A model generated the notes under the pieces. That model was not told the DNA's origin. It made no database searches and worked only from the letters and a program-made list of their open reading frames with translations. The translations under genes were made by a program, and so were the position numbers. A DNA stretch of 64,000 nucleotides from a virus. Positions 1 through 64,000 of the stretch are shown in pieces. How positions within the stretch are numbered: position 1 is the stretch's first letter; the number at the start of each line of letters is the position of its first letter. The stretch spans positions 1 through 64,000 of IMG/VR virus record IMGVR_UViG_3300032331_003094. One strand, given 5' to 3'.

Positions 1-523
1 CAACGTTGCCAGTGCCTTGGGAAAAGTAACCAATGCCACCAGCGCCAGCGGCATTAGTGGTGCCATTCCACCGAGCAATACCGACGTTAAATGCGGTGCT
101 AGCTCCATCCCCTAAAACAATGCTTCCTTGGGATTGAGCTGAGTTGCTTACTTTTATTTGATCAAGAACTTGCAACTGCGATTGAGGCCCAGTAGTTCCT
201 ATGCCTACACGGCCGGAGCTGTCGATGCGGAGGCGTTCTGTTCCACTGGTTGAAACAGCTAATACGTCTGTGCCCGGGGAATAAATACCTGGTGCGTAAG
301 TAGTACCTGTACCAATAGAAACACTAGGTGAAGTAACAGTACCCGAACCAAAAATACTAGTAGTACCGGAGATTGTTGCGCCTTGAATTGTATTACCGGA
401 AATTGTACCCGAAACAGTTACGCCAGAAGTAATAGCACGATAAATACCGGAAACCGTGGTGAATGCATCTGCACCAGCAGTGGTAAACGTAATATTATCA
501 ACTTTAATTGTACCGTAAGCCAT
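1..523 (-). CDS. Tail fibre protein, C-terminus outside the window
   Basis: Reading leftward from an ATG at 521-523 the frame stays open to base 1, so only the N-terminal 174 or so residues are present. The product begins MAYGTIKVDNITF and continues in Ser/Gly/Thr-rich beta-type repeats (TVSGTISGNTIQGATISG). It contains the phrase ERLRIDSSGRVGIGTT, which recurs in cyanophage and other phage tail fibres just before a receptor-binding or chaperone end. The neighbouring gene (572-2395) has the same repeat style and strand, so the two probably build adjoining parts of one fibre. The host-contacting end lies beyond the window. Confidence 0.8.
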   Translation of the reverse strand, partial: MAYGTIKVDNITFTTAGADAFTTVSGIYRAITSGVTVSGTISGNTIQGATISGTTSIFGSGTVTSPSVSIGTGTTYAPGIYSPGTDVLAVSTSGTERLRIDSSGRVGIGTTGPQSQLQVLDQIKVSNSAQSQGSIVLGDGASTAFNVGIARWNGTTNAAGAGGIGYFSQGTGNV

Positions 524-571
524 AGCAGCACTTGTTCTTTATACTAATAATAACAGGAAAATAATTACGCC

Positions 572-2395
572 TTAAGGAAGAATAGTAATTGTGCCGCGAA
601 TAATTAACCCAGCATCACCTGAAATAACACCAGATGAAATTAAGGCGGGTGTTGCACCAGAGGGAGCAGTAAATACACCAGACACACCAGTGATGTTACT
701 AAAGCGACCCGTATTACCAGTAATTACAGCACCCGAGATTTGAGTTGTATAAACGCCAGAGGCAAAGTTGGCAGTAGTGCCGGTGACCGTAACACCTGTA
801 ATTGTCGTGAATGCACCAGAAACGCCTGTGATTGTCGTGAATTGTGCTGTTGTACCAGTAACAGTTTGACCACTGATAGTCCCAGTAACTGAAACACCTG
901 AGCCAAAGAAACCAGAACCGCTAACCGTTAAATTACCCGAGACAGTTGTATTGGTAAAAACAATATTAGTAAAATTACCACTGGTTGCATTAACTGTCGT
1001 TACGTTAACGGTTGTGCCTGTAATTGTTGTACCAGTAACCGTAGTGAATCCAGCTGTTCCACCAGTAAGCGTCGTGAACTGACCCGCATTGCCGGTGATG
1101 GTTGCGCCAGAAATACTGGTGGTAAAAACACCAGCAATACCTGTGAGGTTTGTAAATTGTCCCGTATTACCGGTAACGGTCAAACCTGAAACAAGAGCAG
1201 TAAAGACACCTGTTGCACCTGTAATTGTGGTTGCAAGAACCGTATTACCAGTAATAGTTGCACCGCTAATACTGGTTGTAAATACGCCAGTTACACCAGT
1301 AAGAGATGTGTACTTTCCGGTGTCACCTGTAATGACAAGACCAGAAATATTACTGGTAAATACTCCGGATACACCAGTGATGGTGGAGACCTTTACCGTA
1401 TCACCACTGATGGTGGCACCTGATAAATAGGTGTAAACTCCGGTAGCGCCCGTGATATTTGTAAATTGTCCCGTATTACCGGTAACAATTGTGCCCGAAA
1501 CATATTGAGCAAACGTACCGGAAACTGCGGTAATACCGCCAAAAGATCCGGCATCACCAGTGATCGTTGCGCCAGAAATCCTAGTTGTGAATGTGCCTGA
1601 AACACCGGTAATTGTAGAAACATTAACGGTATTCCCAGTGATGGTTGCACCGCTAAGGTTGGTGGTAAATACACCAGAAACACCAGTGACACTAGTTGCA
1701 GCAACCGTTGTCCCGGTAATTGTGGTGCCAGATAATGTGCCACTGACATTGACGCCGGATGCAAACTGAGCAAGACCAGATGTAATCAGTCCGCTTTCAA
1801 CGGTCAGGTTTCCGCTAACAACAAGAAGTGGAGTGGCAAGTGTTCCGAAAACACCGGAGGTTGCTTGAACGGTTGTTCCAGTAATTGTGACACCACTTAA
1901 CGCATTAAAGACACCTGAAGTACCAGAGATGTTGTTACCTGTGATCGTTGCACCACTAAGTCGTGTTGAAAAATTACCGCTGATTGCATTGATGGTTGAA
2001 CCTGTAAAGGTTGTTGCCGTAACCGTTACACCATTAATGTTTGTTCCTTGAAGGTTGGTGCCGGTTAACGTAACACCACTGATCGTTCCACTGACGGTTG
2101 CGTTGTTTTGAACAATTAAACCGCTGACGGAAGCCTGGTTGCTAACCGCCAGGCCAGAAGTTGTGGTTAAACCGGTAACACTTAGGTCTCCACTGATGGC
2201 TGTGTTGCCACTAATGGTGCCACCCGTGCGCGGCAAGTAGTAAATATTAAGATATTGTTTAGTTCCAGAAATCGTAAGCTTCTTATTTTTTAACGCCGGG
2301 TCTACTTCATAAACGTGGACAACAGTAAATAGATCCTGCTCCGCAAGATCAACGCCCGCAAGTTCTTGTAAATCGCTAATGCGCCTGTTGGCCAT
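572..2395 (-). CDS. Long repetitive tail fibre protein (607 aa)
   Basis: A non-repetitive N-terminus of about 65 residues (starting MANRRISDLQELAGVDL) probably anchors the protein. It is followed by roughly 500 residues of imperfect units built on T-G-x-S-G-V-F-T-x-x-I-S-G-A-T-I-T-G-N-T. This Gly/Thr/Ser/Val pattern suits a trimeric beta-helical shaft. No enzymatic motif is visible. The repeats leave the opposite strand free of stops for several hundred bases, but those frames are shadows. It is followed after 48 nt by the next fibre gene on the same strand. Virion fibre is the likely role; the receptor is unknown. Confidence 0.82.
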   Translation of the reverse strand: MANRRISDLQELAGVDLAEQDLFTVVHVYEVDPALKNKKLTISGTKQYLNIYYLPRTGGTISGNTAISGDLSVTGLTTTSGLAVSNQASVSGLIVQNNATVSGTISGVTLTGTNLQGTNINGVTVTATTFTGSTINAISGNFSTRLSGATITGNNISGTSGVFNALSGVTITGTTVQATSGVFGTLATPLLVVSGNLTVESGLITSGLAQFASGVNVSGTLSGTTITGTTVAATSVTGVSGVFTTNLSGATITGNTVNVSTITGVSGTFTTRISGATITGDAGSFGGITAVSGTFAQYVSGTIVTGNTGQFTNITGATGVYTYLSGATISGDTVKVSTITGVSGVFTSNISGLVITGDTGKYTSLTGVTGVFTTSISGATITGNTVLATTITGATGVFTALVSGLTVTGNTGQFTNLTGIAGVFTTSISGATITGNAGQFTTLTGGTAGFTTVTGTTITGTTVNVTTVNATSGNFTNIVFTNTTVSGNLTVSGSGFFGSGVSVTGTISGQTVTGTTAQFTTITGVSGAFTTITGVTVTGTTANFASGVYTTQISGAVITGNTGRFSNITGVSGVFTAPSGATPALISSGVISGDAGLIIRGTITILP

Positions 2396-2449
2396 TTATT
2401 TATGCATAGATGCTCTTGATTCAATTATAGTTTCTCTGTGCCCAATACA

Positions 2450-2791
2450 CTACTTAACTTTAATTTCAATGCGCGGTAGCAGTTTGCTACCAAAATTCCA
2501 GCCAGCTTGCACGCCAAGGACAATGCCACAAGCCAAGAAGACGGTAAGGATTAGCTCAGCAACAGTCAGATTACGGCGCACATAAACAACTTGAGGTGCA
2601 CGCTGGAAGTCGGCAGATACCTGCAACTGCGGAGCCGGGTTTGCTTGACGCTGTTCCATGGTGATACGAATGGCCTCTTCCCTGGCACGTGCTTTCATTT
2701 GCTCTACCATCTCCGGCGTGATGGTCGGCATGCTGGGAGGGATTGATACGGGGGCCGGAGCACTGGGAGTAAGTTGCTCTTCCATTTTCAT
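2450..2791 (-). CDS. Small protein with a C-terminal membrane segment
   Basis: 113 residues. The first half is Pro/Gln/Ala-rich with a charged stretch (EMVEQMKARAREEAIRITMEQRQ) likely to be helical. A single hydrophobic segment (about residues 76-98, LTVAELILTVFLACGIVLGV) lies near the C-terminus and is followed by a basic tail. Size and topology would fit an accessory lysis or membrane protein, but there is no family signature. It is the first gene of the leftward fibre transcript and is divergent from the HTH gene at 2841. Confidence 0.6.
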   Translation of the reverse strand: MKMEEQLTPSAPAPVSIPPSMPTITPEMVEQMKARAREEAIRITMEQRQANPAPQLQVSADFQRAPQVVYVRRNLTVAELILTVFLACGIVLGVQAGWNFGSKLLPRIEIKVK

Positions 2792-2840
2792 GACAAAACG
2801 TTTTCCAACACACTAACATATAAAAAAGTTTTATGAAGGT

Positions 2841-3263
2841 ATGGCAACGTTTGGCATTAGAAAAGGATTGGAGGATGTTGCCCACGAATTAAAGGGCATC
2901 AGAAATATCTTGGCTTCCATGTGGCATAGCCGTTATTCTTCTGGTGAAACGGACCGGTTGAATCCCGAAGCGTTTGCCGATGAATACATCCCTACCGAAG
3001 AATGTGCCAGGCGTCTAGGGGTATCAGATCAGACCCTTCGTAATTGGATTAGTCAAGGCAAGAAAAATAAAGGGAAAGGCTGGACGGAAGGTATTCATTA
3101 TGTCAATGTCTGTCCCGATAAAGGAAAAAAAGCTGTCATCCGTATTCCCTGGAACCAACTAGTTCAATCCTTTGCCAAGAATAAAGATGTGGAGTTGAAC
3201 GACTTTAATACGCCCGTCATGTACAAATCGGTCAATACCAAGATCATGGACGAAGGGTTGTGA
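2841..3263 (+). CDS. Putative helix-turn-helix DNA-binding protein
   Basis: 140 residues. Positions 50-76 (EYIPTEECARRLGVSDQTLRNWISQGKK) form a MerR/excisionase-type helix-turn-helix, with alternating helix residues and the turn at LGVSDQT. The rest has no recognisable domain. GAAGG sits 5 nt before the ATG. It is the first gene of a rightward run (2841-5523), divergent from the fibre transcript, so it may regulate one of them. That role is inferred from position. Confidence 0.65.
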   Translation: MATFGIRKGLEDVAHELKGIRNILASMWHSRYSSGETDRLNPEAFADEYIPTEECARRLGVSDQTLRNWISQGKKNKGKGWTEGIHYVNVCPDKGKKAVIRIPWNQLVQSFAKNKDVELNDFNTPVMYKSVNTKIMDEGL

Positions 3264-3264
3264 T

Positions 3265-3723
3265 ATGACAAATCGTTTTGCTGGCATAGATTTATCTGCC
3301 ATCACAATTGAGAATCATTCTCAACTATTACCGGAATCTTTGGTGCTGCAGCTGGAGGATTTCCTTCCTCCCTTCGGTTCTTTTGATGATGGTTGCGTGC
3401 GACGGTATTTGGAAAATTTGTGTGCTTATGAGGAGGAAGACGCCAATTCCAACATGACTTTGGCCAATCGTTTACGGCTGGCATTCAAAGATTTACAACC
3501 TGACACAATCTGTGGTAAGTTCCCCCAGGCTGAATTGCCTCTTAAGCGAAGATTGCGTTGCGTGGCAGAGTACCTAATTCGATCTGGCGAATTTGACAAG
3601 CTACGAGATGACAAAGGAAAGCTCGTCAAAAAGCGTGGTAACCTTGGGAAACTCGTAGTCATCTATCAGCCACTACCAAAACTGTTAGATTCACTATCCA
3701 AGCAGGGATTATTGGAATCATGA
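3265..3723 (+). CDS. Hypothetical protein (152 aa)
   Basis: It follows the HTH gene after one base and overlaps the next gene by 4 nt (ATGA), so it is translationally coupled. Acidic in the middle (CAYEEEDAN) and basic near the C-terminus (KLRDDKGKLVKKRGNLGK). I do not recognise the family. The tight operon position supports a real gene. Confidence 0.6.
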   Translation: MTNRFAGIDLSAITIENHSQLLPESLVLQLEDFLPPFGSFDDGCVRRYLENLCAYEEEDANSNMTLANRLRLAFKDLQPDTICGKFPQAELPLKRRLRCVAEYLIRSGEFDKLRDDKGKLVKKRGNLGKLVVIYQPLPKLLDSLSKQGLLES

Positions 3724-4106
3724 GCCGCCGCGAAAAACTGATCACTGCCGCACTCAATGGAAAGACTGGGGACAAAGAGGGTAAATACCTGGATGCTGTC
3801 GTCAAGTTAATCCTTGGCGACATGGGTAATCTTTATATTCAATTCTGGGAGGCCGAGGGGCCTGGCGTTATTTGCTTTCAGCCCGAAAATGAAGAGCGCT
3901 CCATGTTTTACATGACACTTGAGGAACTGCACTCTGCCCAGGAGTCGTGTGAACGTGAAAATAACGGTGATCTAGCCGAAACATTCCGTCGCATCTTAAA
4001 TGCTGCGCAAAAGATTGATCCAACGGCATCTGCAGGTTACATCATTAATGATGCAGAAGGTATTCGTTATTTTGCTATTGATTACAACCAAGCTGTTGAT
4101 GTGTAA
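3720..4106 (+). CDS. Hypothetical protein (128 aa)
   Basis: Starts in the stop region of the upstream gene and ends with TAATG, sharing a base with the next start. The product contains a possible small alpha/beta domain (NLYIQFWEAEGPGVICFQP ... YFAIDYNQAVDV). No family recognised. Coupling on both sides suggests coordinated expression with the methyltransferase-like gene at 4106. Confidence 0.6.
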   Translation: MSRREKLITAALNGKTGDKEGKYLDAVVKLILGDMGNLYIQFWEAEGPGVICFQPENEERSMFYMTLEELHSAQESCERENNGDLAETFRRILNAAQKIDPTASAGYIINDAEGIRYFAIDYNQAVDV

Positions 4107-4690
4107 TGACAAGAAAATTCCGCAATAAATGCGAAGATCTTGAGCTAATTACTAACAAGGATCTTATTGCTGCCGCCCATTCTCTTATGGATGGTATTGA
4201 TTTGGATCCCGCCAGCTCAAAGGTAGCTAATTCATTTGTGCAGGCAGATAAGTTTTATACACCACAGGATGATGGATTGAATGTCCAGGAGTGGGAGGGC
4301 AAGGTCTATGTATTCCCGCCAAGTGGTGCCTACTATTTTGATAAATATCTTGACAAATGGAAGATGACCAGGGCGTCATCTGGTTCTTTGACTTCTTCCC
4401 ATGCTCTTTGGTTTAGAAAGCTGTATCGTCTATGGTTGGCTGATGTTGTTACAGAAGGTTTGTACTTTACCAACTGTACGGACATGATTCGGTATGATCA
4501 ACGCATTTTTGATTTTCCAGTTTGCATATTAAGAACTGCCCCAACACTGATTAAGAACACCAGTGAGGGCATTGGGACCCATAAGACCAGCACTTCGCTT
4601 GTGGCTTATCTCCAACCAAAGCGTAATTCCAGTGCAGCCACTGAAAAGTTTATTGACATTTACAGCGAAAAGGGCCGCATCCTTTACTGA
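4106..4690 (+). CDS. Degenerate phage Dam-like adenine methyltransferase (194 aa)
   Basis: Residues 28-75 match the layout of phage DNA N6-adenine methyltransferases: a hydrophobic run, then DLDPASSKVAN, then KFYTPQDDGLNVQEWEGKVYV, then the catalytic-loop position. In active family members that position reads NPPY or DPPY; here it is FPPS (YVFPPSGAYY). The C-terminal part (LWFRKLYRLWLADVVTEGLYF, then a beta strand) resembles the second half of the fold. I infer a methyltransferase relative that may have lost catalysis, or an adapted DNA-binding role. Confidence 0.6.
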   Translation: MTRKFRNKCEDLELITNKDLIAAAHSLMDGIDLDPASSKVANSFVQADKFYTPQDDGLNVQEWEGKVYVFPPSGAYYFDKYLDKWKMTRASSGSLTSSHALWFRKLYRLWLADVVTEGLYFTNCTDMIRYDQRIFDFPVCILRTAPTLIKNTSEGIGTHKTSTSLVAYLQPKRNSSAATEKFIDIYSEKGRILY

Positions 4691-4696
4691 GTTCGG

Positions 4697-4702
4697 TATA
4701 CT
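4697..4702 (+). promoter_or_regulatory. Possible -10 element before dcd
   Basis: TATACT lies 22 nt upstream of the dCTP deaminase start in the only gap of this gene run. No good -35 is seen at 17 nt, so this is a weak call. The same hexamer occurs at 45999-46004 and 63922-63927. Confidence 0.25.
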
Positions 4703-4723
4703 AAAAGACGATTGAAAAGGCTT

Positions 4724-5311
4724 ATGTCAATCTTGAGTGACGCGGAAATCAAGCAGCTTGCCCTTGAAGAGGGTATGATTTCCCCCTTCCAGGATCATTT
4801 GGTTAGCGAGGAAAATGGAAGGAAAATCCTCAGTTATGGCTTAAGTTCTTATGGGTACGATATTCGCCTATCCCCCAAGCAATGCTTGGTTTTTAGTCGT
4901 ATTCAATCCGGTGAATGTGACACCAAGAATTTTGATGAGCAGATCCTGGCTCCATCTGAACTTTTAGAAGATGAGAAAGGGTCTTATTTCATGTTGCCGC
5001 CCTACGGTTATTGCTTGGGTGTGGCAGAAGAACGCCTTAAGCTGCCAAGGGATGTAACCGTCGTTGCGGTCGGCAAGAGTACTTATGCCCGTTCTGGAAT
5101 CATGGTAAATATTACTCCGGCAGAGGCAATGTGGGAAGGTTATTTAACATTAGAAATCAGCAATTGTACCGGTTTGTTTAACCGTATTTATGCCAATGAG
5201 GGTGTAACGCAGTTATTGTTTTTCCGTGGTAATCCCTGCGAGGTTAGCTACCAAGATCGCAAAGGTAAGTATCAAAATCAACTTCAAGAAGTTGTTTACA
5301 GCAAGGCGTAA
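4724..5311 (+). CDS. dcd: dCTP deaminase
   Basis: Deaminates dCTP to dUTP, feeding thymidylate synthesis for phage replication. The 195-residue product (from the ATG at 4724, preceded by AAAAGG) is close to the usual family length. Family signatures in order: ILSDAEI at the N-terminus, SYGYDIRLS, the PYGYCLGVAEERLKLP strand, GKSTYARSGIMVN, and EGYLTLEISN carrying the expected catalytic Glu. A TTG at 4712 would add four residues; the ATG with its purine-rich site is preferred. Downstream the gene is 2 nt from a small acidic protein gene. Confidence 0.92.
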   Translation: MSILSDAEIKQLALEEGMISPFQDHLVSEENGRKILSYGLSSYGYDIRLSPKQCLVFSRIQSGECDTKNFDEQILAPSELLEDEKGSYFMLPPYGYCLGVAEERLKLPRDVTVVAVGKSTYARSGIMVNITPAEAMWEGYLTLEISNCTGLFNRIYANEGVTQLLFFRGNPCEVSYQDRKGKYQNQLQEVVYSKA

Positions 5312-5313
5312 AT

Positions 5314-5523
5314 ATGACGGACCCACATGACATCGAACAACGTTTAAATATTGTCGATATTTTGTATCGATCTGTGATGTTACTGGAAAACGAAGAGCTG
5401 GCTACGCAGCTGGGAGGTTACAGCTCTGACAATATCCAATGGGTTCTTAATGTTCTCCAGGGGATTTTTGATGAGCTTGATCATGTATTGGATTTAGAAG
5501 AATCCAATTACATTGATTATTAG
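5314..5523 (+). CDS. Small acidic protein (69 aa)
   Basis: Starts 2 nt after dcd and is probably co-translated with it. Almost entirely helical and acidic (DELDHVLDLEESNYIDY at the C-terminus). Function unknown. It converges tail to tail with the gene at 5520-5942, sharing stop-codon bases. Confidence 0.6.
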   Translation: MTDPHDIEQRLNIVDILYRSVMLLENEELATQLGGYSSDNIQWVLNVLQGIFDELDHVLDLEESNYIDY

Positions 5524-5942
5524 AAACCTACAAACCTACCAGCCATGCGCCCTGGTTTTGTGGCGTAGTTCGTGCTGCCGCCAGTTCCAATCCTGTCACC
5601 AAGGGTAGGAACGTTGGTTCCTTTGATATTTGCTTCAGTTCTTGGAGTACGACCACGAATTTGTGGTTCGTCAATCATTGTTTGTTGTTTGAACTTTCCG
5701 GCGCTCCTGGCCGCTGCCAAATACTTATTAATGTTTGATCCTTCCTTAGTGTTGCCGGTATTTGCTTTGTCGGCAATGGACCTTTCTTCTGAATCAAAAT
5801 GCCTAGTATCTGTGGTATACGCCCGCCCAGGGTTTAAATCACTTGTGTCGCCACCAGATGACCCGGCATCTACAGTCGGGTCATAATTAGATGGGATTGG
5901 AGATGACTCCTGTCCCTTCCTGGGGTCGTAAAATCTTTCCAT
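5520..5942 (-). CDS. Hypothetical, probably disordered structural protein
   Basis: 140 residues from the ATG at 5940-5942 (MERFYDPRKG); an upstream ATG at 5975 would add 11. Rich in Gly, Ser, Thr, Asp and Arg with no hydrophobic core and many turn formers (SGGDTSDLNPGRAYTTDTRHF), so probably disordered. It is leftward, like the late genes, and isolated between rightward genes. No family recognised. Confidence 0.55.
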   Translation of the reverse strand: MERFYDPRKGQESSPIPSNYDPTVDAGSSGGDTSDLNPGRAYTTDTRHFDSEERSIADKANTGNTKEGSNINKYLAAARSAGKFKQQTMIDEPQIRGRTPRTEANIKGTNVPTLGDRIGTGGSTNYATKPGRMAGRFVGF

Positions 5943-5982
5943 GATAATATTGTAATCGAGGGAATTTAGTGGCACTGCTACT

Positions 5983-6315
5983 ATGTATGCTTATAAAAAT
6001 GACGCAGAACAATTAGAGGGTCGTCAAGATCCTGATGATTTTCTGCAAAAATTCATTACTTCAGATGATGAATTATTAAAGCGGATGGCCTGCTGCTGTG
6101 ATTTCGGCACACCGCTCGCAACTCATAATCATGATGTAGCATTGTACGACCAATATAATCGTGGTCTTACGTTATGTCAGGACGACAAGCCAAGGGTGAA
6201 TCTGGCACTGGAGGGGAATCGCCCCGGGGTGACTGGTTTCATCCCGTCAGTGGAGGAAGCGTACAAGTATCCGGGGACGTTACCAATGGGTCAAAAACTC
6301 TTGGTATCACTGTAG
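5983..6315 (+). CDS. Hypothetical protein overlapping the DUF3310 gene
   Basis: 110 residues. The last 47 codons are also read in another frame by the DUF3310 gene that starts at 6174. The C-terminal segment (VNLALEGNRPGVTGFIPSVE) looks like ordinary protein sequence, so both frames may be used. No family recognised. Confidence 0.5.
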   Translation: MYAYKNDAEQLEGRQDPDDFLQKFITSDDELLKRMACCCDFGTPLATHNHDVALYDQYNRGLTLCQDDKPRVNLALEGNRPGVTGFIPSVEEAYKYPGTLPMGQKLLVSL

Positions 6316-6638
6316 ATAGCAACCAGGACGGAGATTTATATTCCTTTACAGAATGTAAAGATGGTGTTTGCCCTGTCCCATGGGCAACAACACCAACACG
6401 ACCTGAATTGCAGCCAGAGACAATTAACCATCCATCTCATTATGTGGATGGCGCAATTGAATGCATTGAAGCAATTGAAGCGCAGCTAACCGCAGAAGAA
6501 TATCGTGGGTATCTAAAAGGAAACTGCGTCAAATATTTGTGGCGTGAGCGCCATAAGGGCGGTCTTGAATCATTAAAAAAATGCGGTTGGTACTTAGACC
6601 GTCTTATTCAGTTTGATGAAGCTAATCAAAACGGTTGA
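6174..6638 (+). CDS. DUF3310 protein (T7 gp1.7 / SaV-like nucleotide kinase family)
   Basis: Residues 85-150 carry the DUF3310 signature: INHPSHYVDGAIECIEAIEAQ, GYLKGNCVKYLWRERHKGG and LKKCGWYLDRLI. The family includes T7 gene 1.7, reported as a nucleotide kinase, and is frequent in phages. No ATG is found in this frame downstream of 6174, so the start is set there. That forces a 142-nt overlap with the upstream gene. The first 80 residues are low-complexity and may be poorly conserved. Confidence 0.82.
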   Translation: MSGRQAKGESGTGGESPRGDWFHPVSGGSVQVSGDVTNGSKTLGITVDSNQDGDLYSFTECKDGVCPVPWATTPTRPELQPETINHPSHYVDGAIECIEAIEAQLTAEEYRGYLKGNCVKYLWRERHKGGLESLKKCGWYLDRLIQFDEANQNG

Positions 6639-6931
6639 AGCTCATCGTCATCATCGCCGTCGTCTTCGTCATAAATACAGGCGGCGGCAAGCTCTTCTAA
6701 TTCCAAATCTGTTGGAATGTCAAAAGATAACTCAATATTTTCACCCGCAAGAATTTCCTTGACTGCTTGCCATTCCATCAAGCGTTGATGGTACAAATTC
6801 AAAAGTGCTGCTTGCAGTTCATCCCAAGTCATTTCTTGGGCAGCAAGCTCAGCCTTGCGCATGGAGAACTGCAGTTCTAACGGAAGTTCAAATTCCCGTG
6901 GCTCAACTGACCTATCCATTGCATTCTTCAT
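6626..6931 (-). CDS. nblA: NblA-like phycobilisome degradation protein
   Basis: NblA proteins are about 60-residue helical adaptors that bind phycobiliproteins and direct them to Clp proteolysis. Residues 14-62 follow the family pattern: E-F-E-L-P-L-E-L-Q-F-S-M-R, a short linker ending MTWDELQAALLNLY, then HQRLMEWQAVKEIL. An acidic C-terminal tail of about 35 residues (DEDDGDDDDE) is extra. Leftward, 4-nt overlap with the endolysin gene, so probably expressed late. As an auxiliary gene it would dismantle the antenna during infection. Identification rests on pattern, not a search. Confidence 0.72.
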   Translation of the reverse strand: MKNAMDRSVEPREFELPLELQFSMRKAELAAQEMTWDELQAALLNLYHQRLMEWQAVKEILAGENIELSFDIPTDLELEELAAACIYDEDDGDDDDELQPF

Positions 6932-7608
6932 GGCTTTGCTGACAATATTCTAAGACTATAGTCCAAATCGAATTCATCTTCGTCGTGATCAATCCAATCG
7001 GCTTGTTTAATTTTGAAGGCGTTTGCAAATTCTGCCAGTAAATATGGGTTTATTCCTTCTTCCAGCTTCTTGATTGCCTGGATTTCGTGAGGGGCGGCAG
7101 AATAATTTCTGAATGCAGCAAGAAGAATCTCACCTGCTTTGCCAAGTCCAACGTCAATATGACTTAGGAATAGACGAGCTTCTTCCCTGCGGCGTTCCAA
7201 AAGGTTGCCAACAACGATGCGATCTTGGTCAAAGATCCAGCATTTGATTTCTTCTGTGACGCCTACCCAGTTTTCTTGTTCAATCTGATCAATGATTGAA
7301 CTGTATAGAAAAGGTTTCCAGCCAATAGAATGAATAAAAGAAACCAACGCTTGACGCATTGAATTATCAATGTGTAAGTGAAGATCGTCTAGATCATCTT
7401 CAATGCAATTGATCTCATGCTTTAAGTATTCCAAGGCTTTTTCCTTGGTGCAATACTGGCCCGACTTTACGGGTGAACCATCTGGATAAAACTGTGTCCC
7501 ATATCCAAGGGTAAAAGGCATTCCTCCTGTGGATGGATCTGGGTATGCGCTTTCATTAAAACCTTCATATTTACGGATAATGTCTATCGCAGATATAAAG
7601 TAAAACAT
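6928..7608 (-). CDS. Endolysin, phage lysozyme (GH24-type)
   Basis: Hydrolyses the glycan strands of peptidoglycan. The N-terminal domain shows the T4-lysozyme-like triad layout: Glu in RKYEGF (residue 15), Asp in YPDPSTGG, Thr in PFTLGYGT. It continues with the lysozyme helices (SMRQALVSFIHSIG; RRREEARLFL). The last 75 residues form an extra acidic helical segment, perhaps for wall binding or regulation. 226 residues is somewhat longer than the single-domain enzyme. No signal peptide is evident, so release should need a holin, which I could not identify with confidence. Confidence 0.85.
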   Translation of the reverse strand: MFYFISAIDIIRKYEGFNESAYPDPSTGGMPFTLGYGTQFYPDGSPVKSGQYCTKEKALEYLKHEINCIEDDLDDLHLHIDNSMRQALVSFIHSIGWKPFLYSSIIDQIEQENWVGVTEEIKCWIFDQDRIVVGNLLERRREEARLFLSHIDVGLGKAGEILLAAFRNYSAAPHEIQAIKKLEEGINPYLLAEFANAFKIKQADWIDHDEDEFDLDYSLRILSAKP

Positions 7609-7656
7609 GGGAGCACAATAAGTACTCCCATTGTATACATAAATTTAAATTAATTG

Positions 7657-7779
7657 TTAGCCTTGACCACGGCTAAGCTTGCGGCCATGGTTGGGCTTGG
7701 AATGTTTACCATCCCCTTGTTTGGTGCGCTTGGGCTTGGACTCAATTTTAATGGATGTAGTTGACTTGGGTTTTGCCAT
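7657..7779 (-). CDS. Very basic 40-residue protein
   Basis: ATG at 7777-7779, stop TAA at 7657-7659. The sequence is dominated by Lys, Arg, Ser and Pro (MAKPKSTTSIKIESKPKRTK...), suggesting nucleic-acid binding or a disordered virion component. It sits in the 177-nt gap between the endolysin and the gene at 7786, in the same orientation. Confidence 0.5.
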   Translation of the reverse strand: MAKPKSTTSIKIESKPKRTKQGDGKHSKPNHGRKLSRGQG

Positions 7780-7785
7780 TGAAAA

Positions 7786-8073
7786 TCACCAGTTGTAGTG
7801 GCACGCCCACCAGCCGGGAGTCAGTTTGTCCTTCTTCTCGGCGCAGTTGTGGCGTGCCTTGAAGTTAGCACGTCTGCCCTCGTCATGGTGCGAAAGATAG
7901 TCATCATATCCTCGCAAACCAAAACGAACAATTCCTTCGCGCCCTTTGTCACAAGCCTTGACTACATACTTATGTTTATCTCCCTTGGGAGCCCGCTGAG
8001 GTTTATTACACGCCATCTTATCCTTCTGGTAGCGATGCGCCGCACTAGCTGCTTTTTTATGTTGTTCTGCCAT
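7786..8073 (-). CDS. Conserved cyanophage Arg/His/Cys-rich small protein
   Basis: 95 residues with the pattern KHKYVVKACDKGREGIVRFG then RRANFKARHNC and WWACHYNW. This 'KYxVxxxDxGxxxxVxFG ... FxARHxC ... WxC' layout recurs in small proteins of T4-like and other marine phages; function not established to my knowledge. Overlaps the 1305-residue gene by one base. Confidence 0.65.
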   Translation of the reverse strand: MAEQHKKAASAAHRYQKDKMACNKPQRAPKGDKHKYVVKACDKGREGIVRFGLRGYDDYLSHHDEGRRANFKARHNCAEKKDKLTPGWWACHYNW

Positions 8074-11000
8074 TAGAAACCAAATGAACCGCCAAAGCTA
8101 TCAAATAAAGACCCAATGGAACTATTCTTGCGTGAAGAGAATCCCTGGGTAAAAACATTTACGTTTGTTTTTATTTTAGGAGTACCTACACTTGAGCTAG
8201 ATCCAATACTTGAGAACGGATTACTACTCGCAAAGGGATCTGACTCGTCAGCAAATGGATCAGTAATGCCAACGGTATCAAACGGATTGCTAATACCGAT
8301 TTTATTATCTGCTTTAGAAGTTCCACTAACAGTTGCAAATGGTGTTGATGTATCTGCAAAAGGATCACCAATGCCAACATCTTCGCCTGATGCAGACAAC
8401 AATCCACCTAATAAACTTGGCTTGCCTGATGGTACGGCAACGCCTGCGGTGCCAAGTACTTCTTGAATACTTGTATCACCAAAAAGCTGTGCCATAGTAG
8501 CAATCTGCTCCATGCCACCGCCGGTAATTGTTGGTAACAGTGGCGTTGCCTTACCTGCTGGAGTATATGCTGCGTTTAAAACGCTTAAATCTTCTTGTGA
8601 AGCATCTGGTAAAAATGTAGAATAAAAGTCACTTTCCGTACCGTTAAACCCGGCATTTTTAAAAACTGCATAAATACCGCTAGCAGGTGTTACTGTGCCA
8701 CTTGCCGGAGTTGCTCTTTGGATATATTCAACGCCTAACTCGGCTTGTGTTGGTGTTTTACCAGTGGTTATTAAATCACCAATTCGTTTTTTAATATCTG
8801 TTGTTGAATCTTGGCTTAATGCAGTTGTTAACGTATTTTTAATTTCAGACAAAGATTCATTTGGATCGATTCCATAATTTTTTATAAGTGCATTCCATTG
8901 GTCTTTATTTTCGGGGAGACTAACAGTTTTTAATATTTCGTCTACATAGTCAGAAGGCTTAACAAATTGTCCAAAAACAGTGCCAATCTTGTTGGATTGA
9001 TCTAAAAGGTAGGGTGTTAAAACATGGTTAATATAAGTCTTAGCAATTTCGGGGGCGTAAACATTTGGTGCCGCATCATAAGCACTTGTTTTAGGTGTTC
9101 CGTCTTCATTCCTGACAATATTTCCATTTGCGTCTTTTTGTGGGGCATTTACTCCAACTAAGTTGTAATGTAATTTTGCAAATGCTTCTTTATCGTTAAC
9201 ATCTAAACCGTAATCATATGCTTCTTTAAGCCAATTAATTGTTTTGCCGTAATCATCCGTGGTACTTTGACCCTGCTTTGCGGCTTCCCAATCGGCACTT
9301 GCTTTTGCGCTTTGTTGAGCGGCTTTAATACCTGCAACTGTATTTGCATACCAATTGGGCTTGTCTCCTGTTCCTGTTCCAGTAAAGGCAGCAGCAGGCA
9401 ATAACGGATTATCTGGATCGCCAACCCCCTTAGTCGTTAGATACCCAACAGGATCAAAATAATAATCTGCATTAAATTTACTGTCCCCTGCTTTTTGTAA
9501 GTTTGTAAACCACTGTGAAACGCTGGATTGAGCGGCTAGTTTTAAAGCATCCGTTCGATCTTGTGTTTGAAATGGGTTTTGTGTTTTTTCGGAAACGTTA
9601 ATATAATCTTGGAATTCGGAAATGGATTGAGACGCATCAAATCGTGGTTTTAAATACGTACTAAAAAAATCTTTTGCAAATTGGACATCTTTGTCCATCC
9701 GGTTATCCGGAAGAATATAATCAGCAGGACGTGAGTTCCAAGTATCTTGAGCAGCTTTATCACTAGGATTTGCTTGCAACGTTTTATAAGCTTGATCGTA
9801 TTGTCCCCAACTCGCAAGCGTTTTTGGATCTACATATCCGGCAGCTTTAAGCTGGCTTTCGTAGTTACTCCATTCTGGTTTAACAGCTTTTCTATTATCT
9901 ACGGATACATAATCAATGGGAGCACCAGCAACTATAGCTTTAGACCATGAATCATTTGGATTTGTTTTTAAAGCTGCATAAGCATCATCATATTTTTTCC
10001 AGGATGTTAATTTTTTATCGTCTACAAAACCGTTGGACAGCGTTCTTAATGCTGGCGGCACGTAATCGTTGGGTACATCAATATTGCCCGCATATTTTTT
10101 TTCAATTTGATTATTAAACCAATCTTCCCAGTTGTAAAGCAATCCGTTTTGGGTGCCAAAAACATTTCCAAGACCTAAATCTAATTTTTTTTGTAAGGTT
10201 TGTTGTGATTGTCCAAATGGATTTAGTCCCCCAACGCTTAAATCTCCTAGTAAAGAATTGCTAAATTCTTGTTGTAATGCTGATAAATCTTTTCCTACAT
10301 CTGTTGATTTAAAAAAATCAAAATTTAATTCTTTTTGTTTTGCAAGTTTTAATTCGTTAATTGCGTCTTGAAGCACACTTTGGCGTAACTCTCCAAACTT
10401 TTTGCTTTGTTCTTTTTCTGCCTCCGTAATAACAGCTTTAAATGCTGAATTAACTTCTGGTACAGATGACAGTAAATTCTGAAAAGTTTCATTGCTTTTT
10501 AAACCGACAACTGTATCAACTAATTGGGAATTATTATCAATAATGTTTTTATCTGTTGCCTTGTTAGCGTCTAGCGTTGCAATACGCCCTAATAAACTTC
10601 CAAATGAAGCTTGATCTGTGAGCATTGACGGGCCAATGCCAAAGCTTTTGATTAGTTTTGTCCAGGGGCCTGGCGTAGATGTATTTATTAATTTTGCTAA
10701 TTGTGCTTCGTTTTTTGCATCTGTCCAAAGTTTATTAAACCTTGAATCTTTTGAAACTAAATCTGAAAACTTTTTATTCAGGTCTCTAAACTGATAGCTG
10801 ATTGTACCTTCTGGTGTTTGTACTTCTTCTAGGCCCAAGAGTTGATTTTGAACGTCATCCCTTACTTCTTGAGGGGTCCTTGGATCCCCAGGGAGATGAA
10901 GAACTTCTTCTTTGTAGCCGGTGATTCCCTCCGGTAGCGGTGTTGCTTCACTACCGCGAATAGCTAGAATATCTTTAGATAGCTTAGTCGGATCCGTAAT

Positions 11001-11990
11001 TTGATTAAGATAATCTGCATAGGCAAAATTTTCTAAAGAACCATATCTTTGAATTGTGTCTAAATCATCATTGGCTTGGGCTGTAGCCCAAGCGATCTTG
11101 GCTGCTTTTCCTTGTGGAGTTTCGTTTATATAATAACCGGGTCTATTGTCTTTGTATTTATTAAATTTATTTTGATCTATATCCCCACGATTGTTTAGGT
11201 TTCCAGAAAGGACAGCCGGATCCCATCTAGGTGGTTGCCTTTCAGTTAAATAGAAATTTCTAAATTGTCCAGTTTGTGGGCCAATTAAATTATCTAGAAC
11301 GGTATTAACGCGATCAGCTGGACGAACATAATCAGATGGACGTGAATCCCAAACGTCTTTAGCCGTTTTATTTGTGGGGTCTTTATAAAGAGTACGAAAT
11401 GCTTGATCGTATTTCTCCCAATCTTTTAGTGTTTCGCCACTTGCATCCGGCAATCCTCCATCAATTAACGTTTGTTTTAAATTTGAAATTGCCTGTTTTG
11501 CTTGTAAATAATTATAAGAACCTTGCTTGGCTCCATTGATTACATTAACAACCTGGTCGTAAAATTTATTTTTAGCAGCATTTAATTTGTTACTATTAGC
11601 GTCGTCTGCATTTGATTGCGCATTGTAACTCCAGGTGGGTTGCTCATTTCCAACTAGGTTGTCCCACCAGGTGTTACCTCGCACTCCTTGTGGCGCCGCT
11701 AAATCGTCCTTCTGAGTGTTTCCATCTATCCATATTGTATTGACACCAGTAACCCCTGAAAACGTTTTATTGTCGTCAGTTAAGGCAATAACGCCTCCAC
11801 GACTCCCGGGGACTATTTTTGTGGGACTGGTTGAATAAGCAATAACTTGCCTAATAACCGTTCCTCCCCTAGCTTGTATATCATTAACTATTTGATATAC
11901 GTATTTCCCAGTGGGGCGGTCAGCTTGGAAATCAATTTTTTCTGGATTGGATATCCATTGCTTATTTGCTGCGTCGTAAATTAAAGCCAC
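8073..11990 (-). CDS. Giant 1305-residue probable virion protein with internal repeats
   Basis: Lysine-, asparagine- and glutamine-rich and largely helical. Three copies of a motif of about 40 residues lie near residues 186-225, 659-697 and 723-763, with consensus W-x-x-Y-D-x-A-[FY]-x-[TA]-L then P-x-[DN] and [SRAP]-x-DY-[VI]. The N-terminus is beta-rich; the last 100 residues are Gly/Ser/Asp-rich with repeats of DPFA (GDPFADTSTPF, TDPFADESDPF). No transmembrane tape-measure-like segment stands out. I infer a structural or ejected virion protein. Confidence 0.7.
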   Translation of the reverse strand: MALIYDAANKQWISNPEKIDFQADRPTGKYVYQIVNDIQARGGTVIRQVIAYSTSPTKIVPGSRGGVIALTDDNKTFSGVTGVNTIWIDGNTQKDDLAAPQGVRGNTWWDNLVGNEQPTWSYNAQSNADDANSNKLNAAKNKFYDQVVNVINGAKQGSYNYLQAKQAISNLKQTLIDGGLPDASGETLKDWEKYDQAFRTLYKDPTNKTAKDVWDSRPSDYVRPADRVNTVLDNLIGPQTGQFRNFYLTERQPPRWDPAVLSGNLNNRGDIDQNKFNKYKDNRPGYYINETPQGKAAKIAWATAQANDDLDTIQRYGSLENFAYADYLNQITDPTKLSKDILAIRGSEATPLPEGITGYKEEVLHLPGDPRTPQEVRDDVQNQLLGLEEVQTPEGTISYQFRDLNKKFSDLVSKDSRFNKLWTDAKNEAQLAKLINTSTPGPWTKLIKSFGIGPSMLTDQASFGSLLGRIATLDANKATDKNIIDNNSQLVDTVVGLKSNETFQNLLSSVPEVNSAFKAVITEAEKEQSKKFGELRQSVLQDAINELKLAKQKELNFDFFKSTDVGKDLSALQQEFSNSLLGDLSVGGLNPFGQSQQTLQKKLDLGLGNVFGTQNGLLYNWEDWFNNQIEKKYAGNIDVPNDYVPPALRTLSNGFVDDKKLTSWKKYDDAYAALKTNPNDSWSKAIVAGAPIDYVSVDNRKAVKPEWSNYESQLKAAGYVDPKTLASWGQYDQAYKTLQANPSDKAAQDTWNSRPADYILPDNRMDKDVQFAKDFFSTYLKPRFDASQSISEFQDYINVSEKTQNPFQTQDRTDALKLAAQSSVSQWFTNLQKAGDSKFNADYYFDPVGYLTTKGVGDPDNPLLPAAAFTGTGTGDKPNWYANTVAGIKAAQQSAKASADWEAAKQGQSTTDDYGKTINWLKEAYDYGLDVNDKEAFAKLHYNLVGVNAPQKDANGNIVRNEDGTPKTSAYDAAPNVYAPEIAKTYINHVLTPYLLDQSNKIGTVFGQFVKPSDYVDEILKTVSLPENKDQWNALIKNYGIDPNESLSEIKNTLTTALSQDSTTDIKKRIGDLITTGKTPTQAELGVEYIQRATPASGTVTPASGIYAVFKNAGFNGTESDFYSTFLPDASQEDLSVLNAAYTPAGKATPLLPTITGGGMEQIATMAQLFGDTSIQEVLGTAGVAVPSGKPSLLGGLLSASGEDVGIGDPFADTSTPFATVSGTSKADNKIGISNPFDTVGITDPFADESDPFASSNPFSSIGSSSSVGTPKIKTNVNVFTQGFSSRKNSSIGSLFDSFGGSFGF

Positions 11991-11991
11991 T

Positions 11992-12369
11992 TTAGATTGC
12001 CAGCTGACAGGGTGTCGTCTCTACAGAATACACAAAAAGTTCAACAACTTCTTGGTTCATCCAGGATTTAATTGTATCCATCCTAGCTTGTGTAAAAAAA
12101 TCTTGTTGCTGATACCAGTCTTCCATTTTGGTGCTGGCCTTAGATGCATTACACCTGCGGCAAGCGGGCATGAGATTATTTCTATTACTGGATCCAGATT
12201 TAAATCTAGGGATGATGTGGTCCAGGCTAGTGGCTGCATCACCGCAATAACCACATTTGTGGTCCCAGGATTCGTAAATATGGTCTCGAAATCTTTTTTT
12301 TGCAAGTTTAGGAGTTAATTCAATAAGCAGTGCGAGCGGGTCATGTGCGCTGCTGAACATACTCTTCAA
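11992..12369 (-). CDS. HNH endonuclease (free-standing)
   Basis: 125 residues. Metal-binding and catalytic motifs in order: HKCGYCGD (CxxC), SLDHIIPRFKSG (the HNH His in LDHIIP), NRNNLMPACRRCNASK (second CxxC with N-L-x-x-x-C). This is the classical HNH arrangement used by phage nucleases for homing or genome processing. It ends 2 nt before the giant gene and is divergent from the HTH gene at 12496. Confidence 0.85.
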   Translation of the reverse strand: MKSMFSSAHDPLALLIELTPKLAKKRFRDHIYESWDHKCGYCGDAATSLDHIIPRFKSGSSNRNNLMPACRRCNASKASTKMEDWYQQQDFFTQARMDTIKSWMNQEVVELFVYSVETTPCQLAI

Positions 12370-12443
12370 TTGCTGTTATCTTATTTTAAATCTGCCTAGC
12401 TATTTGCTCCACAAAATATAAAGATAAAATTTTTATAAACCCC

Positions 12444-12460
12444 CTTGACAGCCTGTCAAG
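12444..12460 (+). promoter_or_regulatory. Inverted repeat CTTGACA-GCC-TGTCAAG, operator or promoter candidate
   Basis: A perfect 7-bp inverted repeat with a 3-nt centre, in the intergenic gap between the divergent HNH and HTH genes. It contains TTGACA, which can act as a -35 box; a -10 about 16 nt on (TACGCT) is poor. An operator for a dimeric regulator is the main possibility. Confidence 0.4.
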
Positions 12461-12495
12461 TCCCAGTACGCTACGTTAGTACACGACCTTGAGTC

Positions 12496-12705
12496 ATGAC
12501 TAAAGCAACCGGTTGGGTCTCTGTGACCCGTGCGGAGGAACTTCTCGGCATTGACCGTAAACAACTTTTCAAGATGCGCGATAATGGCACCCTGAAATTG
12601 GGACCCCATTACGCAGCATTCCCCGAGACTCGATCACGTGACACCTATCGTTGGAACGTAGAAAAAGTTCGCAAGCACCTAAGTAAAGTGGCGGTTGCTG
12701 TTTGA
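12496..12705 (+). CDS. Small excisionase/MerR-like DNA-binding protein
   Basis: 69 residues; VTRAEELLGIDRKQLFKMRDNGTLKLGPHY reads as a winged helix-turn-helix of the Xis/MerR type, followed by a basic helix (VEKVRKHLSKVAV). It is the only rightward gene between 6.6 and 42.8 kb apart from the intron HNH gene. It has its own upstream inverted repeat (12444-12460) and downstream terminator, so it looks like an independently controlled regulator. Confidence 0.65.
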   Translation: MTKATGWVSVTRAEELLGIDRKQLFKMRDNGTLKLGPHYAAFPETRSRDTYRWNVEKVRKHLSKVAVAV

Positions 12706-12726
12706 TTTAGTCAAACAAATTTAAAT

Positions 12727-12749
12727 GGCCCCGTCAAGGGGCTATTTTT
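12727..12749 (+). terminator. Rho-independent terminator
   Basis: GGCCCC / GGGGC-type stem with loop GTCAA, followed by TATTTTT. It lies 22 nt after the HTH gene and just reaches the stop of the converging glycosyltransferase gene. Confidence 0.8.
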
Positions 12750-14358
12750 ATGGCTTTGTATAAATCAATAGATTTTGTACAAACCAACCCATGTGATAAT
12801 CTTTTTTCATTTCTTCAATGAGAATTAGCTCCATACCTTTACATCTCTGTAATGGCTGAGATTTAAACAGGTCAATCCAATATTCTTTAGTTTGGCAGTT
12901 AATGTGACCAACCCCGCCCTGTCCAGGTTTTGCTGCAGTCCATATCAGTGTTCCTTTAGAAGATAATGTATTTGTCATGGCTTCAACAATTTTTAAATTA
13001 TTGGAAGAGTCAATGTGTTCCGCTACTTCTAGGCAAAGAACTACATCACCTGTTTCGTCTACATCAAATAGGCTTTTACAAATTAAATTATCACTTCCTT
13101 CAACGCGAACATCCGTGTCATAACCAATGGCATTTACACCAAGTTCCTGGAAGCAATTGACATATGTTCCAGGACCACAGCCGAGATCTAAAACTTTCTG
13201 TGGGTTTAGATTATCAACAATCCATTGGGATAGACGCTGAGCAAAAGGTAGTTCTTCATTGTGAAGATGCGTATAGTTAATGACGGTTGTTTCACGTAAT
13301 TGATACCAACCCTTTCTGTTGAGGTTATTAATATCTTGAAATATCTTGTCATATTTCTTGCCGCAAGTTTCCAGGTTATACCTAGATCTTGCAACATTTG
13401 CCACCATCTGTCGAGAAAGATCTCCCGCATTGTCGATTGCATCAATCCAGTCCTGGAGTGTATGACAACGAAAACCGGTGACACCATCAATGATTGTTTC
13501 TGTAAATGCACCGTAATCAACAGCAATTAACGGCGTTCCACACAACATTGCTTCAACGCCACTGCCTGCAAACGGTTCAGTAAAGTTTGTTGGCATTAGT
13601 GCTGCACGTGCATTACGCAAGAACTCAGAACGTGCTTTGCCGGTAATGGGACCACGATACTCAATGTTCGGATGCTTCCAGGGTGTTGGATCACCTTGTC
13701 CGTGAAGAATAATTGGCCAGGGACTATAACTAGCAAGTTCTTTGATTGTGTCTAAACCTTTGGCGGAACAAATACGTCCAAGAAAAGCTAGGTATTGACC
13801 AGGTTCATAAGAAGGTTCCCAGTCGTCTAAATCAAAGTAATTAGGAACGACCCATTCATAGTTTTTACCTTGCCGATCTTCTTTACCTTGGTGGTAATGC
13901 ATCCAAGCGTAGCTTTCAAAAATACGGAAACTATTAGGCATTAAGGTTGGGTAACCGATGCCCGTTTCAACATGTTGGTGATTTGGAAATTCAGTTAATA
14001 AACGACTGTGTGCGTGGCCAAATGGATGACAGATAATATCTTCTTTTTCTAAATTTTGTTTTAAAGCCGATATTAGACGCTCTTCAAATAAAGTATGGCC
14101 CTCGCTGCCAACAGTGGCATCATCCCCATGAAAATCCACTTCTTTTCTTTTACCGTATAGTGAATTAAATTCACTATTTGTCAGCATTACAACATGTTTA
14201 TCTGCAGTTGATTCGCTGCCTTCGTTTGAGTATTCGATTACTTCATATCCGTAAGGCTGCATCATCTTGGGAAAACGCAGTACTTTACCTGTAAAAGCAC
14301 AATGCGAATATCCAATACTTGTTACGGTATGGAACAAGCCAATCAGGTGAAGGCGCAC
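12748..14358 (-). CDS. Glycosyltransferase (GT4-like) fused to SAM methyltransferase
   Basis: 536 residues. The N-terminal half is a GT-B glycosyltransferase: YLAFLGRICSAKGLDTIKEL (residues about 189-208), then EPFAGSGVEAMLCGTPLIA (about 261-279), the nucleotide-sugar site with the family Glu residues. From about 355 a class I methyltransferase follows: motif I VLDLGCGPGTYV (389-400), an acidic strand-2 end (GYDTDV) and VVLCLEVAEHID. Such fusions could decorate a glycan or virion surface. It sits between late genes and is leftward, so it probably acts late, perhaps on fibres or cell-surface sugar. Substrates cannot be read from sequence. Confidence 0.82.
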   Translation of the reverse strand: MRLHLIGLFHTVTSIGYSHCAFTGKVLRFPKMMQPYGYEVIEYSNEGSESTADKHVVMLTNSEFNSLYGKRKEVDFHGDDATVGSEGHTLFEERLISALKQNLEKEDIICHPFGHAHSRLLTEFPNHQHVETGIGYPTLMPNSFRIFESYAWMHYHQGKEDRQGKNYEWVVPNYFDLDDWEPSYEPGQYLAFLGRICSAKGLDTIKELASYSPWPIILHGQGDPTPWKHPNIEYRGPITGKARSEFLRNARAALMPTNFTEPFAGSGVEAMLCGTPLIAVDYGAFTETIIDGVTGFRCHTLQDWIDAIDNAGDLSRQMVANVARSRYNLETCGKKYDKIFQDINNLNRKGWYQLRETTVINYTHLHNEELPFAQRLSQWIVDNLNPQKVLDLGCGPGTYVNCFQELGVNAIGYDTDVRVEGSDNLICKSLFDVDETGDVVLCLEVAEHIDSSNNLKIVEAMTNTLSSKGTLIWTAAKPGQGGVGHINCQTKEYWIDLFKSQPLQRCKGMELILIEEMKKDYHMGWFVQNLLIYTKP

Positions 14359-14401
14359 GGTCTGTTGTCAACTATTGCCTGACTATAGCAACTAAATCAC
14401 G

Positions 14402-16729
14402 TTATGCCCACGGTCCAACGGAGGTGTTGGCGCCAGCAGCTCCGATTGGCCAAATGGCGAAGTAAGAGCCTGCAAGTGTTGAGTAAGCGCCGCCAGGGGC
14501 GGCGCTCAACCGATACCTTGGGATAAAAGTACCACTATTTGCCACACTTAATGTTCCAAATAGTGAAACAAAAATTGTCCTTGTTGCACCAGCAATACCA
14601 GTAAGGTAATTAAGTTCGGCGGTAGAGTTTTGTCCACCATAAAAGATGGTTCCAGTAGCTAAGTTATTGTTAGTTGGCGGGGCTGCTTGAACAATAGGAG
14701 CAAAGACATTGGCAATAAAATTATTGAAAGTTGCTGTTCCACCGTCAAAAGCCAGAAAGAAATTATGACTAGTTGCGCCAGCTGTTTTGGCAAAGGTACA
14801 TATAATCTGAAATGCATAAACGGTACTAGCTTGTAGAGTTACGCCAACACCAAAAATGCTTTGAGCCGTATTTACGTTTGAACCAGCCAGATCTGAATTA
14901 AGCCTGTAATACATCATCGACGGCGACACGCCGCGACTAACGGGAGTTGAATAAAACAACTTGCCATCGTATTCAAAAGCTCCGGCAGTTGCTGTTGATA
15001 AGTTAGTACCTGATTGAAATGTTAATGGCGAAACACCTGTTGCACCTGCAGCTAAAGTTAAGTTACTGGTTAAAGTACCTCCGGTAAAAGAACTTACGCC
15101 CGTAGCGCCTTGGGGACCAGTCGGTCCAGTGGTTCCTTGAACACCTGTTGGTCCGGTAATGCCTTGAACACCAGTTGCACCTTGTACTCCAGTTGCACCC
15201 GTGATGCCGACACCTGTTGGCCCGGTAGTCCCTTGAACACCTGTTGGTCCAGTAATGCCCTGCACACCGGTTGCGCCAGTGGCACCAGTTGCTCCTTGAA
15301 TACCAGTTGCTCCTTGTACTCCGGTTACACCCGTAGGACCGTTAATACCGGTTGCACCCTGCACACCTGTAGCACCCGTAGCGCCTTGAATACCAGTAGC
15401 CCCCTGCACACCAGTAACACCTTGTACACCTGTTGCACCGGTAGCACCCTGAACACCTGTTACACCTTGGATACCAGTAGAACCCTGTACGCCTGTTGCA
15501 CCAGTGGGTCCTTGGCTACCAGTGGGGCCAGTGGGGCCAATAGCGCCGCCCGCACCTGTGGGACCAGTAGCTCCTTGCGCCCCGTTAACAAGTGCAAGAA
15601 AAACAGCTTGACTATTTGGAAAGTTAGTTGAACCAGTTCCACCCGAACCAGTTAATGTAACTGGATATGTCCAGTAGCTGTTTGACGCGCCTGGGTTGAC
15701 ATTTGTTGGCGTACCGTTAACCGTCCAGATTTGATAATTAGAACTATTACTTTGATCTTGAATGGTAATACTTTCAGTATTTTTTATTTGTGCAAGGAAA
15801 ATATCAATGTCAATATTGTCGCTTGTAAGATGATTAACATTAATTTGTGTTGAACTAATTTGTGTTGCGCTATTCCAGATTAGAAATCCTGTACCTGGAT
15901 CGCCACTTGTGGCTGTTGTTTTAGCAGTGTATTTAAATAAGCTAGAAGAATATCCCTGGGGGCCAGTAGCACCCGTAGGGCCTGCTACACCAGTCGCACC
16001 AGTAATTCCAACGCCTGTTGCGCCCGTGGGACCTGTGGTTCCCTGTGCACCTGTAGGGCCTTGGGTACCGGTAGCCCCAATCGGACCCGTTGCCCCAGAA
16101 ATGCCTTGAACGCCGGTAGCACCCTGAACACCTGTCGAACCTTGAGGGCCTGTTGCTCCAATAACACCCGTCACACCGGTAGCACCCTGAATACCAGTGG
16201 CACCTTGGGGGCCAGTTGCGCCTTGAACTCCCGTCACACCAGTGGGCCCTTGCACGCCGGTAGCACCTGTAATACCGATGCCAGTGGCACCAGTAACCCC
16301 GGTTGCGCCACCAGGTGTACCTTGTGCCCCCGTGGCCCCCGTGGCGCCAACCATTGTGTAAACTTTAGCTAGCCCACTTGAGTCGTAGACATTCCAATCG
16401 CCATTTTGATTAAGAGCTAATTCTTCTGCGGGAGCTAAGGTGCCCTTCCATAAAGTTGAAATTATTGTTCCATCTGTGTGTTCAATTGTTACCGTATTGT
16501 TGCCAGAGGTAACATCATTTTTCAAATAAAAGGTTCTTACATTACGTTGAATAGTATTTGCCGGGCCTGCAACAATTGTAGTTGTTGTGGCAGTCGTAAT
16601 TGTTGTATTTGTTCGCCCAGCACTTACAACACCGTTATCGTTATCCGCATACGACGCATGCACTTCGATATTACCAGCTGATGCTGTGATTACATTAAGA
16701 GCATCAAATGGAGAAGCTAGTAATAACAT
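14402..16729 (-). CDS. Collagen-like tail fibre protein (775 aa)
   Basis: An N-terminal domain of about 130 residues, then two blocks of Gly-X-Y triplets (G-A-T-G-V-Q/T-G, G-P-T-G) at about 131-255 and 385-555. The blocks are separated by an Asn/Ser/Thr-rich globular insert ([19 protein letters not shown]...). A C-terminal domain of about 210 residues follows the second block. Such repeats form collagen triple helices in phage fibres. The T-in-Y repeats lack the high Pro content of animal collagen, as in bacterial and viral versions. Confidence 0.85.
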
Positions 16730-16772
16730 TTAATCCTACGTACCTTGCTTAATGTATTTTAAAACGAAAAGT

Positions 16773-18410
16773 TCACATGCCTGGCTTCTGTCCATCAGCT
16801 GGAACATAAGCCACGCCGTTTTTATCATACATAGTAAAGCCTTCAATTTTTATGTATGTTAACGGAATATTAAATAATCGTTGAAGCATTGGCTGCATGT
16901 TTTGAGCCTGACAGTTATATGGCGGCACATCCATTAAGGATAAAGAACGCCTTACTACTGCCGCATTAGCCTCCCGTTGATCATCATCGTTTTGCCTGAC
17001 TAATTTCTGTTCCCATGCTGGCATGCTTTCGATCTCAACTGGGAAATCAGATGGCTCTGGCGGTGCTGCACCCTCTTGAAAGCGCATGGAATAAATATGT
17101 TTGCAATAGCGCATCTCGTCTAGTACCGGAGTCCAGATATCAGTAAATGATTGAATTACATTGTCTTTTGCCGCGTAATCTTGATAAATAGGCATACCTT
17201 CTGATTTGGAACCTGTCAAGCCAGGATTTGGACTTGTCCTTGTGTATAGCGAACCAAATTCTCTGTAAACACCTGCGTAGTCTCTTGTTGCTTTGCGGTC
17301 GACAGCAGTTTCAGTTGTGAGAGTACCTGAAACTTGGAACTGTGCCCCAGGGGCAACAATTTCAAGGATACGGTTGACATCTGCATCCGTCATTGAAGCA
17401 TTATCAACAATACCAAGACTTTTTAAAATTTCATAACGACCTGGCTTGATGCTGGCAATACTGGTACGTGGGAATGCACGTTTATTTGTATCGCCTAATT
17501 TAATCATGTAACTATATTCGCGTCGACTAAAGTCTTGGCATGTGCAGCAGTACCTAGCACCAGTAATGAAATAGCGTCCAATGTTTGGTGGGCGGGTCGC
17601 AGGTGTAACTAAAACACGATCAGGAGTTGCCTCAACTGATCCGTCTTTTCGTAATTTCAAAATACCTGTATTTTCATCAGTATCTACCAATACAGCCTGG
17701 ACATATCCATATCGTTTCTGAGTGGTGGGGTCGATTGTATCCCTGTCGATTATTGGACCATTTTTAGTTATGATGCGATCTTCTAATACTTCACCATTTA
17801 AAGCTTTTAAGCCTTCAATGGTATCGCTGAGTTTTACATATAAAGGCGCTGGAAGTTTATTGCCTGGACTCCAGGGTCCGTTAAGTTTTACATACCAATA
17901 TTCTGCGTCTTCTGTAATGGATTCAATATACGCATCAATAGCTTCTGATTTAGTTTCTTCGTCTAGCCACTGACCAACGTTTTCGTAATCTTCAATTTGA
18001 GCATCAAACCAGTACTTATCTACCAGGAGAAACTGTGCTTCTAGTTGATCAAACCTAACGGTACCCGCATTTTTAACCCCTGCCCAATGCATCCCAAATT
18101 CTTTATTGGTTGTTGGGAATCCCCTAAACATACCGTTAATATTTGGGTATGTTGTACCAGCAGGCAAGAAGCCATCTGGGAAAGGAACTTTGTATGTGAA
18201 GTTATAGGCGTAGTCATTATCATGTAATGAGGCGCAGGCAATCTCATATCCACGACGCCAACGTGTCCAAGCTGATTCACGATCTAGTACTGAAATTGAT
18301 CCTGGGACACCGCCCTTGGAAAACTCAGTGCTAATTGTTTGTACACGAAAAGGATTTGGGTCTTGTGTTCGACCAAAAGATCCAAATACATCGCCTCCTC
18401 TGGGCGTCAT
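16773..18410 (-). CDS. Virion (neck/tail) protein with SWIM-like CxC...CxH motif
   Basis: 545 residues. A probable zinc site is formed by C-T-C-Q-D-F (about residues 283-287) and C-K-H-I (about 432-435). This is the CxC-xn-CxH arrangement of SWIM fingers, with an unusually long spacer of about 145 residues. The rest is beta-rich with Trp/Tyr clusters. Position between the collagen-like fibre and other structural genes suggests a tail or neck component. It lies 3 nt from the next structural gene, so the two are co-translated. Confidence 0.65.
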   Translation of the reverse strand: MTPRGGDVFGSFGRTQDPNPFRVQTISTEFSKGGVPGSISVLDRESAWTRWRRGYEIACASLHDNDYAYNFTYKVPFPDGFLPAGTTYPNINGMFRGFPTTNKEFGMHWAGVKNAGTVRFDQLEAQFLLVDKYWFDAQIEDYENVGQWLDEETKSEAIDAYIESITEDAEYWYVKLNGPWSPGNKLPAPLYVKLSDTIEGLKALNGEVLEDRIITKNGPIIDRDTIDPTTQKRYGYVQAVLVDTDENTGILKLRKDGSVEATPDRVLVTPATRPPNIGRYFITGARYCCTCQDFSRREYSYMIKLGDTNKRAFPRTSIASIKPGRYEILKSLGIVDNASMTDADVNRILEIVAPGAQFQVSGTLTTETAVDRKATRDYAGVYREFGSLYTRTSPNPGLTGSKSEGMPIYQDYAAKDNVIQSFTDIWTPVLDEMRYCKHIYSMRFQEGAAPPEPSDFPVEIESMPAWEQKLVRQNDDDQREANAAVVRRSLSLMDVPPYNCQAQNMQPMLQRLFNIPLTYIKIEGFTMYDKNGVAYVPADGQKPGM

Positions 18411-18413
18411 TTT

Positions 18414-19193
18414 TTAGTAGAAACCGCCTTGTGCATATACATGTACACCTGGGATGTAACCAGAGGAGTTGGGACCATCAGGGAATACACCAACGTAAAT
18501 GCGGTCGCCACGCTCCAGGTAAATACCTTTATTGCGTAGTGGTGCGGTAGTACCCAAGCCACTGGTGTTACCTGCAGCAGGCATTGGCACAGAAACGACG
18601 GGCATTACGTCAGAGCAATCAACACTCTGAGTATTAGCTGGGACTGTTTTAGCGAACAGTAAACGATAGTCGCCACTGCCGGGGATGGGTGTGGTGGTAT
18701 TACGTGTTTGGTAGAAGGCAAATGTTACGGGTTGTTGATAGCCGTAACCAACACCAAGAAAATTAAAGCCACTAGAGAGGCCGCCGGAATAATTAAGTGC
18801 GCCAAGTTTACCCGTAATGGTTGCCGAACCAGTGTAAGTATAATAACCAACGCCACTTGCAGTGCCGGTATTCATGGCGCCCGTAGTAGTAATCGAAACA
18901 ATCTGTCCGCTTACCAGGGATACCGCATTGCCTGACGTGGTGGTGTCAAGGGTGTAGTCCGCTGCACGGTAAGCATCATTACGGACAATAGTAATTGAAT
19001 CAACCACGCCGCCACTATTATTATCTTCGCTTAATGCAGCGTCCATATCCACCAGGATGGAAGGAGCTTGTCCACCTTGTACAAATAAAGTATTGACGGA
19101 TGCGCTGCCGACAGTTTGGGTTGTAACTCGGACCGAATCAAATAATGGCCGATCAGTTAACAAGGGTTGCTTGTTTGTACTAGTTGACGACAA
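18414..19193 (-). CDS. Probable virion structural protein (259 aa)
   Basis: Gly/Ser/Thr-rich, beta-type sequence without charged clusters, beginning MSSTSTNKQPLLTDRPLFDSV and ending GVHVYAQGGFY. Similar in composition to the capsid-associated protein at 23212-24042. No family recognised. Organised with the 545-residue gene (3-nt spacing). Confidence 0.6.
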   Translation of the reverse strand: MSSTSTNKQPLLTDRPLFDSVRVTTQTVGSASVNTLFVQGGQAPSILVDMDAALSEDNNSGGVVDSITIVRNDAYRAADYTLDTTTSGNAVSLVSGQIVSITTTGAMNTGTASGVGYYTYTGSATITGKLGALNYSGGLSSGFNFLGVGYGYQQPVTFAFYQTRNTTTPIPGSGDYRLLFAKTVPANTQSVDCSDVMPVVSVPMPAAGNTSGLGTTAPLRNKGIYLERGDRIYVGVFPDGPNSSGYIPGVHVYAQGGFY

Positions 19194-19235
19194 TGTCTTT
19201 ACGCGGTTTTTTTCATTATAGCGGAATTATTATTT

Positions 19236-19502
19236 TTACTGAGCAAAGCTTGCTAGGTTGCCAAATGGCGTATTTGGTAAATTCACTTCTGCTTGAAATA
19301 ATGCTTCAGGATTGTTTTGCAGAGCTAAAAACCTCTGAAACATGTCAGATTGTGGTTCATTGGCTGAGTCGTCTTTCATCTTATTTAATAAAGCAATGCG
19401 TTTTTTAAGTGTATAAACAGGGTTCGGCACCACATTGCCATAGAGATATTGACTGGCTTCACTGGGTGAATAAGAGTCTAGATAATCGATACGTGAAGAC
19501 AT
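19236..19502 (-). CDS. Hypothetical late protein (88 aa)
   Basis: Helical, polar protein (SEASQYLYGNVVPNPVYTLKKRIALLNK). No family recognised; position within the leftward structural operon (11 nt after the next upstream gene) supports a virion or assembly role. Confidence 0.55.
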   Translation of the reverse strand: MSSRIDYLDSYSPSEASQYLYGNVVPNPVYTLKKRIALLNKMKDDSANEPQSDMFQRFLALQNNPEALFQAEVNLPNTPFGNLASFAQ

Positions 19503-19513
19503 TATTAAATTCC

Positions 19514-20242
19514 TCAGGCAATAGGTGACGAGCCAAGTCCAGACAAAATCCCCTCAGGGAATAAACTTTCAATTGCGCTACGTTTGTATTCATCTAGTAA
19601 ACTTTGTGCAATTGTCTGAGACGTAGACGGCTGTGTAACATCTTGTCCCAGTGCAGCCGATAATGTTTCGCCTACACCTGGCTGCTGTTCACCAGGTAAG
19701 GCAGATTGTAGCTGACCGGGCATAAGCTGTTTCCACCATTGCTTAGTTGGTGGTCTCTTAGTTTCATTGAAGAAAGTGTTTTCACTAAGGTCGGGTTTCG
19801 CACCATACTGCCTTAGTTGTTGCGGCGTTAAAAACCGTCTTTCTCCTTGAACAACAGCAGGAATTAAATTTGTCCCGTACTTAAGCAAATTACCTGTATC
19901 TTGTAGATACTTTGTACTACGAAAATCGGTGACACCACCAAGTTGGCTGGCAACATTTGCTAATTCTTGTTGGCCTTCTGGCGTGCTGTAATAAGCTTGT
20001 GCCTTAGCAATACCAGGATTTTTGGGATTAAAACCGCCACCTTGAAGAACAGCATATTGACCAGGATTAAGCCAGCTGCCACTAGATCCAAATACTGGAT
20101 TATGAAAACGATTAATTAAAGACGCCAGGGTTCCTGGCTTGACGCCACGTTGCGGATCATATGCTTCCCGCGAGCCCACATCAAATAGTTTGGGGAGAAG
20201 CGTAGAGGTTACGCCAAACATTGATGGGAGTTGTGGTGCCAT
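19514..20242 (-). CDS. Hypothetical late protein (242 aa)
   Basis: Starts at the ATG after an AAGGAGA Shine-Dalgarno 9 nt upstream. Contains a Gly-rich central segment and a Gln/Pro/Ser-rich C-terminus (PGQLQSALPGEQQPGVG). I do not recognise it; a tail or internal virion protein is likely from position. Confidence 0.6.
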   Translation of the reverse strand: MAPQLPSMFGVTSTLLPKLFDVGSREAYDPQRGVKPGTLASLINRFHNPVFGSSGSWLNPGQYAVLQGGGFNPKNPGIAKAQAYYSTPEGQQELANVASQLGGVTDFRSTKYLQDTGNLLKYGTNLIPAVVQGERRFLTPQQLRQYGAKPDLSENTFFNETKRPPTKQWWKQLMPGQLQSALPGEQQPGVGETLSAALGQDVTQPSTSQTIAQSLLDEYKRSAIESLFPEGILSGLGSSPIA

Positions 20243-20255
20243 ACTGATGGTCTCC

Positions 20256-20372
20256 TTATGCTCCTACCCAGTTTGAATCAGCTTTGAGACCAGGGACAAA
20301 AACGGTTTGGCATGCAAGCACAAGCGTTAATTTGGTCAGGATGCTTTTAACAAACTTAGGGCAAAGAATCAT
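20256..20372 (-). CDS. Possible 38-residue secreted or membrane peptide
   Basis: In the 237-nt gap between two structural genes, an ATG at 20370-20372 opens a 38-codon frame. The product starts MILCPKFVKSILTKLTLVLACQ: a positively charged start, a hydrophobic run and a Cys, as in a signal or lipoprotein peptide. The stop overlaps the ribosome-binding region of the gene at 19514-20242, which would allow coupling. No Shine-Dalgarno of its own. The remainder of the gap (20373-20479) shows no other feature. Confidence 0.35.
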   Translation of the reverse strand: MILCPKFVKSILTKLTLVLACQTVFVPGLKADSNWVGA

Positions 20373-20479
20373 TGGTTTAATGCGGGAACACTGGCCTCCA
20401 TGAATACAGAAGTATTCGTTATCCAGTAGGTGGACTTACCCACTGATGTGGTGCCAAGTAACTTTAGTTTACCAAAGGT

Positions 20480-21478
20480 TTATTTGAGGCCTTGTTGCAT
20501 GTATGCTTGCCGCAGGAATGCACTATCTTTGGCTACCTTGGCAAAGTCTGGTGCCGAGAAAAGCTGTTGGCCATACGATGCTTTGATCATACCTTCAGAT
20601 AAAGGTTGTTGTACGGCACCAGGATTGAAGACTTGGGGTGTTGTGGACACCATGCCAACACCTGGGATGGGAGTACCAAATGTCTGTTGGTAGTCCATGG
20701 TCATCGGTGTTGAGACCGCGCTAGTGGCATCAAATTGATTTGTGGGCATTGGTAAACCACCTAAGGGAGAACCGCCTGCATTAGACATGCCAGGAGCGGT
20801 GCGTGATTCTGCGTACCCCATTTGACCGGACTTAAGTTTAGCGGCCAGTAACGGATTAGTTTGCGCCCAGATTTCTAAACCAATGCGTTGTTTTTCAGCA
20901 GGGCTAGCGGCAGTGTTGTACTGCTTGGTTAAGTCAGCAACTTGATATTTTTGAAATAAAGGATTTTGTGCGGTTTGTTGAGCAATACGAGCTTTTTCTA
21001 CTTCGTAATTACGATCTAAAACTGCATTATCTCTTGTATTTTTTTGTGGAAAATATTTACTAACTGCTTGAGCACTTTGCACTAAATCTGCGCCCGTAAC
21101 AGGTTGGTTTGGATTAAATCCAGGGGGGTTGTATTGCTCCAGCCTTGTGCCACCTGCTGCTGTTGGTAAAGGGTTATGTCCACCTAAAAGCGAATTCATA
21201 AAACGCCCTGGAGCCGAAAGTGTTTCACCAACACGATCAGTAAAGAGTTGCCCTTGAGGAGTTTTGCGGAATCCGGTCCAGGCTTCGGCACCAGCTTGAA
21301 TTACAGGTGCTAAGACACTTGCGGTACCAAGACTGCCCAGAATACTACCAACTCCTCCAATACGGCTTACTGGTCTATTTGGAATTGCCCTTCCTGCAGG
21401 GCCAGACTGTGCTCTTAGTTGTTCCATGCGAATATCGTATGGCGTGGGAGCATTTCGACCGAATGTTACATTAGCCAT
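20480..21478 (-). CDS. Hypothetical virion protein (332 aa)
   Basis: Start set at the ATG in TAATG, overlapping the stop of the upstream gene by one base; a TTG three codons upstream is also possible. Ala/Gln/Pro-rich, with a Gly-rich stretch near residues 40-60 (VGSILGSLGTASVLAPVIQA) that could insert in or cross a membrane. It resembles the Gln/Ala-rich proteins at 33-39 kb in composition. Ejected or internal virion protein is an inference. Confidence 0.6.
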   Translation of the reverse strand: MANVTFGRNAPTPYDIRMEQLRAQSGPAGRAIPNRPVSRIGGVGSILGSLGTASVLAPVIQAGAEAWTGFRKTPQGQLFTDRVGETLSAPGRFMNSLLGGHNPLPTAAGGTRLEQYNPPGFNPNQPVTGADLVQSAQAVSKYFPQKNTRDNAVLDRNYEVEKARIAQQTAQNPLFQKYQVADLTKQYNTAASPAEKQRIGLEIWAQTNPLLAAKLKSGQMGYAESRTAPGMSNAGGSPLGGLPMPTNQFDATSAVSTPMTMDYQQTFGTPIPGVGMVSTTPQVFNPGAVQQPLSEGMIKASYGQQLFSAPDFAKVAKDSAFLRQAYMQQGLK

Positions 21479-21939
21479 TACCGCCAAACCTCATGAAGAT
21501 AGATACGTGATCCGACTGCTGTGTCGGCTGGCCCAGGTAAGGCCTGGATAAATTCAGCACCAGAGCGTTCATACCGATAACGCGCCTGGTATTCGTCTTT
21601 GTAGTTAGGTACAAACAAGATACTGGCCAGACGATTGGTTTCGTACAAATAAATTTGATTCCAAACCTTTAATGCTTCTGCAGCATTGCTGGAACGGATT
21701 GTGCGATCAACGTCACCAATGATGCTTTCCAACCTGGTATTAGGGTTAGAAGCAACCTCTGTTTTCTTTTCGGCCGTATCACAACGACCGATTTGAATAA
21801 CAATCTTGTCGTAGAAGTACGAATCTGGGACGGTGTTTAATGCTTCTTCGAGCCGACTGTAATCGCCAGCTGGCACAGAAACAGTAAAGTACCCCAGGTG
21901 GTACCTGACCCTGCTTTTATCGAAGTCAGATAACTGCAC
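21478..21939 (-). CDS. Probable head-tail connector or tail completion protein (153 aa)
   Basis: Compact alpha/beta protein: LSDFDKSRVRYHLGYFTVSVP at the start, a basic-acidic helical core, and ends IYLHEVWR. Its size and position between the capsid genes and tail genes suit an adaptor or completion protein. No family signature confirms this. Confidence 0.5.
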   Translation of the reverse strand: MQLSDFDKSRVRYHLGYFTVSVPAGDYSRLEEALNTVPDSYFYDKIVIQIGRCDTAEKKTEVASNPNTRLESIIGDVDRTIRSSNAAEALKVWNQIYLYETNRLASILFVPNYKDEYQARYRYERSGAEFIQALPGPADTAVGSRIYLHEVWR

Positions 21940-21978
21940 TAACTTAAGACATTATTTTCAATTATAAGAGTTAGAAAC

Positions 21979-22686
21979 TCAACCCCAGATAGCCTTTGTA
22001 TATTCTTCCGGCAAACCTGTTGGTGTTTGTAATCCGGCACCTGGATTTAAAGCTTGGTTCAATAAAGAAGCAGTGACTTGCTCCTTCATTGCATCCAAGA
22101 AAGATTGAGGTTTTTTTGCTCGCTCTCTTGATTCCGCATTGTATTGTGTGCCATATAAAAATGCTTCAAGTAAATCTTGGGTTCTTTGATTTGCTTGATC
22201 GTAATTTTGTGGTGCATTAATTGGGGGTGTTTGACTTGCAGTGGCGCCCCCCAAAGATGCTAGGTGGCCAAGACCAATTTCATATTTGTTATCACCGGTT
22301 TTAAATGTACCAAGATTTCCGAATCCTCCTTGATTGGCAAGGGGTGTATAAGCCCCCTCTCCCACATATTTCAACTGTGTGCCAGCTGGCAATGCAAGAT
22401 CTTCTCCTTGGTGAAAAGTACTCGCACCAGCAGTTGGCGCAGAACGTCCACCAAATCCAGACGTGACTTGAATACCAGACTGTGGGTTGACTACAATTTT
22501 TCCAGATGCGTCTTTGATGAATGCAGGAATTTCCCCTTCACCAACACGTAATCCCATAAGGGGACTACGAATTGTACTTGGATTAATGTATTGATTTGTT
22601 GCTAAATCTTTAACGTACAAATGTGCATGGGGACCAGTAGCTGTCCCTGTTTGACCAACTGTACCTAAGAATGTTTTTGTTGCCAT
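21979..22686 (-). CDS. Circularly permuted M23-type peptidase-like protein
   Basis: All motifs of the M23 lysostaphin-type metallopeptidase fold are visible but in a rearranged order. GTVGQTGTATGPHAHLYV (residues 8-25), equivalent to the usual C-terminal G-x-TG-x-x-TGPHLHFEV strand with HxH, comes first. Then SGFGGR and F-H-Q-G-E-D-L-A-L (about 77-99), equivalent to the usual N-terminal HxGxD zinc site, and finally GLGHLASL. The zinc ligands His, Asp and HxH are all present. The C-terminal third is helical. A virion-associated wall hydrolase used at entry is the natural inference. Confidence 0.7.
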   Translation of the reverse strand: MATKTFLGTVGQTGTATGPHAHLYVKDLATNQYINPSTIRSPLMGLRVGEGEIPAFIKDASGKIVVNPQSGIQVTSGFGGRSAPTAGASTFHQGEDLALPAGTQLKYVGEGAYTPLANQGGFGNLGTFKTGDNKYEIGLGHLASLGGATASQTPPINAPQNYDQANQRTQDLLEAFLYGTQYNAESRERAKKPQSFLDAMKEQVTASLLNQALNPGAGLQTPTGLPEEYTKAIWG

Positions 22687-22713
22687 GTTCCTTTACCCTT
22701 ATCTGTATTTTAA

Positions 22714-22742
22714 AATAAAAAACCCCGCATTTCTGCGGGGCA
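22714..22742 (-). terminator. Rho-independent terminator, leftward
   Basis: On the minus strand a CCCCGCA / TGCGGGG stem with a 3-nt loop is followed by TTTTTTATTTT. It lies between the HhH gene (22764) and the peptidase gene, so it ends or attenuates the capsid transcript. Confidence 0.85.
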
Positions 22743-22763
22743 ATAAAGGAGATGAGTTGGTAA

Positions 22764-23174
22764 CTAAACCCTGATCAAGTTAGCTGCCATAACGGCATCC
22801 CAATCAACACGTTTAATCCTTTTAAGCTGCTCAAGATTGTTAAACCTTTCACCCGATAATGACATCTGGAGATCTTTAATCTCACGGGCAGTCTTAAGAC
22901 CAATTCCCTTAATATGATCTGCGATCATCTGCGGAGTGGCACTATTGATATTTAAACGAGTATCGGGCGGAAAAACACGAGGTTCTTCTTTTGATGCTTT
23001 GTCCTTTACTTGAAGTGTTTGGACTTTTTTAGTCGCTACTTCATCAGGATTTAATTCAGATTTGTAAGCGGTAAAAAGGCGACCATCTTGGTCTTCGACC
23101 ATGAACCAGTCGCCATTATCAAACTCGCTAACAATTTTGACGCGTGCGCCAGTTTTTTTGTGCTGATAAAGCAT
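22764..23174 (-). CDS. Helix-hairpin-helix protein (ComEA-like C-terminus)
   Basis: 136 residues. The N-terminal half is a small beta domain (KTGARVKIVSEFDNGDWFMVEDQDGRLFTAY), resembling an SH3/Tudor-like barrel. The C-terminal 60 residues carry a ComEA-type HhH: LNINSATPQMIADHIKGIGL then AREIKDLQ. HhH modules bind DNA non-specifically. It is the gene after the capsid-associated protein. A hairpin (23176-23198) ends just before the ATG. Confidence 0.72.
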   Translation of the reverse strand: MLYQHKKTGARVKIVSEFDNGDWFMVEDQDGRLFTAYKSELNPDEVATKKVQTLQVKDKASKEEPRVFPPDTRLNINSATPQMIADHIKGIGLKTAREIKDLQMSLSGERFNNLEQLKRIKRVDWDAVMAANLIRV

Positions 23175-23175
23175 A

Positions 23176-23198
23176 GGTACCAGGAGTTATCTGGTACC
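23176..23198 (-). promoter_or_regulatory. Hairpin abutting the HhH gene start codon
   Basis: On the minus strand GGTACCAG, loop ATAACTC, CTGGTACC forms an 8-bp perfect stem. It ends one base before the ATG of the HhH gene. Without a U-run it is not a classical terminator; it may limit translation or mark an RNA cleavage point. Confidence 0.6.
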
Positions 23199-23211
23199 TA
23201 CTTTAGCCTAA

Positions 23212-24042
23212 TCAGCCGCTAGTGACGGTACGACCGGTCAGATATCCATCGATATCTTCATAGCCAGGAGCATCATCCGGACGGATGTAGCACACTTCGA
23301 CAACCAGGTAGCCAGTGCGGCCAGCAGCCACGTCAGCATCCGAGATGTACACACCACCAGAGGCAGTGGTGGCGTTAGCGGAACCCTTGGCAAACACGCC
23401 GAGAAGGGTGGAAGCAGTGGCTTGGTAATAAACGTTGGTATTGGTAACGCCAGTAGCGCCGGTAGCGGTAAGGAAAGGATCAGTACCGAAGGCTTGGCTA
23501 CCACCAGAGAAGTAAATCTTGGTGGATGCATCACCAGAGACCGTGGAGGTCAGGTTGGCCTGAATCACGTTTTCGCCAACGCCAGAAGCAGCAGTACCGG
23601 TGGCGGCAACAGCAGTACCGGTGTTGCGACCGAAGGAGATCACGTTACCAGTAGAAGCATAAACACCAGAGGCGGCACGGCCATCCCAACCAGAAGCCAC
23701 GGAAATCGCAGCGCGATACACGTAGGCAGCTTGGGTGGAGTTACCAGAGATCACCATACCGGTGATATCGGTGCGGGTGTCGTCATTCCGATAGGGGGAA
23801 GGAACGATCACGCTCATGTACTGACCGCTGGCGGTAGCGGAGCCAGATGCCCAGGTGATGGGCACATAACCACGTTGTTGGAAATAACGATAGCCAGGAA
23901 CAGCCAACACAGAAGTGGGGCCTGCTTTGGAGGCGTTATAGCTGGTACCACCTTGAGCAGTGGTATCAATATTTTTGTACCAACCGTTCAGGGGCTCTGC
24001 CCAGTTACCTGGGTAGATTTTTTTAGCAGACAAGTAAGTCAT
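23212..24042 (-). CDS. Capsid-associated (decoration-like) virion protein
   Basis: 276 residues, Gly/Ala/Thr-rich and beta-type, starting MTYLSAKKIYPGNW and ending VEVCYIRPDDAPGYEDIDGY. It lies 31 nt after the major capsid gene with a strong AAGGAG site. It shares the GC-rich, biased codon choice of the capsid genes, unlike the AT-rich neighbours, suggesting very high expression. A capsid decoration or major tail role fits; sequence alone does not separate these. Confidence 0.62.
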   Translation of the reverse strand: MTYLSAKKIYPGNWAEPLNGWYKNIDTTAQGGTSYNASKAGPTSVLAVPGYRYFQQRGYVPITWASGSATASGQYMSVIVPSPYRNDDTRTDITGMVISGNSTQAAYVYRAAISVASGWDGRAASGVYASTGNVISFGRNTGTAVAATGTAASGVGENVIQANLTSTVSGDASTKIYFSGGSQAFGTDPFLTATGATGVTNTNVYYQATASTLLGVFAKGSANATTASGGVYISDADVAAGRTGYLVVEVCYIRPDDAPGYEDIDGYLTGRTVTSG

Positions 24043-24073
24043 CTATTTCTCCTTGAGATTTTATTTATGGTTA

Positions 24074-25093
24074 TCAAACGATGCCGTCATCTTGGATGAA
24101 GCTAAAGCCGGTGGTAACGAAATCTTTGTTCAGGATTTCAAAACCAGCGTACAATTGCCAAATCAGGATGATGAAGCGGCTGAAGTCATCGTTGTTGTTG
24201 ATCAACACCTGGGCGTTAGGACCGCCGATGCCGACGCCGATGGCTTGGGGACCGAAGAAGTAACCTTGAGCAACTTCTTGGGTGGAGTAGTTGGAACCAC
24301 CGTCAAAAGATGCACTCAGGGTCTTGGTGGGGAAGTTGGTCGATTCGAAGAACTTCACACCTTCAAACTGCACGCCGGTAGGCATAACAGGTTCACCAGC
24401 CAGGAAATAACCTTGGCCAGCTTGGGGACCCATGTAGAAGCTGGAGTTGTTGGGCATCGCAGGGTTGCCCATGTACATCCCCTGACCGGGATTACCAGCG
24501 TAACGAGCGATCTCACGGAAGTCAGGATCACGCCGCAGGTGCAGCATGAAAGTAGGATCGCAGATGCAACGATACAGACCATCGGAATAGGTCGGCACGT
24601 TACGCTTGCGCAAGTCTTTAACAACGTTCAGTAAGTCAGTACGGACTTGGAACTGTTGAACTTGAGCACCATATTCAGTGGAAGTGTAGGAAACACGACC
24701 GGAAGAATCTTTAGCTTTGTTACCAGCGAAGTAGTAACCACCTTGGGTGGTAGAAGCTTGGCCATTGGCTTCAGCTTTGGACAGTTCGTCAATGAAGACG
24801 CGGTCACGCCACCGACGATAGTCATCCAGCAGGGTGAGGCTACCGATGGACTGGTGGAACATATTCAGGTTACCGGTATCCAGCAGCAGACGCTGGGCGG
24901 TAATCAGGGTTTCACGAGCAATCTTGAAGGTCGAAGGCTGGGTCGGATCGCCCGGGTCCGCAGGACCGGTGTATTCCTTAAGCACCACCAGGACTTTCTC
25001 CTTGGTGATGTTACGGCTATTGGCGGTACCGATGGTTTGGTCGGCAATACGCTCGCGGCTATCCTTCGTACCAGGGGTTCCCCAGAACTTGTA
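24074..25093 (-). CDS. Major capsid protein, exon 3 (C-terminal 339 residues)
   Basis: HK97-fold capsid protein of an N4-gp56-like type. Visible elements: long helical N-arm after YKFWGTPG, the domain SSTEYGAQVQQFQVRTDLL, and NVPTYSDGLYRCICDPTFML typical of the A-domain strand-turn. The gene is split: this exon begins with codon TAC at 25091-25093 and is joined to exon 2 (25985-26119) by removal of a group I intron. The join keeps frame (QLDR|YKFW). Codon use is strongly biased, as expected for the most abundant virion protein. Total length would be about 386 residues. Confidence 0.85.
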   Translation of the reverse strand, partial: YKFWGTPGTKDSRERIADQTIGTANSRNITKEKVLVVLKEYTGPADPGDPTQPSTFKIARETLITAQRLLLDTGNLNMFHQSIGSLTLLDDYRRWRDRVFIDELSKAEANGQASTTQGGYYFAGNKAKDSSGRVSYTSTEYGAQVQQFQVRTDLLNVVKDLRKRNVPTYSDGLYRCICDPTFMLHLRRDPDFREIARYAGNPGQGMYMGNPAMPNNSSFYMGPQAGQGYFLAGEPVMPTGVQFEGVKFFESTNFPTKTLSASFDGGSNYSTQEVAQGYFFGPQAIGVGIGGPNAQVLINNNDDFSRFIILIWQLYAGFEILNKDFVTTGFSFIQDDGIV

Positions 25094-25984
25094 CAGGTGT
25101 TATCCCAAAGGCTCTTTATCCTTTGGTTCTTACGGTTTATCATCCCGTAAGTTCAGACTATATCATCAAACAATTACTGATTGTTTGTCCTGCGCTCGTG
25201 CCCTCTTATCGTCTTCATCTGCAAAAGCAATGTTAAGACTCGCTGCGTATGTTTCAGAATTTTTAGTTCTGTTTTTATAACGCAGGGTCACTTTATTTTG
25301 TAACGTTGAGTGCATGTGGGGCTTTAGTAACGTTACAAAATCAGGCATCTCTCCACTTAATATTCTTAAACGATAGTGCGCTCTATCTAAATAGAGTTTT
25401 GGATTTACGTTGGCAATATCATGAATCCAAGAGGCAATTATTTTTGCTTCTTGTTCCATGCAGTAAGTAGCAAGTAGGCCAACATTGTTGGAACTAACCA
25501 CGCAACCGTCATCCATCCAAAAAACAGCTAACGCTTCCAGTCCTAAATCACATAAGTAATCTTTGGAAAAAAGTTTTTTACCTTTTGGATAAAACTGTTC
25601 CCTCAATGGAACCAGTAATTTACTGGTAACCATAGACTGGCAAGAATAATAAGTTTTCAAGGTGCGCTTATCGTAAACCTCTCTTGAATTTACTTTTCCG
25701 TTTGTACCAAGTTCTTGATTAATTTTGGTCATTTTCCACTCTAAAAACTGTTTTTGTTTTTGAGAGTGTGTAAAAGATAAGTAACAAGTGTTCTTACCTT
25801 TTGGATAACCTAAACACCCGTCGCCAAGAGTACAGGCTTTGGAAAAGGAGAGGCTCACTGTGTGACCAAGGGTAGTCGTTGGACCTTCCGACCATTTCTG
25901 GGCGGCTTGGCTGCTGATTGCCCAATGCTAACGCATCGAAGGGTTTCCAGCAATTCACAGGATTTAAAGACCGCTACAAACTCA
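25094..25984 (-). ncRNA. Group I intron with LAGLIDADG gene, in the major capsid gene
   Basis: Splice sites are set by pairings. The 5' exon end GACCGU (26-side of 25985-25990) pairs with intron GCGGUC (25969-25974) including the U-G at the splice site (P1). The adjacent intron bases UUUGUA (25975-25980) pair with the start of exon 3, UACAAG (25088-25093), as P10. The intron ends in G. P7 strands GACTA/TAGTC lie at 25873-25877 and 25156-25160. AUAUAGUC precedes two terminal hairpins. The ORF sits between the two P7 strands. A self-splicing intron of 891 nt is well supported. Confidence 0.88.
25166..25858 (-). CDS. LAGLIDADG homing endonuclease, intron-encoded
   Basis: 230 residues from a GTG start within the intron core. 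Two LAGLIDADG-like helices: FSKACTLGDGCLGYP near the N-terminus and LEALAVFWMDDGCVV in the middle, each ending in an acidic residue for the active site. The enzyme would cut intron-less capsid genes and drive intron spread. AT-richer and differently coded than the surrounding capsid exons. Translation of the full ORF probably needs unspliced RNA. Confidence 0.85.
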   Translation of the reverse strand: MSLSFSKACTLGDGCLGYPKGKNTCYLSFTHSQKQKQFLEWKMTKINQELGTNGKVNSREVYDKRTLKTYYSCQSMVTSKLLVPLREQFYPKGKKLFSKDYLCDLGLEALAVFWMDDGCVVSSNNVGLLATYCMEQEAKIIASWIHDIANVNPKLYLDRAHYRLRILSGEMPDFVTLLKPHMHSTLQNKVTLRYKNRTKNSETYAASLNIAFADEDDKRARAQDKQSVIV

Positions 25985-26119
25985 ACGGTCTAATTGAACG
26001 GTTTGACCAGGCTGGCGGGTGAAGTCGTGGACAACCACGGGCTCTACTGCCATTTCGGCAATGTAGGCGGGGTGGGGACGATAGAGTTCCGCACCCAAGA
26101 TTTTTGGAAAATCGTTCTC
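25985..26119 (-). CDS. Major capsid protein, exon 2
   Basis: Minus-strand reading gives ENDFPKILGAELYRPHPAYI and continues to VQLDR (45 codons, in frame with exon 3). The 3' end is fixed by the P1/P10 pairings of the downstream intron. The 5' end is set at GAG (after CAG, intron G at 26120); AAC at 26116 is an equally possible first codon. An in-frame stop 12 codons upstream at 26138-26140 shows that the coding sequence does not continue into the upstream intron. Confidence 0.75.
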
Positions 26120-26948
26120 CTGGTCTCTAGTTTCTTAGAGGGGTGGACTATCTCTTCATCCCTGTGGGATGCCGGACGCTAAATCTGGTATTACGTAACA
26201 AGTGCGTGTTACACCCAGTAGTCTCTGCACGTTCCAATCACGGTCTTGATTGGCTTCGCTCAGGATTACCCTCGGCTTTACGTTAGGGCTTCCCTGAATT
26301 CATCCGGTTTGCACTCATCAATTGCTCGATGAGGTGACAACGTTGAGCGTTCAGTTGAGGCATGCTATGCTTTGGAAAAATGTTGATAAACAACATGGAA
26401 CCAAAACTTGTACCTGGGTTTGGTAACCTTTACTTAACGGAAGACGGTCGAGCTTTCAAGAAGAAACTTAATGAACAGGATCAAGAAGAACTTGAAGAAC
26501 TTCCTATTAGTTCGACCAGTGTTTATGACAGGGTTTCAGTTCTTGTAGATGGAAGAAAGAAACGCTTTCACTTACACGTGTTAATGGCAATTGCTTTTCT
26601 TGGGTTAGACCTAAGAGCCCATGGCAATCATAATTTTTCTCTTCAGGTAAATCATTTAGATAACAACAAGCGAAATAATCGACTTGATAATCTGGAAATC
26701 GTTACCAAACAAGAGAACTTAACGAAGGCTTGGGAATCTGGTTGTTACCAAAATAATGGTTTTGCCAGTAAAGGGAAACCGAAGAAGTCTTTAAGAAAGT
26801 TTTCTTCGGAAGACGTGATGCAAATTAAAGCTTTGAAGGAGGCTGGGCTTTCATATCGAAAGATTGCCGAAAAGTTCAACTGCAATCACGGAGCTATTTA
26901 CCAAATCCTAAAAGGGCATACCTACCAGGATCTGAACTAGCTATCAAT
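26120..26948 (-). ncRNA. Second group I intron in the major capsid gene, with an HNH gene on the other strand
   Basis: Clear core on the minus strand: P3 AGTGC/GCACT, P4 TTCAGG/CCTGAG, P7 GACTA/TAGTC with AAGAGATAGTCC (26145-26156) and CAGAGACTA (26219-26227), and a P9-like CTCTA/TAGAG hairpin next to the 3' site. The 5' boundary is tentative. A GTG start with upstream GGAGG, followed by TTT at 26949, could pair (GUGUUU/GAACGC at 26347-26352) as P1. This would leave the HNH gene in the P1 loop in antisense orientation. The core is sure; the 5' splice site is provisional. Confidence 0.7.
26362..26940 (+). CDS. HNH homing endonuclease, antisense in intron
   Basis: 192 residues (or 181 from a later ATG). 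HNH core: FHLHVLMAIAFLG, LQVNHLDNNKRNNRLDNLEIV (NH...N...N motif), then a C-terminal helix-turn-helix (SYRKIAEKFNCNHGAIYQIL) like the NUMOD helical modules of T4/SPO1-type homing enzymes. It runs opposite to the capsid gene in which it lies, so it must have its own promoter. The A-rich coding differs from the capsid exons. Confidence 0.85.
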   Translation: MLCFGKMLINNMEPKLVPGFGNLYLTEDGRAFKKKLNEQDQEELEELPISSTSVYDRVSVLVDGRKKRFHLHVLMAIAFLGLDLRAHGNHNFSLQVNHLDNNKRNNRLDNLEIVTKQENLTKAWESGCYQNNGFASKGKPKKSLRKFSSEDVMQIKALKEAGLSYRKIAEKFNCNHGAIYQILKGHTYQDLN

Positions 26949-26954
26949 AAACAC
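26949..26954 (-). other. Possible first exon of the major capsid gene
   Basis: Minus-strand GTG TTT preceded by GGAGG after 10 bases, and followed by a potential group I 5' splice site. Joined to exon 2 it gives M-F-E-N-D-F-P-K. This is the only start I find with a ribosome site upstream of the core, but it rests on a 6-bp P1 and could be wrong. Confidence 0.35.
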
Positions 26955-27061
26955 TTTGGTTTATCCTCCAGTGTCTTGTTTTTATTCGGGTGAAAGAACG
27001 GACCGAAGTCCTTTCTTATCTAAAATTTTAGCAGTTGATAATTTATGTGTGAATACATACT

Positions 27062-27095
27062 AAAAACCAGGCAGTAAATAAATACCACCTGGTTT
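27062..27095 (-). terminator. Terminator after the scaffold-like gene
   Basis: Minus strand: AACCAGG ... CCTGGTT stem followed by TTTT, with the stem loop starting 13 nt after the scaffold stop. It separates portal/scaffold transcription from the capsid gene. Confidence 0.7.
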
Positions 27096-27107
27096 AAAGT
27101 TTGAATA

Positions 27108-28130
27108 TCACTCCATTACAAACAGTTTGTTTGCAACGGTTCCGGGTTGAGCTTGATTCAGAACACGCCAGGCGTTCTGGGGATCACGGTTCATCACTTC
27201 ACTGAAACTACCCCAGAAGTTTTCGGGTTGCTGGGGGCCAGCAGCGTTGGGGGGAGCCGGAAGATTGGCAATACCACCATTGATGGGCTGAGTGCGATAA
27301 CCACGGGATTCGAGGTCGGCTTCGCTTTCGTACACGGGGTACGGACCTTCAGGACCAAAGAAACGCAGCGTGTAATCGCTGAGAACATCAGGATTGGTCA
27401 GGATTTCGTTATAAGCCAGATTCTCTTGGTGCTCATTGACCGAGAAGCTGGCAAAACGTGCCATCACATCATTGGCTTGGGTGCCCCAGGCCACTGCGCT
27501 ATCCAGCATCCCTTCAAGTTGAAGGGCGTAATTATTTAGAATTGCCGGAGCTTCTACCCCGAACGCGTCGAACACCTGACGGCTTTCGTTGCTCAGGTTG
27601 TAGTAATCCGCGATTGCCCGGTCCGTTGCCAGGGCTTGCTCCTCCGACGAAAGCGTCGAAGAGGTTTGGGAATAGCTGGGAGAGTATGCCGGGTTGAGAT
27701 ATGAGGTCGGCATCCCCGATTGTTGCGTAGCTGGGGCGCTTGGAGTCCCAAAGTTGGCCGGGGCGTACTGAGGAGTCGTCGTCGACGGTTGACCCTGGAA
27801 GGGGGATTGGACTGGTGAGCTCAGCAGGCCCACTACCTTGTTGAACGCCGATTCCCAAGGGTTGCTCACTGGTGCTTCCGCTGGCGCCGCCACCGAATAG
27901 TTCGGTTGGGATTGGGGGGCGTACTGAATAGGGGCGGATTGGTAGCTGGTAGTCGCTTGAGGTATCGCTTGGGGGTAGCTGGTACCCACCTGATACGCCA
28001 CCGGAGCCGCCTGCTGGTAGCTCGGGGCTGGTGCTGCCACTGGTGCCGGAGCTGCCATCACGTAGCTGCTGGGTGCTACTGACGGTGCTTGGCTCGTCTG
28101 TGGGGTCGATTGGACGGTAGCGTCCTGCAT
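27108..28130 (-). CDS. Probable capsid scaffold protein (340 aa)
   Basis: N-terminal 150 residues are Pro/Ala/Gln/Ser/Tyr-rich and disordered; the C-terminal half is helical (ALATDRAIADYYNLSNESRQ, AILNNYALQLEGMLDSAV). This composition and its place between portal and major capsid genes suit a scaffold. AAAGGAG precedes the ATG. It shares the biased, GC-rich codon use of the capsid genes. Its first 599 nt overlap the 3' end of the portal frame in another frame. Confidence 0.65.
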   Translation of the reverse strand: MQDATVQSTPQTSQAPSVAPSSYVMAAPAPVAAPAPSYQQAAPVAYQVGTSYPQAIPQATTSYQSAPIQYAPQSQPNYSVAAPAEAPVSNPWESAFNKVVGLLSSPVQSPFQGQPSTTTPQYAPANFGTPSAPATQQSGMPTSYLNPAYSPSYSQTSSTLSSEEQALATDRAIADYYNLSNESRQVFDAFGVEAPAILNNYALQLEGMLDSAVAWGTQANDVMARFASFSVNEHQENLAYNEILTNPDVLSDYTLRFFGPEGPYPVYESEADLESRGYRTQPINGGIANLPAPPNAAGPQQPENFWGSFSEVMNRDPQNAWRVLNQAQPGTVANKLFVME

Positions 28131-29880
28131 AACTCATCTCCTTTTGTAATGCTTCTAAGGTTCGATACAGATAGGGTGTAAGGTCCAGCCTTGGATCTGC
28201 AGCCATCGGAAGATCCGGTGACTCTGGGTGGGGGGTCTGCATCATTCCACCCACCAGGCGAGCAAACTGCGAGAACGCATTCTGCAATTCGCCTACCATC
28301 CTGAACGGGAAACCGCTTAACATAGCGGCTCGTTCTTCATCCGTCTTAGACGGAAATAAGAACTTCAGTGCTTCAATGCTATCAACACCTAATTCTTGTA
28401 GGTTTCTTACAACGATAGAGTTGTTTAAAACGTCTTGAGTTGACTCTTCATAAACAGGTCCAGTCCAACGCCACAAGACGGTTAAGTCCCCATCGGGAAT
28501 AAGGCCTGTTACTCCGGGGGGAATAATTTTTGTCTGCATGCAGGCCATCATGATTTGCTTGACCCTTTCGTCAAAACCAATCATTGCTTGCTTGTACAAA
28601 TCATTTTCTTCTGGCGGTGCATCTTCTGGCGGTTCAATTGGTTCTTCCAGGCCGGATGCTTTGGCTAAGGTTGCGCGGAACAAACGTTCCTCTTGGAAAA
28701 TAATTAACTCAAGACAACGTGCAATACCGTAAGAATAAATGGCAGTTGCTTTTTTCTTTGCTGTGGCTGATACACGACCAAATAATGATTTGTATTCAGT
28801 TGCAGTTACGCCAGCTGAAATGGATAGTTCATCGACACCACCAAGAGCTGTACGAATCTCTTCTCGAAATTGGCGAGCAAATGCGTTTTGATCACCAGTG
28901 ATAGCATCTGGAACAATGTAACCAACACGGTCGTTTGGCTCCAGGTTTGCAATAACGCGTGGTACACGAATCTGACCATCGATTCCGCGACCGATTGGAT
29001 CTTGTTTAAATGTTGACCTACTTAAAGAAGACAAGCTGCCAAACCCTGAGTTGGCTGCAATCGATGGACGTTGAACTGTAGTGTCTGCCCCGGACTCCAT
29101 AAGGTCTGTTTTGGGACGAGATGAAAGAAGGGTTGGATTACCAAAGAACTGAACGTTTTTGCGCATGGTGCGAACCAATTCGTCGTGCACGACGATGTGG
29201 CTGGCCATGGCGTCAAATTCGCCAGTACCTTCAGTTGAAAACCCTTTGGGGTTGTTAAAGATTTCAACGCAAGGAATAAAGCCCAAGCTGTTTTTAAATG
29301 TTTTGGTTTTACCAAGGGCTGTATAGTTTGGTAAATCAAACGACATCTCACTTTCCGAGTGAGTTTCTTCAATGGTACGTCGTTTAATTGAAAGCCTAAT
29401 AAAACGTTTGGCGCCTTGGCTGCCAAGTGTTGCAGTCCCGGTAAGATTGGAAACATTTACATTGTCACCAAAGCCATTACCTTGTTTGACTTTATAGCTG
29501 TAGATGATTACAACTTCATCTAACTCACCATCTACGTTGTAGTAGCTGCGATATTCGTGACTACGGAAGTAATACAGGCGGTAATTTGATTTGGTTGGAC
29601 GAATATAAAAAATGCCTTTGCCGTCACATAGGAAATAATCCCAGATTGAATCCAGGCGCACATCAAGTTGGTTATATTTGATTACACGGTCGAGAAAGTC
29701 TTTGCGCTGGTTGCCAAAGTTATCTTGAGTTGGAAAAAATTCCACACCTTGACGAATCCCAAACATTTTCATTTGGGAAAGATGTGACCCCACAATCATG
29801 GTGTCAACATGAGAACTAGGATCTTTCTCGACTGCCGCGTCGATAATTTCTTTTAAACGCGCCTTGGTATCAACAGCCAT
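27532..29880 (-). CDS. Portal protein (782 aa, long overlap with scaffold gene)
   Basis: The N-terminal 580 residues look like a portal: long helical and beta elements (VEFFPTQDNFGNQRKDFLDRV, LDSIWDYFLCDGKGIFYIRP), a basic wing and a helical crown end (LYRTLEALQKEMSYAGRY). The last about 200 residues are Ser/Gly/Pro-rich and lie wholly in the scaffold overlap. The portal forms the dodecameric DNA-entry ring. The terminase lies just upstream in transcription, supporting the call. The tail may be a frame that has simply stayed open. Confidence 0.82.
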   Translation of the reverse strand: MAVDTKARLKEIIDAAVEKDPSSHVDTMIVGSHLSQMKMFGIRQGVEFFPTQDNFGNQRKDFLDRVIKYNQLDVRLDSIWDYFLCDGKGIFYIRPTKSNYRLYYFRSHEYRSYYNVDGELDEVVIIYSYKVKQGNGFGDNVNVSNLTGTATLGSQGAKRFIRLSIKRRTIEETHSESEMSFDLPNYTALGKTKTFKNSLGFIPCVEIFNNPKGFSTEGTGEFDAMASHIVVHDELVRTMRKNVQFFGNPTLLSSRPKTDLMESGADTTVQRPSIAANSGFGSLSSLSRSTFKQDPIGRGIDGQIRVPRVIANLEPNDRVGYIVPDAITGDQNAFARQFREEIRTALGGVDELSISAGVTATEYKSLFGRVSATAKKKATAIYSYGIARCLELIIFQEERLFRATLAKASGLEEPIEPPEDAPPEENDLYKQAMIGFDERVKQIMMACMQTKIIPPGVTGLIPDGDLTVLWRWTGPVYEESTQDVLNNSIVVRNLQELGVDSIEALKFLFPSKTDEERAAMLSGFPFRMVGELQNAFSQFARLVGGMMQTPHPESPDLPMAADPRLDLTPYLYRTLEALQKEMSYAGRYRPIDPTDEPSTVSSTQQLRDGSSGTSGSTSPELPAGGSGGVSGGYQLPPSDTSSDYQLPIRPYSVRPPIPTELFGGGASGSTSEQPLGIGVQQGSGPAELTSPIPLPGSTVDDDSSVRPGQLWDSKRPSYATIGDADLISQPGILSQLFPNLFDAFVGGASPGNGPGNRGLLQPEQRKPSGVRRVRGRSSGNSK

Positions 29881-30026
29881 TAATCTTTAACCTGTTCTTT
29901 TTGAATCTTAGCAGCTTTGCGTTCCTTTCTATGTTTTAACCAGGTGCGAAAAAAAGCCAATTCACCAAACGTATACAGCCAGGGCTTCTTTAGTGCTTCT
30001 TTAACTAATTTTCTTTTTTTGGTCAT
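29880..30026 (-). CDS. Small basic protein (48 aa)
   Basis: ATG at 30024-30026, ending TAATG that overlaps the portal start by one base. Sequence MTKKRKLVKEALKKPWLYTF... is highly basic with an aromatic cluster. Also overlaps the upstream gene's stop (ATGA). Coupling on both sides supports a real gene; function unknown. Confidence 0.55.
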   Translation of the reverse strand: MTKKRKLVKEALKKPWLYTFGELAFFRTWLKHRKERKAAKIQKEQVKD

Positions 30027-30382
30027 GACACAATTTTATTTTGGAAACCAGCAGGAACAGCTTGACCTAATTGTGGTCCAGCATAAAAACCAGCGTTACC
30101 CATAGGCGCCATACCTGGAAGCCCCTGAACCAAGGGAAGTTGGGGACCTGCACCAGGCATCAAGCCGCGTTTGATAAGCTCTTCGTTGAGTTGCTGGTTT
30201 TGTTGCGTACCACCTTGGTACAAACGCTGAAGTTGTTCGCCCGAACGCTTGCCCAATGGACCTTGTCCTTGTGGAATATCAAAACTAGGGCCACCAGCAA
30301 TTAAAGGACTGTAGCCAACAGAAGGAAAAAAGCCAGGGTTACCAGGGGCGCCTGGTACGTTTGCTGCTCCGCCGTAATACAT
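30023..30382 (-). CDS. Hypothetical Gly/Pro/Gln-rich virion protein (119 aa)
   Basis: MYYGGAANVPGAPGNPGFFP and GQGPLGKRSGEQLQRLYQGG show a flexible Gly/Pro-rich protein with one short helix. It overlaps the 48-residue gene by 4 nt. Assembly or virion role inferred from position between AbrB-like gene and portal. Confidence 0.55.
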   Translation of the reverse strand: MYYGGAANVPGAPGNPGFFPSVGYSPLIAGGPSFDIPQGQGPLGKRSGEQLQRLYQGGTQQNQQLNEELIKRGLMPGAGPQLPLVQGLPGMAPMGNAGFYAGPQLGQAVPAGFQNKIVS

Positions 30383-30406
30383 TTTATTATTTCCGTTCTT
30401 TTTATT

Positions 30407-30589
30407 TTACTCCTCTAATACCACATACCCAGCAGGATCATTTAATTTGCTGAGAATAAATCCTTCGCCTTTTACTTTCCAATCAAGGACATCACCTTCA
30501 TGCCAACCAAGATCTTCAAGTACTTCTTCGGGAAGAATGATAAACGATTCACCGTTTTCGTCTTCTTGGACTTCGAGAACGTAACTCAT
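30407..30589 (-). CDS. SpoVT/AbrB-like (MazE-fold) protein
   Basis: 60 residues: YVLEVQEDENGESFIILPEEVLEDLGW then EGDVLDWKVKGEGFILSK. This is the swapped-hairpin AbrB fold: ILPEEVLEDLGW is the strand-helix signature and GDVLDW the following strand. Such proteins bind DNA as dimers, as transition-state regulators or antitoxins. No toxin gene lies beside it, so a regulatory role is more likely. Confidence 0.75.
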   Translation of the reverse strand: MSYVLEVQEDENGESFIILPEEVLEDLGWHEGDVLDWKVKGEGFILSKLNDPAGYVVLEE

Positions 30590-30594
30590 GAAAC

Positions 30595-30864
30595 TTAAAG
30601 TTTTTCAATAAGTTTATCAAGCTTTGCATTAATCTGCTTAAAGTTGTCGTGCATTTGTTGTAATTCCCTAAGGAAGTCAACTTTTAATACGTACTCCAAT
30701 GGCATTCGATTAATCTGCTCTTGGAGGTTGTCAACCTTTCTTTCGTTTTCTAGAATGCGGTCGTATAACGCATGCAGACGATCCTGATGACGACCCCAAA
30801 AGTTAGCCGAAAGTGGTGACACGGAAGTAGATGTATTTTCTTTTATTTTACGATTAGTAATCAA
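30595..30864 (-). CDS. Coiled-coil protein between terminase and portal
   Basis: 89 residues; the last 55 form a heptad-rich helix (ILENERKVDNLQEQINRMP ... MHDNFKQINAKLDKLIEKL). It overlaps the terminase gene's 3' end by 11 nt. A small helical terminase partner or assembly factor is possible; nothing specific is visible. Confidence 0.55.
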   Translation of the reverse strand: MITNRKIKENTSTSVSPLSANFWGRHQDRLHALYDRILENERKVDNLQEQINRMPLEYVLKVDFLRELQQMHDNFKQINAKLDKLIEKL

Positions 30865-32380
30865 GATGTAAATTGCCTTTTCTCATAAGGCCTGTCACAA
30901 GCCATACTAATGCATCGACCGTATCGTCATGACCACTTACGCCGAAGTTTGTGAGTTCCTCGAAGAGATTTGTGAAGTTTCGGAAACGATTAAAGATAAT
31001 TTTTCGATCTTCAAACATACCAATGATACCCCGGAACCGTGCGAGCTTGTCAGCACGGAACCCTTTGACTGGGTGCCAAATCAAATTGTAGAGACCTTCG
31101 TCATTCAGGCAAACCCGCTTAAAGTCAGCTTCGAGGGAGGCTTGGTACTGGACGGCTTCTGACCAAACATCACATGTTGAGTAAGTAGGGAAATAATTTT
31201 TGTTTTCATCTTGTCCAATAATGGACCAATCATTAAGCAATTCTTTAAGAGCATCTAGTTTTTCCAGGTTCCCCATGACGCGAATACGTCGATAATCAAT
31301 AATATGGATACGATCTTCAATCCGACCACCCAGTACAAACACCGTGTAATCATTCTTTTCTTTAATGCCAGCAGACAGGTCAACACCAATCCCCAAGGCA
31401 TCAAATTCTGTTGCAATTTCTGCCTTGACAATAAGTTCTGGCGCCAATGAAAGTTCATTTTGCCTGACAATTTGATTCATGTACTGAAAGGAAAAAGCAA
31501 TGGGTGCTTGCCTTTTCTTTTCTTTCAGGTACTCTAGCGACCACATATCGGGCCAGTACGATTCCTCCTCACCGGTCTTCGGATCGTTTTGAATTGCTGA
31601 CAAAACAATTTGAGTCCAGTTGTTCTGTTCGTTGAATGTGGTGGCGTGAATGTCATCGTGCCTGAATCGGGTACCAAGACAAATCGCCCTGGCACCCTCA
31701 AACATCGTTGGTGCAATCACCGCATTCCAGTTATCCTGCATTGTCTTACGAATGTCAGGATTGCCAATATCAGCAGCAGACTTAATAGCGTCATCGATCA
31801 TTACCAGGTGCGAACGTTTAGAGGTCACTGAACCTTTAAGGCCAGCGGCGCAGAGGGTAAATTGTTCATCACCTGTTACATCAATACCAGCAAATTTATG
31901 ATCAATAGACCAATACTCATTACTGGTAACGTTTTTAAGAAGACGTACTTTGGGAAATACTTCTTGATATCGCTTGCTTTCAATAATGCGTTTAATGGTT
32001 GCTGATTTAGAACGTGCAATATCAACCGTATAGGAAAGATAAAGAATCTGCAGTGGAAGCTTGGCTTCAGTGTGAATGCCAATTGCCCATGCCGTCAGCA
32101 AACCCAAGACTGTTGATTTGGCCGACCCACGAGGGGCAAGTAAGTCTACGTTGGGACCTGCAATTTTAATTAGACATTGACTATCTTCACCCGTTACAAA
32201 GTGACGATGCCATTGTTTATGGTGTTCAGCAGGAGGTTTATCCGCTACATAATCACAAAAATATCCAAAGTCTTCACGTGCAAGTTTTGCTTGCTCGTAA
32301 TTTTTAACCTCTTTGACTTGATGATTTTTTGCCGCCGCACGTGCATTACGCCGATACGCGAGATGAACGTAAGAAGGCAT
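30854..32380 (-). CDS. terL: Terminase large subunit
   Basis: Packages phage DNA by ATP hydrolysis and cuts concatemers. Walker A LLAPRGSAKST (about residues 80-90) with following helix; Walker B HLVMIDDAIKS; C-terminal RNase H-like nuclease: GIGVDLSAGIKEKNDYTVFVL (first Asp) and VSGHDDTVDALVWLV (final acidic pair). 508 residues is the expected length. Starts with ATG right after a 9-bp hairpin (32381-32413). Confidence 0.93.
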   Translation of the reverse strand: MPSYVHLAYRRNARAAAKNHQVKEVKNYEQAKLAREDFGYFCDYVADKPPAEHHKQWHRHFVTGEDSQCLIKIAGPNVDLLAPRGSAKSTVLGLLTAWAIGIHTEAKLPLQILYLSYTVDIARSKSATIKRIIESKRYQEVFPKVRLLKNVTSNEYWSIDHKFAGIDVTGDEQFTLCAAGLKGSVTSKRSHLVMIDDAIKSAADIGNPDIRKTMQDNWNAVIAPTMFEGARAICLGTRFRHDDIHATTFNEQNNWTQIVLSAIQNDPKTGEEESYWPDMWSLEYLKEKKRQAPIAFSFQYMNQIVRQNELSLAPELIVKAEIATEFDALGIGVDLSAGIKEKNDYTVFVLGGRIEDRIHIIDYRRIRVMGNLEKLDALKELLNDWSIIGQDENKNYFPTYSTCDVWSEAVQYQASLEADFKRVCLNDEGLYNLIWHPVKGFRADKLARFRGIIGMFEDRKIIFNRFRNFTNLFEELTNFGVSGHDDTVDALVWLVTGLMRKGNLHLDY

Positions 32381-32413
32381 GAGTTAGTACCAGGTATTAC
32401 TGAATACTAACTC
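32381..32413 (-). promoter_or_regulatory. Hairpin directly before the terminase start codon
   Basis: On the minus strand GAGTTAGTA, 15-nt loop, TACTAACTC: a 9-bp perfect inverted repeat ending with no gap before ATG. No U-run. It overlaps the last bases of the upstream gene. Compare 23176-23198. Confidence 0.6.
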
Positions 32414-32570
32414 ATTTCTTTTTCTTTTGTTTTTGTTGTTGATATTGACGTGCTTTATCCAAGGCAGCTTTCCGCTTGTCTTGATCAGACATCTCGGTAC
32501 CATCTTCGTTTGTTGCCTCTTTCTTTTTGAAATGAGCAACGAGTGCCGGTGGCATTTTGGAATCAGACAT
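32412..32570 (-). CDS. Small lysine-rich protein (52 aa)
   Basis: ATG at 32568-32570 sharing a base with the upstream stop, ending TGA at 32412. Begins MSDSKMPPALVAHFKKKEAT and ends in a Lys/Gln tail (QQQKQKKKK). The PPALxxxFKKK...DKRxxALxKAR layout recurs in small cyanophage proteins. Function unknown. Confidence 0.55.
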   Translation of the reverse strand: MSDSKMPPALVAHFKKKEATNEDGTEMSDQDKRKAALDKARQYQQQKQKKKK

Positions 32571-33052
32571 CAATCAAATTCGCGGCTTGCGTATCCACCA
32601 CCCATGGTAATTCCTTTGCGGCGTGGTCGACCTTGTTGATTCCCTTGGGCAGCACCAGTGGATGCCATGCGTTGTTGATCTGTCGGTGCACCGCGTCCAC
32701 CAAATTGTTGTGCCATTTCACCAGGGGTTTCCGATTGTTGCGGACGTGCACCAGGGATGCCTACCCCACCGGAACGCTGCATATAAGTTTCATATGCCTG
32801 AGAATATTGATCGTCTGGTGAAGTACCCGCTGCCTGTAAGTTAGGGGCCGGGCTGCCAGTGGAAGTTTGTGCTGGTTGATTAAGAAAAGATGGTTCTGGA
32901 CGATTGGGGGTCGTTCCAGGTTGTGCTTGCGCTGCTTGTGTTGCAGGCACATTAGCAACTGCTTGCTTTTGTTGATTTAATGCATTTTGATAAAAACCAG
33001 ATCCACCTGCGCCAGGTGCACCGGATGTTGGTCGTTGAGCAGTAGCACCCAT
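32570..33052 (-). CDS. Hypothetical disordered virion protein (160 aa)
   Basis: Gln/Ala/Pro/Gly-rich throughout (AVANVPATQAAQAQPGTTPN), with no hydrophobic core. One-base overlap with the 52-residue gene. Composition matches other proteins of this block, which I infer to be internal or ejected virion proteins. Confidence 0.55.
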   Translation of the reverse strand: MGATAQRPTSGAPGAGGSGFYQNALNQQKQAVANVPATQAAQAQPGTTPNRPEPSFLNQPAQTSTGSPAPNLQAAGTSPDDQYSQAYETYMQRSGGVGIPGARPQQSETPGEMAQQFGGRGAPTDQQRMASTGAAQGNQQGRPRRKGITMGGGYASREFD

Positions 33053-33065
33053 GGTGAATACCTAA

Positions 33066-33221
33066 TTACTTTTTCTTTTTATTTTGCATTTCCCGCAGAC
33101 GAGCCATTTTGTCTTTGGGGCTCTCCTTGGGGGGAACTGCTTTGCCAGCAGCTGGCTTACCTTTGGGGGGCACAGCTTTACCGGCAGCGGGCTTGCCTTT
33201 GGGGGGAACTGGAGCGGGCAT
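33066..33221 (-). CDS. Lys/Pro repeat protein (51 aa)
   Basis: Start at the ATG of MPAPVPPKGKPAAGK; the longer frame upstream overlaps the next gene and is less likely. Two perfect copies of PPKGKPAAGKAV are followed by a basic helix (KMARLREMQNKKKK). Likely nucleic-acid binding and possibly packaged; unknown family. Confidence 0.5.
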   Translation of the reverse strand: MPAPVPPKGKPAAGKAVPPKGKPAAGKAVPPKESPKDKMARLREMQNKKKK

Positions 33222-33268
33222 GATATTTATGCTGTTGTTCTTATTATACGAGAAGTGCTGCTTTATTT

Positions 33269-33853
33269 TTATTCTTCTAATTGCATACGAGACCAAACGC
33301 TCATCGATGCTTCTTGTAAAGGTGATTCAATTGGATCATCTTTAAAAATAAACATTAACTCACGAATGGCGCGATCAGCACCAGCCATTAAAAGACCTTT
33401 GCGATCTTTGTTGGAAGTAAACTGTTCAACCTGTGCAATTGTGCCACGCAATTCTTTTTGCATGCTGGCAATACGAGCAACGCCTGCGTCTCGCTTGACG
33501 GAACAGTTTTCAATATCTTCACGCAATTTTCGAATATCTTCTTGCATTTCTGCAATTTCAAGAAGAAGAATCTTGCGGTGATCTGGTTTTTTGTAATTGG
33601 CTTTAATCCATTCTTCACACGAAACAATGCTCCCTGTATAACCAAGAAACTTGGCATACAGAAAACATTCAATTATGGAGTAATTATCTTCGGAAAATGA
33701 ACAAAAAGACTCTTGGGTAGCGGAGTCAAGATTATCGATCCAGGTATCAAACAGCTCAATACTTATAAGCTTGTTGTGCCTGTCGATAGTCTCGGGCTTC
33801 GTCGCTTTCGCTGTATTTTTGCTTTTGGGCGGCAAGAGCTTCTTGTTGAGCAC
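33269..33853 (-). CDS. Candidate small terminase subunit (coiled coil)
   Basis: 194 residues; a long central helix (EIAEMQEDIRKLREDIENC, then RIASMQKELRGTIAQVEQF) flanked by compact helical parts. Small terminases are coiled-coil or helical DNA-binding rings usually encoded just before the large subunit, as here (three genes upstream). No clear HTH. The first 33 codons overlap the gene at 33756-34019, so a later start is possible. Confidence 0.45.
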   Translation of the reverse strand: MLNKKLLPPKSKNTAKATKPETIDRHNKLISIELFDTWIDNLDSATQESFCSFSEDNYSIIECFLYAKFLGYTGSIVSCEEWIKANYKKPDHRKILLLEIAEMQEDIRKLREDIENCSVKRDAGVARIASMQKELRGTIAQVEQFTSNKDRKGLLMAGADRAIRELMFIFKDDPIESPLQEASMSVWSRMQLEE

Positions 33854-34019
33854 GGGTGTCCTCTAGTTTTTTCTTGGAATATTCGTAGGCAACACCTGCG
33901 GCTTTTTTATACGTTTCTAAAGGAAACGCAGCTGCTGCGTCAGCGGAAGAAGTATCTCCAAACGGATCAGCTTCTTGCCAAGCCCCAGAATCGTCTTTAT
34001 AGCCCCAGGTAGTTGCCAC
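33756..34019 (-). CDS. Hypothetical protein (87 aa)
   Basis: WGYKDDSGAWQEADPFGDTS at the N-terminus, then an Ala/Gln/Lys helical tail. Its 3' end overlaps the next gene by 98 nt. Part of the Gln-rich block; function unknown. Confidence 0.5.
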   Translation of the reverse strand: MATTWGYKDDSGAWQEADPFGDTSSADAAAAFPLETYKKAAGVAYEYSKKKLEDTRAQQEALAAQKQKYSESDEARDYRQAQQAYKY

Positions 34020-34034
34020 GGTTATTACCTAATT

Positions 34035-34271
34035 CTAGAAGTTGCTCATCATTTGAGCAAGGCCTTGTGCATAGATGTTGGGACGAGCCGAAACATCCTT
34101 GGCTTGCTGTTGACGAATTTTAGATTGTTCTAAACGGCCCAGGAGAGTTTGGAAATCGCCCAGTGAAGCGGCACCCATGCCACCATACTGTTGCTGGAAC
34201 TGTTGTTTATCAATAATGGCCTTATCTTCGGCAGACATGCCTTGATAAATGGGATCGTCTCTGTAAGCCAT
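34035..34271 (-). CDS. Hypothetical protein (78 aa)
   Basis: Helical, Gln-rich (IDKQQFQQQYGGMG, SKIRQQQAKDVSAR). First gene after a 44-nt AT-rich gap at 34272-34315 that could hold a promoter on the minus strand. Function unknown. Confidence 0.5.
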   Translation of the reverse strand: MAYRDDPIYQGMSAEDKAIIDKQQFQQQYGGMGAASLGDFQTLLGRLEQSKIRQQQAKDVSARPNIYAQGLAQMMSNF

Positions 34272-34315
34272 GTTAATTCTTTAAACGAACTTTTTAAATT
34301 ATAGCAAGGTTAGTT

Positions 34316-35212
34316 TTAGGACCAGAACCCTGCTGTCAAGTTGGATAACAATTGTCCTTGTGTGCCAATACGTGCGACTTCTTTGCTGCCTTCATTTTTA
34401 ATTTTTTGGGTATCTTTATCAATTTGACCTTGAAGATTTGTCAAGCCAGCATTAAACATAAAGTCGCGGTTCTGACGCATCCTTGCTTGAAAGTCTTCAA
34501 TTTCTTTAGTTGTACCAGTAAATGAACTGGGACCTTTTGCTAATTCAATATTGGTTGCATTTTTAAGATCACCAGCATATGTCGGATCATACTCTGAGCC
34601 GTACTTGAATGTACGAACATCTCTTGCTAATCCTTTTTCGTCCGTTTCAGTTGTTTTTGCCCCATACATTGTGTCAAGATAATTATCTAAGTAACTTTTA
34701 TTAAATTTTTTATTGTATTCATCACTGCCTTTAAGCGAACTAGCAAGATCAGATAACTTATATCCGGCATCTTTTTGTAAGTTGGTAAATTTAGTCAGTT
34801 CTTCTGCGGTTGCTTCACGTCCCAAAACATCTTTATAAGCCTGTCCAGCAAGAAGTAAGTTTCTTTGTGGGGCCTTAGTAGTTTCTTCACCCTCTAAAGT
34901 ATTGAGATCGGTTTGAATTTTGGTATTTTGCGTTTCATCTTTATCTAAGCTATACTGTGTTCGATAATCTTCAAGTCCTTTTTTAGCTGTATTGTAATCA
35001 ATAAGGCCGGAAGTGTATTGATTTAAGATATTTTGCTTGTGTCCTTCATAGCCAGAAATACCAGTATTTCTAAGGCCAGTCATCCTGGTTTGCTCTGCTG
35101 TACGCTCTGCCTCCTCTTGCGCTTGAACTTTTTGCGCATGTGATGTCATGAACGCAAAATATGCCTTCTCTTCTGCACTGGGTTCAGGAAATTTAATACT
35201 ACCTTTTCCCAT
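34316..35212 (-). CDS. Virion-type protein with DUF4214-like segment (298 aa)
   Basis: Residues about 126-172 fit the DUF4214 pattern (AYKDVLGREATAEELTKFTN, then L-S-D-L-A-S-S-L-K-G-S-D-E-Y). DUF4214 is otherwise found in bacterial surface proteins and is reminiscent of phycobilisome-linker repeats. The rest is helical and charged. Probably an internal virion protein; the domain's role here is unknown. Confidence 0.6.
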   Translation of the reverse strand: MGKGSIKFPEPSAEEKAYFAFMTSHAQKVQAQEEAERTAEQTRMTGLRNTGISGYEGHKQNILNQYTSGLIDYNTAKKGLEDYRTQYSLDKDETQNTKIQTDLNTLEGEETTKAPQRNLLLAGQAYKDVLGREATAEELTKFTNLQKDAGYKLSDLASSLKGSDEYNKKFNKSYLDNYLDTMYGAKTTETDEKGLARDVRTFKYGSEYDPTYAGDLKNATNIELAKGPSSFTGTTKEIEDFQARMRQNRDFMFNAGLTNLQGQIDKDTQKIKNEGSKEVARIGTQGQLLSNLTAGFWS

Positions 35213-35260
35213 GATTATTCTCCTAGTTGTTTACAAATTTGAACATTTATTTCTTTTATT

Positions 35261-35842
35261 TTAACCGAATGAAGTTGTTGCATAGCTTGGCATGCGTCCA
35301 TAAGAATATGGATTTTCTTGGATTGGGCCAAACATTGCATCTGTACGGGCTCTTTGTTCAGAAAGTGTTCTGTTTAATTGATCTGCATTTTGTTGCCAAC
35401 GAAGTTTTTGTGCGCCAGGGGACAATGCATCTGCAATACCCGTCTGCCGTTCTTGGGAAGCAAGTTGTATTTTCCGAGGTTCCAAGAAAGCAAGTTGGTA
35501 ATCAGCTGCTTTTTTTTGTAAATCTGCTTGGAATTGACTTCCGCCTGTTGCGGCCCACACACCACTGAAACCATTTAATGCTGCTGCTCTTCCTTGTTGT
35601 TGAGCATTAATAGCCGCAGCTTGAATCTGTGCATTGGCTTGTGAGTTAGCACCAAATGCAGAACCAATTCCACCAATAGCAGAAAGACCAGCTGACAGTA
35701 GTATGTCGTCAATCCCAAAAGCCATATTTTTTTTACCGCTATTAGAAGTATTAGAACTATTATACTGTGTAGTTTGATTCCAATCATATGGATTGGCATA
35801 AACATTACCAAAACCAAAAGTTGGCAGGTTAGAGCCAGCCAT
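35261..35842 (-). CDS. Probable internal virion protein (193 aa)
   Basis: A Gly/Ala-rich hydrophobic segment (DDILLSAGLSAIGGIGSAFG, residues 45-64) followed by a long Gln/Ala helix. This layout, a membrane-inserting helix plus amphipathic coil, is like T7 gp14-type ejection proteins. Coupled to the next gene by a 2-nt gap. Confidence 0.55.
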   Translation of the reverse strand: MAGSNLPTFGFGNVYANPYDWNQTTQYNSSNTSNSGKKNMAFGIDDILLSAGLSAIGGIGSAFGANSQANAQIQAAAINAQQQGRAAALNGFSGVWAATGGSQFQADLQKKAADYQLAFLEPRKIQLASQERQTGIADALSPGAQKLRWQQNADQLNRTLSEQRARTDAMFGPIQENPYSYGRMPSYATTSFG

Positions 35843-35844
35843 TA

Positions 35845-36363
35845 TTAAATGTTGTAATACTGCCTACTTGGAATAGTTGAAGCAATTTGTGATAAACCAG
35901 CACTAGACCTGGCACCCTCTGCAAATCCACCAGCGAGCATATTGGCAATGACAGTGGGATCTTGATATTTAGTTAAGCCCCGTTCAATGCCTGTTTGAAG
36001 GGCAGTCAAGCCACGATTAATTAAGTTATATTTCATTTGTTGATCGCCTTGCGTTTTGTAAAACGCGGCGGCATCTTCTAAGTTTTGCTTACGTTCGGCT
36101 GCTCTGGCTTCTGGTGTATTTTGTTCATATTGATTTAATGCAATTTGTAAAAAGGCTGCTCCTGAGGGATCTCTCTTGGCAATTTCTTCAAAAGCTTGAG
36201 GACTTAATAAGCCTGAAAACTTACCAGCAATAGGAGTGCTTTGAATGCCACCCCCCAAAATATTAGAGGATCCTTCGGCAGGTACATAACTGTATGCGCC
36301 CCTAGTGTTAAAGCTTGTTCCAGCTCCTGGGGTAAAGTTTTTATTTAAATCAGAAATCGGCAT
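35845..36363 (-). CDS. Hypothetical virion protein (172 aa)
   Basis: Helical with Ala/Gln/Glu clusters (NTPEARAAERKQNLEDAAAF) and a Gly-rich end. Separated from neighbours by 2 nt on each side, so part of one translated unit. No family recognised. Confidence 0.5.
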   Translation of the reverse strand: MPISDLNKNFTPGAGTSFNTRGAYSYVPAEGSSNILGGGIQSTPIAGKFSGLLSPQAFEEIAKRDPSGAAFLQIALNQYEQNTPEARAAERKQNLEDAAAFYKTQGDQQMKYNLINRGLTALQTGIERGLTKYQDPTVIANMLAGGFAEGARSSAGLSQIASTIPSRQYYNI

Positions 36364-36365
36364 GA

Positions 36366-37235
36366 TCAGATACCGCGAACGCCACCGGTTTGTAATACGG
36401 AAGCAGCATAAGGATTAGAAGTCAAGATGTCACGGGTAGTAGCACCAGCTTGTTGTTGGGCGCCCGACGCTAATTGACCAGCAATGATCTGTTGGTTTAA
36501 TTGACCCATTAACTGAGCATTTTGTTGATTCAGTTGCATTTGACGAGTCTTATCTGCGTCTTTATATTTTTGTAAAATTTGATAATTTTGAGTTAGATAC
36601 TGACCAGGGATGTTAACTCCCATTTCCCTAGCCATTTGTAAATATTGTGCTTGTGCTTTGTCAGAAACCGTGCCGGGTTCAGCCCCTGTACCAGCAGCTT
36701 GTCCTGATTCACGTTGTGCACCCGCTACGGCACTCACGACACCTTGCGTAGCAGCTTGAGCACCACCAATAAGTTGATTACCCAATGCAGAAACACCTTT
36801 ACCTAACTGACTGGCGATTGGAGCGGCAAGTAAACCACCTGCGAGTTGTACGGCGCCACGTACCAAGGGTCCACCAGGGACCATTGCACTTAAGTTTTGA
36901 ATTCCTTTACCACCTAAAGCAGTAAGGCCAAGGGTTGCTAACCCGGCCATAGGATCTGTTGGAAATTGTTGAAGGGCGGCTGCAGCGCCAGGACCATAGC
37001 GAGCGGTTCTAGATGCTAAGGTACGTGCGCCACCAGGGATTCCTTCAGCTGTTTGAGTTAGGTTTGAAACATTTTGAAGCAGCCCATCAAACGGACCAGC
37101 AGGATTAACAGGCGAAACAATATCAGCTACTGTACGATTTCTAGGATCAAGAACAGTATTTTTTGCACTAATACGATCAATAGGAGATGATGGTCCCATC
37201 ATCGGATCTACTGGAAAAGCGTAAGAACCTGCCAT
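36366..37235 (-). CDS. Hypothetical virion protein, Gly/Ala-rich (289 aa)
   Basis: A long hydrophobic Gly/Ala-rich middle (GLATLGLTALGGKGIQNLSA, then LAGGLLAAPIAS) that could insert in membranes, then Gln-rich helical C-terminus. Fits an ejected internal protein. 2 nt from the next gene. Confidence 0.55.
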   Translation of the reverse strand: MAGSYAFPVDPMMGPSSPIDRISAKNTVLDPRNRTVADIVSPVNPAGPFDGLLQNVSNLTQTAEGIPGGARTLASRTARYGPGAAAALQQFPTDPMAGLATLGLTALGGKGIQNLSAMVPGGPLVRGAVQLAGGLLAAPIASQLGKGVSALGNQLIGGAQAATQGVVSAVAGAQRESGQAAGTGAEPGTVSDKAQAQYLQMAREMGVNIPGQYLTQNYQILQKYKDADKTRQMQLNQQNAQLMGQLNQQIIAGQLASGAQQQAGATTRDILTSNPYAASVLQTGGVRGI

Positions 37236-37265
37236 GTTTTTGGTCTTCTATATGATTTAATTTTA

Positions 37266-38285
37266 TCAGCCTATATTTTGTTGTGTTGGATCCAAGGGAA
37301 CTGTACTGTATTGTTCTTGATAGTCATGTAGATCAGGAAGCCTAGGGCGGTTAGCCATCGCAATAACTTCGTTCACCACATTACCAATTGCAGCGCCGCC
37401 AACAGAACCTGCAAGCCCTGCCAAGATAGTGCGATTAGGGCTAACGCCACGCCTGCCTGCCATGGCAAGTCCAGTCGCTGCACCAGCTGTTGCAGCAGCC
37501 GATGGGATGGTAATAGGAAAACCAAGGAGACGTGCTTCCGGCACACCTTGAAGATTTTCTGTGGTTGCTTTTAAAACACCAAGATTTAATAAACCTTTAT
37601 CTTGGTAATAAGTTCGCATAAAATTACCGTACCTTTGAGGTGTTAAATCAGGAATATCTTGTTTTGCTGTCTCGTATTTAAGTGGTTGTCCTTGACGTTG
37701 TAAAAAGAAACGCTCAAACAATTCTTCCGCAGGTTGGGTAGTTTCACGACGATCTTCTGAACCAGGTTCTGCATACTGTTGAGCAAAACCCTTTGGCCTA
37801 AACAACTCACCTGGATTGGTAATATCATAAATACCCATTGATGCAGCAACAGGTGTCATCGTTGCAAGACCTAACAAACCCTTCTGGGTTGGTGTCATTT
37901 GTGAAACCTGTTCACCAACTTTGCCTGCTTTAGCAATTAATTGTTGAGAAATAGCTAGTGGGTTATTGTATTTCCACCAATAACGACGAGATTGATCAGT
38001 ACCAAGATCAGTGATTACCCTGGCGGCATAAGCTCCAGCAAACTCTGCGGGATTGGCTTTAGCCGTAATTGGCTCGCGCCCAGGTTGTTGAACGGGTCTG
38101 GGAACACCATCTACATCTTGAATGACTTTTTTACCAGAAGCTCCTGCTGTCAATGCTTTATTAAATGCTGGATTAAAAATACTATGTACAGCGGTATCAC
38201 CCGCTTCTTGCATAATTTGTTCACCAGTTTTATAACCTCTTTTTAAAGCTTGGCCAAACTCAATAATGCTTTGTGGTAATTGCAT
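37266..38285 (-). CDS. Hypothetical virion protein (339 aa)
   Basis: Contains a Gly/Ala-rich hydrophobic run (SAAATAGAATGLAMAGRRG ... LAGLAGSVGGAAIGNVV) in the last quarter. The N-terminal half is helical. One-base overlap with the gene at 38285-38905. Composition matches the other presumed ejection proteins. Confidence 0.55.
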   Translation of the reverse strand: MQLPQSIIEFGQALKRGYKTGEQIMQEAGDTAVHSIFNPAFNKALTAGASGKKVIQDVDGVPRPVQQPGREPITAKANPAEFAGAYAARVITDLGTDQSRRYWWKYNNPLAISQQLIAKAGKVGEQVSQMTPTQKGLLGLATMTPVAASMGIYDITNPGELFRPKGFAQQYAEPGSEDRRETTQPAEELFERFFLQRQGQPLKYETAKQDIPDLTPQRYGNFMRTYYQDKGLLNLGVLKATTENLQGVPEARLLGFPITIPSAAATAGAATGLAMAGRRGVSPNRTILAGLAGSVGGAAIGNVVNEVIAMANRPRLPDLHDYQEQYSTVPLDPTQQNIG

Positions 38286-38905
38286 TAGATCACACCCCGT
38301 CCATAACCATAGGGATCAGCCATATTTGCCATTAACGTGCTTGGATCAATCGTTTGTTCTAATCCTTGCATTTGGAATTGAGTACCAGGGGACAAGGCTT
38401 GTGCTTGCAAACCATTAACCAGTTCCCGTTGCAATGCTTGTTGTTGCATTGAAACAGTTTGATCTATGTCTTCTTGTTGTTTTTGAATTAAAGAATTTTG
38501 AATCATTGGCATTGCTGCCAGGCTGGAAATAATGGGCGAGACGCCTTGAACAAGTCCTTGAGCCCTTGATGGCATAAATTCTGGCCTGGTAACTGTCTTT
38601 CCATCTTGTTGATATGACAGTGTCCCCATCCTTCCAGGGGAAAGCCTACCTGCAAGCTTCATGCCACCGTAATTGATGCCAAGATCCATTGCACCAGCGG
38701 CAAGGGAGGTCATTGGATCGACACCACCAAGCATGTTAAACCCAGCTACCATAATGGCACCAGGTACTGAACTGCCCAAAAGAGATTTATTAATGGCTTG
38801 TTTTTCTGCTTGCTGGGCAGCAGAAAGCATACCGGTTTGGCCCAAGCGTCCTGCAAGGTTTCTAAGACTACTTCCTAATCCTTTTGTAGCAGCGTTGGGT
38901 GCCAT
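38285..38905 (-). CDS. Hypothetical virion protein (206 aa)
   Basis: Ala/Gly/Gln-rich, with hydrophobic segments (VPGAIMVAGFNMLGG, VSPIISSLAAMPMIQ). Belongs to the same series by composition and tight spacing. Function unknown. Confidence 0.52.
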   Translation of the reverse strand: MAPNAATKGLGSSLRNLAGRLGQTGMLSAAQQAEKQAINKSLLGSSVPGAIMVAGFNMLGGVDPMTSLAAGAMDLGINYGGMKLAGRLSPGRMGTLSYQQDGKTVTRPEFMPSRAQGLVQGVSPIISSLAAMPMIQNSLIQKQQEDIDQTVSMQQQALQRELVNGLQAQALSPGTQFQMQGLEQTIDPSTLMANMADPYGYGRGVI

Positions 38906-38941
38906 ATATCAACACTTTTCTTTAATTATATTTCAGATAAC

Positions 38942-39544
38942 CTAAGCATTTTGTGATTTAAACACTTCTTTTGGGTCTTCGGTATTAAGTTCTTTTTCGA
39001 GTATTGGTTTTTTAGATTTAGAAAGAAGACCGGCGACAGAAGGTTGTGGATCAACTGTATCTTCTGCTTGCGATTGTGCCATTTGCATGATGTATCCATG
39101 TGGATCGGGGTTGGATGCTTTGGGCATAGGACTTTTTGCTCTTTTACCAGGGGGTATGGTAGGGCTGATTTTGTACGCATCCAACCAAATAGGATTGAAA
39201 TCTGGGTTTTCCTGTGGTTTATGTTCAGTGTTTGGCTGTCCTGTTTTAAAGTCATAATCGGTATGACGCACAAAACGACCAAGGCCAATAAATAACTGTG
39301 CTTCTAAAGGCGCATCTGGATCTACTGAACCTAGATGAGCATTCAACGTGCGCTTACGGGCTTGAACGCGATTAAGAATGTCAGACGTATTAAAACGTCC
39401 TGGGTCCCAAGGATACTGACCTCCTATGCCAGAATTTGCATCAACTCTAAATTGATCAGAAAATGTTGTTTTTGTTTTGTTTTTGGGATCTTTAACAGCG
39501 CCAATATATTTGTTTAAATCAAGACGATCATCTGTGCCTTGCAT
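38942..39544 (-). CDS. Hypothetical virion protein (200 aa)
   Basis: Polar, proline-rich protein (DRLDLNKYIGAVKDPKNKTK), no hydrophobic core or membrane segment. Immediately precedes the gene at 38285-38905 in transcription. No family recognised. Confidence 0.5.
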   Translation of the reverse strand: MQGTDDRLDLNKYIGAVKDPKNKTKTTFSDQFRVDANSGIGGQYPWDPGRFNTSDILNRVQARKRTLNAHLGSVDPDAPLEAQLFIGLGRFVRHTDYDFKTGQPNTEHKPQENPDFNPIWLDAYKISPTIPPGKRAKSPMPKASNPDPHGYIMQMAQSQAEDTVDPQPSVAGLLSKSKKPILEKELNTEDPKEVFKSQNA

Positions 39545-39763
39545 TTAGCTTTCACCTTTTTTCTTCTTATGTAATCCTACAAGTGTTTGACGCAAGCGTG
39601 CTTGTTTAACAGTTTTATCATCATATTTTTCTGGATCAGCAAGAACATTTTCTTGTAATTGAGCAGAAGTAATACCTTTCTTTTTAGCTTTAGCCGTAAA
39701 GGCACCTTCTTTCATATCCATGTCTTGGATCCATTTCTTATCTTTTTTCTTATCGTTTGCCAT
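39545..39763 (-). CDS. Small lysine-rich protein (72 aa)
   Basis: Lys-rich at both ends (MANDKKKDKKWIQDMDMKEG; LVGLHKKKKGES). It abuts its neighbours (0 and 2 nt). Possibly nucleic-acid binding or packaged; unknown. Confidence 0.5.
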   Translation of the reverse strand: MANDKKKDKKWIQDMDMKEGAFTAKAKKKGITSAQLQENVLADPEKYDDKTVKQARLRQTLVGLHKKKKGES

Positions 39764-39765
39764 GA

Positions 39766-42735
39766 TTAAAACAACGTCGGTTGAATTCGCACTTGAGAAG
39801 TTAACGGTGTTGTTCGCCCTCTTTGAAGTTTACTCATGTAAGCTTCAAGTTGTTGAGCGGCTACATCTGCTGGAGTAGTGCGAACCCTAGCAGCAGCTGT
39901 AGTTGAAGGAACAATATCAGAAGGAAGATTTAACTGGATAGACGGTTGAGGACTAGCTTCTTTTGGAAAGTTAATACGCACCGGCCTAGCCAAAACACTA
40001 GATGGATATGGTCCCATATTAGCTTGTGGATATTTTACACGGCCCAGACGTATGTCTTCAGTGAGGCGTGAAGGTGTGGTTTGTACACGAGGCGTAAAGA
40101 ATGCAACGCCAGTGCCTTCAGCAACGGCTTGGCTGGCGTCTTCGAACTGCATTGGGTCTGCACCACTCAAACCAAGTTGACGATGCAAGCCTGGCAGCTG
40201 TTGCGTTGGATAACCTGCACCTTCTACCCAGTTACGCCCATAGCGTCCATAGTTAAGTGGATCTTGAGTTTTCTTTTGAATTTCCCCAGTATATGGTGAA
40301 CCATAAATTTTGCGTTCAGCAGTGACATTAGTTACATCACCAACAAATTGATGTTTAGCTGAAGGATCTTGGAGAACAGGTAAATCAATTTTTTGTGTAT
40401 CTAATAAGTGTTGATGTAGTTGATCAGCAACGTAACCAGTATGGTGATATGCCTCACCAAGTTTGTTGGGATCTGTTGCATCACGACGAACGGCAACAGC
40501 TTTATTTACAGTTTGTCCATTTGAATAACGTTGTTCAATAACTTCATAACCATGGTCTGCCAGATAATTTAAGTCTCCTTCATTACCGGTATTAGCCAAA
40601 TAATCCAACTTGGTTTGACCCAGGTTGTTCCATTTGGATGAAGCTACTTCTGCAGCGTTTTGAATCGCAGCAATGTCAACCGTTGTTGGTTTTAAACCTT
40701 CAGAGGTACGCTCCATAAGCGGACCATAAACTGGTTTTGATACAACAAAATCCTGGCCTTGGTGTGTGACCAAGTCACCAACCATGTAAGGTTGAATGCT
40801 TAAAGTCTGACTACCAGGCTGATGTGCGCCTTCTGCTGGTAAATATTTAATTTGATCTAAACGATTAACAGGAAAGTTTTCAGTTTGTGTTTTAACAACC
40901 GGCACCATTTGGCCGTTTTCTTTAATGTGAATTTGAATATCGGGACGTTTGCCAGCAACGGCAGGACCTGTTAAGAAATGTGGAGTTGCTTCTGGAAGCT
41001 CATAGCCACCAATAAGTTTTGTACTCGTAACTGGCTCGGTAACTAAAGTAAATGGATTTTCAGGATCAGTAGTGCCCTCAACTCCGGTGCTTTGTTCACC
41101 AAGTAGATTAGAACGTGGAAATAAAACACCTTCTTTAGTGCGTTCTTGACGAACAGAAGCAGCAGGAATACCTTTAGCTTCTTGTACCTCACCAGGCATA
41201 AACGTTGTGCCGGTATTAGTTTGTTCTTTAAATCCTAAAGTTTCAACAAGCGGTTGGCCAAGGTTTTCTTGTAAGATAGTTGGCGAAACATCTTGCATGC
41301 CAAGCGCTTTTCCATGTTTGTAAAGATAAAGTCCAGTTCCAGCTTTATCCCAGTCTTCATCAATTTGTTGTTCTAAACCTTTACGTTCCATAAAGGTCAT
41401 ATTTGAATGCATACGCTCTGGATCTAATCCATAACGTTTAACATCTTCTGCCGTAACGGTTGTATTGCGTGGATGTAAAAATCCAGATTCAGGATTTGTT
41501 TTAATTAACTGCCCTTCTGAATAATAACCTTCTGCTGAATTTGCATCCCAATGAGGAATAAAATGATTAAAAAGTAAATTTTCATATTCTGGATTATTTA
41601 CTTCACGAATACCAGTAACAGTACCGGCAGTGCCAAGACGTTGTTCTAAAAACTTTTGCGCGACCTCAGGACCTGCTTGTTCTTGTAAACGACGTGCAGC
41701 AAAATTTTCAAAGTCAGTTGGACCCATTTGACCATAGGTCCGCATCTCCATAGTTGGATTAACTCCTGCAGTGGTACCTAATAAATGCCGTACTTTTTCA
41801 GTTGGAACATTAGGGTTTAATAGCAATTGAGCTTCACCAGGAGAAGCACTGCCTGCTGCCATGATGCGATCACGCACTTCAGTATTGGTTAAGCCGTAAC
41901 TAGAAGGAAGGGCACTTTCTGCATATGAAATTCCCCTTGTTCTACCAGGGACTTGAATAAGTCCTGTAAGATCTTCTGCGGTATAAACTTTGGCTGGATT
42001 TCTAACAGCTTGTAATGCTTGTGAACGTTGGCCTAATTGCTCCAACATTTCTTCATGTGCCCACATCATATGTGCGGCATCTTGAAGATTTTTATTGCGT
42101 GCAGTAATAACTGATGCATCTTTACTAAATGCACCAAAACCACTCAAGTCAACTTGTGGGTTACGACGCAATTGTTGCACTGTATGTTGTGTAACTTGAT
42201 CTTCTGCCGCACCAAGAGCATTTAATGTTTGGCTTGTATGTAATGATTGTTGTGCATTGTGAAAATCAACTAATGTTGTTGTTTGCTTACTTAAATCAAC
42301 AGTTGAAGGTTTAACAGCTGCTTCTGTAAACCAAGGAGCACTTGGGATATAACGTGAACTTGGCGGTTGGGGAACACTGCTTTGTCCCAAAGGATCCGCC
42401 ATGGGTGCAGCAGCTGCCACACGACGTGCGTTTTGTACAGCTTGCTGTGGAATTTCTTCTGCTGCTACCTTTGCTGCGGCTTGACCTGCGCCACGCCCAC
42501 GCATGGCACGCACTAGAGCTGGAGCACCAAAATATGTACCAGTACCTATGCCTGCAAGTAGAGCTGCACCACCCAAGAAATCGAGTAACCCAGGTCCCTG
42601 CTTAGGTGCTTGTAAGCGATTTTGTTGAAATGCCAGGACTTCCGGGGCTTGTTTAGCGCGATCTTCTGGTGTATCCGCAACCGGTGCCCCTGTTGCACGG
42701 CTATAAGCGTAAAAATCAGCAGGTGACAGGGGCAT
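39766..42735 (-). CDS. Large probable ejection/virion protein (989 aa)
   Basis: First gene of the leftward late operon. A hydrophobic Gly/Ala segment lies near residues 48-70 (GLLDFLGGAALLAGIGTG), then long polar helical and beta stretches with no enzymatic motif I recognise. Size and position at the head of a series of Gln/Ala-rich proteins suggest a large internal virion protein ejected with the DNA. Confidence 0.6.
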   Translation of the reverse strand: MPLSPADFYAYSRATGAPVADTPEDRAKQAPEVLAFQQNRLQAPKQGPGLLDFLGGAALLAGIGTGTYFGAPALVRAMRGRGAGQAAAKVAAEEIPQQAVQNARRVAAAAPMADPLGQSSVPQPPSSRYIPSAPWFTEAAVKPSTVDLSKQTTTLVDFHNAQQSLHTSQTLNALGAAEDQVTQHTVQQLRRNPQVDLSGFGAFSKDASVITARNKNLQDAAHMMWAHEEMLEQLGQRSQALQAVRNPAKVYTAEDLTGLIQVPGRTRGISYAESALPSSYGLTNTEVRDRIMAAGSASPGEAQLLLNPNVPTEKVRHLLGTTAGVNPTMEMRTYGQMGPTDFENFAARRLQEQAGPEVAQKFLEQRLGTAGTVTGIREVNNPEYENLLFNHFIPHWDANSAEGYYSEGQLIKTNPESGFLHPRNTTVTAEDVKRYGLDPERMHSNMTFMERKGLEQQIDEDWDKAGTGLYLYKHGKALGMQDVSPTILQENLGQPLVETLGFKEQTNTGTTFMPGEVQEAKGIPAASVRQERTKEGVLFPRSNLLGEQSTGVEGTTDPENPFTLVTEPVTSTKLIGGYELPEATPHFLTGPAVAGKRPDIQIHIKENGQMVPVVKTQTENFPVNRLDQIKYLPAEGAHQPGSQTLSIQPYMVGDLVTHQGQDFVVSKPVYGPLMERTSEGLKPTTVDIAAIQNAAEVASSKWNNLGQTKLDYLANTGNEGDLNYLADHGYEVIEQRYSNGQTVNKAVAVRRDATDPNKLGEAYHHTGYVADQLHQHLLDTQKIDLPVLQDPSAKHQFVGDVTNVTAERKIYGSPYTGEIQKKTQDPLNYGRYGRNWVEGAGYPTQQLPGLHRQLGLSGADPMQFEDASQAVAEGTGVAFFTPRVQTTPSRLTEDIRLGRVKYPQANMGPYPSSVLARPVRINFPKEASPQPSIQLNLPSDIVPSTTAAARVRTTPADVAAQQLEAYMSKLQRGRTTPLTSQVRIQPTLF

Positions 42736-42845
42736 TGGACTTTATTGTAACTATTTAGCTCTTCATTACATTTTATACGGGATAATTTTTAAAAATACGG
42801 GTTGTATAGTAGGTAAATGCCCGATGTTTAGTAAAACATCAAGAA
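42736..42845. promoter_or_regulatory. Divergent promoter region between late and early arms
   Basis: 110 nt between the two genome arms. Rightward: TATAGT at 42805-42810 and a 7-bp hairpin (GATGTTT/AAACATC, 42823-42840) just before the ATG. Leftward: TATAAA read on the minus strand at about 42772-42777, 37 nt before the 989-residue gene. Neither has a clear -35. It must hold promoters for both arms. Confidence 0.5.
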
Positions 42846-43070
42846 ATGGACGTACAACAACGCATTAATAAAGTTCAAGGCCTCCAGGCTGTCAAAGATC
42901 AAGCCATGAAGATGGCTGATGAAGGAGCTGGCGCCCTTGAAGTGCGGCACTTTGTGAATGAAGGGGCCAAACGTGTGGCGTATGAACACCCAGACGAGGA
43001 AGCATTCCACAAAGCAGCCAGGGCAACACTGGCTTACAAGCAACAAAAAGAACAAGGATTAACTTTTTGA
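42846..43070 (+). CDS. Small protein (74 aa), first early gene
   Basis: Helical and charged (QRINKVQGLQAVKDQAMKMA; PDEEAFHKAARATLAYKQQK). No family recognised. Ends 26 nt before a strong terminator, so it is a one-gene unit behind the central promoter region and a candidate immediate-early regulator. Confidence 0.6.
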   Translation: MDVQQRINKVQGLQAVKDQAMKMADEGAGALEVRHFVNEGAKRVAYEHPDEEAFHKAARATLAYKQQKEQGLTF

Positions 43071-43096
43071 CCGTAATTAGGAAATATTGGTAAATT

Positions 43097-43122
43097 ACCG
43101 GGGATTACACCCCGGTTTTTTT
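43097..43122 (+). terminator. Rho-independent terminator
   Basis: ACCGGGG, loop ATTACA, CCCCGGT: 7-bp stem merging into seven T residues. It ends the 42846-43070 transcript and leaves the next 460 nt to be transcribed from another promoter. Confidence 0.88.
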
Positions 43123-43584
43123 GTGTAAATTCTTGGGCTAAGTGGGGTAAATACGTACAAAAATTAACTTTTACTTGAAAGTAAGGTTTTTGTACTTATA
43201 AAAGGGGTCAATATATCCCCAAATGGGGTAGAAAATTACCTGACGCTTCTCCACACACCCACCCGACATTAAATGTGGGGAGAAAAAAAGAAAGGTGTAA
43301 GGGGTTGAATTTTTGAGGGTCTGGGTGTTGGCGGCGAACACCCCTGCGGTGTGAGCCGAACCCCTAAGTTACGGGCGATACGGATTCGTATCACGCCGTA
43401 GCCTAAGCCCCGGTCCACCTAACATACCCTAATGTCAGCAAACGCTAACAATTGGGTAGCAATTGGTGCTCCGCCCGTCACAGCGGCGCGGTACAGAACG
43501 GTGGCTTTTATAGCACAGGGAGTTTACGGGGGATGCGCATCCGTTATCACGCATACATTCCACACTAACCGAAGGTTACTTTCA
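43123..43584 (+). ncRNA. Structured non-coding region, candidate ncRNA or leader
   Basis: A stretch of about 460 nt with no convincing gene. It holds an extended hairpin (GTACAAAAA/TTTTTGTAC with inner TTACTT/AAGTAA, 43155-43195), a pyrimidine/purine-skewed part, and a nested stem GGGGTT (43301-43306) / AACCCC (43359-43364). That stem encloses CGGC-GA-ACACC/GGTGT-GA-GCCG (43332-43358, tandem G-A pairs). Then come a GGCG/CGCC hairpin around ATACGGATTCGTAT (43374-43397) and the palindrome GGATGCGCATCC (43531-43542). Together these suggest a structured transcript; an origin or promoter role is also possible. Confidence 0.45.
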
Positions 43585-43893
43585 ATGGCTATGCGTAAGT
43601 TCCTGGCTGACAAACTCCTGTCATTAGCTACAGCTATTGAACAGGACACAAGCAAGGAGAAGGTTCAGGCTGCAGTGATAGTTGGCCGACGCAAGTTGGC
43701 TGACTGGATCCAGCCTGAGACAAGAACAGTTACTGGTGAACAACTCTTTAAGTTCATGGGTACCTTTAGCAACAAGGACTTAGCTGATGCACAAACTATT
43801 GCTGAGCACGCTCACAAAGACTTAGGCAGAAGCTACAACCAGACATTGGTTGACGTGTTGCTTGAGATGCGTAAAGCAGAACTTGCAAGTTGA
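43585..43893 (+). CDS. Early protein, paralogue of the 43976 gene (102 aa)
   Basis: Start at the ATG of MAMRKFLADKLLSLA, because the C-terminal half matches the next gene. The shared module is EQLFKFMGTFSNKDLADAQT then LGRSYNQTLVDVLLEMR. No family recognised. A longer frame upstream runs through the structured region and is not supported. No Shine-Dalgarno (leader ends TTTCA). Confidence 0.6.
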   Translation: MAMRKFLADKLLSLATAIEQDTSKEKVQAAVIVGRRKLADWIQPETRTVTGEQLFKFMGTFSNKDLADAQTIAEHAHKDLGRSYNQTLVDVLLEMRKAELAS

Positions 43894-43975
43894 TCCGTAC
43901 AAGCGGGTGACCAGGTGCAAACCCTGGTCCAACTATTGCCTACAGCGGAGATGGGCACCGCACAGCTCAAGTTCA
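43894..43975 (+). promoter_or_regulatory. Structured leader, TGCAAAC-loop type, copy A
   Basis: CCG/CGG small hairpin (43895-43906), then a 7-bp stem GACCAGG/CCTGGTC closing loop TGCAAAC (43909-43929), then ACTATTGCC, then GCGG/CCGC and an unstructured leader to the ATG. Copy B at 44192-44268 has the same plan with changed but paired stem bases. Confidence 0.6.
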
Positions 43976-44191
43976 ATGCAGCTTACGTACGATCAACTCT
44001 TTAAGTTTATGGGAACATTCAGTAACCAAGATTTAAATGATGCACAGACTATTGCTGAACATGTTTACCAAAGGTTAGGCAAAAGTTATAACCAATGTTT
44101 GGTTAACGTTTTGGTTGAGATGCGTATGCATCAAGATTCAGAAACGTATGATTCAGCGCCTGAATTAACTTGGCCTGAACTTTACAACTGA
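43976..44191 (+). CDS. Early protein, paralogue of the 43585 gene (71 aa)
   Basis: DQLFKFMGTFSNQDLNDAQT and LGKSYNQCLVNVLVEMR match residues of the upstream gene, so this is a tandem duplication. Start set at the ATG after CAGCTCAAGTTCA because paralogy begins there. Function unknown. Confidence 0.62.
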   Translation: MQLTYDQLFKFMGTFSNQDLNDAQTIAEHVYQRLGKSYNQCLVNVLVEMRMHQDSETYDSAPELTWPELYN

Positions 44192-44268
44192 GTCCGTTAA
44201 AGCGGCATGCCTGGGTGCAAACCCCAGGCTCAGTATTGCCACACGCTGAGTGTGGCTTAATTCAAATC
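44192..44268 (+). promoter_or_regulatory. Structured leader, TGCAAAC-loop type, copy B
   Basis: CCG/CGG (44194-44205), 7-bp stem GCCTGGG/CCCAGGC with loop TGCAAAC (44209-44229), AGTATTGCC, then a 6-bp hairpin CCACAC/GTGTGG (44239-44255). Stem sequence differs from copy A at paired positions while the loop is identical. Confidence 0.6.
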
Positions 44269-44469
44269 ATGTCACTTATTAAGAACGCATACGTATGTGT
44301 TGTGAATGGTGAACCAGAACTATTCGAGACGCAGGCAGAAGCTATAGAACATGCTGCGGAACTTAGTTTCCAATGGCATAATTCAACAGCTGATGTACCT
44401 GCTCCACGACTGGCAGTCATGTCAGTTAATGGCTGGTTACAATTACAATCACAACTAGCACTCGTCTGA
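44269..44469 (+). CDS. Small early protein (66 aa)
   Basis: Start ATG after TTCAAATC; sequence MSLIKNAYVCVVNGEPELFE then AEAIEHAAELSFQWH. It looks like a small alpha/beta protein. No family recognised. Its stop overlaps the first base of the following structured leader. Confidence 0.55.
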   Translation: MSLIKNAYVCVVNGEPELFETQAEAIEHAAELSFQWHNSTADVPAPRLAVMSVNGWLQLQSQLALV

Positions 44470-44540
44470 TGTTTGCCCGGAGGACTTCGGTCCTCCCTGC
44501 AGACTTCACTGTCTGCGCTCAACTCAACTCAGTTCTAATC
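44469..44540 (+). promoter_or_regulatory. Tandem-hairpin leader, copy 1
   Basis: Hairpin GGAGGAC-TTCG-GTCCTCC (44479-44496) and hairpin GCAGAC-TTCACT-GTCTGC (44499-44516), followed by a G-poor leader with AACTCAACTCAG to the ATG at 44541. Bases 44469-44516 are identical to 44951-44998 (48 nt). Confidence 0.75.
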
Positions 44541-44798
44541 ATGAACGTTGCACAAGTTGAACATCTGTTAACCCACGATGCCAGACTGTTGGCTCGCAGG
44601 GATTCCAGTGCCGAGCTGCCTTGTATTGATTGGAACATCGAAGAGCGGCGTCAAGCTGCTCTCGAATTGTTCTATCAGTTTCAAGACGGCATGGCCAAGT
44701 TTGAAGACCTGTTGCCAATCTGTGGACTGCTTCAGAAGAAGGTTGACATCAACCGGATTGCTCTGAAGTGGGAACAGGAATATGGCATCGATGAGTGA
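44541..44798 (+). CDS. Small early protein (85 aa)
   Basis: Begins MNVAQVEHLLTHDARLLARR. Helical, with IEERRQAALELFYQFQDGMA in the middle. No family recognised. The stop TGATG overlaps the next start. Preceded by the tandem-hairpin leader, so probably regulated by it. Confidence 0.58.
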   Translation: MNVAQVEHLLTHDARLLARRDSSAELPCIDWNIEERRQAALELFYQFQDGMAKFEDLLPICGLLQKKVDINRIALKWEQEYGIDE

Positions 44799-44950
44799 TG
44801 GATAACGCATACACTGTTTGGCGCGTGTGGCATGACCAGTCAGTGATTGAGCTAATAGCTCGAACACGGACTGAAGCATTAGTCGCAGGCGCCGAACTAC
44901 TCAACAAGAAGATTGTTGATTTAAACGTGGTGCGAATCTACGACTGGTAG
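44798..44950 (+). CDS. Small early protein (50 aa), overlapping start
   Basis: ATG at 44798 shares a base with the preceding stop; stop TAG at 44948-44950. MDNAYTVWRVWHDQSVIELI then AELLNKKIVDLNVVRIYDW: a beta-alpha-beta pattern often seen in small phage proteins. The stop is immediately followed by the second tandem-hairpin leader. Confidence 0.55.
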   Translation: MDNAYTVWRVWHDQSVIELIARTRTEALVAGAELLNKKIVDLNVVRIYDW

Positions 44951-45043
44951 ATGTTTGCCCGGAGGACTTCGGTCCTCCCTGCAGACTTCACTGTCTGCCG
45001 TGGTACGTATGTACTACGCCATTAACTCAACTCAGTACTAACC
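44951..45043 (+). promoter_or_regulatory. Tandem-hairpin leader, copy 2
   Basis: Same 48 bases as copy 1 (hairpins GGAGGAC-TTCG-GTCCTCC at 44961-44978 and GCAGAC/GTCTGC at 44981-44998), plus a third hairpin CGTGGTAC/GTACTACG (44999-45018, one G-U). Then a G-poor leader with AACTCAACTCAG to the ATG at 45044. Confidence 0.75.
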
Positions 45044-45433
45044 ATGACTGATCTTAAGAAGCTCCCTGACTTTCAGCATGTCACCTTCCATGGACGCATT
45101 GCTTACATGGAGAAAGCCGTGCATGAAGGCCAAGAATTCTTGGCAGTAACACTCATGCATACCATTAGTGAGAACACGGATGTCCGTGTGAAGTTCACTA
45201 ATAGCAACGGTTTGCTGACTGCATTTATCAATGGCAACCTTGTCATTGGTCAGGAGCTGACCATTGGCGGAACTATCAAAGGCATTCGTTCTTTCTACAT
45301 GAAAGACGATGTCCTCACTCCGCTCAAGAATCCAGAGTTCAATGTGCGTGTCATCAATTATGCCTTTGGTGCCAAGCCAAAGGCTGAACCTAAGATGGCA
45401 CAAGTCACATTAGAAGAAGCTCTGGTTGCCTGA
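45044..45433 (+). CDS. Early protein, possible OB-fold (129 aa)
   Basis: HVTFHGRIAYMEKAVHEGQE, FLAVTLMHTISENTDVRVKF and LVIGQELTIGGTIKGIRSF suggest a five-stranded beta barrel like an SSB-type OB fold. Without a search this is suggestive only. Ends in a short acidic tail. Followed by a large hairpin at 45435. Confidence 0.5.
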   Translation: MTDLKKLPDFQHVTFHGRIAYMEKAVHEGQEFLAVTLMHTISENTDVRVKFTNSNGLLTAFINGNLVIGQELTIGGTIKGIRSFYMKDDVLTPLKNPEFNVRVINYAFGAKPKAEPKMAQVTLEEALVA

Positions 45434-45434
45434 C

Positions 45435-45495
45435 GCCTGCACTTAACCCTGCCGTGTGATACGAATTCGTATTGCGCGGTGGGTTTTCTGCAGGC
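45435..45495 (+). promoter_or_regulatory. Extended hairpin, terminator-like, with central ATACGAATTCGTAT
   Basis: GCCTGCA ... TGCAGGC outer stem (45435-45441/45489-45495), AACC/GGTT and CCG/CGG inner pairs, closed by the perfect 14-bp palindrome ATACGAATTCGTAT (45459-45472). Starts one base after the upstream stop. TTTT lies in the 3' arm, so termination is possible. Confidence 0.6.
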
Positions 45496-45544
45496 CTCAA
45501 CACTGAGGTCTGTAACATAACTTAACATCACTCAGGAGGATTCA

Positions 45545-45754
45545 ATGAAACGCATCGTGTCACTTGGCAACAACCGTTACATCCACATGGATTCCTACCG
45601 TGGGACCACAGGGCCTTATCCGTTGGAACCATTCATTGTTGGATTCATTGTTGTTGCCATCAGTGCTATCACGGTTGGTGCATTACTTGGTACTGACATT
45701 ACCAAAGCACCAACTGTGCACATTCCATTCACTAAACCTGTTGCTGGTCACTAA
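45545..45754 (+). CDS. Small single-pass membrane protein (69 aa)
   Basis: One of the few right-arm genes with a Shine-Dalgarno (AGGAGG 5 nt before ATG). Hydrophobic helix about residues 29-48 (PFIVGFIVVAISAITVGALL); short basic N-terminus, outside-type C-terminus. May modify the host membrane early. Confidence 0.6.
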   Translation: MKRIVSLGNNRYIHMDSYRGTTGPYPLEPFIVGFIVVAISAITVGALLGTDITKAPTVHIPFTKPVAGH

Positions 45755-45758
45755 TCAC

Positions 45759-45989
45759 ATGAATCAATTCGTTGCACTAATCACTGATGCAACCGGGTCT
45801 TATGCCACGGTTGTAGTCTCAGCTAATACCTGGAGTAATGCCGTCAACCAACTCGAAGATGTTGGTTGTGAGGTGATTGAAAATCAATCAGAAGATTATG
45901 AAGGGTATTGGGATGAGGATTTGAAAGACGATGGTGTCCTTACGATTAATGAATTGTTAAGCAATTCAGACTTCGTGGCACACCCTTGA
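45759..45989 (+). CDS. Small acidic early protein (76 aa)
   Basis: MNQFVALITDATGSYATVVV, then TWSNAVNQLEDVGCEVIENQ and an acidic C-terminus. Beta-alpha-beta pattern; no family recognised. 4 nt after the membrane-protein gene, so co-translated with it. Confidence 0.55.
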   Translation: MNQFVALITDATGSYATVVVSANTWSNAVNQLEDVGCEVIENQSEDYEGYWDEDLKDDGVLTINELLSNSDFVAHP

Positions 45990-46004
45990 CATCGCTTGTA
46001 TACT
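45986..46004 (+). promoter_or_regulatory. Possible promoter box TATACT
   Basis: TATACT at 45999-46004 with TTGACA at 45986-45991. Spacing between the boxes is only 7 nt, too short for a standard sigma-70 promoter, so only the -10-like element is considered. Confidence 0.25.
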
Positions 46005-46030
46005 GATCACGCAACCACAACTTAACTCAC

Positions 46031-46204
46031 ATGCTAGTCACTGATCAACTTGATTTCAGCAGCCCTGATCATGTAACGATATGTTCTAAGCATGATCGGT
46101 TGACTATCTACATCCATGGCAACACTTCATCTGTGCGATTGACTTATCAATTGCAACAGGAAGACAATGGATGTACTCCCCCATTCCCCTTGCAGCAAAC
46201 GTAG
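46031..46204 (+). CDS. Small early protein (57 aa)
   Basis: ATG at 46031 after an AACTCAC leader; stop TAG at 46202-46204. MLVTDQLDFSSPDHVTICSK then RLTIYIHGNTSSVRLTY: beta-rich. No family recognised. Confidence 0.5.
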   Translation: MLVTDQLDFSSPDHVTICSKHDRLTIYIHGNTSSVRLTYQLQQEDNGCTPPFPLQQT

Positions 46205-46234
46205 CTGAAGCTAGTAGGGGTATGGGGTACCAAG

Positions 46235-46305
46235 GTGTAAGTAATTCTTACACGTTGAATGGACCTGAGCATGTCCTTAAACTGCTCAACACATAACCTA
46301 TGTGT
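46235..46305 (+). promoter_or_regulatory. Leader with pseudoknot, copy 1, and two hairpins
   Basis: Pseudoknot: stem 1 GGAC/GTCC (46261-46264, 46273-46276), loop CTGAGCAT, linker TTAAAC, stem 2 TGAGCA/TGCTCA (46266-46271, 46283-46288). Flanked by hairpins GTGTAAG/CTTACAC (46235-46253) and ACACATA/TATGTGT (46289-46305). Confidence 0.75.
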
Positions 46306-46366
46306 TATCAACAATCTTAATAAGTGACAGTTATTGAGATTACAACTATCCCATTGCAATTCAACC

Positions 46367-46513
46367 ATGACTTACTCACAGCCAGAACTTGATCGCATCG
46401 AAAGTCAAGCCACTGCTGATTACTTGGATGTAATGGCAGACTTGGCCTATGAGATGGCTAATGCATTACGTGAAGAATACGAGGATGATCACTATGAAGA
46501 AGCAGCAGGTTAA
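46367..46513 (+). CDS. Small acidic early protein (48 aa)
   Basis: ATG at 46367, stop TAA at 46511. MTYSQPELDRIESQATADYL and a very acidic helical end (REEYEDDHYEEAAG). Follows the pseudoknot leader by about 60 nt. Confidence 0.5.
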   Translation: MTYSQPELDRIESQATADYLDVMADLAYEMANALREEYEDDHYEEAAG

Positions 46514-46934
46514 CTACGATACCGTCACAGTTATTGTGGCGGTTGTTTACATACTATTCACACTACTCATCCAGGCAATCCAATGGCTCTCTCAACTGAA
46601 CAACAACTCATTGCTCAAGCAATCGGCTACGAACCAATCACTGGTGAAGAAGCTGAACAACAGTTCGAACCAGAAGTTAACTACGATCCAAAAGACGGAG
46701 GTGTCCCAAAGCCTGGTAGCATCTACCAGAACAAGCGTGGGACCTACCGTTATTACTGGAAGCCAAGCGGCGGTAACTACACCGCCAAAGACAAAGTTGA
46801 ACTCGAAGGTTGGTACGACATCCCGTGCCTCGAAGACCTCGAAGAGTGGAGCTTCGACTCGTACGCGTTCACGCCAGGTGAAGACGAAGTCGAACCAGAC
46901 CATCCCGACTCTTGGCTTCGGTTGCTCTACTTGA
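46494..46934 (+). CDS. Possible overprinted membrane protein frame (low confidence)
   Basis: Open frame of 146 residues from ATG 46494, overlapping the gene at 46583 in another frame. Begins MKKQQVNYDTVTVIVAVVYI then FTLLIQAI: a clear transmembrane helix lying mostly before the overlapping gene. The rest is Ser/Thr/Lys-rich. If translated, the N-terminal part is the plausible piece. Confidence 0.25.
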   Translation: MKKQQVNYDTVTVIVAVVYILFTLLIQAIQWLSQLNNNSLLKQSATNQSLVKKLNNSSNQKLTTIQKTEVSQSLVASTRTSVGPTVITGSQAAVTTPPKTKLNSKVGTTSRASKTSKSGASTRTRSRQVKTKSNQTIPTLGFGCST

Positions 46935-46939
46935 TTTGA
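46583..46939 (+). CDS. Early protein (118 aa)
   Basis: ALSTEQQLIAQAIGYEPITG, then a polar middle (YQNKRGTYRYYWKPSGG, YTAKDKVELEGWYD) and an acidic helical end. Coding preference favours this frame over the overlapping one. No family recognised. Confidence 0.6.
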   Translation: MALSTEQQLIAQAIGYEPITGEEAEQQFEPEVNYDPKDGGVPKPGSIYQNKRGTYRYYWKPSGGNYTAKDKVELEGWYDIPCLEDLEEWSFDSYAFTPGEDEVEPDHPDSWLRLLYLI

Positions 46940-47105
46940 TTAAATATCGGGGGAAGATCGGATAACTTCCGATTATGTACCAGGGATCTGACAAATAAGT
47001 ATTGTCCATCCCCCCAAACCCCCGCAACAGCCACTACCAGGAATAATCTTCTATATATAGAAGTTATTTCTTTAATTACACTTCAATCATTCACCAACTA
47101 ATCAC
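46940..47105 (+). promoter_or_regulatory. Intergenic region with AT palindrome
   Basis: 166 nt. Hairpin GGAAG/CTTCC overlapping ATCGGA/TCCGAT, a C-rich stretch, and the perfect 16-bp palindrome CTTCTATATATAGAAG (47048-47063), which contains TATATATA and could be a promoter or operator. Ends in a G-free leader before the ATG at 47106. Confidence 0.4.
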
Positions 47106-47357
47106 ATGACTACTGCTGAATTACCTGATGATCTTAATGACTATTACAAGGATAAAGCTAGAGATTTACCAACACGTAAACGTAATAGTGTTGATGACTT
47201 GATGCATGTATTGGACTGTGCAGTCATCGATGCCTTAAACCATGGTGGTTCTAATGAAGCAATCCATGAGGCATTCGAAGCTGTGATCAATCATCCAGAC
47301 AGCACCTGGTCAAGGGATGTCCTTAGCTATCGCATACGTCAAGTCCACTATCACTAA
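47106..47357 (+). CDS. Small early protein (83 aa)
   Basis: MTTAELPDDLNDYYKDKARD then a helical core (SNEAIHEAFEAVINHPDSTW). No family recognised. Its end is 21 nt before the three-way-junction element. Confidence 0.55.
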   Translation: MTTAELPDDLNDYYKDKARDLPTRKRNSVDDLMHVLDCAVIDALNHGGSNEAIHEAFEAVINHPDSTWSRDVLSYRIRQVHYH

Positions 47358-47378
47358 CGTATACGGCAAGGTTAAGAA

Positions 47379-47457
47379 CAGGTTGAGCATGGGATTGGTT
47401 CACATTAGAACCTTGGTCTGGTGCGGCCAGACATCCCATGCTTGATCCATCAACCTG
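47379..47457 (+). ncRNA. Three-way-junction RNA element X
   Basis: Outer stem CAGGTTGA/TCAACCTG (47379-47386, 47450-47457), continuous with GCATGGGAT/ATCCCATGC (47387-47395, 47433-47441) apart from the 8-nt 3' bulge TTGATCCA. The junction carries hairpins GGTTC/GAACC (47397-47412) and GTCTGG/CCAGAC (47416-47432). 28 paired positions in 79 nt, all canonical. No CDS crosses it convincingly. Confidence 0.7.
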
Positions 47458-47506
47458 AATGATGGAACCCAAAGTAAACGCAATCATTGACGAGGATGAT
47501 TGCACC

Positions 47507-47568
47507 AGTGGCCACTGGGTCTTGCAAGACTCGGTCATCGTAACATTTGTTACATGCTCATGGCCACT
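47507..47568 (+). ncRNA. Three-way-junction RNA element Y
   Basis: Outer stem AGTGGCCA/TGGCCACT (47507-47514, 47561-47568), inner hairpins GTCT-TGCA-AGAC (47519-47530) and GTAAC-ATTT-GTTAC (47540-47553). Competes with the local palindrome CCAGTGGCCACTGG (47505-47518). Lies 46 nt before the ATG at 47614. Confidence 0.5.
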
Positions 47569-47613
47569 GCTTGACAACACTGTTAAACTAACCACGCACT
47601 CACATTCAAATCA

Positions 47614-47832
47614 ATGTCCAAACTTAATGACGCACCTAAGCCACGCATCCCTGATGCCGTGGATCAACGCAGGCTTGAAGCTATGCAATTAGTTGCAAAG
47701 ATGAAAGAGTCTGCCGATAAGCACGGCATTGGATTTGTTGGTGGATTTATTACACCAGACGGAGAGAAGTTTGTTATGACCAATATGGATGACACTGATA
47801 CCAAAGCACTCATGCCGGAGGATCTTAAATGA
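47614..47832 (+). CDS. Early protein (72 aa)
   Basis: MSKLNDAPKPRIPDAVDQRR, then ADKHGIGFVGGFITPDGEKF. A helix followed by a short beta hairpin. No family recognised. 4-nt overlap (ATGA) with the DUF4236-like gene. Confidence 0.58.
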   Translation: MSKLNDAPKPRIPDAVDQRRLEAMQLVAKMKESADKHGIGFVGGFITPDGEKFVMTNMDDTDTKALMPEDLK

Positions 47833-48026
47833 CTAAGAAATCTATTGTTAACTTTGATAAAACAATCTGTGGTATCAACATCACAGAACGTGGTATCAAA
47901 TCGTTTACCAAATCAATCAAGCTTGGACCGTTTCAACTAACGTTGAACGCCCGTGACTCCGGTATCCGTGGATCGATTTCGATCCCGGGCACTGGGTTGT
48001 CCAAGCGCAACATTCGACTATTCTGA
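47829..48026 (+). CDS. DUF4236-like protein (65 aa)
   Basis: SFTKSIKLGPFQLTLNARDS then GIRGSISIPGTGLSKRNIRL. The K-S-I-K-L-G-P and I-P-G-T-G-L-S phrases are the DUF4236 signature. Family function is unknown. Translationally coupled to the previous gene. Confidence 0.75.
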   Translation: MTKKSIVNFDKTICGINITERGIKSFTKSIKLGPFQLTLNARDSGIRGSISIPGTGLSKRNIRLF

Positions 48027-48036
48027 ACTAACTCAC

Positions 48037-48234
48037 ATGAACTCAACTGAATTCCGCAACATGATCATGGTCATGGACCAGTATGGTGGCTCGTTTGTGT
48101 CATCAATTGCACAAGCTTTGCGCTTTGCAGATCCGGTCAATCGTCAACGGTTGATCGATGCATTCCCAGATCTTGTTGCAAAGTATGGTCCTAATACCAA
48201 GTTCACACAAATCAAACAACCTGTGGAGGTTTAA
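48037..48234 (+). CDS. Conserved small phage protein (65 aa)
   Basis: Start at ATG after CTGAACTAACTCAC. The phrase DQYGGSFVSSIAQALRFADP and RLIDAFPDLVAKYGP recurs widely in small phage proteins; no function known to me. Confidence 0.65.
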   Translation: MNSTEFRNMIMVMDQYGGSFVSSIAQALRFADPVNRQRLIDAFPDLVAKYGPNTKFTQIKQPVEV

Positions 48235-48237
48235 CTT

Positions 48238-48498
48238 ATGTCCGTACTAGCCGTTCACGACTTTCGTATAGCAGATGACTATTGCACAGTTGAAGCAGTG
48301 GTTGAAGATGCAGTTCTACTCCATCTCCCAATGGACTATGAACCTGCTGAATTTGGCCCTGGACTTTGTACAGCAAAGTTTAGTGTGGATCCAAAAGAAT
48401 CAATCCCTGTTAATGAAGCTGACTTCTGTAGCTATCTTGATTCACTCAATCTCGATTGGCGACTGGTCGAAGCTGATAACTCCGATCTAGACAATTGA
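48238..48498 (+). CDS. Acidic early protein (86 aa)
   Basis: MSVLAVHDFRIADDYCTVEA then many acidic residues and D/E at the end (EADNSDLDN). Starts 3 nt after the previous stop. Possibly an inhibitor or DNA mimic by composition alone; unproven. Confidence 0.5.
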   Translation: MSVLAVHDFRIADDYCTVEAVVEDAVLLHLPMDYEPAEFGPGLCTAKFSVDPKESIPVNEADFCSYLDSLNLDWRLVEADNSDLDN

Positions 48499-48503
48499 TT
48501 AAC

Positions 48504-48531
48504 CGTCCTGAGCATGACGTTAAACTGCTCA
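48504..48531 (+). promoter_or_regulatory. Pseudoknot leader, copy 2
   Basis: Stem 1 CGTC/GACG (48504-48507, 48516-48519), loop CTGAGCAT, linker TTAAAC, stem 2 TGAGCA/TGCTCA (48509-48514, 48526-48531). Stem 1 differs from copy 1 at paired positions. Followed by a G-poor leader to ATG 48559. Confidence 0.8.
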
Positions 48532-48558
48532 ACACTACTAACTCACTACGAATTTACT

Positions 48559-50385
48559 ATGCAGTTTCAGCTACCTACTAACTTGCAGATTGAGTTACTA
48601 GCTTACGATCCAACGCTGAAGAAGTTGGCTCGCACTAATAACTCAAAGACCAAATCAACTAAGTCTAAGTTTCCACTGGGTCAACCTATTGACATCATCC
48701 CACAAGATGTGTTGCGCACATCGTTAGTGCAAGATGCCATTGATGCAATCAACAGTTGCCCAGTGCCACAACGTGTACATGAATTCAAACGCATGAATGG
48801 TTTTGCAAAGACCATGACATGCGCTGTGTTGTATCACTATGAATCTTGTTGGTATGCCGCATGGCTGCCACCCAAGGGACAGGAACAGGATTATGTTTAT
48901 GGTTATAGCTTTGCATACAAAGATAACAAGACTTCAAGGAACATGGTTCCATTCAAAGTTACAACTACGGAAGATACACAGATTGTTAAGTATGGTAGAT
49001 CTGATTTTATTACATACTCACGACTTGTAACCAAGCAAAATATCATTGATGGGAACAGCGGTCACAATTGGGTTTTGCCAAGTATTACTTGGGGCAAAGG
49101 TCAAGGCATTCGTGAAGTTATTCGACGCTTTGAAGAATCACTAAAGGAAACCATCCCTGTATGGGATGATGCCCGTGGTGGTATGTTTGCCAGGCTTAAG
49201 AATTCAAACTTTGTTTCATTACTTGAACTGGAAAACATCATTGATAAAGAGTTGAAGGATACATGGAAGCCATCAGTTGATAATTTGTTTCACATCATTG
49301 ATGAGTCTGTATTGTTTCCTAGTGATTATCATTATGGTGTTTATAGAAGCTACAAATGTATTCGTCACATCATTGACAAACCATTTTTTCGTAGATGGAT
49401 TCAAACAAAGTGTGATGAAACCATAGAACGCTTGAGTGATAATGACAATCGCTCAGAGCGTTACGTTAAACAACCATGGAATCAAATTAAGCATTTGTTT
49501 CGCATGATGTTGTACATAAATAATATCTGGCCTGATTGTCCTATTGATTATTATCAAACACACATTGACAATCTATTGGCTATATATAATTTGCATTCCA
49601 ATACAGATAACACGCGTGTATCTACGTGGTTAAACAAGCATATGCCTGTTGCATCTTTCTTTACGATTGTAGAAAAAGTTGTAACAAATCCAGATAAAAG
49701 ACTTGGTACTTGTACCACAGATTCTATGACTGGACTTAATCAATACTATATTTCAGATTGGGTTGATACTGTAAACATGCTTTGTGATATATTGGCTGAC
49801 AAAGAATCTAAGAATGAAACGTTAGCGCCACCAAAACGGTGGAGACTAACTGAGTTTCATGATTACATCCAAGGTGAAGCTTGGAAGGTTAAACATGTCA
49901 ACAATGCATTACCTCAGGATTTGTTCCCTGAACCTATCAAGGTACAAGTTGAACATACAGAAAAAGTAAATGCAACGTCAACATCTGACAAAATGATTTA
50001 CAACATTAACGACAATTTAAATTATGGTAGACCAATCCTTGATCTTATAGATGGTCATTATAAAACAACACCAGTTAACTATACATTTTTCCAACCTATT
50101 GATACCCATCAACTGGCGGCATGGGGCCAGGCTGTACGCAACTGCGTTGGTAATGCATCCAACTATGCAGATGGTGTACGCAAGAAGAAACATTTCATTG
50201 TCTTAGCAATGCTTGACAACAAGCCAACGTTTACTATCCAATTGGAAGTCGACATGGGCATGATGTCCGTCAAACAGATTGTTGGCATATCAAATGCCAG
50301 GCTTACCAGTGACCAAAAAGATTCCTACACCAAAGCTTTTTCGCAAGCGTTGAAGCTTCAAGAATCTAAGCTACAATCTGCGTAG
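48559..50385 (+). CDS. PcfJ-like protein (608 aa)
   Basis: Start at ATG 48559 (MQFQLPTNLQIELLAYDP); an in-frame ATG inside the pseudoknot at 48514 is a shadow. The C-terminal 110 residues match the PcfJ family: FQPIDTHQLAAWGQAVRNCVGNASNYADGV, then FIVLAMLDNKPTFTIQLEV and VKQIVGISNARL (Cys-Val-G near the middle). PcfJ-like proteins occur in plasmids and phages; biochemical role unknown. The N-terminal 500 residues are helical and unrecognised. It is under a pseudoknot leader. Confidence 0.72.
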   Translation: MQFQLPTNLQIELLAYDPTLKKLARTNNSKTKSTKSKFPLGQPIDIIPQDVLRTSLVQDAIDAINSCPVPQRVHEFKRMNGFAKTMTCAVLYHYESCWYAAWLPPKGQEQDYVYGYSFAYKDNKTSRNMVPFKVTTTEDTQIVKYGRSDFITYSRLVTKQNIIDGNSGHNWVLPSITWGKGQGIREVIRRFEESLKETIPVWDDARGGMFARLKNSNFVSLLELENIIDKELKDTWKPSVDNLFHIIDESVLFPSDYHYGVYRSYKCIRHIIDKPFFRRWIQTKCDETIERLSDNDNRSERYVKQPWNQIKHLFRMMLYINNIWPDCPIDYYQTHIDNLLAIYNLHSNTDNTRVSTWLNKHMPVASFFTIVEKVVTNPDKRLGTCTTDSMTGLNQYYISDWVDTVNMLCDILADKESKNETLAPPKRWRLTEFHDYIQGEAWKVKHVNNALPQDLFPEPIKVQVEHTEKVNATSTSDKMIYNINDNLNYGRPILDLIDGHYKTTPVNYTFFQPIDTHQLAAWGQAVRNCVGNASNYADGVRKKKHFIVLAMLDNKPTFTIQLEVDMGMMSVKQIVGISNARLTSDQKDSYTKAFSQALKLQESKLQSA

Positions 50386-50397
50386 TCCCCACAGACT

Positions 50398-50429
50398 TGC
50401 CAGCCTTAGCCTCGTAACTAGGGCTGGCA
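50398..50429 (+). promoter_or_regulatory. Strong 12-bp hairpin before 50436 gene
   Basis: TGCCAGCCTTAG/CTAGGGCTGGCA with loop CCTCGTAA: 12 pairs, one G-U. It sits between the PcfJ-like gene and the 72-residue gene and ends 6 nt before the ATG. No U-run, so leader structure rather than terminator. Confidence 0.6.
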
Positions 50430-50435
50430 CCAATC

Positions 50436-50654
50436 ATGACTGACTACACTGATGAGCAACTACTTGCTATGGCCATGGCCAATCTTGGTGAGTACATTCA
50501 TGACAACTCACCGCATTACGTTTTAATGCAAAATGATCCTCGCAACGAGGATGACTACGATAGTTGGCAGTACGGAATGGAAGTATTGCCTCATGATCAC
50601 ACTTGGCAACACACATCTATTGATGTGAGTGTAAGTCCAAGTGAGCCCGAGTAG
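50436..50654 (+). CDS. Small acidic early protein (72 aa)
   Basis: MTDYTDEQLLAMAMANLGEY and an acidic C-terminus. Its last 10 nt (CCCGAGTAG and one more base) are the first 10 nt of the tRNA gene. No family recognised. Confidence 0.58.
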   Translation: MTDYTDEQLLAMAMANLGEYIHDNSPHYVLMQNDPRNEDDYDSWQYGMEVLPHDHTWQHTSIDVSVSPSEPE

Positions 50655-50720
50655 CCCAGCGGAAGAGGCAAACGACTTAAAATCGTTCCAGCGTGAGTTC
50701 GAATCTCACCTCGGGTACCA
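50645..50720 (+). tRNA. trnL-UAA: tRNA-Leu(UAA), class I form with encoded CCA
   Basis: 76 nt: acceptor GCCCGAG/CTCGGGT (first pair G-U), 3-bp D stem, anticodon arm AACGA-CTTAAAA-TCGTT with anticodon UAA, 5-nt variable loop, T arm GTGAG-TTCGAAT-CTCAC, then ACCA. Unlike host leucine tRNAs it lacks a long variable arm. It overlaps the end of the preceding gene. Confidence 0.85.
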
Positions 50721-50742
50721 ATTTTAAAACACAAATCAAATC

Positions 50743-51045
50743 ATGTATTACGCTTTGCCAACCTATTGTCCAGAACATCCCGCAGATCCATTTACTCCTA
50801 AAGCAAGTGGTGCTGTAAAAACAACAAGAGAACAAAGAATGTATGTATATCGACAACGTAAGAAAGGTAAAACATACAAAGAATTAGCTAGCAAGGTTAG
50901 CCTTACTACTCAAGGAGCAATTAATGTATGTAAAAGAATAGATCGAAAAATTGAATGGTTAAAACATGCAATAAGAAATGAATACAAAGCAGCTAAAAGA
51001 TTGAACCTTAGTATATGGGAATATAGAAAAGCTTATACACAATAA
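50743..51045 (+). CDS. Helix-turn-helix early protein (100 aa)
   Basis: QRMYVYRQRKKGKTYKELAS then KVSLTTQGAINVCKRID: a resolvase/sigma-4-like HTH of about 40 residues within a basic protein (IRNEYKAAKRLNLSIWEYRK). A DNA-binding regulator is likely. Confidence 0.65.
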   Translation: MYYALPTYCPEHPADPFTPKASGAVKTTREQRMYVYRQRKKGKTYKELASKVSLTTQGAINVCKRIDRKIEWLKHAIRNEYKAAKRLNLSIWEYRKAYTQ

Positions 51046-51049
51046 ATAA

Positions 51050-51077
51050 CTGGGCATTGTTTACATGTAAGTCCCAG
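51050..51077 (+). promoter_or_regulatory. Leader hairpin before 51109 gene
   Basis: CTGGG/CCCAG (51050-51054, 51073-51077) enclosing the palindrome TTACATGTAA (51061-51070). Followed by a G-free leader to the ATG. Confidence 0.45.
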
Positions 51078-51108
51078 CTTTAACAACAACTAACACACAT
51101 TTAATTCA

Positions 51109-51471
51109 ATGGAAATTCTTGCTTGTTTCAAACATCTAATTCCAACTGTACATGCTTATCAAGATGATGAGCAACGTTACAACCTGGGTGCTACATGGAC
51201 TGCTGCCGATGGCTTGCAGGATTACCACAACATCGAACTTAAGTACGTTCGTAACTCAGAACGTCTTGCTCTCCAAGGTGATCCACAACCTGATGGCAGC
51301 TGGAAGTATGTAGAAGCTAATGGCACCGTTCATACCATCACGGCTGAACGCGCCAATAACTTCATGAAGACAACCAGTGACCATGCTACGCTGATGTGTC
51401 AGATGCTGGACCGCCTGCAACAAGCAGGAATCACCGGTCCAACAGTTGACACCCAAGCGTCGGCTGCTTAA
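51109..51471 (+). CDS. Early protein (120 aa)
   Basis: MEILACFKHLIPTVHAYQDD, then NLGATWTAADGLQDYHNIEL, RLALQGDPQPDGSWKYVEAN, and a helical end. A beta-rich protein of unknown family. Confidence 0.55.
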   Translation: MEILACFKHLIPTVHAYQDDEQRYNLGATWTAADGLQDYHNIELKYVRNSERLALQGDPQPDGSWKYVEANGTVHTITAERANNFMKTTSDHATLMCQMLDRLQQAGITGPTVDTQASAA

Positions 51472-51492
51472 ACTACCAACGGAATGTCTGCG

Positions 51493-51519
51493 GAGCCTGG
51501 CGCAAGCTGGGCTCTTTTC
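51493..51519 (+). terminator. Terminator-like hairpin before 51522 gene
   Basis: GAGCC/GGCTC stem with inner GC/GC pair and GCAA tetraloop, followed by TTTTCT. It ends 3 nt before the next ATG, so it may act as an attenuator. Confidence 0.5.
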
Positions 51520-51521
51520 TT

Positions 51522-51860
51522 ATGACTAACACTGATCAAACCAATCAAGTTGACCAAGCTGTTGTGGATGAAGTTGTAAGACGGATTCCAGAACATACTT
51601 GGGATGATGTTAAAGCAACATTGATTACACACATTGTGGATTCAATGCCAAGTGACGTTATGCTTCGGCTGACTAATGATCCGGAAGGATTTGAAGAAGC
51701 TGAAAACATTTTGTATAACTACTATGAAGATCCTAAGCGTCATTGGAATTTAATCAATGATGCATTCCAATTGTTTGGTGATGAATATGTCTTAGTGCTA
51801 CTTGATTCAATGCAACTTGACAAAATTCAAAATGCAAACACTGACTCTCAATTGCCCTGA
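51522..51860 (+). CDS. Early protein (112 aa)
   Basis: Acidic, helical (AVVDEVVRRIPEHTWDDVKA; FQLFGDEYVLVLLDSMQLD). No family recognised. The 3' end overlaps the zinc-ribbon gene by 29 nt. Confidence 0.55.
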   Translation: MTNTDQTNQVDQAVVDEVVRRIPEHTWDDVKATLITHIVDSMPSDVMLRLTNDPEGFEEAENILYNYYEDPKRHWNLINDAFQLFGDEYVLVLLDSMQLDKIQNANTDSQLP

Positions 51861-52314
51861 CTGTAACAAAATCAATCCATTACTTCTTGAATCACGAATG
51901 ACAGTTCGTGGTGTAAGACGTAGGCGTTATGAATGTAAAGGGTGTCGTCATCGTTGGACTTTGTTTACCAAAGAAAACGAGGGGCGCCCTTACAAACCAA
52001 ATGGATGGGATGTCTACAAGGGAAGGATGGATGAATGGCGTTCATTATCAAGAACGCAAGCTAAAGCAATAATATTATCTAATAAACCACAACGTGAACT
52101 TGCTGAAGATTATGGTATCTCACGTCAAGCAATTTCATTAATTCAAACCGGTAGGATCTATAAAGATATTTATGAAGAAATACATCCACCGCGCACAGGT
52201 CCAATGATTTATTGTGCCAGTTGTACACACTGGAGTCGTGATCGTTGTGGTTTTGAATTTCCAGATGCTGGTGATACCTTTGCCACTGAGTGTTCTGTTT
52301 ACCAATCTAAATAA
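51832..52314 (+). CDS. Zinc-ribbon and HTH protein (160 aa)
   Basis: NCPDCNKINPLLLESRMTVR then YECKGCRHRWTLF: two CxxC pairs, like NrdR-type zinc ribbons. Then a resolvase-type HTH (RELAEDYGISRQAISLIQTG) and a second Cys cluster (YCASCTHWSRDRCGFEF). Start set at ATG 51832; the longer upstream frame overlaps. A DNA-binding regulator, perhaps of early genes. Confidence 0.7.
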   Translation: MQTLTLNCPDCNKINPLLLESRMTVRGVRRRRYECKGCRHRWTLFTKENEGRPYKPNGWDVYKGRMDEWRSLSRTQAKAIILSNKPQRELAEDYGISRQAISLIQTGRIYKDIYEEIHPPRTGPMIYCASCTHWSRDRCGFEFPDAGDTFATECSVYQSK

Positions 52315-52316
52315 CA

Positions 52317-52619
52317 ATGAATTATGAACGGCTTGCTGTGATGAAACGCGTTAACAAAACGTTTCGTGAAACGGAACTATTGAATGAACCACCTGTCGTT
52401 CATCCCTTAATTGAAAAAGTTGCACGCGCTATTAGCGATTGGCAATCTGAACGAGACTGGTTGTTTCATACCGACCAGGCTATTCGTGTTATCGAAACCA
52501 TTGCCGAACAACTTGGCAAAGAAGGTTATGATATGCCACAAGATTATTTGCGTCGTGCAATTTGGAAAGAAGAACCCAAGCCCAGGCAATCAGGCATAAA
52601 GGGTGGGGCCACACCGTGA
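52317..52619 (+). CDS. Early protein (100 aa)
   Basis: Two nt after the zinc-ribbon gene. Helical (VAMKRVNKTFRETEL-type start, KVARAISDWQSERDWLFHTD), with a basic/Pro end. No family recognised. Confidence 0.52.
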   Translation: MNYERLAVMKRVNKTFRETELLNEPPVVHPLIEKVARAISDWQSERDWLFHTDQAIRVIETIAEQLGKEGYDMPQDYLRRAIWKEEPKPRQSGIKGGATP

Positions 52620-52644
52620 TCAGTGGCATGGCCCTTCAGTTACC

Positions 52645-52716
52645 AATCAGAGGAGACAGCAAAAACTCTGATTCCCTTGGATAATGAGGCTGACGCTGTC
52701 CTTCTTCGCCTCATTA
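52645..52716 (+). promoter_or_regulatory. Two leader hairpins before the Gp88-like gene
   Basis: AATCAGAG/CTCTGATT (52645-52673) and TAATGAGGC/GCCTCATTA (52682-52716, 17-nt loop), followed by the palindrome TCCCGTACGGGA (52739-52750) and then the pseudoknot at 52755. The 189-nt gap is almost entirely structured. Confidence 0.6.
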
Positions 52717-52754
52717 ATACTGTAATACAAATAGCTATTCCCGTACGGGATTAT

Positions 52755-52778
52755 GGACCTGAGATGTCCTAAAACTCA
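52755..52778 (+). promoter_or_regulatory. Pseudoknot leader, copy 3
   Basis: Stem 1 GGAC/GTCC (52755-52758, 52766-52769), loop CTGAGAT, linker TAAAA, stem 2 TGAG/CTCA (52760-52763, 52775-52778). Shorter linker and stem 2 than copies 1-2. Then a G-poor leader to ATG 52809. Confidence 0.72.
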
Positions 52779-52808
52779 TTCATTAATTTAACTTATCATT
52801 CAACTCAA

Positions 52809-53591
52809 ATGAAATTACTCAAGTTTTCAACTGGCAATGCCAAGCTTGTTAAACGTTTAATCTTTTCGTTGCCAGCTGGATATTCATGTCCACATGCTGG
52901 CGTTTGTAAAACATTTGCAGATCGAACCACTGGTGAAATTACTGATCTACCTCAACGCAATGGGACTATTGCTCCTGAGTTTCGTTGTTTTGCAGCCATG
53001 TCAGAAGTTAGACCTAATGTGCGGGAAGCTCGTTGGCATAACTGGGACTTGCTGCGTGAAGTAATCTACTCAACTGATTCCGATACCAAAAAACAATTAC
53101 AAGCTTTAACAGAACTTATTGAACTATCCATTGCTGTACAACCTGCCAGGGACTTGGTTCGTATTCATGAATCAGGTGATTACTGGACTGAGTTGTACAT
53201 GCATGCATGGGCCAATGCTGCCAGAAACTACAGCCGTATGACGTTTTACAGTTTCACCAAATCTTTAGGTATGTGGTACAACTTGCGCAAGGTTCTGCCA
53301 AAGAACATGTATCTAACTGCATCATATGGCGGTGTGCTTGACGCAATGATTACCAAATATCCCAGGACATTCAAACGTTCTGCTCGTGTTGTGTACACAG
53401 AACAAGAAGCAGCTGACCTTGGTCTTGAGATTGATCACGATGACAGTCACTGCTTGGGTGACAAGCCATTTGCACTATTGGTGCATGGCAGCCAACGTGC
53501 TGATTCTGCTGCATCCAAGGCGTTGTCTCAACGCAAGAAGGAAGGTGGATTTGTTGGATACAACAAAGCAAACCAAAAGGTTGCGTTGTGA
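52809..53591 (+). CDS. Gp88-like phage protein (260 aa)
   Basis: The N-terminal LPAGYSCPHAGVCKTFA, the middle RIHESGDYWTELYMHAWANAAR and FYSFTKSL reproduce the pattern of the mycobacteriophage 'gene product 88' family (L-PAxxxCPxAGxCxxxC-type and R-x-H-x-SGDF). Family function is unknown. The first Cys pair may bind a metal. Under a pseudoknot leader. Confidence 0.7.
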   Translation: MKLLKFSTGNAKLVKRLIFSLPAGYSCPHAGVCKTFADRTTGEITDLPQRNGTIAPEFRCFAAMSEVRPNVREARWHNWDLLREVIYSTDSDTKKQLQALTELIELSIAVQPARDLVRIHESGDYWTELYMHAWANAARNYSRMTFYSFTKSLGMWYNLRKVLPKNMYLTASYGGVLDAMITKYPRTFKRSARVVYTEQEAADLGLEIDHDDSHCLGDKPFALLVHGSQRADSAASKALSQRKKEGGFVGYNKANQKVAL

Positions 53592-53629
53592 ATTAAATGC
53601 AGTAGCATTTGACCGTCTTCCACAAGATT

Positions 53630-53863
53630 ATGTCTTACGTTATTGCAACCTATAAAGATGGTCGGCCATATGCTGTTCAAGCATGTGGCCAAACCAATTC
53701 ATTCCAGCTTGTTGCGTTAGACTCTGACGTAGCATTAAACAAGATTTTTTCACATCCCTACAGGGCTGGTGCATTTCAAATCTTGTCATGGATTGAAAAG
53801 AATGACCACGAACTTGCTAGTGAAGAACTCGATGTTTACGATGAAGCCAAATTCCGCAAATGA
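53630..53863 (+). CDS. Small early protein (77 aa)
   Basis: Start at ATG of MSYVIATYKDGRPYAVQACG; a TTG 21 nt upstream is less likely. Acidic C-terminus (HELASEELDVYDEAKF). Its 3' end overlaps the DNA polymerase start by 23 nt. Confidence 0.55.
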   Translation: MSYVIATYKDGRPYAVQACGQTNSFQLVALDSDVALNKIFSHPYRAGAFQILSWIEKNDHELASEELDVYDEAKFRK

Positions 53864-55664
53864 ATCTTGGCTTACATTCGACATCGAGACCGATGGACTG
53901 TATGATCAAGCCACCAAAATTCATTGCATTGTTATTTATGATGTCAACCGCCAACTCACTTCTAGCTACGGGCCTGATCGCATTGGGGATGCTATTGAGC
54001 ATCTGCGTAGTGCTGATGTTCTTATTGGCCACAACATTCTCTTTTACGACATCCCTGTAATTCAAAAATTAACGCAAGCAATTTTTAATGCACGTGTTAT
54101 TGACACGCTCATTTGTACCAGATTGATCTGGCCCAAAGAATTACTCTATGAACTTGACACTGAACAATATCCGCAGGTTCCATCGAAGCTACGTGGTTCT
54201 GCCGGACTCAAAGCATGGGGCTATCGACTGGCTGACAACAAAATTGAATTCAAAGACTTCTCAGAATATTCCCAAGAAATGTTGGACTACTGCATCCAAG
54301 ATGTGGAAGTCACCAAAAAATTATGGGAACACATTGTTAAACAAAACTATGCACAGCCGTCGCTTAAGCTGGAGCATGACTTTGCTTTTGCAATTAATCG
54401 GCAAATTAGATCAGGTGTTCCTTTTGATTTGGATGCAGCTCTTGATCTGGTGGATGATCTCCGAGCAAAACAAACAGAACTTGAAACACAATTAAAAGAA
54501 TTGTTCCCACCAATTAAACAAGAGGAATGGTTTACACCCAAAGTAAATAATACTAAGCGTGGCTATGTCAAGGGTGTGCCATTTCGCAAGGTAATTGTCG
54601 AAGAGTTTAATCCTGGATCCAGGCAACAAATTGCTGATCGTTTACGCAACAAGTATGGATGGACTCCAGAAAAAACAACTGAAAAAGGCAATCCAGTTCT
54701 TGATGATGATGTACTTGAAAAGTTACCGTATCCCGAAGCCAAAACGTTAGCAGAGTATATGCTAATTAAGAAACGTCTTGGACAAATTGCTGAAGGAAAC
54801 AATGCTTGGACAAAGCTTGTTAATAATAATGATCTCCGTATGCACGGTGACGTTGTTACAAATGGTTGCATTACAGGCCGTTGCGCACATCGAAACCCCA
54901 ACATGGGTCAAGTGCCCGCAGGATACTCGCCCTATGGAAAAGAATGCCGCTCGTTGTTCCATGCTCCTAACGGCTGGGACCTTATTGGTATTGACGCTAA
55001 AGCATTGGAGCTTCGTTGCCTCGCTGGATATCTTGCTTACTGGGATAATGGGGAATATGCTTCTCTTGTTATTAATCCTGAAGTAGATATTCATACCTAT
55101 AACCAACAACAGTTTGGTGTGGAAACCAGGGACATCAGCAAACGTTTGTTGTATGGAATGTTGTATGGCTGTGGTGCAGTTAAGGCTGGAACAATTATTG
55201 ATCCTAATGAAAAGGATGAATATAAACTTAAAACCTTGGGGCGTAATGCTATTGATGGTTTTATGAAAGGTGTGCCAGCACTTAAGAAATTAAAACAACA
55301 AATTGATGAAGCAATTAGTGAACGCAATTACCTCATTGGTTTAGATCGACGTGCATTGCATTGCCGTTCTGCATTTAAAGGATTGAATGTTTTGTTGCAA
55401 TCAGCTGGTGCCATCATCATGAAGCAAGTCGTTGTAACCATTCATAACAACATTGAACAAAACCTTGGTTTGGTTTACGGCAAGGATTGGGAACAGCTTT
55501 TGATGGTTCATGATGAAATAGAAATTGCATGTTATCCCGCATACACTGAGGCGGTTAAAGAACAAGCTATTATGGCTTTCCCCCAAGCTCAACAAGCTTT
55601 TAACTTCCGTTGTGAAATTGAAGGTGATGCAAAAGTTGGTTTTAATTGGTATGAGGTACACTAA
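53841..55664 (+). CDS. DNA polymerase, family A (T7-like)
   Basis: 607 residues with 3'-5' exonuclease and polymerase domains. Exo I WLTFDIETDGLYD, Exo II GHNILFYDIPVI, Exo III YCIQDVEVTKKLW. Polymerase motif A GIDAKALELRCLAGYLA, motif B RLLYGMLYGCGAVKAG, motif C LLMVHDEIEIACYP. This motif set is the T7 gp5 type, so replicative. The start is ATG 53841; an ATG at 53832 would add three residues. An HNH-AP2 gene begins at its stop. Confidence 0.94.
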   Translation: MKPNSANESWLTFDIETDGLYDQATKIHCIVIYDVNRQLTSSYGPDRIGDAIEHLRSADVLIGHNILFYDIPVIQKLTQAIFNARVIDTLICTRLIWPKELLYELDTEQYPQVPSKLRGSAGLKAWGYRLADNKIEFKDFSEYSQEMLDYCIQDVEVTKKLWEHIVKQNYAQPSLKLEHDFAFAINRQIRSGVPFDLDAALDLVDDLRAKQTELETQLKELFPPIKQEEWFTPKVNNTKRGYVKGVPFRKVIVEEFNPGSRQQIADRLRNKYGWTPEKTTEKGNPVLDDDVLEKLPYPEAKTLAEYMLIKKRLGQIAEGNNAWTKLVNNNDLRMHGDVVTNGCITGRCAHRNPNMGQVPAGYSPYGKECRSLFHAPNGWDLIGIDAKALELRCLAGYLAYWDNGEYASLVINPEVDIHTYNQQQFGVETRDISKRLLYGMLYGCGAVKAGTIIDPNEKDEYKLKTLGRNAIDGFMKGVPALKKLKQQIDEAISERNYLIGLDRRALHCRSAFKGLNVLLQSAGAIIMKQVVVTIHNNIEQNLGLVYGKDWEQLLMVHDEIEIACYPAYTEAVKEQAIMAFPQAQQAFNFRCEIEGDAKVGFNWYEVH

Positions 55665-56171
55665 ATGGATTTTTTAAAATTAAAACCAATACCAAGCAAA
55701 AATGAATTGCAAGTTTTATTAAGATATGAAACAGAAACCGGGTTTTTATTTTGGAAAAAAACTAATAAAAGAGCCGGCAGTATGCCTAAATGTACTGATC
55801 TTAAACATTGTCAATACAGAAGAATAACGGTGTCTCGCGTTGGATATGTAGAACACAGAATTATTTATCAATTGCATTATGGTGACTTAACAACGCAAGA
55901 TGCAATTGATCATATTGATAGAGATAAAACAAATAACAAAATTGAAAACCTTAGAAAAGCTGATGTTTATTTAAACAATCAAAATCAAGGAGATAGAAAA
56001 AACAATACATCTGGATACAAAGGTGTTTCATGGTCAAAACAACGTCAACAATGGCGTGCCACAATAACCGTAAAGAATAAACATAAACACATTGGATTTT
56101 TTATTTGTAAAGAAAAAGCTTATGCGGCGTACTTGGATGCTCGCGTCAAGTACTATGGATTTGCTTGTTGA
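55665..56171 (+). CDS. HNH endonuclease with AP2 domain
   Basis: 168 residues. HNH part: RITVSRVGYVEHRIIYQLHY then AIDHIDRDKTNNKIENLRKA (DHID...N...N). C-terminal AP2-like domain: GYKGVSWSKQRQQWRATITV then GFFICKEKAYAAYLDA. Typical free-standing homing enzyme; inserted directly after the polymerase stop (ATG right after TAA). A-rich coding unlike its neighbours suggests recent transfer. Confidence 0.85.
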   Translation: MDFLKLKPIPSKNELQVLLRYETETGFLFWKKTNKRAGSMPKCTDLKHCQYRRITVSRVGYVEHRIIYQLHYGDLTTQDAIDHIDRDKTNNKIENLRKADVYLNNQNQGDRKNNTSGYKGVSWSKQRQQWRATITVKNKHKHIGFFICKEKAYAAYLDARVKYYGFAC

Positions 56172-56173
56172 CT

Positions 56174-56200
56174 CGTCCCAAGTAAGACGTTAAACTGCTT
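56174..56200 (+). promoter_or_regulatory. Pseudoknot leader, copy 4 (SSB gene)
   Basis: Stem 1 CGTC/GACG (56174-56177, 56186-56189), loop CCAAGTAA, linker TTAAAC, stem 2 AAGTA/TGCTT (56180-56184, 56196-56200, one G-U). Stem 2 is entirely different from copies 1-3 yet stays paired. 20 nt before the SSB start. Confidence 0.78.
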
Positions 56201-56220
56201 TCCACCAACCATCGGAACCA

Positions 56221-57027
56221 ATGAACTTTGTGACGGTGTGTGCCCAGGCGACTGAGGTACCACGTGAGGTTTATACCTCAGCTACTTCCACGGCATTACG
56301 CTGTAATCTTTTGTTACCTCCTGTAGGTAATAAAGCACCAACCCCAATTGAAATCAATGTGTATGGCAAAAGTACAGAACGTTTTCAACGCACCACTAAA
56401 GGAGAACTTCTGTACATTCACGGCGCCAAGCTACGTTACGACCTGGAATCCAGGACGCATTCGTTACATGGAGGAATTATTACTCCGGTTACGGAAGCAT
56501 TCCCAATCTTTAATACAGTCATCCTTGCAGGACGTTGCGTTAAAGACATCGACAAAGATGATGCTCGCGCCTTTAAAACCATGGCGAATGGGTTGATGAG
56601 TTGCAGCCAAACACTCTCAGTTAATACTGGGCGTAATCAAGCTGACTTGTTTAACTTCTACGCACTTAATTCCGTAGAAGATAAATTAAATAATGCCGAA
56701 CTTTTGGTTAACTTTACCAGGAAGGGTACTGGCCTTACCTTGCAAGGTCGGTTAATTACTGATGCCTGGGTTGATAAGGAGACCAAGGAAAAACGGACAT
56801 CAACCAAGATTCAGTTGACATCTATGACCTTGGCACCCAAGGCATCAACCCCTGCAGCACCAGAGATCAAGCCACACACAACTGTTGCAAATCATGAAGT
56901 TGCTGGGTTGTGGGGCGGTAAGACCGCCGATGATGTAGCAGAACCCTGGGGGTTAAACGTAGGTAGCAACCTGCCTGAACTCCCAGGTCAATTTGATCAC
57001 AACGATTTAACCAACGCACCTTTTTAA
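56221..57027 (+). CDS. ssb: Single-stranded DNA-binding protein, tandem OB folds
   Basis: 268 residues with two SSB-like OB halves: MNFVTVCAQATEVPREVYTS ... IEINVYGKSTERF, and VILAGRCVKDIDKDDARAFK ... LTLQGRLITDAWVDKETKEK. The linker and tail are Pro/Ala-rich and the end is acidic with a terminal Phe (DHNDLTNAPF), as in SSBs that recruit replication proteins. Coats ssDNA for the polymerase encoded upstream. Under its own pseudoknot leader. Confidence 0.78.
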   Translation: MNFVTVCAQATEVPREVYTSATSTALRCNLLLPPVGNKAPTPIEINVYGKSTERFQRTTKGELLYIHGAKLRYDLESRTHSLHGGIITPVTEAFPIFNTVILAGRCVKDIDKDDARAFKTMANGLMSCSQTLSVNTGRNQADLFNFYALNSVEDKLNNAELLVNFTRKGTGLTLQGRLITDAWVDKETKEKRTSTKIQLTSMTLAPKASTPAAPEIKPHTTVANHEVAGLWGGKTADDVAEPWGLNVGSNLPELPGQFDHNDLTNAPF

Positions 57028-57031
57028 AATC

Positions 57032-57274
57032 ATGACACTCACAACAAAAATTATTGATCCAACGCTTACGTTGGAGGATGCAATTGCCTATGAGTTTTTC
57101 ATGGACAATTTGCCAAACATAATAGGTGATTCACTGGGGAATCTTGAAGCTACGGAGGAAGAAATTGATCAAATAGTTGATGGCATTAGTTTGTTGGCTT
57201 TAATGTCTTACAGGATTGCACAACGTTTTGAATGTGCACGCGAAGCAATGAAAATAGTTAATGAAAAAAATTAA
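57032..57274 (+). CDS. Small acidic helical protein (80 aa)
   Basis: 4 nt after the SSB gene. Helical and acidic (EEEIDQIVDGISLLALMSY). No family recognised. Confidence 0.55.
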   Translation: MTLTTKIIDPTLTLEDAIAYEFFMDNLPNIIGDSLGNLEATEEEIDQIVDGISLLALMSYRIAQRFECAREAMKIVNEKN

Positions 57275-57282
57275 TTAGTAAT

Positions 57283-57309
57283 GGACCTGGGATGTCCATA
57301 AACTCATCC
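57283..57309 (+). promoter_or_regulatory. Pseudoknot leader, copy 5
   Basis: Stem 1 GGAC/GTCC (57283-57286, 57294-57297), loop CTGGGAT, linker ATAAA, stem 2 TGGG/CTCA (57288-57291, 57303-57306, one G-U) or the alternative GGAT/ATCC. Then a G-poor leader to the gene at 57329. Confidence 0.7.
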
Positions 57310-57328
57310 GTACTTAACCTAAATGATC

Positions 57329-58396
57329 ATGAGCGACACACTCATCGACTCTGTTACTGACACCCCACCTTCTCTGAGCACCCTTAAGAAAATGACCGTT
57401 AAGAAAACCTCCGCACTTGCAACACGTGGACTTGATTCATTCCGGATGTTTCAATCCAAAGAATTCGTCTCTGGATACCAAAACCTTGTCACAATCCAAC
57501 CACTCAACAAATCAAAAACACGAGGTTGGTTCGTACGGAAGTCAGACCTGGATACTTGCGGATGGAGCGCAAGTGAAGATCAGTTTGCTAAAGGTTCAGT
57601 TATCTGGAACTACAAGCAGACTTTTGGTATGGCTCCCAACACTTCAATTGAAGAGGGGCTTAATTTCACTGAGCCTCGTTTGCAAATCCTTTTACGTTCT
57701 CCCCTCATGGTTGAGGAAACCACAGGGATGAGGCAGACGATTGGCACCTTTGAAAATCCCGATGTCAAAGAACTTTGGGAAGCTGACAAGATTGCATCTG
57801 ATCTTGCCAACAGCAAAGGTGAAATGTACAAACGCAAGTACAGCGTGCGTACCAAGTACCTGGTCTACATTTTGACCCAGGACAACAAACGTGCCCACAA
57901 GATCCCCATGGTTCTAACTTTGAAAGGATTGAACGGTACGGATGTTTCCGAAAAGGTTAAGATGTATGAAAAGGAAATGTCCAAGTGCTTGAGCAAAGCA
58001 CTGGATGCTGAAGTTCCTTTGTCCTTTAATGAAAAGTTCTACGCCACTACCGTTTTTGCTCCGATACTTGCCAATGAAATGCGCGGCGCCAACAACGTTG
58101 AGATCTGCGCAATTGAATCTTTTGACATCCCTGATTACAACGACCAAGAATCTGCGATTGAATCCCTGAGTCGCTTGTCGATTCCTGATGAAGATCGTGA
58201 ATCAACTTGGAAGTTCCAGGACTTGTTTGGAGATTACATCAACCAGCATGCTCGGCAAGATGCTGAGAAGCTTGGTGGTGCATACGGTATCAAGTCCGGT
58301 GTAGAAATTCTTCCTGCATCCAGGGGAGTTTCGGAACTTGAAGTGAAGGCATTGCCTGCACGCGATGAACTGACCGGAGAGGACACTTCGTTCTGA
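57329..58396 (+). CDS. DUF5895-like early protein (355 aa)
   Basis: MSDTLIDSVTDTPPSLSTLK, then GWFVRKSDLDTCGWSASEDQ and a long beta/alpha body (ILLRSPLMVEETTGMRQTIG; YLVYILTQDNKRAHKIPMVL). I associate this style with the DUF5895 proteins of cyanobacteria, with moderate confidence. Followed by a strong terminator. Confidence 0.55.
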   Translation: MSDTLIDSVTDTPPSLSTLKKMTVKKTSALATRGLDSFRMFQSKEFVSGYQNLVTIQPLNKSKTRGWFVRKSDLDTCGWSASEDQFAKGSVIWNYKQTFGMAPNTSIEEGLNFTEPRLQILLRSPLMVEETTGMRQTIGTFENPDVKELWEADKIASDLANSKGEMYKRKYSVRTKYLVYILTQDNKRAHKIPMVLTLKGLNGTDVSEKVKMYEKEMSKCLSKALDAEVPLSFNEKFYATTVFAPILANEMRGANNVEICAIESFDIPDYNDQESAIESLSRLSIPDEDRESTWKFQDLFGDYINQHARQDAEKLGGAYGIKSGVEILPASRGVSELEVKALPARDELTGEDTSF

Positions 58397-58418
58397 TCCG
58401 TTTAGTACGTTAAGATTA

Positions 58419-58446
58419 GGCCCTGCATCAGCGGGGCCTTTTGTTT
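58419..58446 (+). terminator. Rho-independent terminator
   Basis: GGCCCTGC, loop ATCA, GCGGGGCC (8 pairs, one G-U), then TTTTGTTT. Ends the transcript of the DUF5895-like gene. Confidence 0.88.
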
Positions 58447-58492
58447 GGCATCATCGTGTTTTATTGGATTGTCTTTATTCTCCAGGGTTTGC

Positions 58493-58753
58493 CTATTCTT
58501 TTTTTGGTAACTCTGGGTTTCCTAATTGCTCGCCTTCTACTACCACATTGTTAAAACAAAACATGTCTTGAACTAAACCACGAATGATTCCCTGACGTTG
58601 TGTTGCAATGGTCGCCAACAAAGTTGCCATCTCTTGCAACTGACTAACTGAATTACATTCTTTAATGGATCGATTTATTTTCTCTTGCCAAAACTTATCA
58701 TCGAGCGTTGGTTCGATTTGAAACTTGGTAAGTGGAACGTATTTGATTTCCAT
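58493..58753 (-). CDS. Small leftward protein in the rightward arm (86 aa)
   Basis: Only minus-strand gene in the right arm with credible sequence: MEIKYVPLTKFQIEPTLDDK then LATIATQRQGIIRGLVQDMF. It faces the terminator at 58419 and is divergent from the gene at 58832. No family recognised. Confidence 0.5.
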   Translation of the reverse strand: MEIKYVPLTKFQIEPTLDDKFWQEKINRSIKECNSVSQLQEMATLLATIATQRQGIIRGLVQDMFCFNNVVVEGEQLGNPELPKKE

Positions 58754-58831
58754 TTGTTTAAAACCGTTAACTTATTTTACTGTTACAGTCAAATCTTAAC
58801 TTGAATTTCACATTGTATTCACAAACACACT

Positions 58832-59032
58832 ATGGACAATGCTGAGAAGTCTGCGCTAAAAACAGGTGGCATCTTTGGTGCCATCACCGCCCTTGCAGTT
58901 GCTCCCTTTGCTACGCCTGTCATTTGGGCAGCTGTGGCATATGGAACCTACAGGGTTGCACGCAACGCCTATCGCAATGCTAAACTCGATGAGGCCCCCA
59001 GGGGCAAGCCGGATGACAACCTCTTTATCTGA
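58832..59032 (+). CDS. Small membrane protein (66 aa)
   Basis: Hydrophobic segment about residues 13-38 (GIFGAITALAVAPFATPVIW AAVAYG), then a basic amphipathic tail (RVARNAYRNAKLDEAPRGK). Possible membrane or holin-like role; unproven. Its stop lies in a small hairpin. Confidence 0.55.
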   Translation: MDNAEKSALKTGGIFGAITALAVAPFATPVIWAAVAYGTYRVARNAYRNAKLDEAPRGKPDDNLFI

Positions 59033-59036
59033 GGTT
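59018..59036 (+). promoter_or_regulatory. Hairpin with GTTAAAC, possible relative of the pseudoknot leaders
   Basis: AACCTC/GAGGTT closing loop TTTATCT, followed by AAACTTCCTCAACTCAAC. GAGG could instead pair with the downstream CCTC. It lacks the loop-to-tail pairing, so it is at best a derived form. Precedes the SWIM-type gene at 59069. Confidence 0.4.
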
Positions 59037-59068
59037 AAACTTCCTCAACTCAACTTAAAACAAAATCA

Positions 59069-60016
59069 ATGTCGAACCAAACGCAAACCAGTCTCACTAC
59101 AACGCAAGCTTCTATTTATTCTCGGACTAACATCCGCCGCGCCTTCTCGGACTTTGACGACACTGATGTCGCCGGTATTTATCTCCGAGATGATTCTTGC
59201 GTCGTGGCTTACCATCATGGTGGTGAACTTAGTTACCCACGGGAAGTAATCAAGACTGCTTTCCAGAACTATACTTATCGTCTCAAAGATTTCTTTTCGT
59301 ATCTTGGTCCCAATTATCGTGGCCCTAGTGTATGGCATAACAATGCTTACATTATGTTTAAGGGCTGGCACTACAACCACCAACTCGGACACCTGACTTC
59401 CAATGCCGTACTCCAAAAAGAATGGGCAGACAAGTTTATCCACCTCACAGACGCCAACAAACTCACAGCTTTACTGCAATCGGATCAAACCGATATTGGG
59501 CATCTGGTGGCGCCGGACGGGATTCGGATTCCGAACGGGCCCGTTGACTTGGAGTCTGACTTGGGGGATGAGACCACAAGCGTATCGCCCGTCAATACTG
59601 AACCTTATTGCTCATGTGGGTCCTTTCAGCGTCAGCTTCTTAATGTTTCAAGTTTTCAGGAGGAGATCCAAGGATTCAAACCCTGGTGCATCCACCTGAC
59701 TTGGTTTCATAAGTATCGGGAACTACTGGTTAAACGCGCCCAGGTGCGTAATGAAGCGCGGGGTGGTGCACCTATGAACTGTGTGGCATGGTGGTATGCA
59801 CCGCCATCTGATCACAGCAGTGACGGACGGTTTGTTTTGTTGTATACCAAGTATGGATCCATGGCTCCTCTTAGCCATTGGCGTACGTACAAACCTCAAG
59901 AAACCTTTACCCAACACAATGCATGGGATTTGTTTTTCAATATGATGGAAGCTGGTTACGTTCCGTTTCCTGGTAGTTCACTTCCACAACTTGCTAATGC
60001 AACCAAAAAGAAATGA
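59069..60016 (+). CDS. SWIM zinc-finger early protein (315 aa)
   Basis: PYCSCGSFQRQ then PWCIHLTWFHKYREL (about residues 186-221): CxC-xn-CxH, the SWIM arrangement. The N-terminal part (AFSDFDDTDVAGIYLRDDSC ... YHHGGELSYPREVIKTAF) and C-terminal part (WYAPPSDHSSDGRFVLLYTK) are beta-rich. SWIM modules bind DNA or protein. Leader is G-free without Shine-Dalgarno. Confidence 0.68.
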   Translation: MSNQTQTSLTTTQASIYSRTNIRRAFSDFDDTDVAGIYLRDDSCVVAYHHGGELSYPREVIKTAFQNYTYRLKDFFSYLGPNYRGPSVWHNNAYIMFKGWHYNHQLGHLTSNAVLQKEWADKFIHLTDANKLTALLQSDQTDIGHLVAPDGIRIPNGPVDLESDLGDETTSVSPVNTEPYCSCGSFQRQLLNVSSFQEEIQGFKPWCIHLTWFHKYRELLVKRAQVRNEARGGAPMNCVAWWYAPPSDHSSDGRFVLLYTKYGSMAPLSHWRTYKPQETFTQHNAWDLFFNMMEAGYVPFPGSSLPQLANATKKK

Positions 60017-60384
60017 CTAAGACACAACTATTTGTTATCGATCCTCACCCTGCCATTCCACCTTCTGATCAACTAAAAGAATGGGAAGACAAATGGTTTG
60101 ATGAGGCAGAACATCCTGATGTCCTGTTGATCCAAGCATTTCAAGCAGGCGCCGACCAGGAGCTGGAGGCGTGTTGTGAGTGGCTGGTTAGCGAAGGATG
60201 GTTCAAATACGAACACAAGGTTGTGGAAGATCTCCGCGCTGCCCGCCGCCCCACGCCGCCAAGTTTGAAGGAGCAGGCGCTGACTGCGCTTTACGCTATT
60301 GCAACAGGTGCTAATGACACTCGTGAGCAACACCAAGACTTCGACACCATCCGCCGCGCACTGGAGGCATTGCCCAATGACTGA
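60013..60384 (+). CDS. Cyanophage/Synechococcus-type protein (123 aa)
   Basis: MTKTQLFVIDPHPAIPPSDQ, acidic middle, then RAARRPTPPSLKEQALTALY. The last phrase recurs in proteins I associate with Synechococcus and its phages. Starts inside the previous stop. Function unknown. Confidence 0.6.
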   Translation: MTKTQLFVIDPHPAIPPSDQLKEWEDKWFDEAEHPDVLLIQAFQAGADQELEACCEWLVSEGWFKYEHKVVEDLRAARRPTPPSLKEQALTALYAIATGANDTREQHQDFDTIRRALEALPND

Positions 60385-60631
60385 CTTCCGCGCCCTGTGC
60401 GAAGAGCTTAACGGGCTACTGGAATACATTTCTGATATAAGTCCCCATCTTTGTGAAGACGAAATTAACAACCTGACAAACAGCGCACGCGCCGCCCTGG
60501 CTGAGCAGCCGGTAGGGCCCACGGATGAAGAGCTGTGGGAGGCATGGGGGTGTTTCGAGCACGAGCCTTTCAGCAAGGGGGACACCATTATGCAGTTGCG
60601 TGAGTTCCTTGCCCGCTGGGGGCAGTCATGA
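60377..60631 (+). CDS. Small early protein (84 aa)
   Basis: Starts 8 nt before the previous stop. MTDFRALCEELNGLLEYISD, then ARAALAEQPVGPTDEELWEA, a phrase that recurs in related small cyanophage proteins. Part of a chain of overlapping genes from 60013 to 61576. Confidence 0.58.
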   Translation: MTDFRALCEELNGLLEYISDISPHLCEDEINNLTNSARAALAEQPVGPTDEELWEAWGCFEHEPFSKGDTIMQLREFLARWGQS

Positions 60632-60822
60632 CTGATCTCTCCCCCGCCGCGCAGGCAGTGTTGGATGCTGCTGCTGACGTTTATTGGGACTGGTCCGACA
60701 TGTCGCCTGCGTCTTCCTCGACAATTGCCGCCGCTGTTCTGCGAGCTGTTGTACACGGTGATTACATTACCTCCGAGGCAATCCTCGCCATCGCCGCCGA
60801 GCTGGAGGAACTCGATGACTGA
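60628..60822 (+). CDS. LSPAAQAV-type paralogue (64 aa)
   Basis: MTDLSPAAQAVLDAAADVYW then ILAIAAELEELDD. Paralogue of the gene at 61162 (TNLSPAAQAVRDAF ... LLAIAAELEGAND). 4-nt overlap with the previous gene. Unknown function; typical of Synechococcus phage cassettes. Confidence 0.62.
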   Translation: MTDLSPAAQAVLDAAADVYWDWSDMSPASSSTIAAAVLRAVVHGDYITSEAILAIAAELEELDD

Positions 60823-60976
60823 CTCCCCCGCTTATGTAAATATACTTGTGCCTCCTGCCTACGCGGGGTGTTGGCAACTCACTGATACCTACCGCATTTC
60901 AGTAACTAAAAAACCCAACGCCTTTCACCGTTTTATGACAACTTTGTTACTTGGCTGGGAGTGGGTTGATGGCTGA
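60815..60976 (+). CDS. Small early protein (53 aa)
   Basis: MTDSPAYVNILVPPAYAGCW, then TYRISVTKKPNAFHRFMTTL and a Trp-rich end (LLLGWEWVDG). Overlaps both neighbours by 8 nt. No family recognised. Confidence 0.5.
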   Translation: MTDSPAYVNILVPPAYAGCWQLTDTYRISVTKKPNAFHRFMTTLLLGWEWVDG

Positions 60977-61169
60977 CCTAACTCCACGCCAGCAACTAAT
61001 TGAAGAACTCAACGAAAAACTTAGTGACGCTTTTCAGAGTGACTTTGAGCACGGTGTCAAAGCTCTTAACATTGCTGCTGCTGAAGAATTCCATCAAAAG
61101 TATCCAGCTTTAGTTGAAGTACTTGAGTGGATTGCATTTCTTTTTTACGAGGAACTTCCAATTGACTAA
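60969..61169 (+). CDS. Small early protein (66 aa)
   Basis: MADLTPRQQLIEELNEKLSD, helical, ending LEWIAFLFYEELPID. Overlaps the previous gene by 8 nt and the next by 8 nt. Unknown function. Confidence 0.52.
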   Translation: MADLTPRQQLIEELNEKLSDAFQSDFEHGVKALNIAAAEEFHQKYPALVEVLEWIAFLFYEELPID

Positions 61170-61380
61170 CCTCTCCCCCGCCGCGCAGGCGGTGCGTGAC
61201 GCATTTGACATTGCCAGTATTGATACTGCGATCTTTGGTGACCCAGACCGGCGCCTTGCTGCCGCTCTGCGAGCTGCTGCGGATCAACTTAGTTTTCAAC
61301 TTCCATTTGAAGATTCACGCTGTGTAGCAGTTCTTGATCTTCTCGCCATCGCCGCTGAGCTAGAGGGTGCTAATGACTAA
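61162..61380 (+). CDS. LSPAAQAV-type paralogue, TTG start (72 aa)
   Basis: The TTG start gives M-T-N-L-S-P-A-A-Q-A-V, which aligns with the paralogue at 60628; an upstream ATG would overlap the previous gene extensively. Middle part includes LAAALRAAADQLSFQLPF. Ends LLAIAAELEGAND. Confidence 0.58.
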   Translation: MTNLSPAAQAVRDAFDIASIDTAIFGDPDRRLAAALRAAADQLSFQLPFEDSRCVAVLDLLAIAAELEGAND

Positions 61381-61576
61381 AGTACTAATTCCATTTGACA
61401 AAATGACTATTACTTACACAGAAGAACAAGACGATGGTGCATGCATCACATTTAATTGGGATGAGACAGACCCTGATCTTGCTTATTGGACATCCATGTC
61501 AGAAGATGAACAGCGTAGTTTTGTGTTGACTTCTTTACGAGATAGTCTTAAAGAACAACTTGATGAAGCGTCCTAG
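61373..61576 (+). CDS. Small acidic early protein (67 aa)
   Basis: MTKVLIPFDKMTITYTEEQD then FNWDETDPDLAYWTSMSEDE. Acidic and beta/helical. Its stop codon is embedded in stem 1/loop of the next pseudoknot. Unknown function. Confidence 0.52.
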   Translation: MTKVLIPFDKMTITYTEEQDDGACITFNWDETDPDLAYWTSMSEDEQRSFVLTSLRDSLKEQLDEAS

Positions 61577-61594
61577 GAACGACGTTAAACTTCC
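61569..61594 (+). promoter_or_regulatory. Pseudoknot leader, copy 6
   Basis: Stem 1 CGTC/GACG (61569-61572, 61581-61584), loop CTAGGAAC, linker TTAAAC, stem 2 GGAA/TTCC (61576-61579, 61591-61594). Overlaps the previous stop codon. Then a G-free leader to ATG 61616. Confidence 0.72.
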
Positions 61595-61615
61595 CATCCA
61601 ACACAAAACAAACTC

Positions 61616-61741
61616 ATGTTTCATTTCATTGCATCTGTCGTTGTTCCTCAACTTACCAACACATTAAGGGACCTTGCCCTGGCAGCATGCGCAGCATTGC
61701 TGACATGGGCTATCAACAAAGTTCAATCCCAATTCATCTGA
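61616..61741 (+). CDS. Small amphipathic/membrane peptide (41 aa)
   Basis: MFHFIASVVVPQLTNTLRDL then ALAACAALLTWAINKVQSQF: one hydrophobic helix with a short N-terminus. It could be a holin-like or membrane-acting peptide. ATG 61616, stop TGA at 61739-61741. Confidence 0.5.
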   Translation: MFHFIASVVVPQLTNTLRDLALAACAALLTWAINKVQSQFI

Positions 61742-61746
61742 ACGCA

Positions 61747-62460
61747 ATGACTCAAATCACTCACGTCAAACTTCAAGACCTAAACGTCTTAAAGCTTTAC
61801 GAACACTATGGTGCCCTGGAACGCAGTCTTCCTCTTCTTACTCCTGAATCTCAAGAGCTGGCCAAAGCAGAACTTGAAACTTGCGCCAACATACGGTCTG
61901 AAAAAATTGATCGTATTTATTACGCCATGGCGTCACATGAAGATGCGTTGGCACGCATCAAACAAGAAGGGGAGCTGATCACCCAGGCTAAGCGGCACCA
62001 CGAATCTCAACTCAAGCAACTCAAAGGGTTGTTGAATTGGTTGCGGCGGTCTGCTCCGCTGCAAACCAACAAGATTACTGGCCGTAACTACGAGTTTGTT
62101 CTGGTCAAGAAGAAAGATCTTACTGTTGAGATCAGTTCCAATCTAGAAGATTGGGACGAGGGGGAACAAAACCAATTCTGCATCCAGCAGGAAACCACCA
62201 CCACAAAACAAACTGTGGTACGTTCTATGGATGGTACGGTTCTTGAAGAAAGGACTGAACCCAAAATTACAACCGAAACTCTTCCCTCTCTAAATGCCCT
62301 CCGCAATGCGTATCAAGCCGGTCAGCACCTCCCCAGCGGAGTCAAAATCTTCCAAGAGTACAGCATCCGTAGTAAACGTATCTACACCGACAAGCCATTG
62401 GATCTGGAAGCATCCGAATATTTCGGAAACGTTTTACCAGAAGTTGGAACCCCCGACTGA
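61747..62460 (+). CDS. Siphovirus Gp157-like protein (237 aa)
   Basis: A long coiled-coil/helix pair (YEHYGALERSLPLLTPESQE; KIDRIYYAMASHEDALARIK then LITQAKRHHESQLKQLKGLL) followed by a beta part (YEFVLVKKKDLTVEISSNLE). This is the layout of siphovirus Gp157, a phage-resistance-associated protein. Start at ATG 61747; the longer frame overlaps the 41-residue gene. Confidence 0.6.
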   Translation: MTQITHVKLQDLNVLKLYEHYGALERSLPLLTPESQELAKAELETCANIRSEKIDRIYYAMASHEDALARIKQEGELITQAKRHHESQLKQLKGLLNWLRRSAPLQTNKITGRNYEFVLVKKKDLTVEISSNLEDWDEGEQNQFCIQQETTTTKQTVVRSMDGTVLEERTEPKITTETLPSLNALRNAYQAGQHLPSGVKIFQEYSIRSKRIYTDKPLDLEASEYFGNVLPEVGTPD

Positions 62461-62482
62461 CCTGGAAGATGCACACATCCGC

Positions 62483-62701
62483 ATGAGTTGTCATCAACAT
62501 TCAATTGATGACTTCCAGCTGCAAATTGAGATGTGTGAAATTGAAATGTCCATGCTGTGCGATGGGGAGGCAGTGCTTCCCTATCAATCAGAAAAGATGG
62601 ATGAGCTGGAGCAAAAGAAACTAAAGCTTTTTGCTGGCAAACGGTTCCATCAGAATGCACGTCATGCGTACTGGTATTACACCGTTAAAGCGGAAAAATA
62701 A
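62483..62701 (+). CDS. Small early protein (72 aa)
   Basis: MSCHQHSIDDFQLQIEMCEI then KMDELEQKKLKLFAGKRFHQ. Helical, Cys-containing. A start further upstream (TTG/GTG) is possible. No family recognised. Confidence 0.5.
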   Translation: MSCHQHSIDDFQLQIEMCEIEMSMLCDGEAVLPYQSEKMDELEQKKLKLFAGKRFHQNARHAYWYYTVKAEK

Positions 62702-62731
62702 TTAACGTACAATAAAGAATAAGTACGTTAA
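62702..62731 (+). promoter_or_regulatory. Inverted repeat TTAACGTAC ... GTACGTTAA
   Basis: Perfect 9-bp inverted repeat with a 12-nt AT-rich centre, 8 nt before the ATG at 62740. Operator or leader hairpin. Confidence 0.5.
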
Positions 62732-62739
62732 CGGGTGTC

Positions 62740-63009
62740 ATGTCTGCTAAAGAAGATAAGCTGGTTGAAATACTGGCTGGCTTCACAGCAGATGGGACAC
62801 CCCTTTCTGCTATTACCGGTAGTAAAAAAGAATGGCAGGTGACCATCCTTACGGCTGCCATGCTTGCTAATGAGAACTTGGCATCAAGCATGCATGCGGA
62901 AGAAATGGTAGACGCTGCAATCAACTACAGCAACATCATCGAAGAACGGCTTGGTTATTACCAGCAGAATCAAGTTCATAACCTGGAGAGGTTAATGAAC
63001 AATGGATGA
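62740..63009 (+). CDS. Early protein (89 aa)
   Basis: MSAKEDKLVEILAGFTADGT then a helical C-terminus. Overlaps the DUF1003 gene by 8 nt. No family recognised. Confidence 0.55.
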   Translation: MSAKEDKLVEILAGFTADGTPLSAITGSKKEWQVTILTAAMLANENLASSMHAEEMVDAAINYSNIIEERLGYYQQNQVHNLERLMNNG

Positions 63010-63391
63010 CATGAGCTTTGGGCAGCGCGTTGCGGATCGCGTTGCTAGTACCGTTGGCTCTTGGCCTTTTATTATTGGTCAGTCATTGCTTCTTTGCTTT
63101 TGGATTACATGGAATACCCATGCACCAAAGCGATATAAATTTGATCCGGCACCATTTATCCTAATGAATTTGGTGTTGTCGACCCAGGCTGCATTTGCAA
63201 CTCCGTTGATTCTGATGTCGCAAAAACGACAATCAGAAATTGATCGGCAACGTGATATTGAAACGCATGCTCACGCCAGAAATACACTGGTTGGTACTGT
63301 GCAAATCATTGAAGAGTTGGAAGCATTAGAAGAAAAACTTCACATGATGGAATCTGAAATCAATATGGTTGAAGAGTTGAGGGACAATTAA
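63002..63391 (+). CDS. DUF1003 membrane protein (129 aa)
   Basis: SFGQRVADRVASTVGSWPFI then FDPAPFILMNLVLSTQAAF and SQKRQSEIDRQRDIETHAHA. The G-D/Q-R-V-A-D-x-V-A ... F-D-P-x-P-F-I-L-x-N-L-x-L-S pattern is DUF1003. Two transmembrane helices (about 20-38 and 53-76) then a cytoplasmic coiled coil. Confidence 0.82.
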   Translation: MDDMSFGQRVADRVASTVGSWPFIIGQSLLLCFWITWNTHAPKRYKFDPAPFILMNLVLSTQAAFATPLILMSQKRQSEIDRQRDIETHAHARNTLVGTVQIIEELEALEEKLHMMESEINMVEELRDN

Positions 63392-63426
63392 AACCTGCTA
63401 AGGTACTGAGGTCCTTCTGTATAAAA

Positions 63427-63624
63427 ATGGATCCAGTCATTGTGCCTAAGTTGACCGTATCATTTGCAGTAGACCTTGATCTTGAATACGATTCATACCA
63501 AGGTCGCACACCTAGTGATGTTGCCCTTGCCTTGCAAGACACGTTGGATGATTTGTTGTTTGAGGCAAGTCCTAACGTAGTTGGCGTCTACACCAGCATT
63601 ACTGCAATCAATAACAATGACTGA
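63427..63624 (+). CDS. Early protein (65 aa)
   Basis: VIVPKLTVSFAVDLDLEYDS then DVALALQDTLDDLLFEASPN. A beta-alpha-beta protein. 8-nt overlap with the next gene. No family recognised. Confidence 0.55.
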   Translation: MDPVIVPKLTVSFAVDLDLEYDSYQGRTPSDVALALQDTLDDLLFEASPNVVGVYTSITAINNND

Positions 63625-63913
63625 TCTATCTACGGAAGAACTGATTAAAAAACTTAATACAACCGGAGCTTTTGATACCGATTGGCTCAAGGATCAGCTT
63701 CAGAATTGGGATGTTGTTGAGCAACAAAAACGTGCTGATTTTATGGAGCACATCTACCAGTGCTATCAACCTGGTAACAGTTGCTATACCGGGTTATGGG
63801 AGCGGTTCTGCTTGACGGAAGCGGGTCCTTACTGCAGAGAAAAATATTTTGATATGCAGAAAGCCGTTCGTATGTTTGAAGAAGGAAAACTTCAGGCTGA
63901 ACCAATGGTTTGA
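63617..63913 (+). CDS. Early protein (98 aa)
   Basis: MTDLSTEELIKKLNTTGAFD then helical, Cys-containing (FMEHIYQCYQPGNSCYTGLW). Start at ATG 63617 by overlap and coding preference. No family recognised. Confidence 0.55.
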   Translation: MTDLSTEELIKKLNTTGAFDTDWLKDQLQNWDVVEQQKRADFMEHIYQCYQPGNSCYTGLWERFCLTEAGPYCREKYFDMQKAVRMFEEGKLQAEPMV

Positions 63914-63929
63914 TTTTGACCTATACTTG

Positions 63930-63964
63930 GGGGCACACCACGCAAGTGGGGTCGCCCCTTTTTT
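63930..63964 (+). terminator. Terminator-like hairpin
   Basis: GGGG/CCCC outer pairs and CCAC/GTGG inner stem with GCAA loop, then TTTTTT. A TATACT box lies at 63922-63927 just before it. Confidence 0.7.
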
Positions 63965-63965
63965 A

Positions 63966-64000
63966 ATGACTACTCAATTCCCAGAGGATCCCTTGACTCA
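63966..64000 (+). CDS. Start of a gene running off the window
   Basis: ATG at 63966 followed by 11 open codons (MTTQFPEDPLT). It lies directly after the terminator's T-run, so translation would need readthrough or an internal promoter. Low confidence. Confidence 0.3.
   Translation, partial: MTTQFPEDPLT

What the first reader, a model, noticed from the sequence alone, without database searches (positions are those of the whole stretch)
6626..6931. NblA-like antenna-degradation gene next to the endolysin
The helical pattern of NblA is present with an acidic C-terminal extension of about 35 residues not usual in host NblA. Phage NblA is known from some freshwater cyanophages. Here it overlaps the endolysin gene, suggesting late expression coupled with lysis.
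Basis: partly seen in the sequence, partly recalled or inferred. Interest (0 to 1): 0.6.

Follow-up and report, generated by a model that had tools for sequence, protein, structure and literature searches.

The report
Phage antenna-degradation adaptor with acidic tail
A lake virus of the S-EIV1 group of cyanobacterial viruses carries, next to its cell-wall-breaking gene, a remote relative of NblA, the small protein cyanobacteria use to feed their light-harvesting antennae to a protease; nearly all of its viral relatives carry it too, with a conserved extra tail that cellular NblA lacks.

Summary
The ORF at 6626-6931 (-) is real and is a divergent homologue of cyanobacterial NblA. Pfam NblA matches the window protein at E=7.8e-5, just under the curated cut-off, and all 20 scanned family members match. 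A profile comparison with host NblA aligns 51 ungapped columns at 95.5% probability; the best of 200 column shuffles reached 7.8%. AlphaFold predicts the expected helix-turn-helix plus an extra helix and a disordered tail. The acidic extension is real: 33-46 residues, about 41% Asp/Glu, under purifying selection, mostly ending in PF. It is absent from 93 host NblA sequences. The gene belongs to the S-EIV1 cyanophage lineage. It follows the lysozyme gene in 131 of 135 relatives, and 79 of 80 lysozyme-selected loci carry it, so it is a lineage core gene. The N-terminal motif matches host NblA; the position of Lys53 near the C-terminal end of the core does not. Best reading: a phage ClpC adaptor, probably delivering phycobiliproteins for degradation. 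Function is inferred, not shown. The overlap with the endolysin depends on start choice and is not conserved; late expression is likely from position only. Phage NblA is already known, so this is a new variant of a known kind.

The parts
6626..6931 (-). nblA-like ORF, 101 codons plus stop; probable start is the conserved Met5 at nt 6919 (97 aa)
   Evidence: Met at this offset in 134/136 relatives
6749..6889 (-). NblA core (helix-turn-helix, residues 15-61)
   Evidence: PF04485 E=7.8e-5; genome-scale match at these coordinates E=3.5e-6; hhalign to host NblA 95.5%; predicted helices 18-32 and 36-63
6629..6742 (-). conserved acidic C-terminal extension (residues 64-101): ENIELxFDxPTDLELxELAAAC, a third predicted helix (75-87), Asp/Glu tail, terminal PF
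   Evidence: 69 unique relatives: length 33-46, mean 41% D/E, PF end in 62/69; dN/dS median 0.034 for its first part; absent from host NblA
6928..7608 (-). phage lysozyme/endolysin directly upstream
   Evidence: PF00959 E=3e-18; phrog_7 endolysin 1.1e-24; upstream of the gene in 131/135 relatives
6174..6638 (+). DUF3310 gene, convergent with nblA; the 3' ends overlap by 13 nt
   Evidence: PF11753 E=4.8e-17; opposite-strand downstream homologue in 134 relatives
7786..8073 (-). DUF5754 protein, upstream member of the same gene run
   Evidence: PF19058 E=4.6e-10; upstream in 120 relatives

Best explanation
The gene encodes a phage-specific NblA: a small helix-turn-helix proteolysis adaptor that docks on the host ClpC chaperone and brings phycobiliproteins to the ClpCP protease during infection. 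That would reduce excess light absorption and release amino acids for virion protein synthesis. Shown here: homology to NblA, the predicted hairpin, conservation, synteny and the extension. Inferred: ClpC docking (from the retained N-terminal motif), phycobilisome as substrate, late timing (position at the end of the structural-gene strand after lysozyme), and a role for the extension as an added substrate- or Clp-engaging element.
For: Every one of 20 family members matches PF04485, best 4.7e-6. The family profile finds the solved Anabaena NblA 1ojh at E=1.5e-4, colinear. Hhalign with 93 host NblA sequences gives 95.5%, 51 ungapped columns; 200 column shuffles reach at most 7.8%. The motif L7-x-L9, Q12, F13, R16, M25, L34, L37, Y38, Q40 (Anabaena numbering) is kept. 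Helices are predicted at 18-32 and 36-63, pLDDT 85-89. The context is cyanophage: S-EIVl, isolated on Synechococcus, has the orthologue beside its lysozyme. Purifying selection is strong. Other phage NblA proteins cause phycobilin loss when expressed in cyanobacteria (PMC9602691).
Against: The window protein is below Pfam's curated cut-off and NCBIfam's NblA model does not match it. Lys53, present in 89% of host sequences, is Ala/Gln/Glu/Asp here, and host Arg/Lys44 is an invariant Glu. Fold search of the small hairpin found no NblA structure. Near-universal presence in the lineage is more like a core phage function than an optional metabolic gene.
Confidence: 0.62

Rival explanations
1. A retargeted Clp adaptor: derived from NblA and still docking on ClpC, but the substrate end has been rebuilt (loss of Lys53, charge reversal at position 44, added helix and acidic tail), so that it delivers a different target, such as a picocyanobacterial antenna or linker protein, a host factor, or a phage protein at the time of lysis.
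For: N-terminal motif kept while C-terminal positions differ and are fixed to new residues; the extension is conserved and under purifying selection; near-universal presence beside lysozyme.
Against: Phage NblA proteins with divergent sequence still degrade phycobilisomes (PMC9602691); loss of one lysine may be compensated by the extension; no alternative substrate is known.
Confidence: 0.22
2. An NblA-derived protein exapted for a role unrelated to proteolysis, such as regulating the neighbouring endolysin, acting in virion assembly, or acting as an acidic nucleic-acid mimic.
For: Fixed position after lysozyme; strongly acidic tail.
Against: Retention of the NblA signature motif over large divergence; the acidic residues are concentrated in the tail rather than spread over the core; no match to PADLOC or PHROGs families.
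Confidence: 0.11
3. Chance resemblance of an unrelated helical phage protein to NblA.
For: Single-sequence scores are marginal; short helical hairpins are easy to match.
Against: Sequence and column shuffles never approach the observed scores; the match is ungapped over 51 columns and reciprocal.
Confidence: 0.05

Closest known systems
Cyanobacterial NblA (PF04485; Anabaena 7120 NblA, PDB 1ojh)
   Same: Ungapped 51-column alignment, same N-terminal motif, same predicted helix-turn-helix
   Different: About 33% identity; Lys53 and Arg/Lys44 not conserved; 33-46 residue acidic extension absent from host NblA of about 65 aa
Phage NblA of PaV-LD (and Ma-LMM01, MaMV-DC)
   Same: Phage-borne NblA homologue; PaV-LD NblA matches PF04485 at 4e-12
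   Different: PaV-LD protein is 54 aa without extension and lies by a thymidine kinase gene; in the tree it falls outside the S-EIV1-type clade, which sits on a long stem; Ma-LMM01 nblA is early and overlaps nrdA
S-SCSM1/S-TIM5-type phage NblA of marine cyanomyoviruses
   Same: Described as a remote NblA homologue in picocyanobacterial phages (PMC9602691)
   Different: 54 aa, no extension, no NblA match in Pfam, no detectable similarity to this family
Divergent NblA-like proteins of picocyanobacteria
   Same: Related to canonical NblA (hhalign 94.6%)
   Different: No direct similarity to the phage family (0.3%); about 60-75 aa without acidic tail

Membership tests
NblA (PF04485) | Sequence match to the family profile | tested here: met
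   All 20 scanned relatives match, best 4.7e-6; window protein 23.5 bits, just below the 25-bit gathering cut-off, so it would not be auto-annotated; host-derived HMM and hhalign significant against shuffles
NblA (PF04485) | Helix-turn-helix with short first and long second helix | tested here: met
   Predicted helices 18-32 and 36-63; Foldseek found no NblA structure, so it does not add support
NblA (PF04485) | Conserved N-terminal motif (reported ClpC-binding side) | tested here: met
   L7, L9, Q12, F13, R16 equivalents at 89-100%; role of the motif from PMC4103541
NblA (PF04485) | C-terminal phycobiliprotein-binding residues (Lys53 region; the exact residues are from memory) | tested here: not met
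   Lys53 is K in 89% of hosts, but A 72%, Q 11%, E 5%, D 4% here; position 51 stays hydrophobic
NblA (PF04485) | Four-helix dimer | not testable with these tools
   No multimer prediction available
NblA (PF04485) | Causes phycobilisome degradation through ClpC | not testable with these tools
   Needs experiment
S-EIV1-type cyanophage lineage | Shared gene order lysozyme-nblA facing DUF3310/dCTP deaminase genes | tested here: met
   S-EIVl lysozyme, orthologue at 65% identity and dCTP deaminase on the opposite strand in the same region; lysozyme 131, DUF3310 134, dCTP deaminase 113 of 135 relatives

The most novel reading that the evidence does not exclude
A lineage-wide phage Clp adaptor built from an NblA core in which the host substrate-binding end was replaced by a new conserved helix and acidic tail, so that the phage redirects host ClpCP proteolysis to a target other than, or in addition to, the classical phycocyanin rod, as part of a late programme adjoining lysis.
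Probability: 0.22. Interest if true: 0.65.

Novelty: new variant of a known kind. Interest (0 to 1): 0.42.

Why it matters
The S-EIV1 lineage has been described as widespread (title of Chenard et al. 2015), hundreds of IMG/VR stretches encode this protein, and its S-EIVl copy is deposited as 'hypothetical'; a survey of photosynthesis genes lists no nblA for the S-EIV1 group (PMC5332604). If it is an active NblA, antenna dismantling is a core, near-universal part of the infection strategy of this phage lineage, in hosts that mostly lack a canonical NblA (1 of 201 genomes of what is inferred to be their family passes the Pfam cut-off, and that hit is itself of the phage type). The conserved extension also offers a natural test of how NblA-type adaptors choose substrates.

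Tried and rejected
PHROGs, NCBIfam and PADLOC: no match for the protein. Foldseek against PDB and BFVD: no useful match for a two-helix hairpin. DNA-level search of phage records: no match. Tblastn of an Anabaena NblA fragment against phages: no match. Chance resemblance rejected by shuffles. Origin from picocyanobacterial NblA-like genes: not supported (0.3% in hhalign; separate clades), but the tree has few columns and cannot place the phage stem. Weak Pfam matches (TADA2A, PHF12, DUF4030) were dismissed as below cut-off and inconsistent across members. A relative (L256) that I first took for a phage contig in a genome bin proved to lie on a contig with trigger-factor, nuclease and rhomboid genes.

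Full report
What is there. The minus-strand ORF at 6626-6931 is real: MKNAMDRSVEPREFELPLELQFSMRKAELAAQEMTWDELQAALLNLYHQRLMEWQAVKEILAGENIELSFDIPTDLELEELAAACIYDEDDGDDDDELQPF. The window lies in an 82,212-base virus record. The upstream minus-strand gene 6928-7608 is a phage lysozyme (PF00959, E=3e-18; PHROG endolysin 1.1e-24). Terminase, portal-like virion and tail-fibre genes lie on the same strand. DNA polymerase A and SSB lie on the plus strand.

Is it NblA? The window protein matches PF04485 at E=7.8e-5 and 23.5 bits, just under the curated 25 bits. Searching close relatives in IMG/VR gave 485 stretches. All 20 aligned members match PF04485, best 4.7e-6, and their profile matches the solved Anabaena NblA 1ojh at 1.5e-4. 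I collected 93 unique host NblA sequences (one of them the PaV-LD phage copy) and 71 unique phage-type sequences. A host HMM finds the phage sequences (best 1.3e-6 at Z=100,000) and the phage HMM finds host NblA (best 7.1e-7). Hhalign gives 95.5% over 51 ungapped columns. Controls: the best of 21,300 shuffled sequences has E=0.6, and the best of 200 column shuffles has 7.8% and score 19.4 against 46.1. AlphaFold gives helices 18-32 and 36-63 at pLDDT of about 85-89, a less certain helix at 75-87, and a disordered acidic end.

How it differs. Column comparison shows the N-terminal motif preserved (Leu7, Leu9, Gln12, Phe13, Arg16, Met25, Leu34, Leu37, Tyr38, Gln40 equivalents). Lys53 (89% in hosts) is replaced by Ala, Gln, Glu or Asp, and Arg/Lys44 is an invariant Glu. 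[quoted passage not shown] The importance of Leu51 and Lys53 in Anabaena NblA is from memory (Bienert et al. 2006) and could not be read here. The extension is 33-46 residues in 69 relatives, mean 41% Asp/Glu, with a conserved ENIELxFDxPTDLELxELAAAC stretch and a PF end in 62 of 69; host NblA are mostly 65 aa with no such tail. Median dN/dS is about 0 for the core and 0.034 for the first part of the extension.

Distribution and context. Among 50,697 phage records only S-EIVl has an orthologue of the window protein (65%, beside lysozyme, 'hypothetical protein'). Lysozyme lies directly upstream in 131 of 135 relatives. Of the four exceptions, three have short contigs and one is a cellular contig. 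Starting instead from the lysozyme, 79 of 80 loci carry the gene, and the one without it ends 54 bases after the lysozyme match. It is therefore a core gene of this lineage, within the limits of these samples of close relatives.

Hosts and origin. Searching 400 genomes of that group with the phage profile finds only the same genome. Other members have short divergent NblA-like proteins, consistent with the 'divergent nblA-like gene' reported for WH8102 (PMC7439483). These are related to canonical NblA (94.6%) but not detectably to the phage family (0.3%). In a tree of 73 columns the phage sequences form one clade (100/100) on a very long stem, apart from picocyanobacterial sequences and PaV-LD. 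The donor cannot be resolved.

Mechanism and confidence. I think it most likely that this is an active NblA-type ClpC adaptor acting on host antennae (0.62). Homology to NblA itself I hold at about 0.95. The main uncertainty is whether the rebuilt C-terminal end still recognises phycobiliproteins. Late timing is inferred from position; Ma-LMM01 nblA is early, so it should not be assumed.

Novelty. Phage nblA is known in Ma-LMM01, MaMV-DC, PaV-LD, marine cyanopodoviruses, S-TIM5 and S-SCSM1 (PMC9602691). No paper read here names it for S-EIV1 (list of papers with both terms), but Nadel et al. 2019 and the S-EIV1 genome paper were not held. The finding is a new variant: a separate, extended, lineage-wide phage NblA.

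Noticed in passing
L375 (G472:C41) 5402-5710, minus strand: The only cellular relative found in 400 inferred Cyanobiaceae genomes: a 102-aa NblA with a similar acidic tail (PF04485 26.5 bits) on a contig with a trigger-factor N-terminal gene, SNase, rhomboid and a PD-(D/E)XK nuclease; possibly a phage-to-host or host-to-phage transfer.
   Followed up: partly
L258-L263 and L265, near the locus centre: Short divergent NblA-like proteins of picocyanobacteria (for example MTAPTSLSLESNFELERIKRSIDAMDD...) that score below the Pfam cut-off.
   Followed up: partly
window 7607-7631, minus strand: A 10-pair inverted repeat followed by T-rich sequence overlaps the start codon of the lysozyme gene; it may be a terminator or control of lysozyme translation.
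   Followed up: no
L026 near 2674: One relative has an in-frame stop in the middle of the nblA-like core although the downstream sequence still aligns; a pseudogene or sequencing error.
   Followed up: no
window 7650-7790, minus strand: A small basic ORF of about 40 codons (MAKPKSTTSIKIESKPKRTKQ...) between DUF5754 and lysozyme, read by eye from the sequence; S-EIVl has a 126-nt gene at the same position.
   Followed up: no
window 48514-50385, plus strand: 623-aa protein with a PcfJ-like domain.
   Followed up: no
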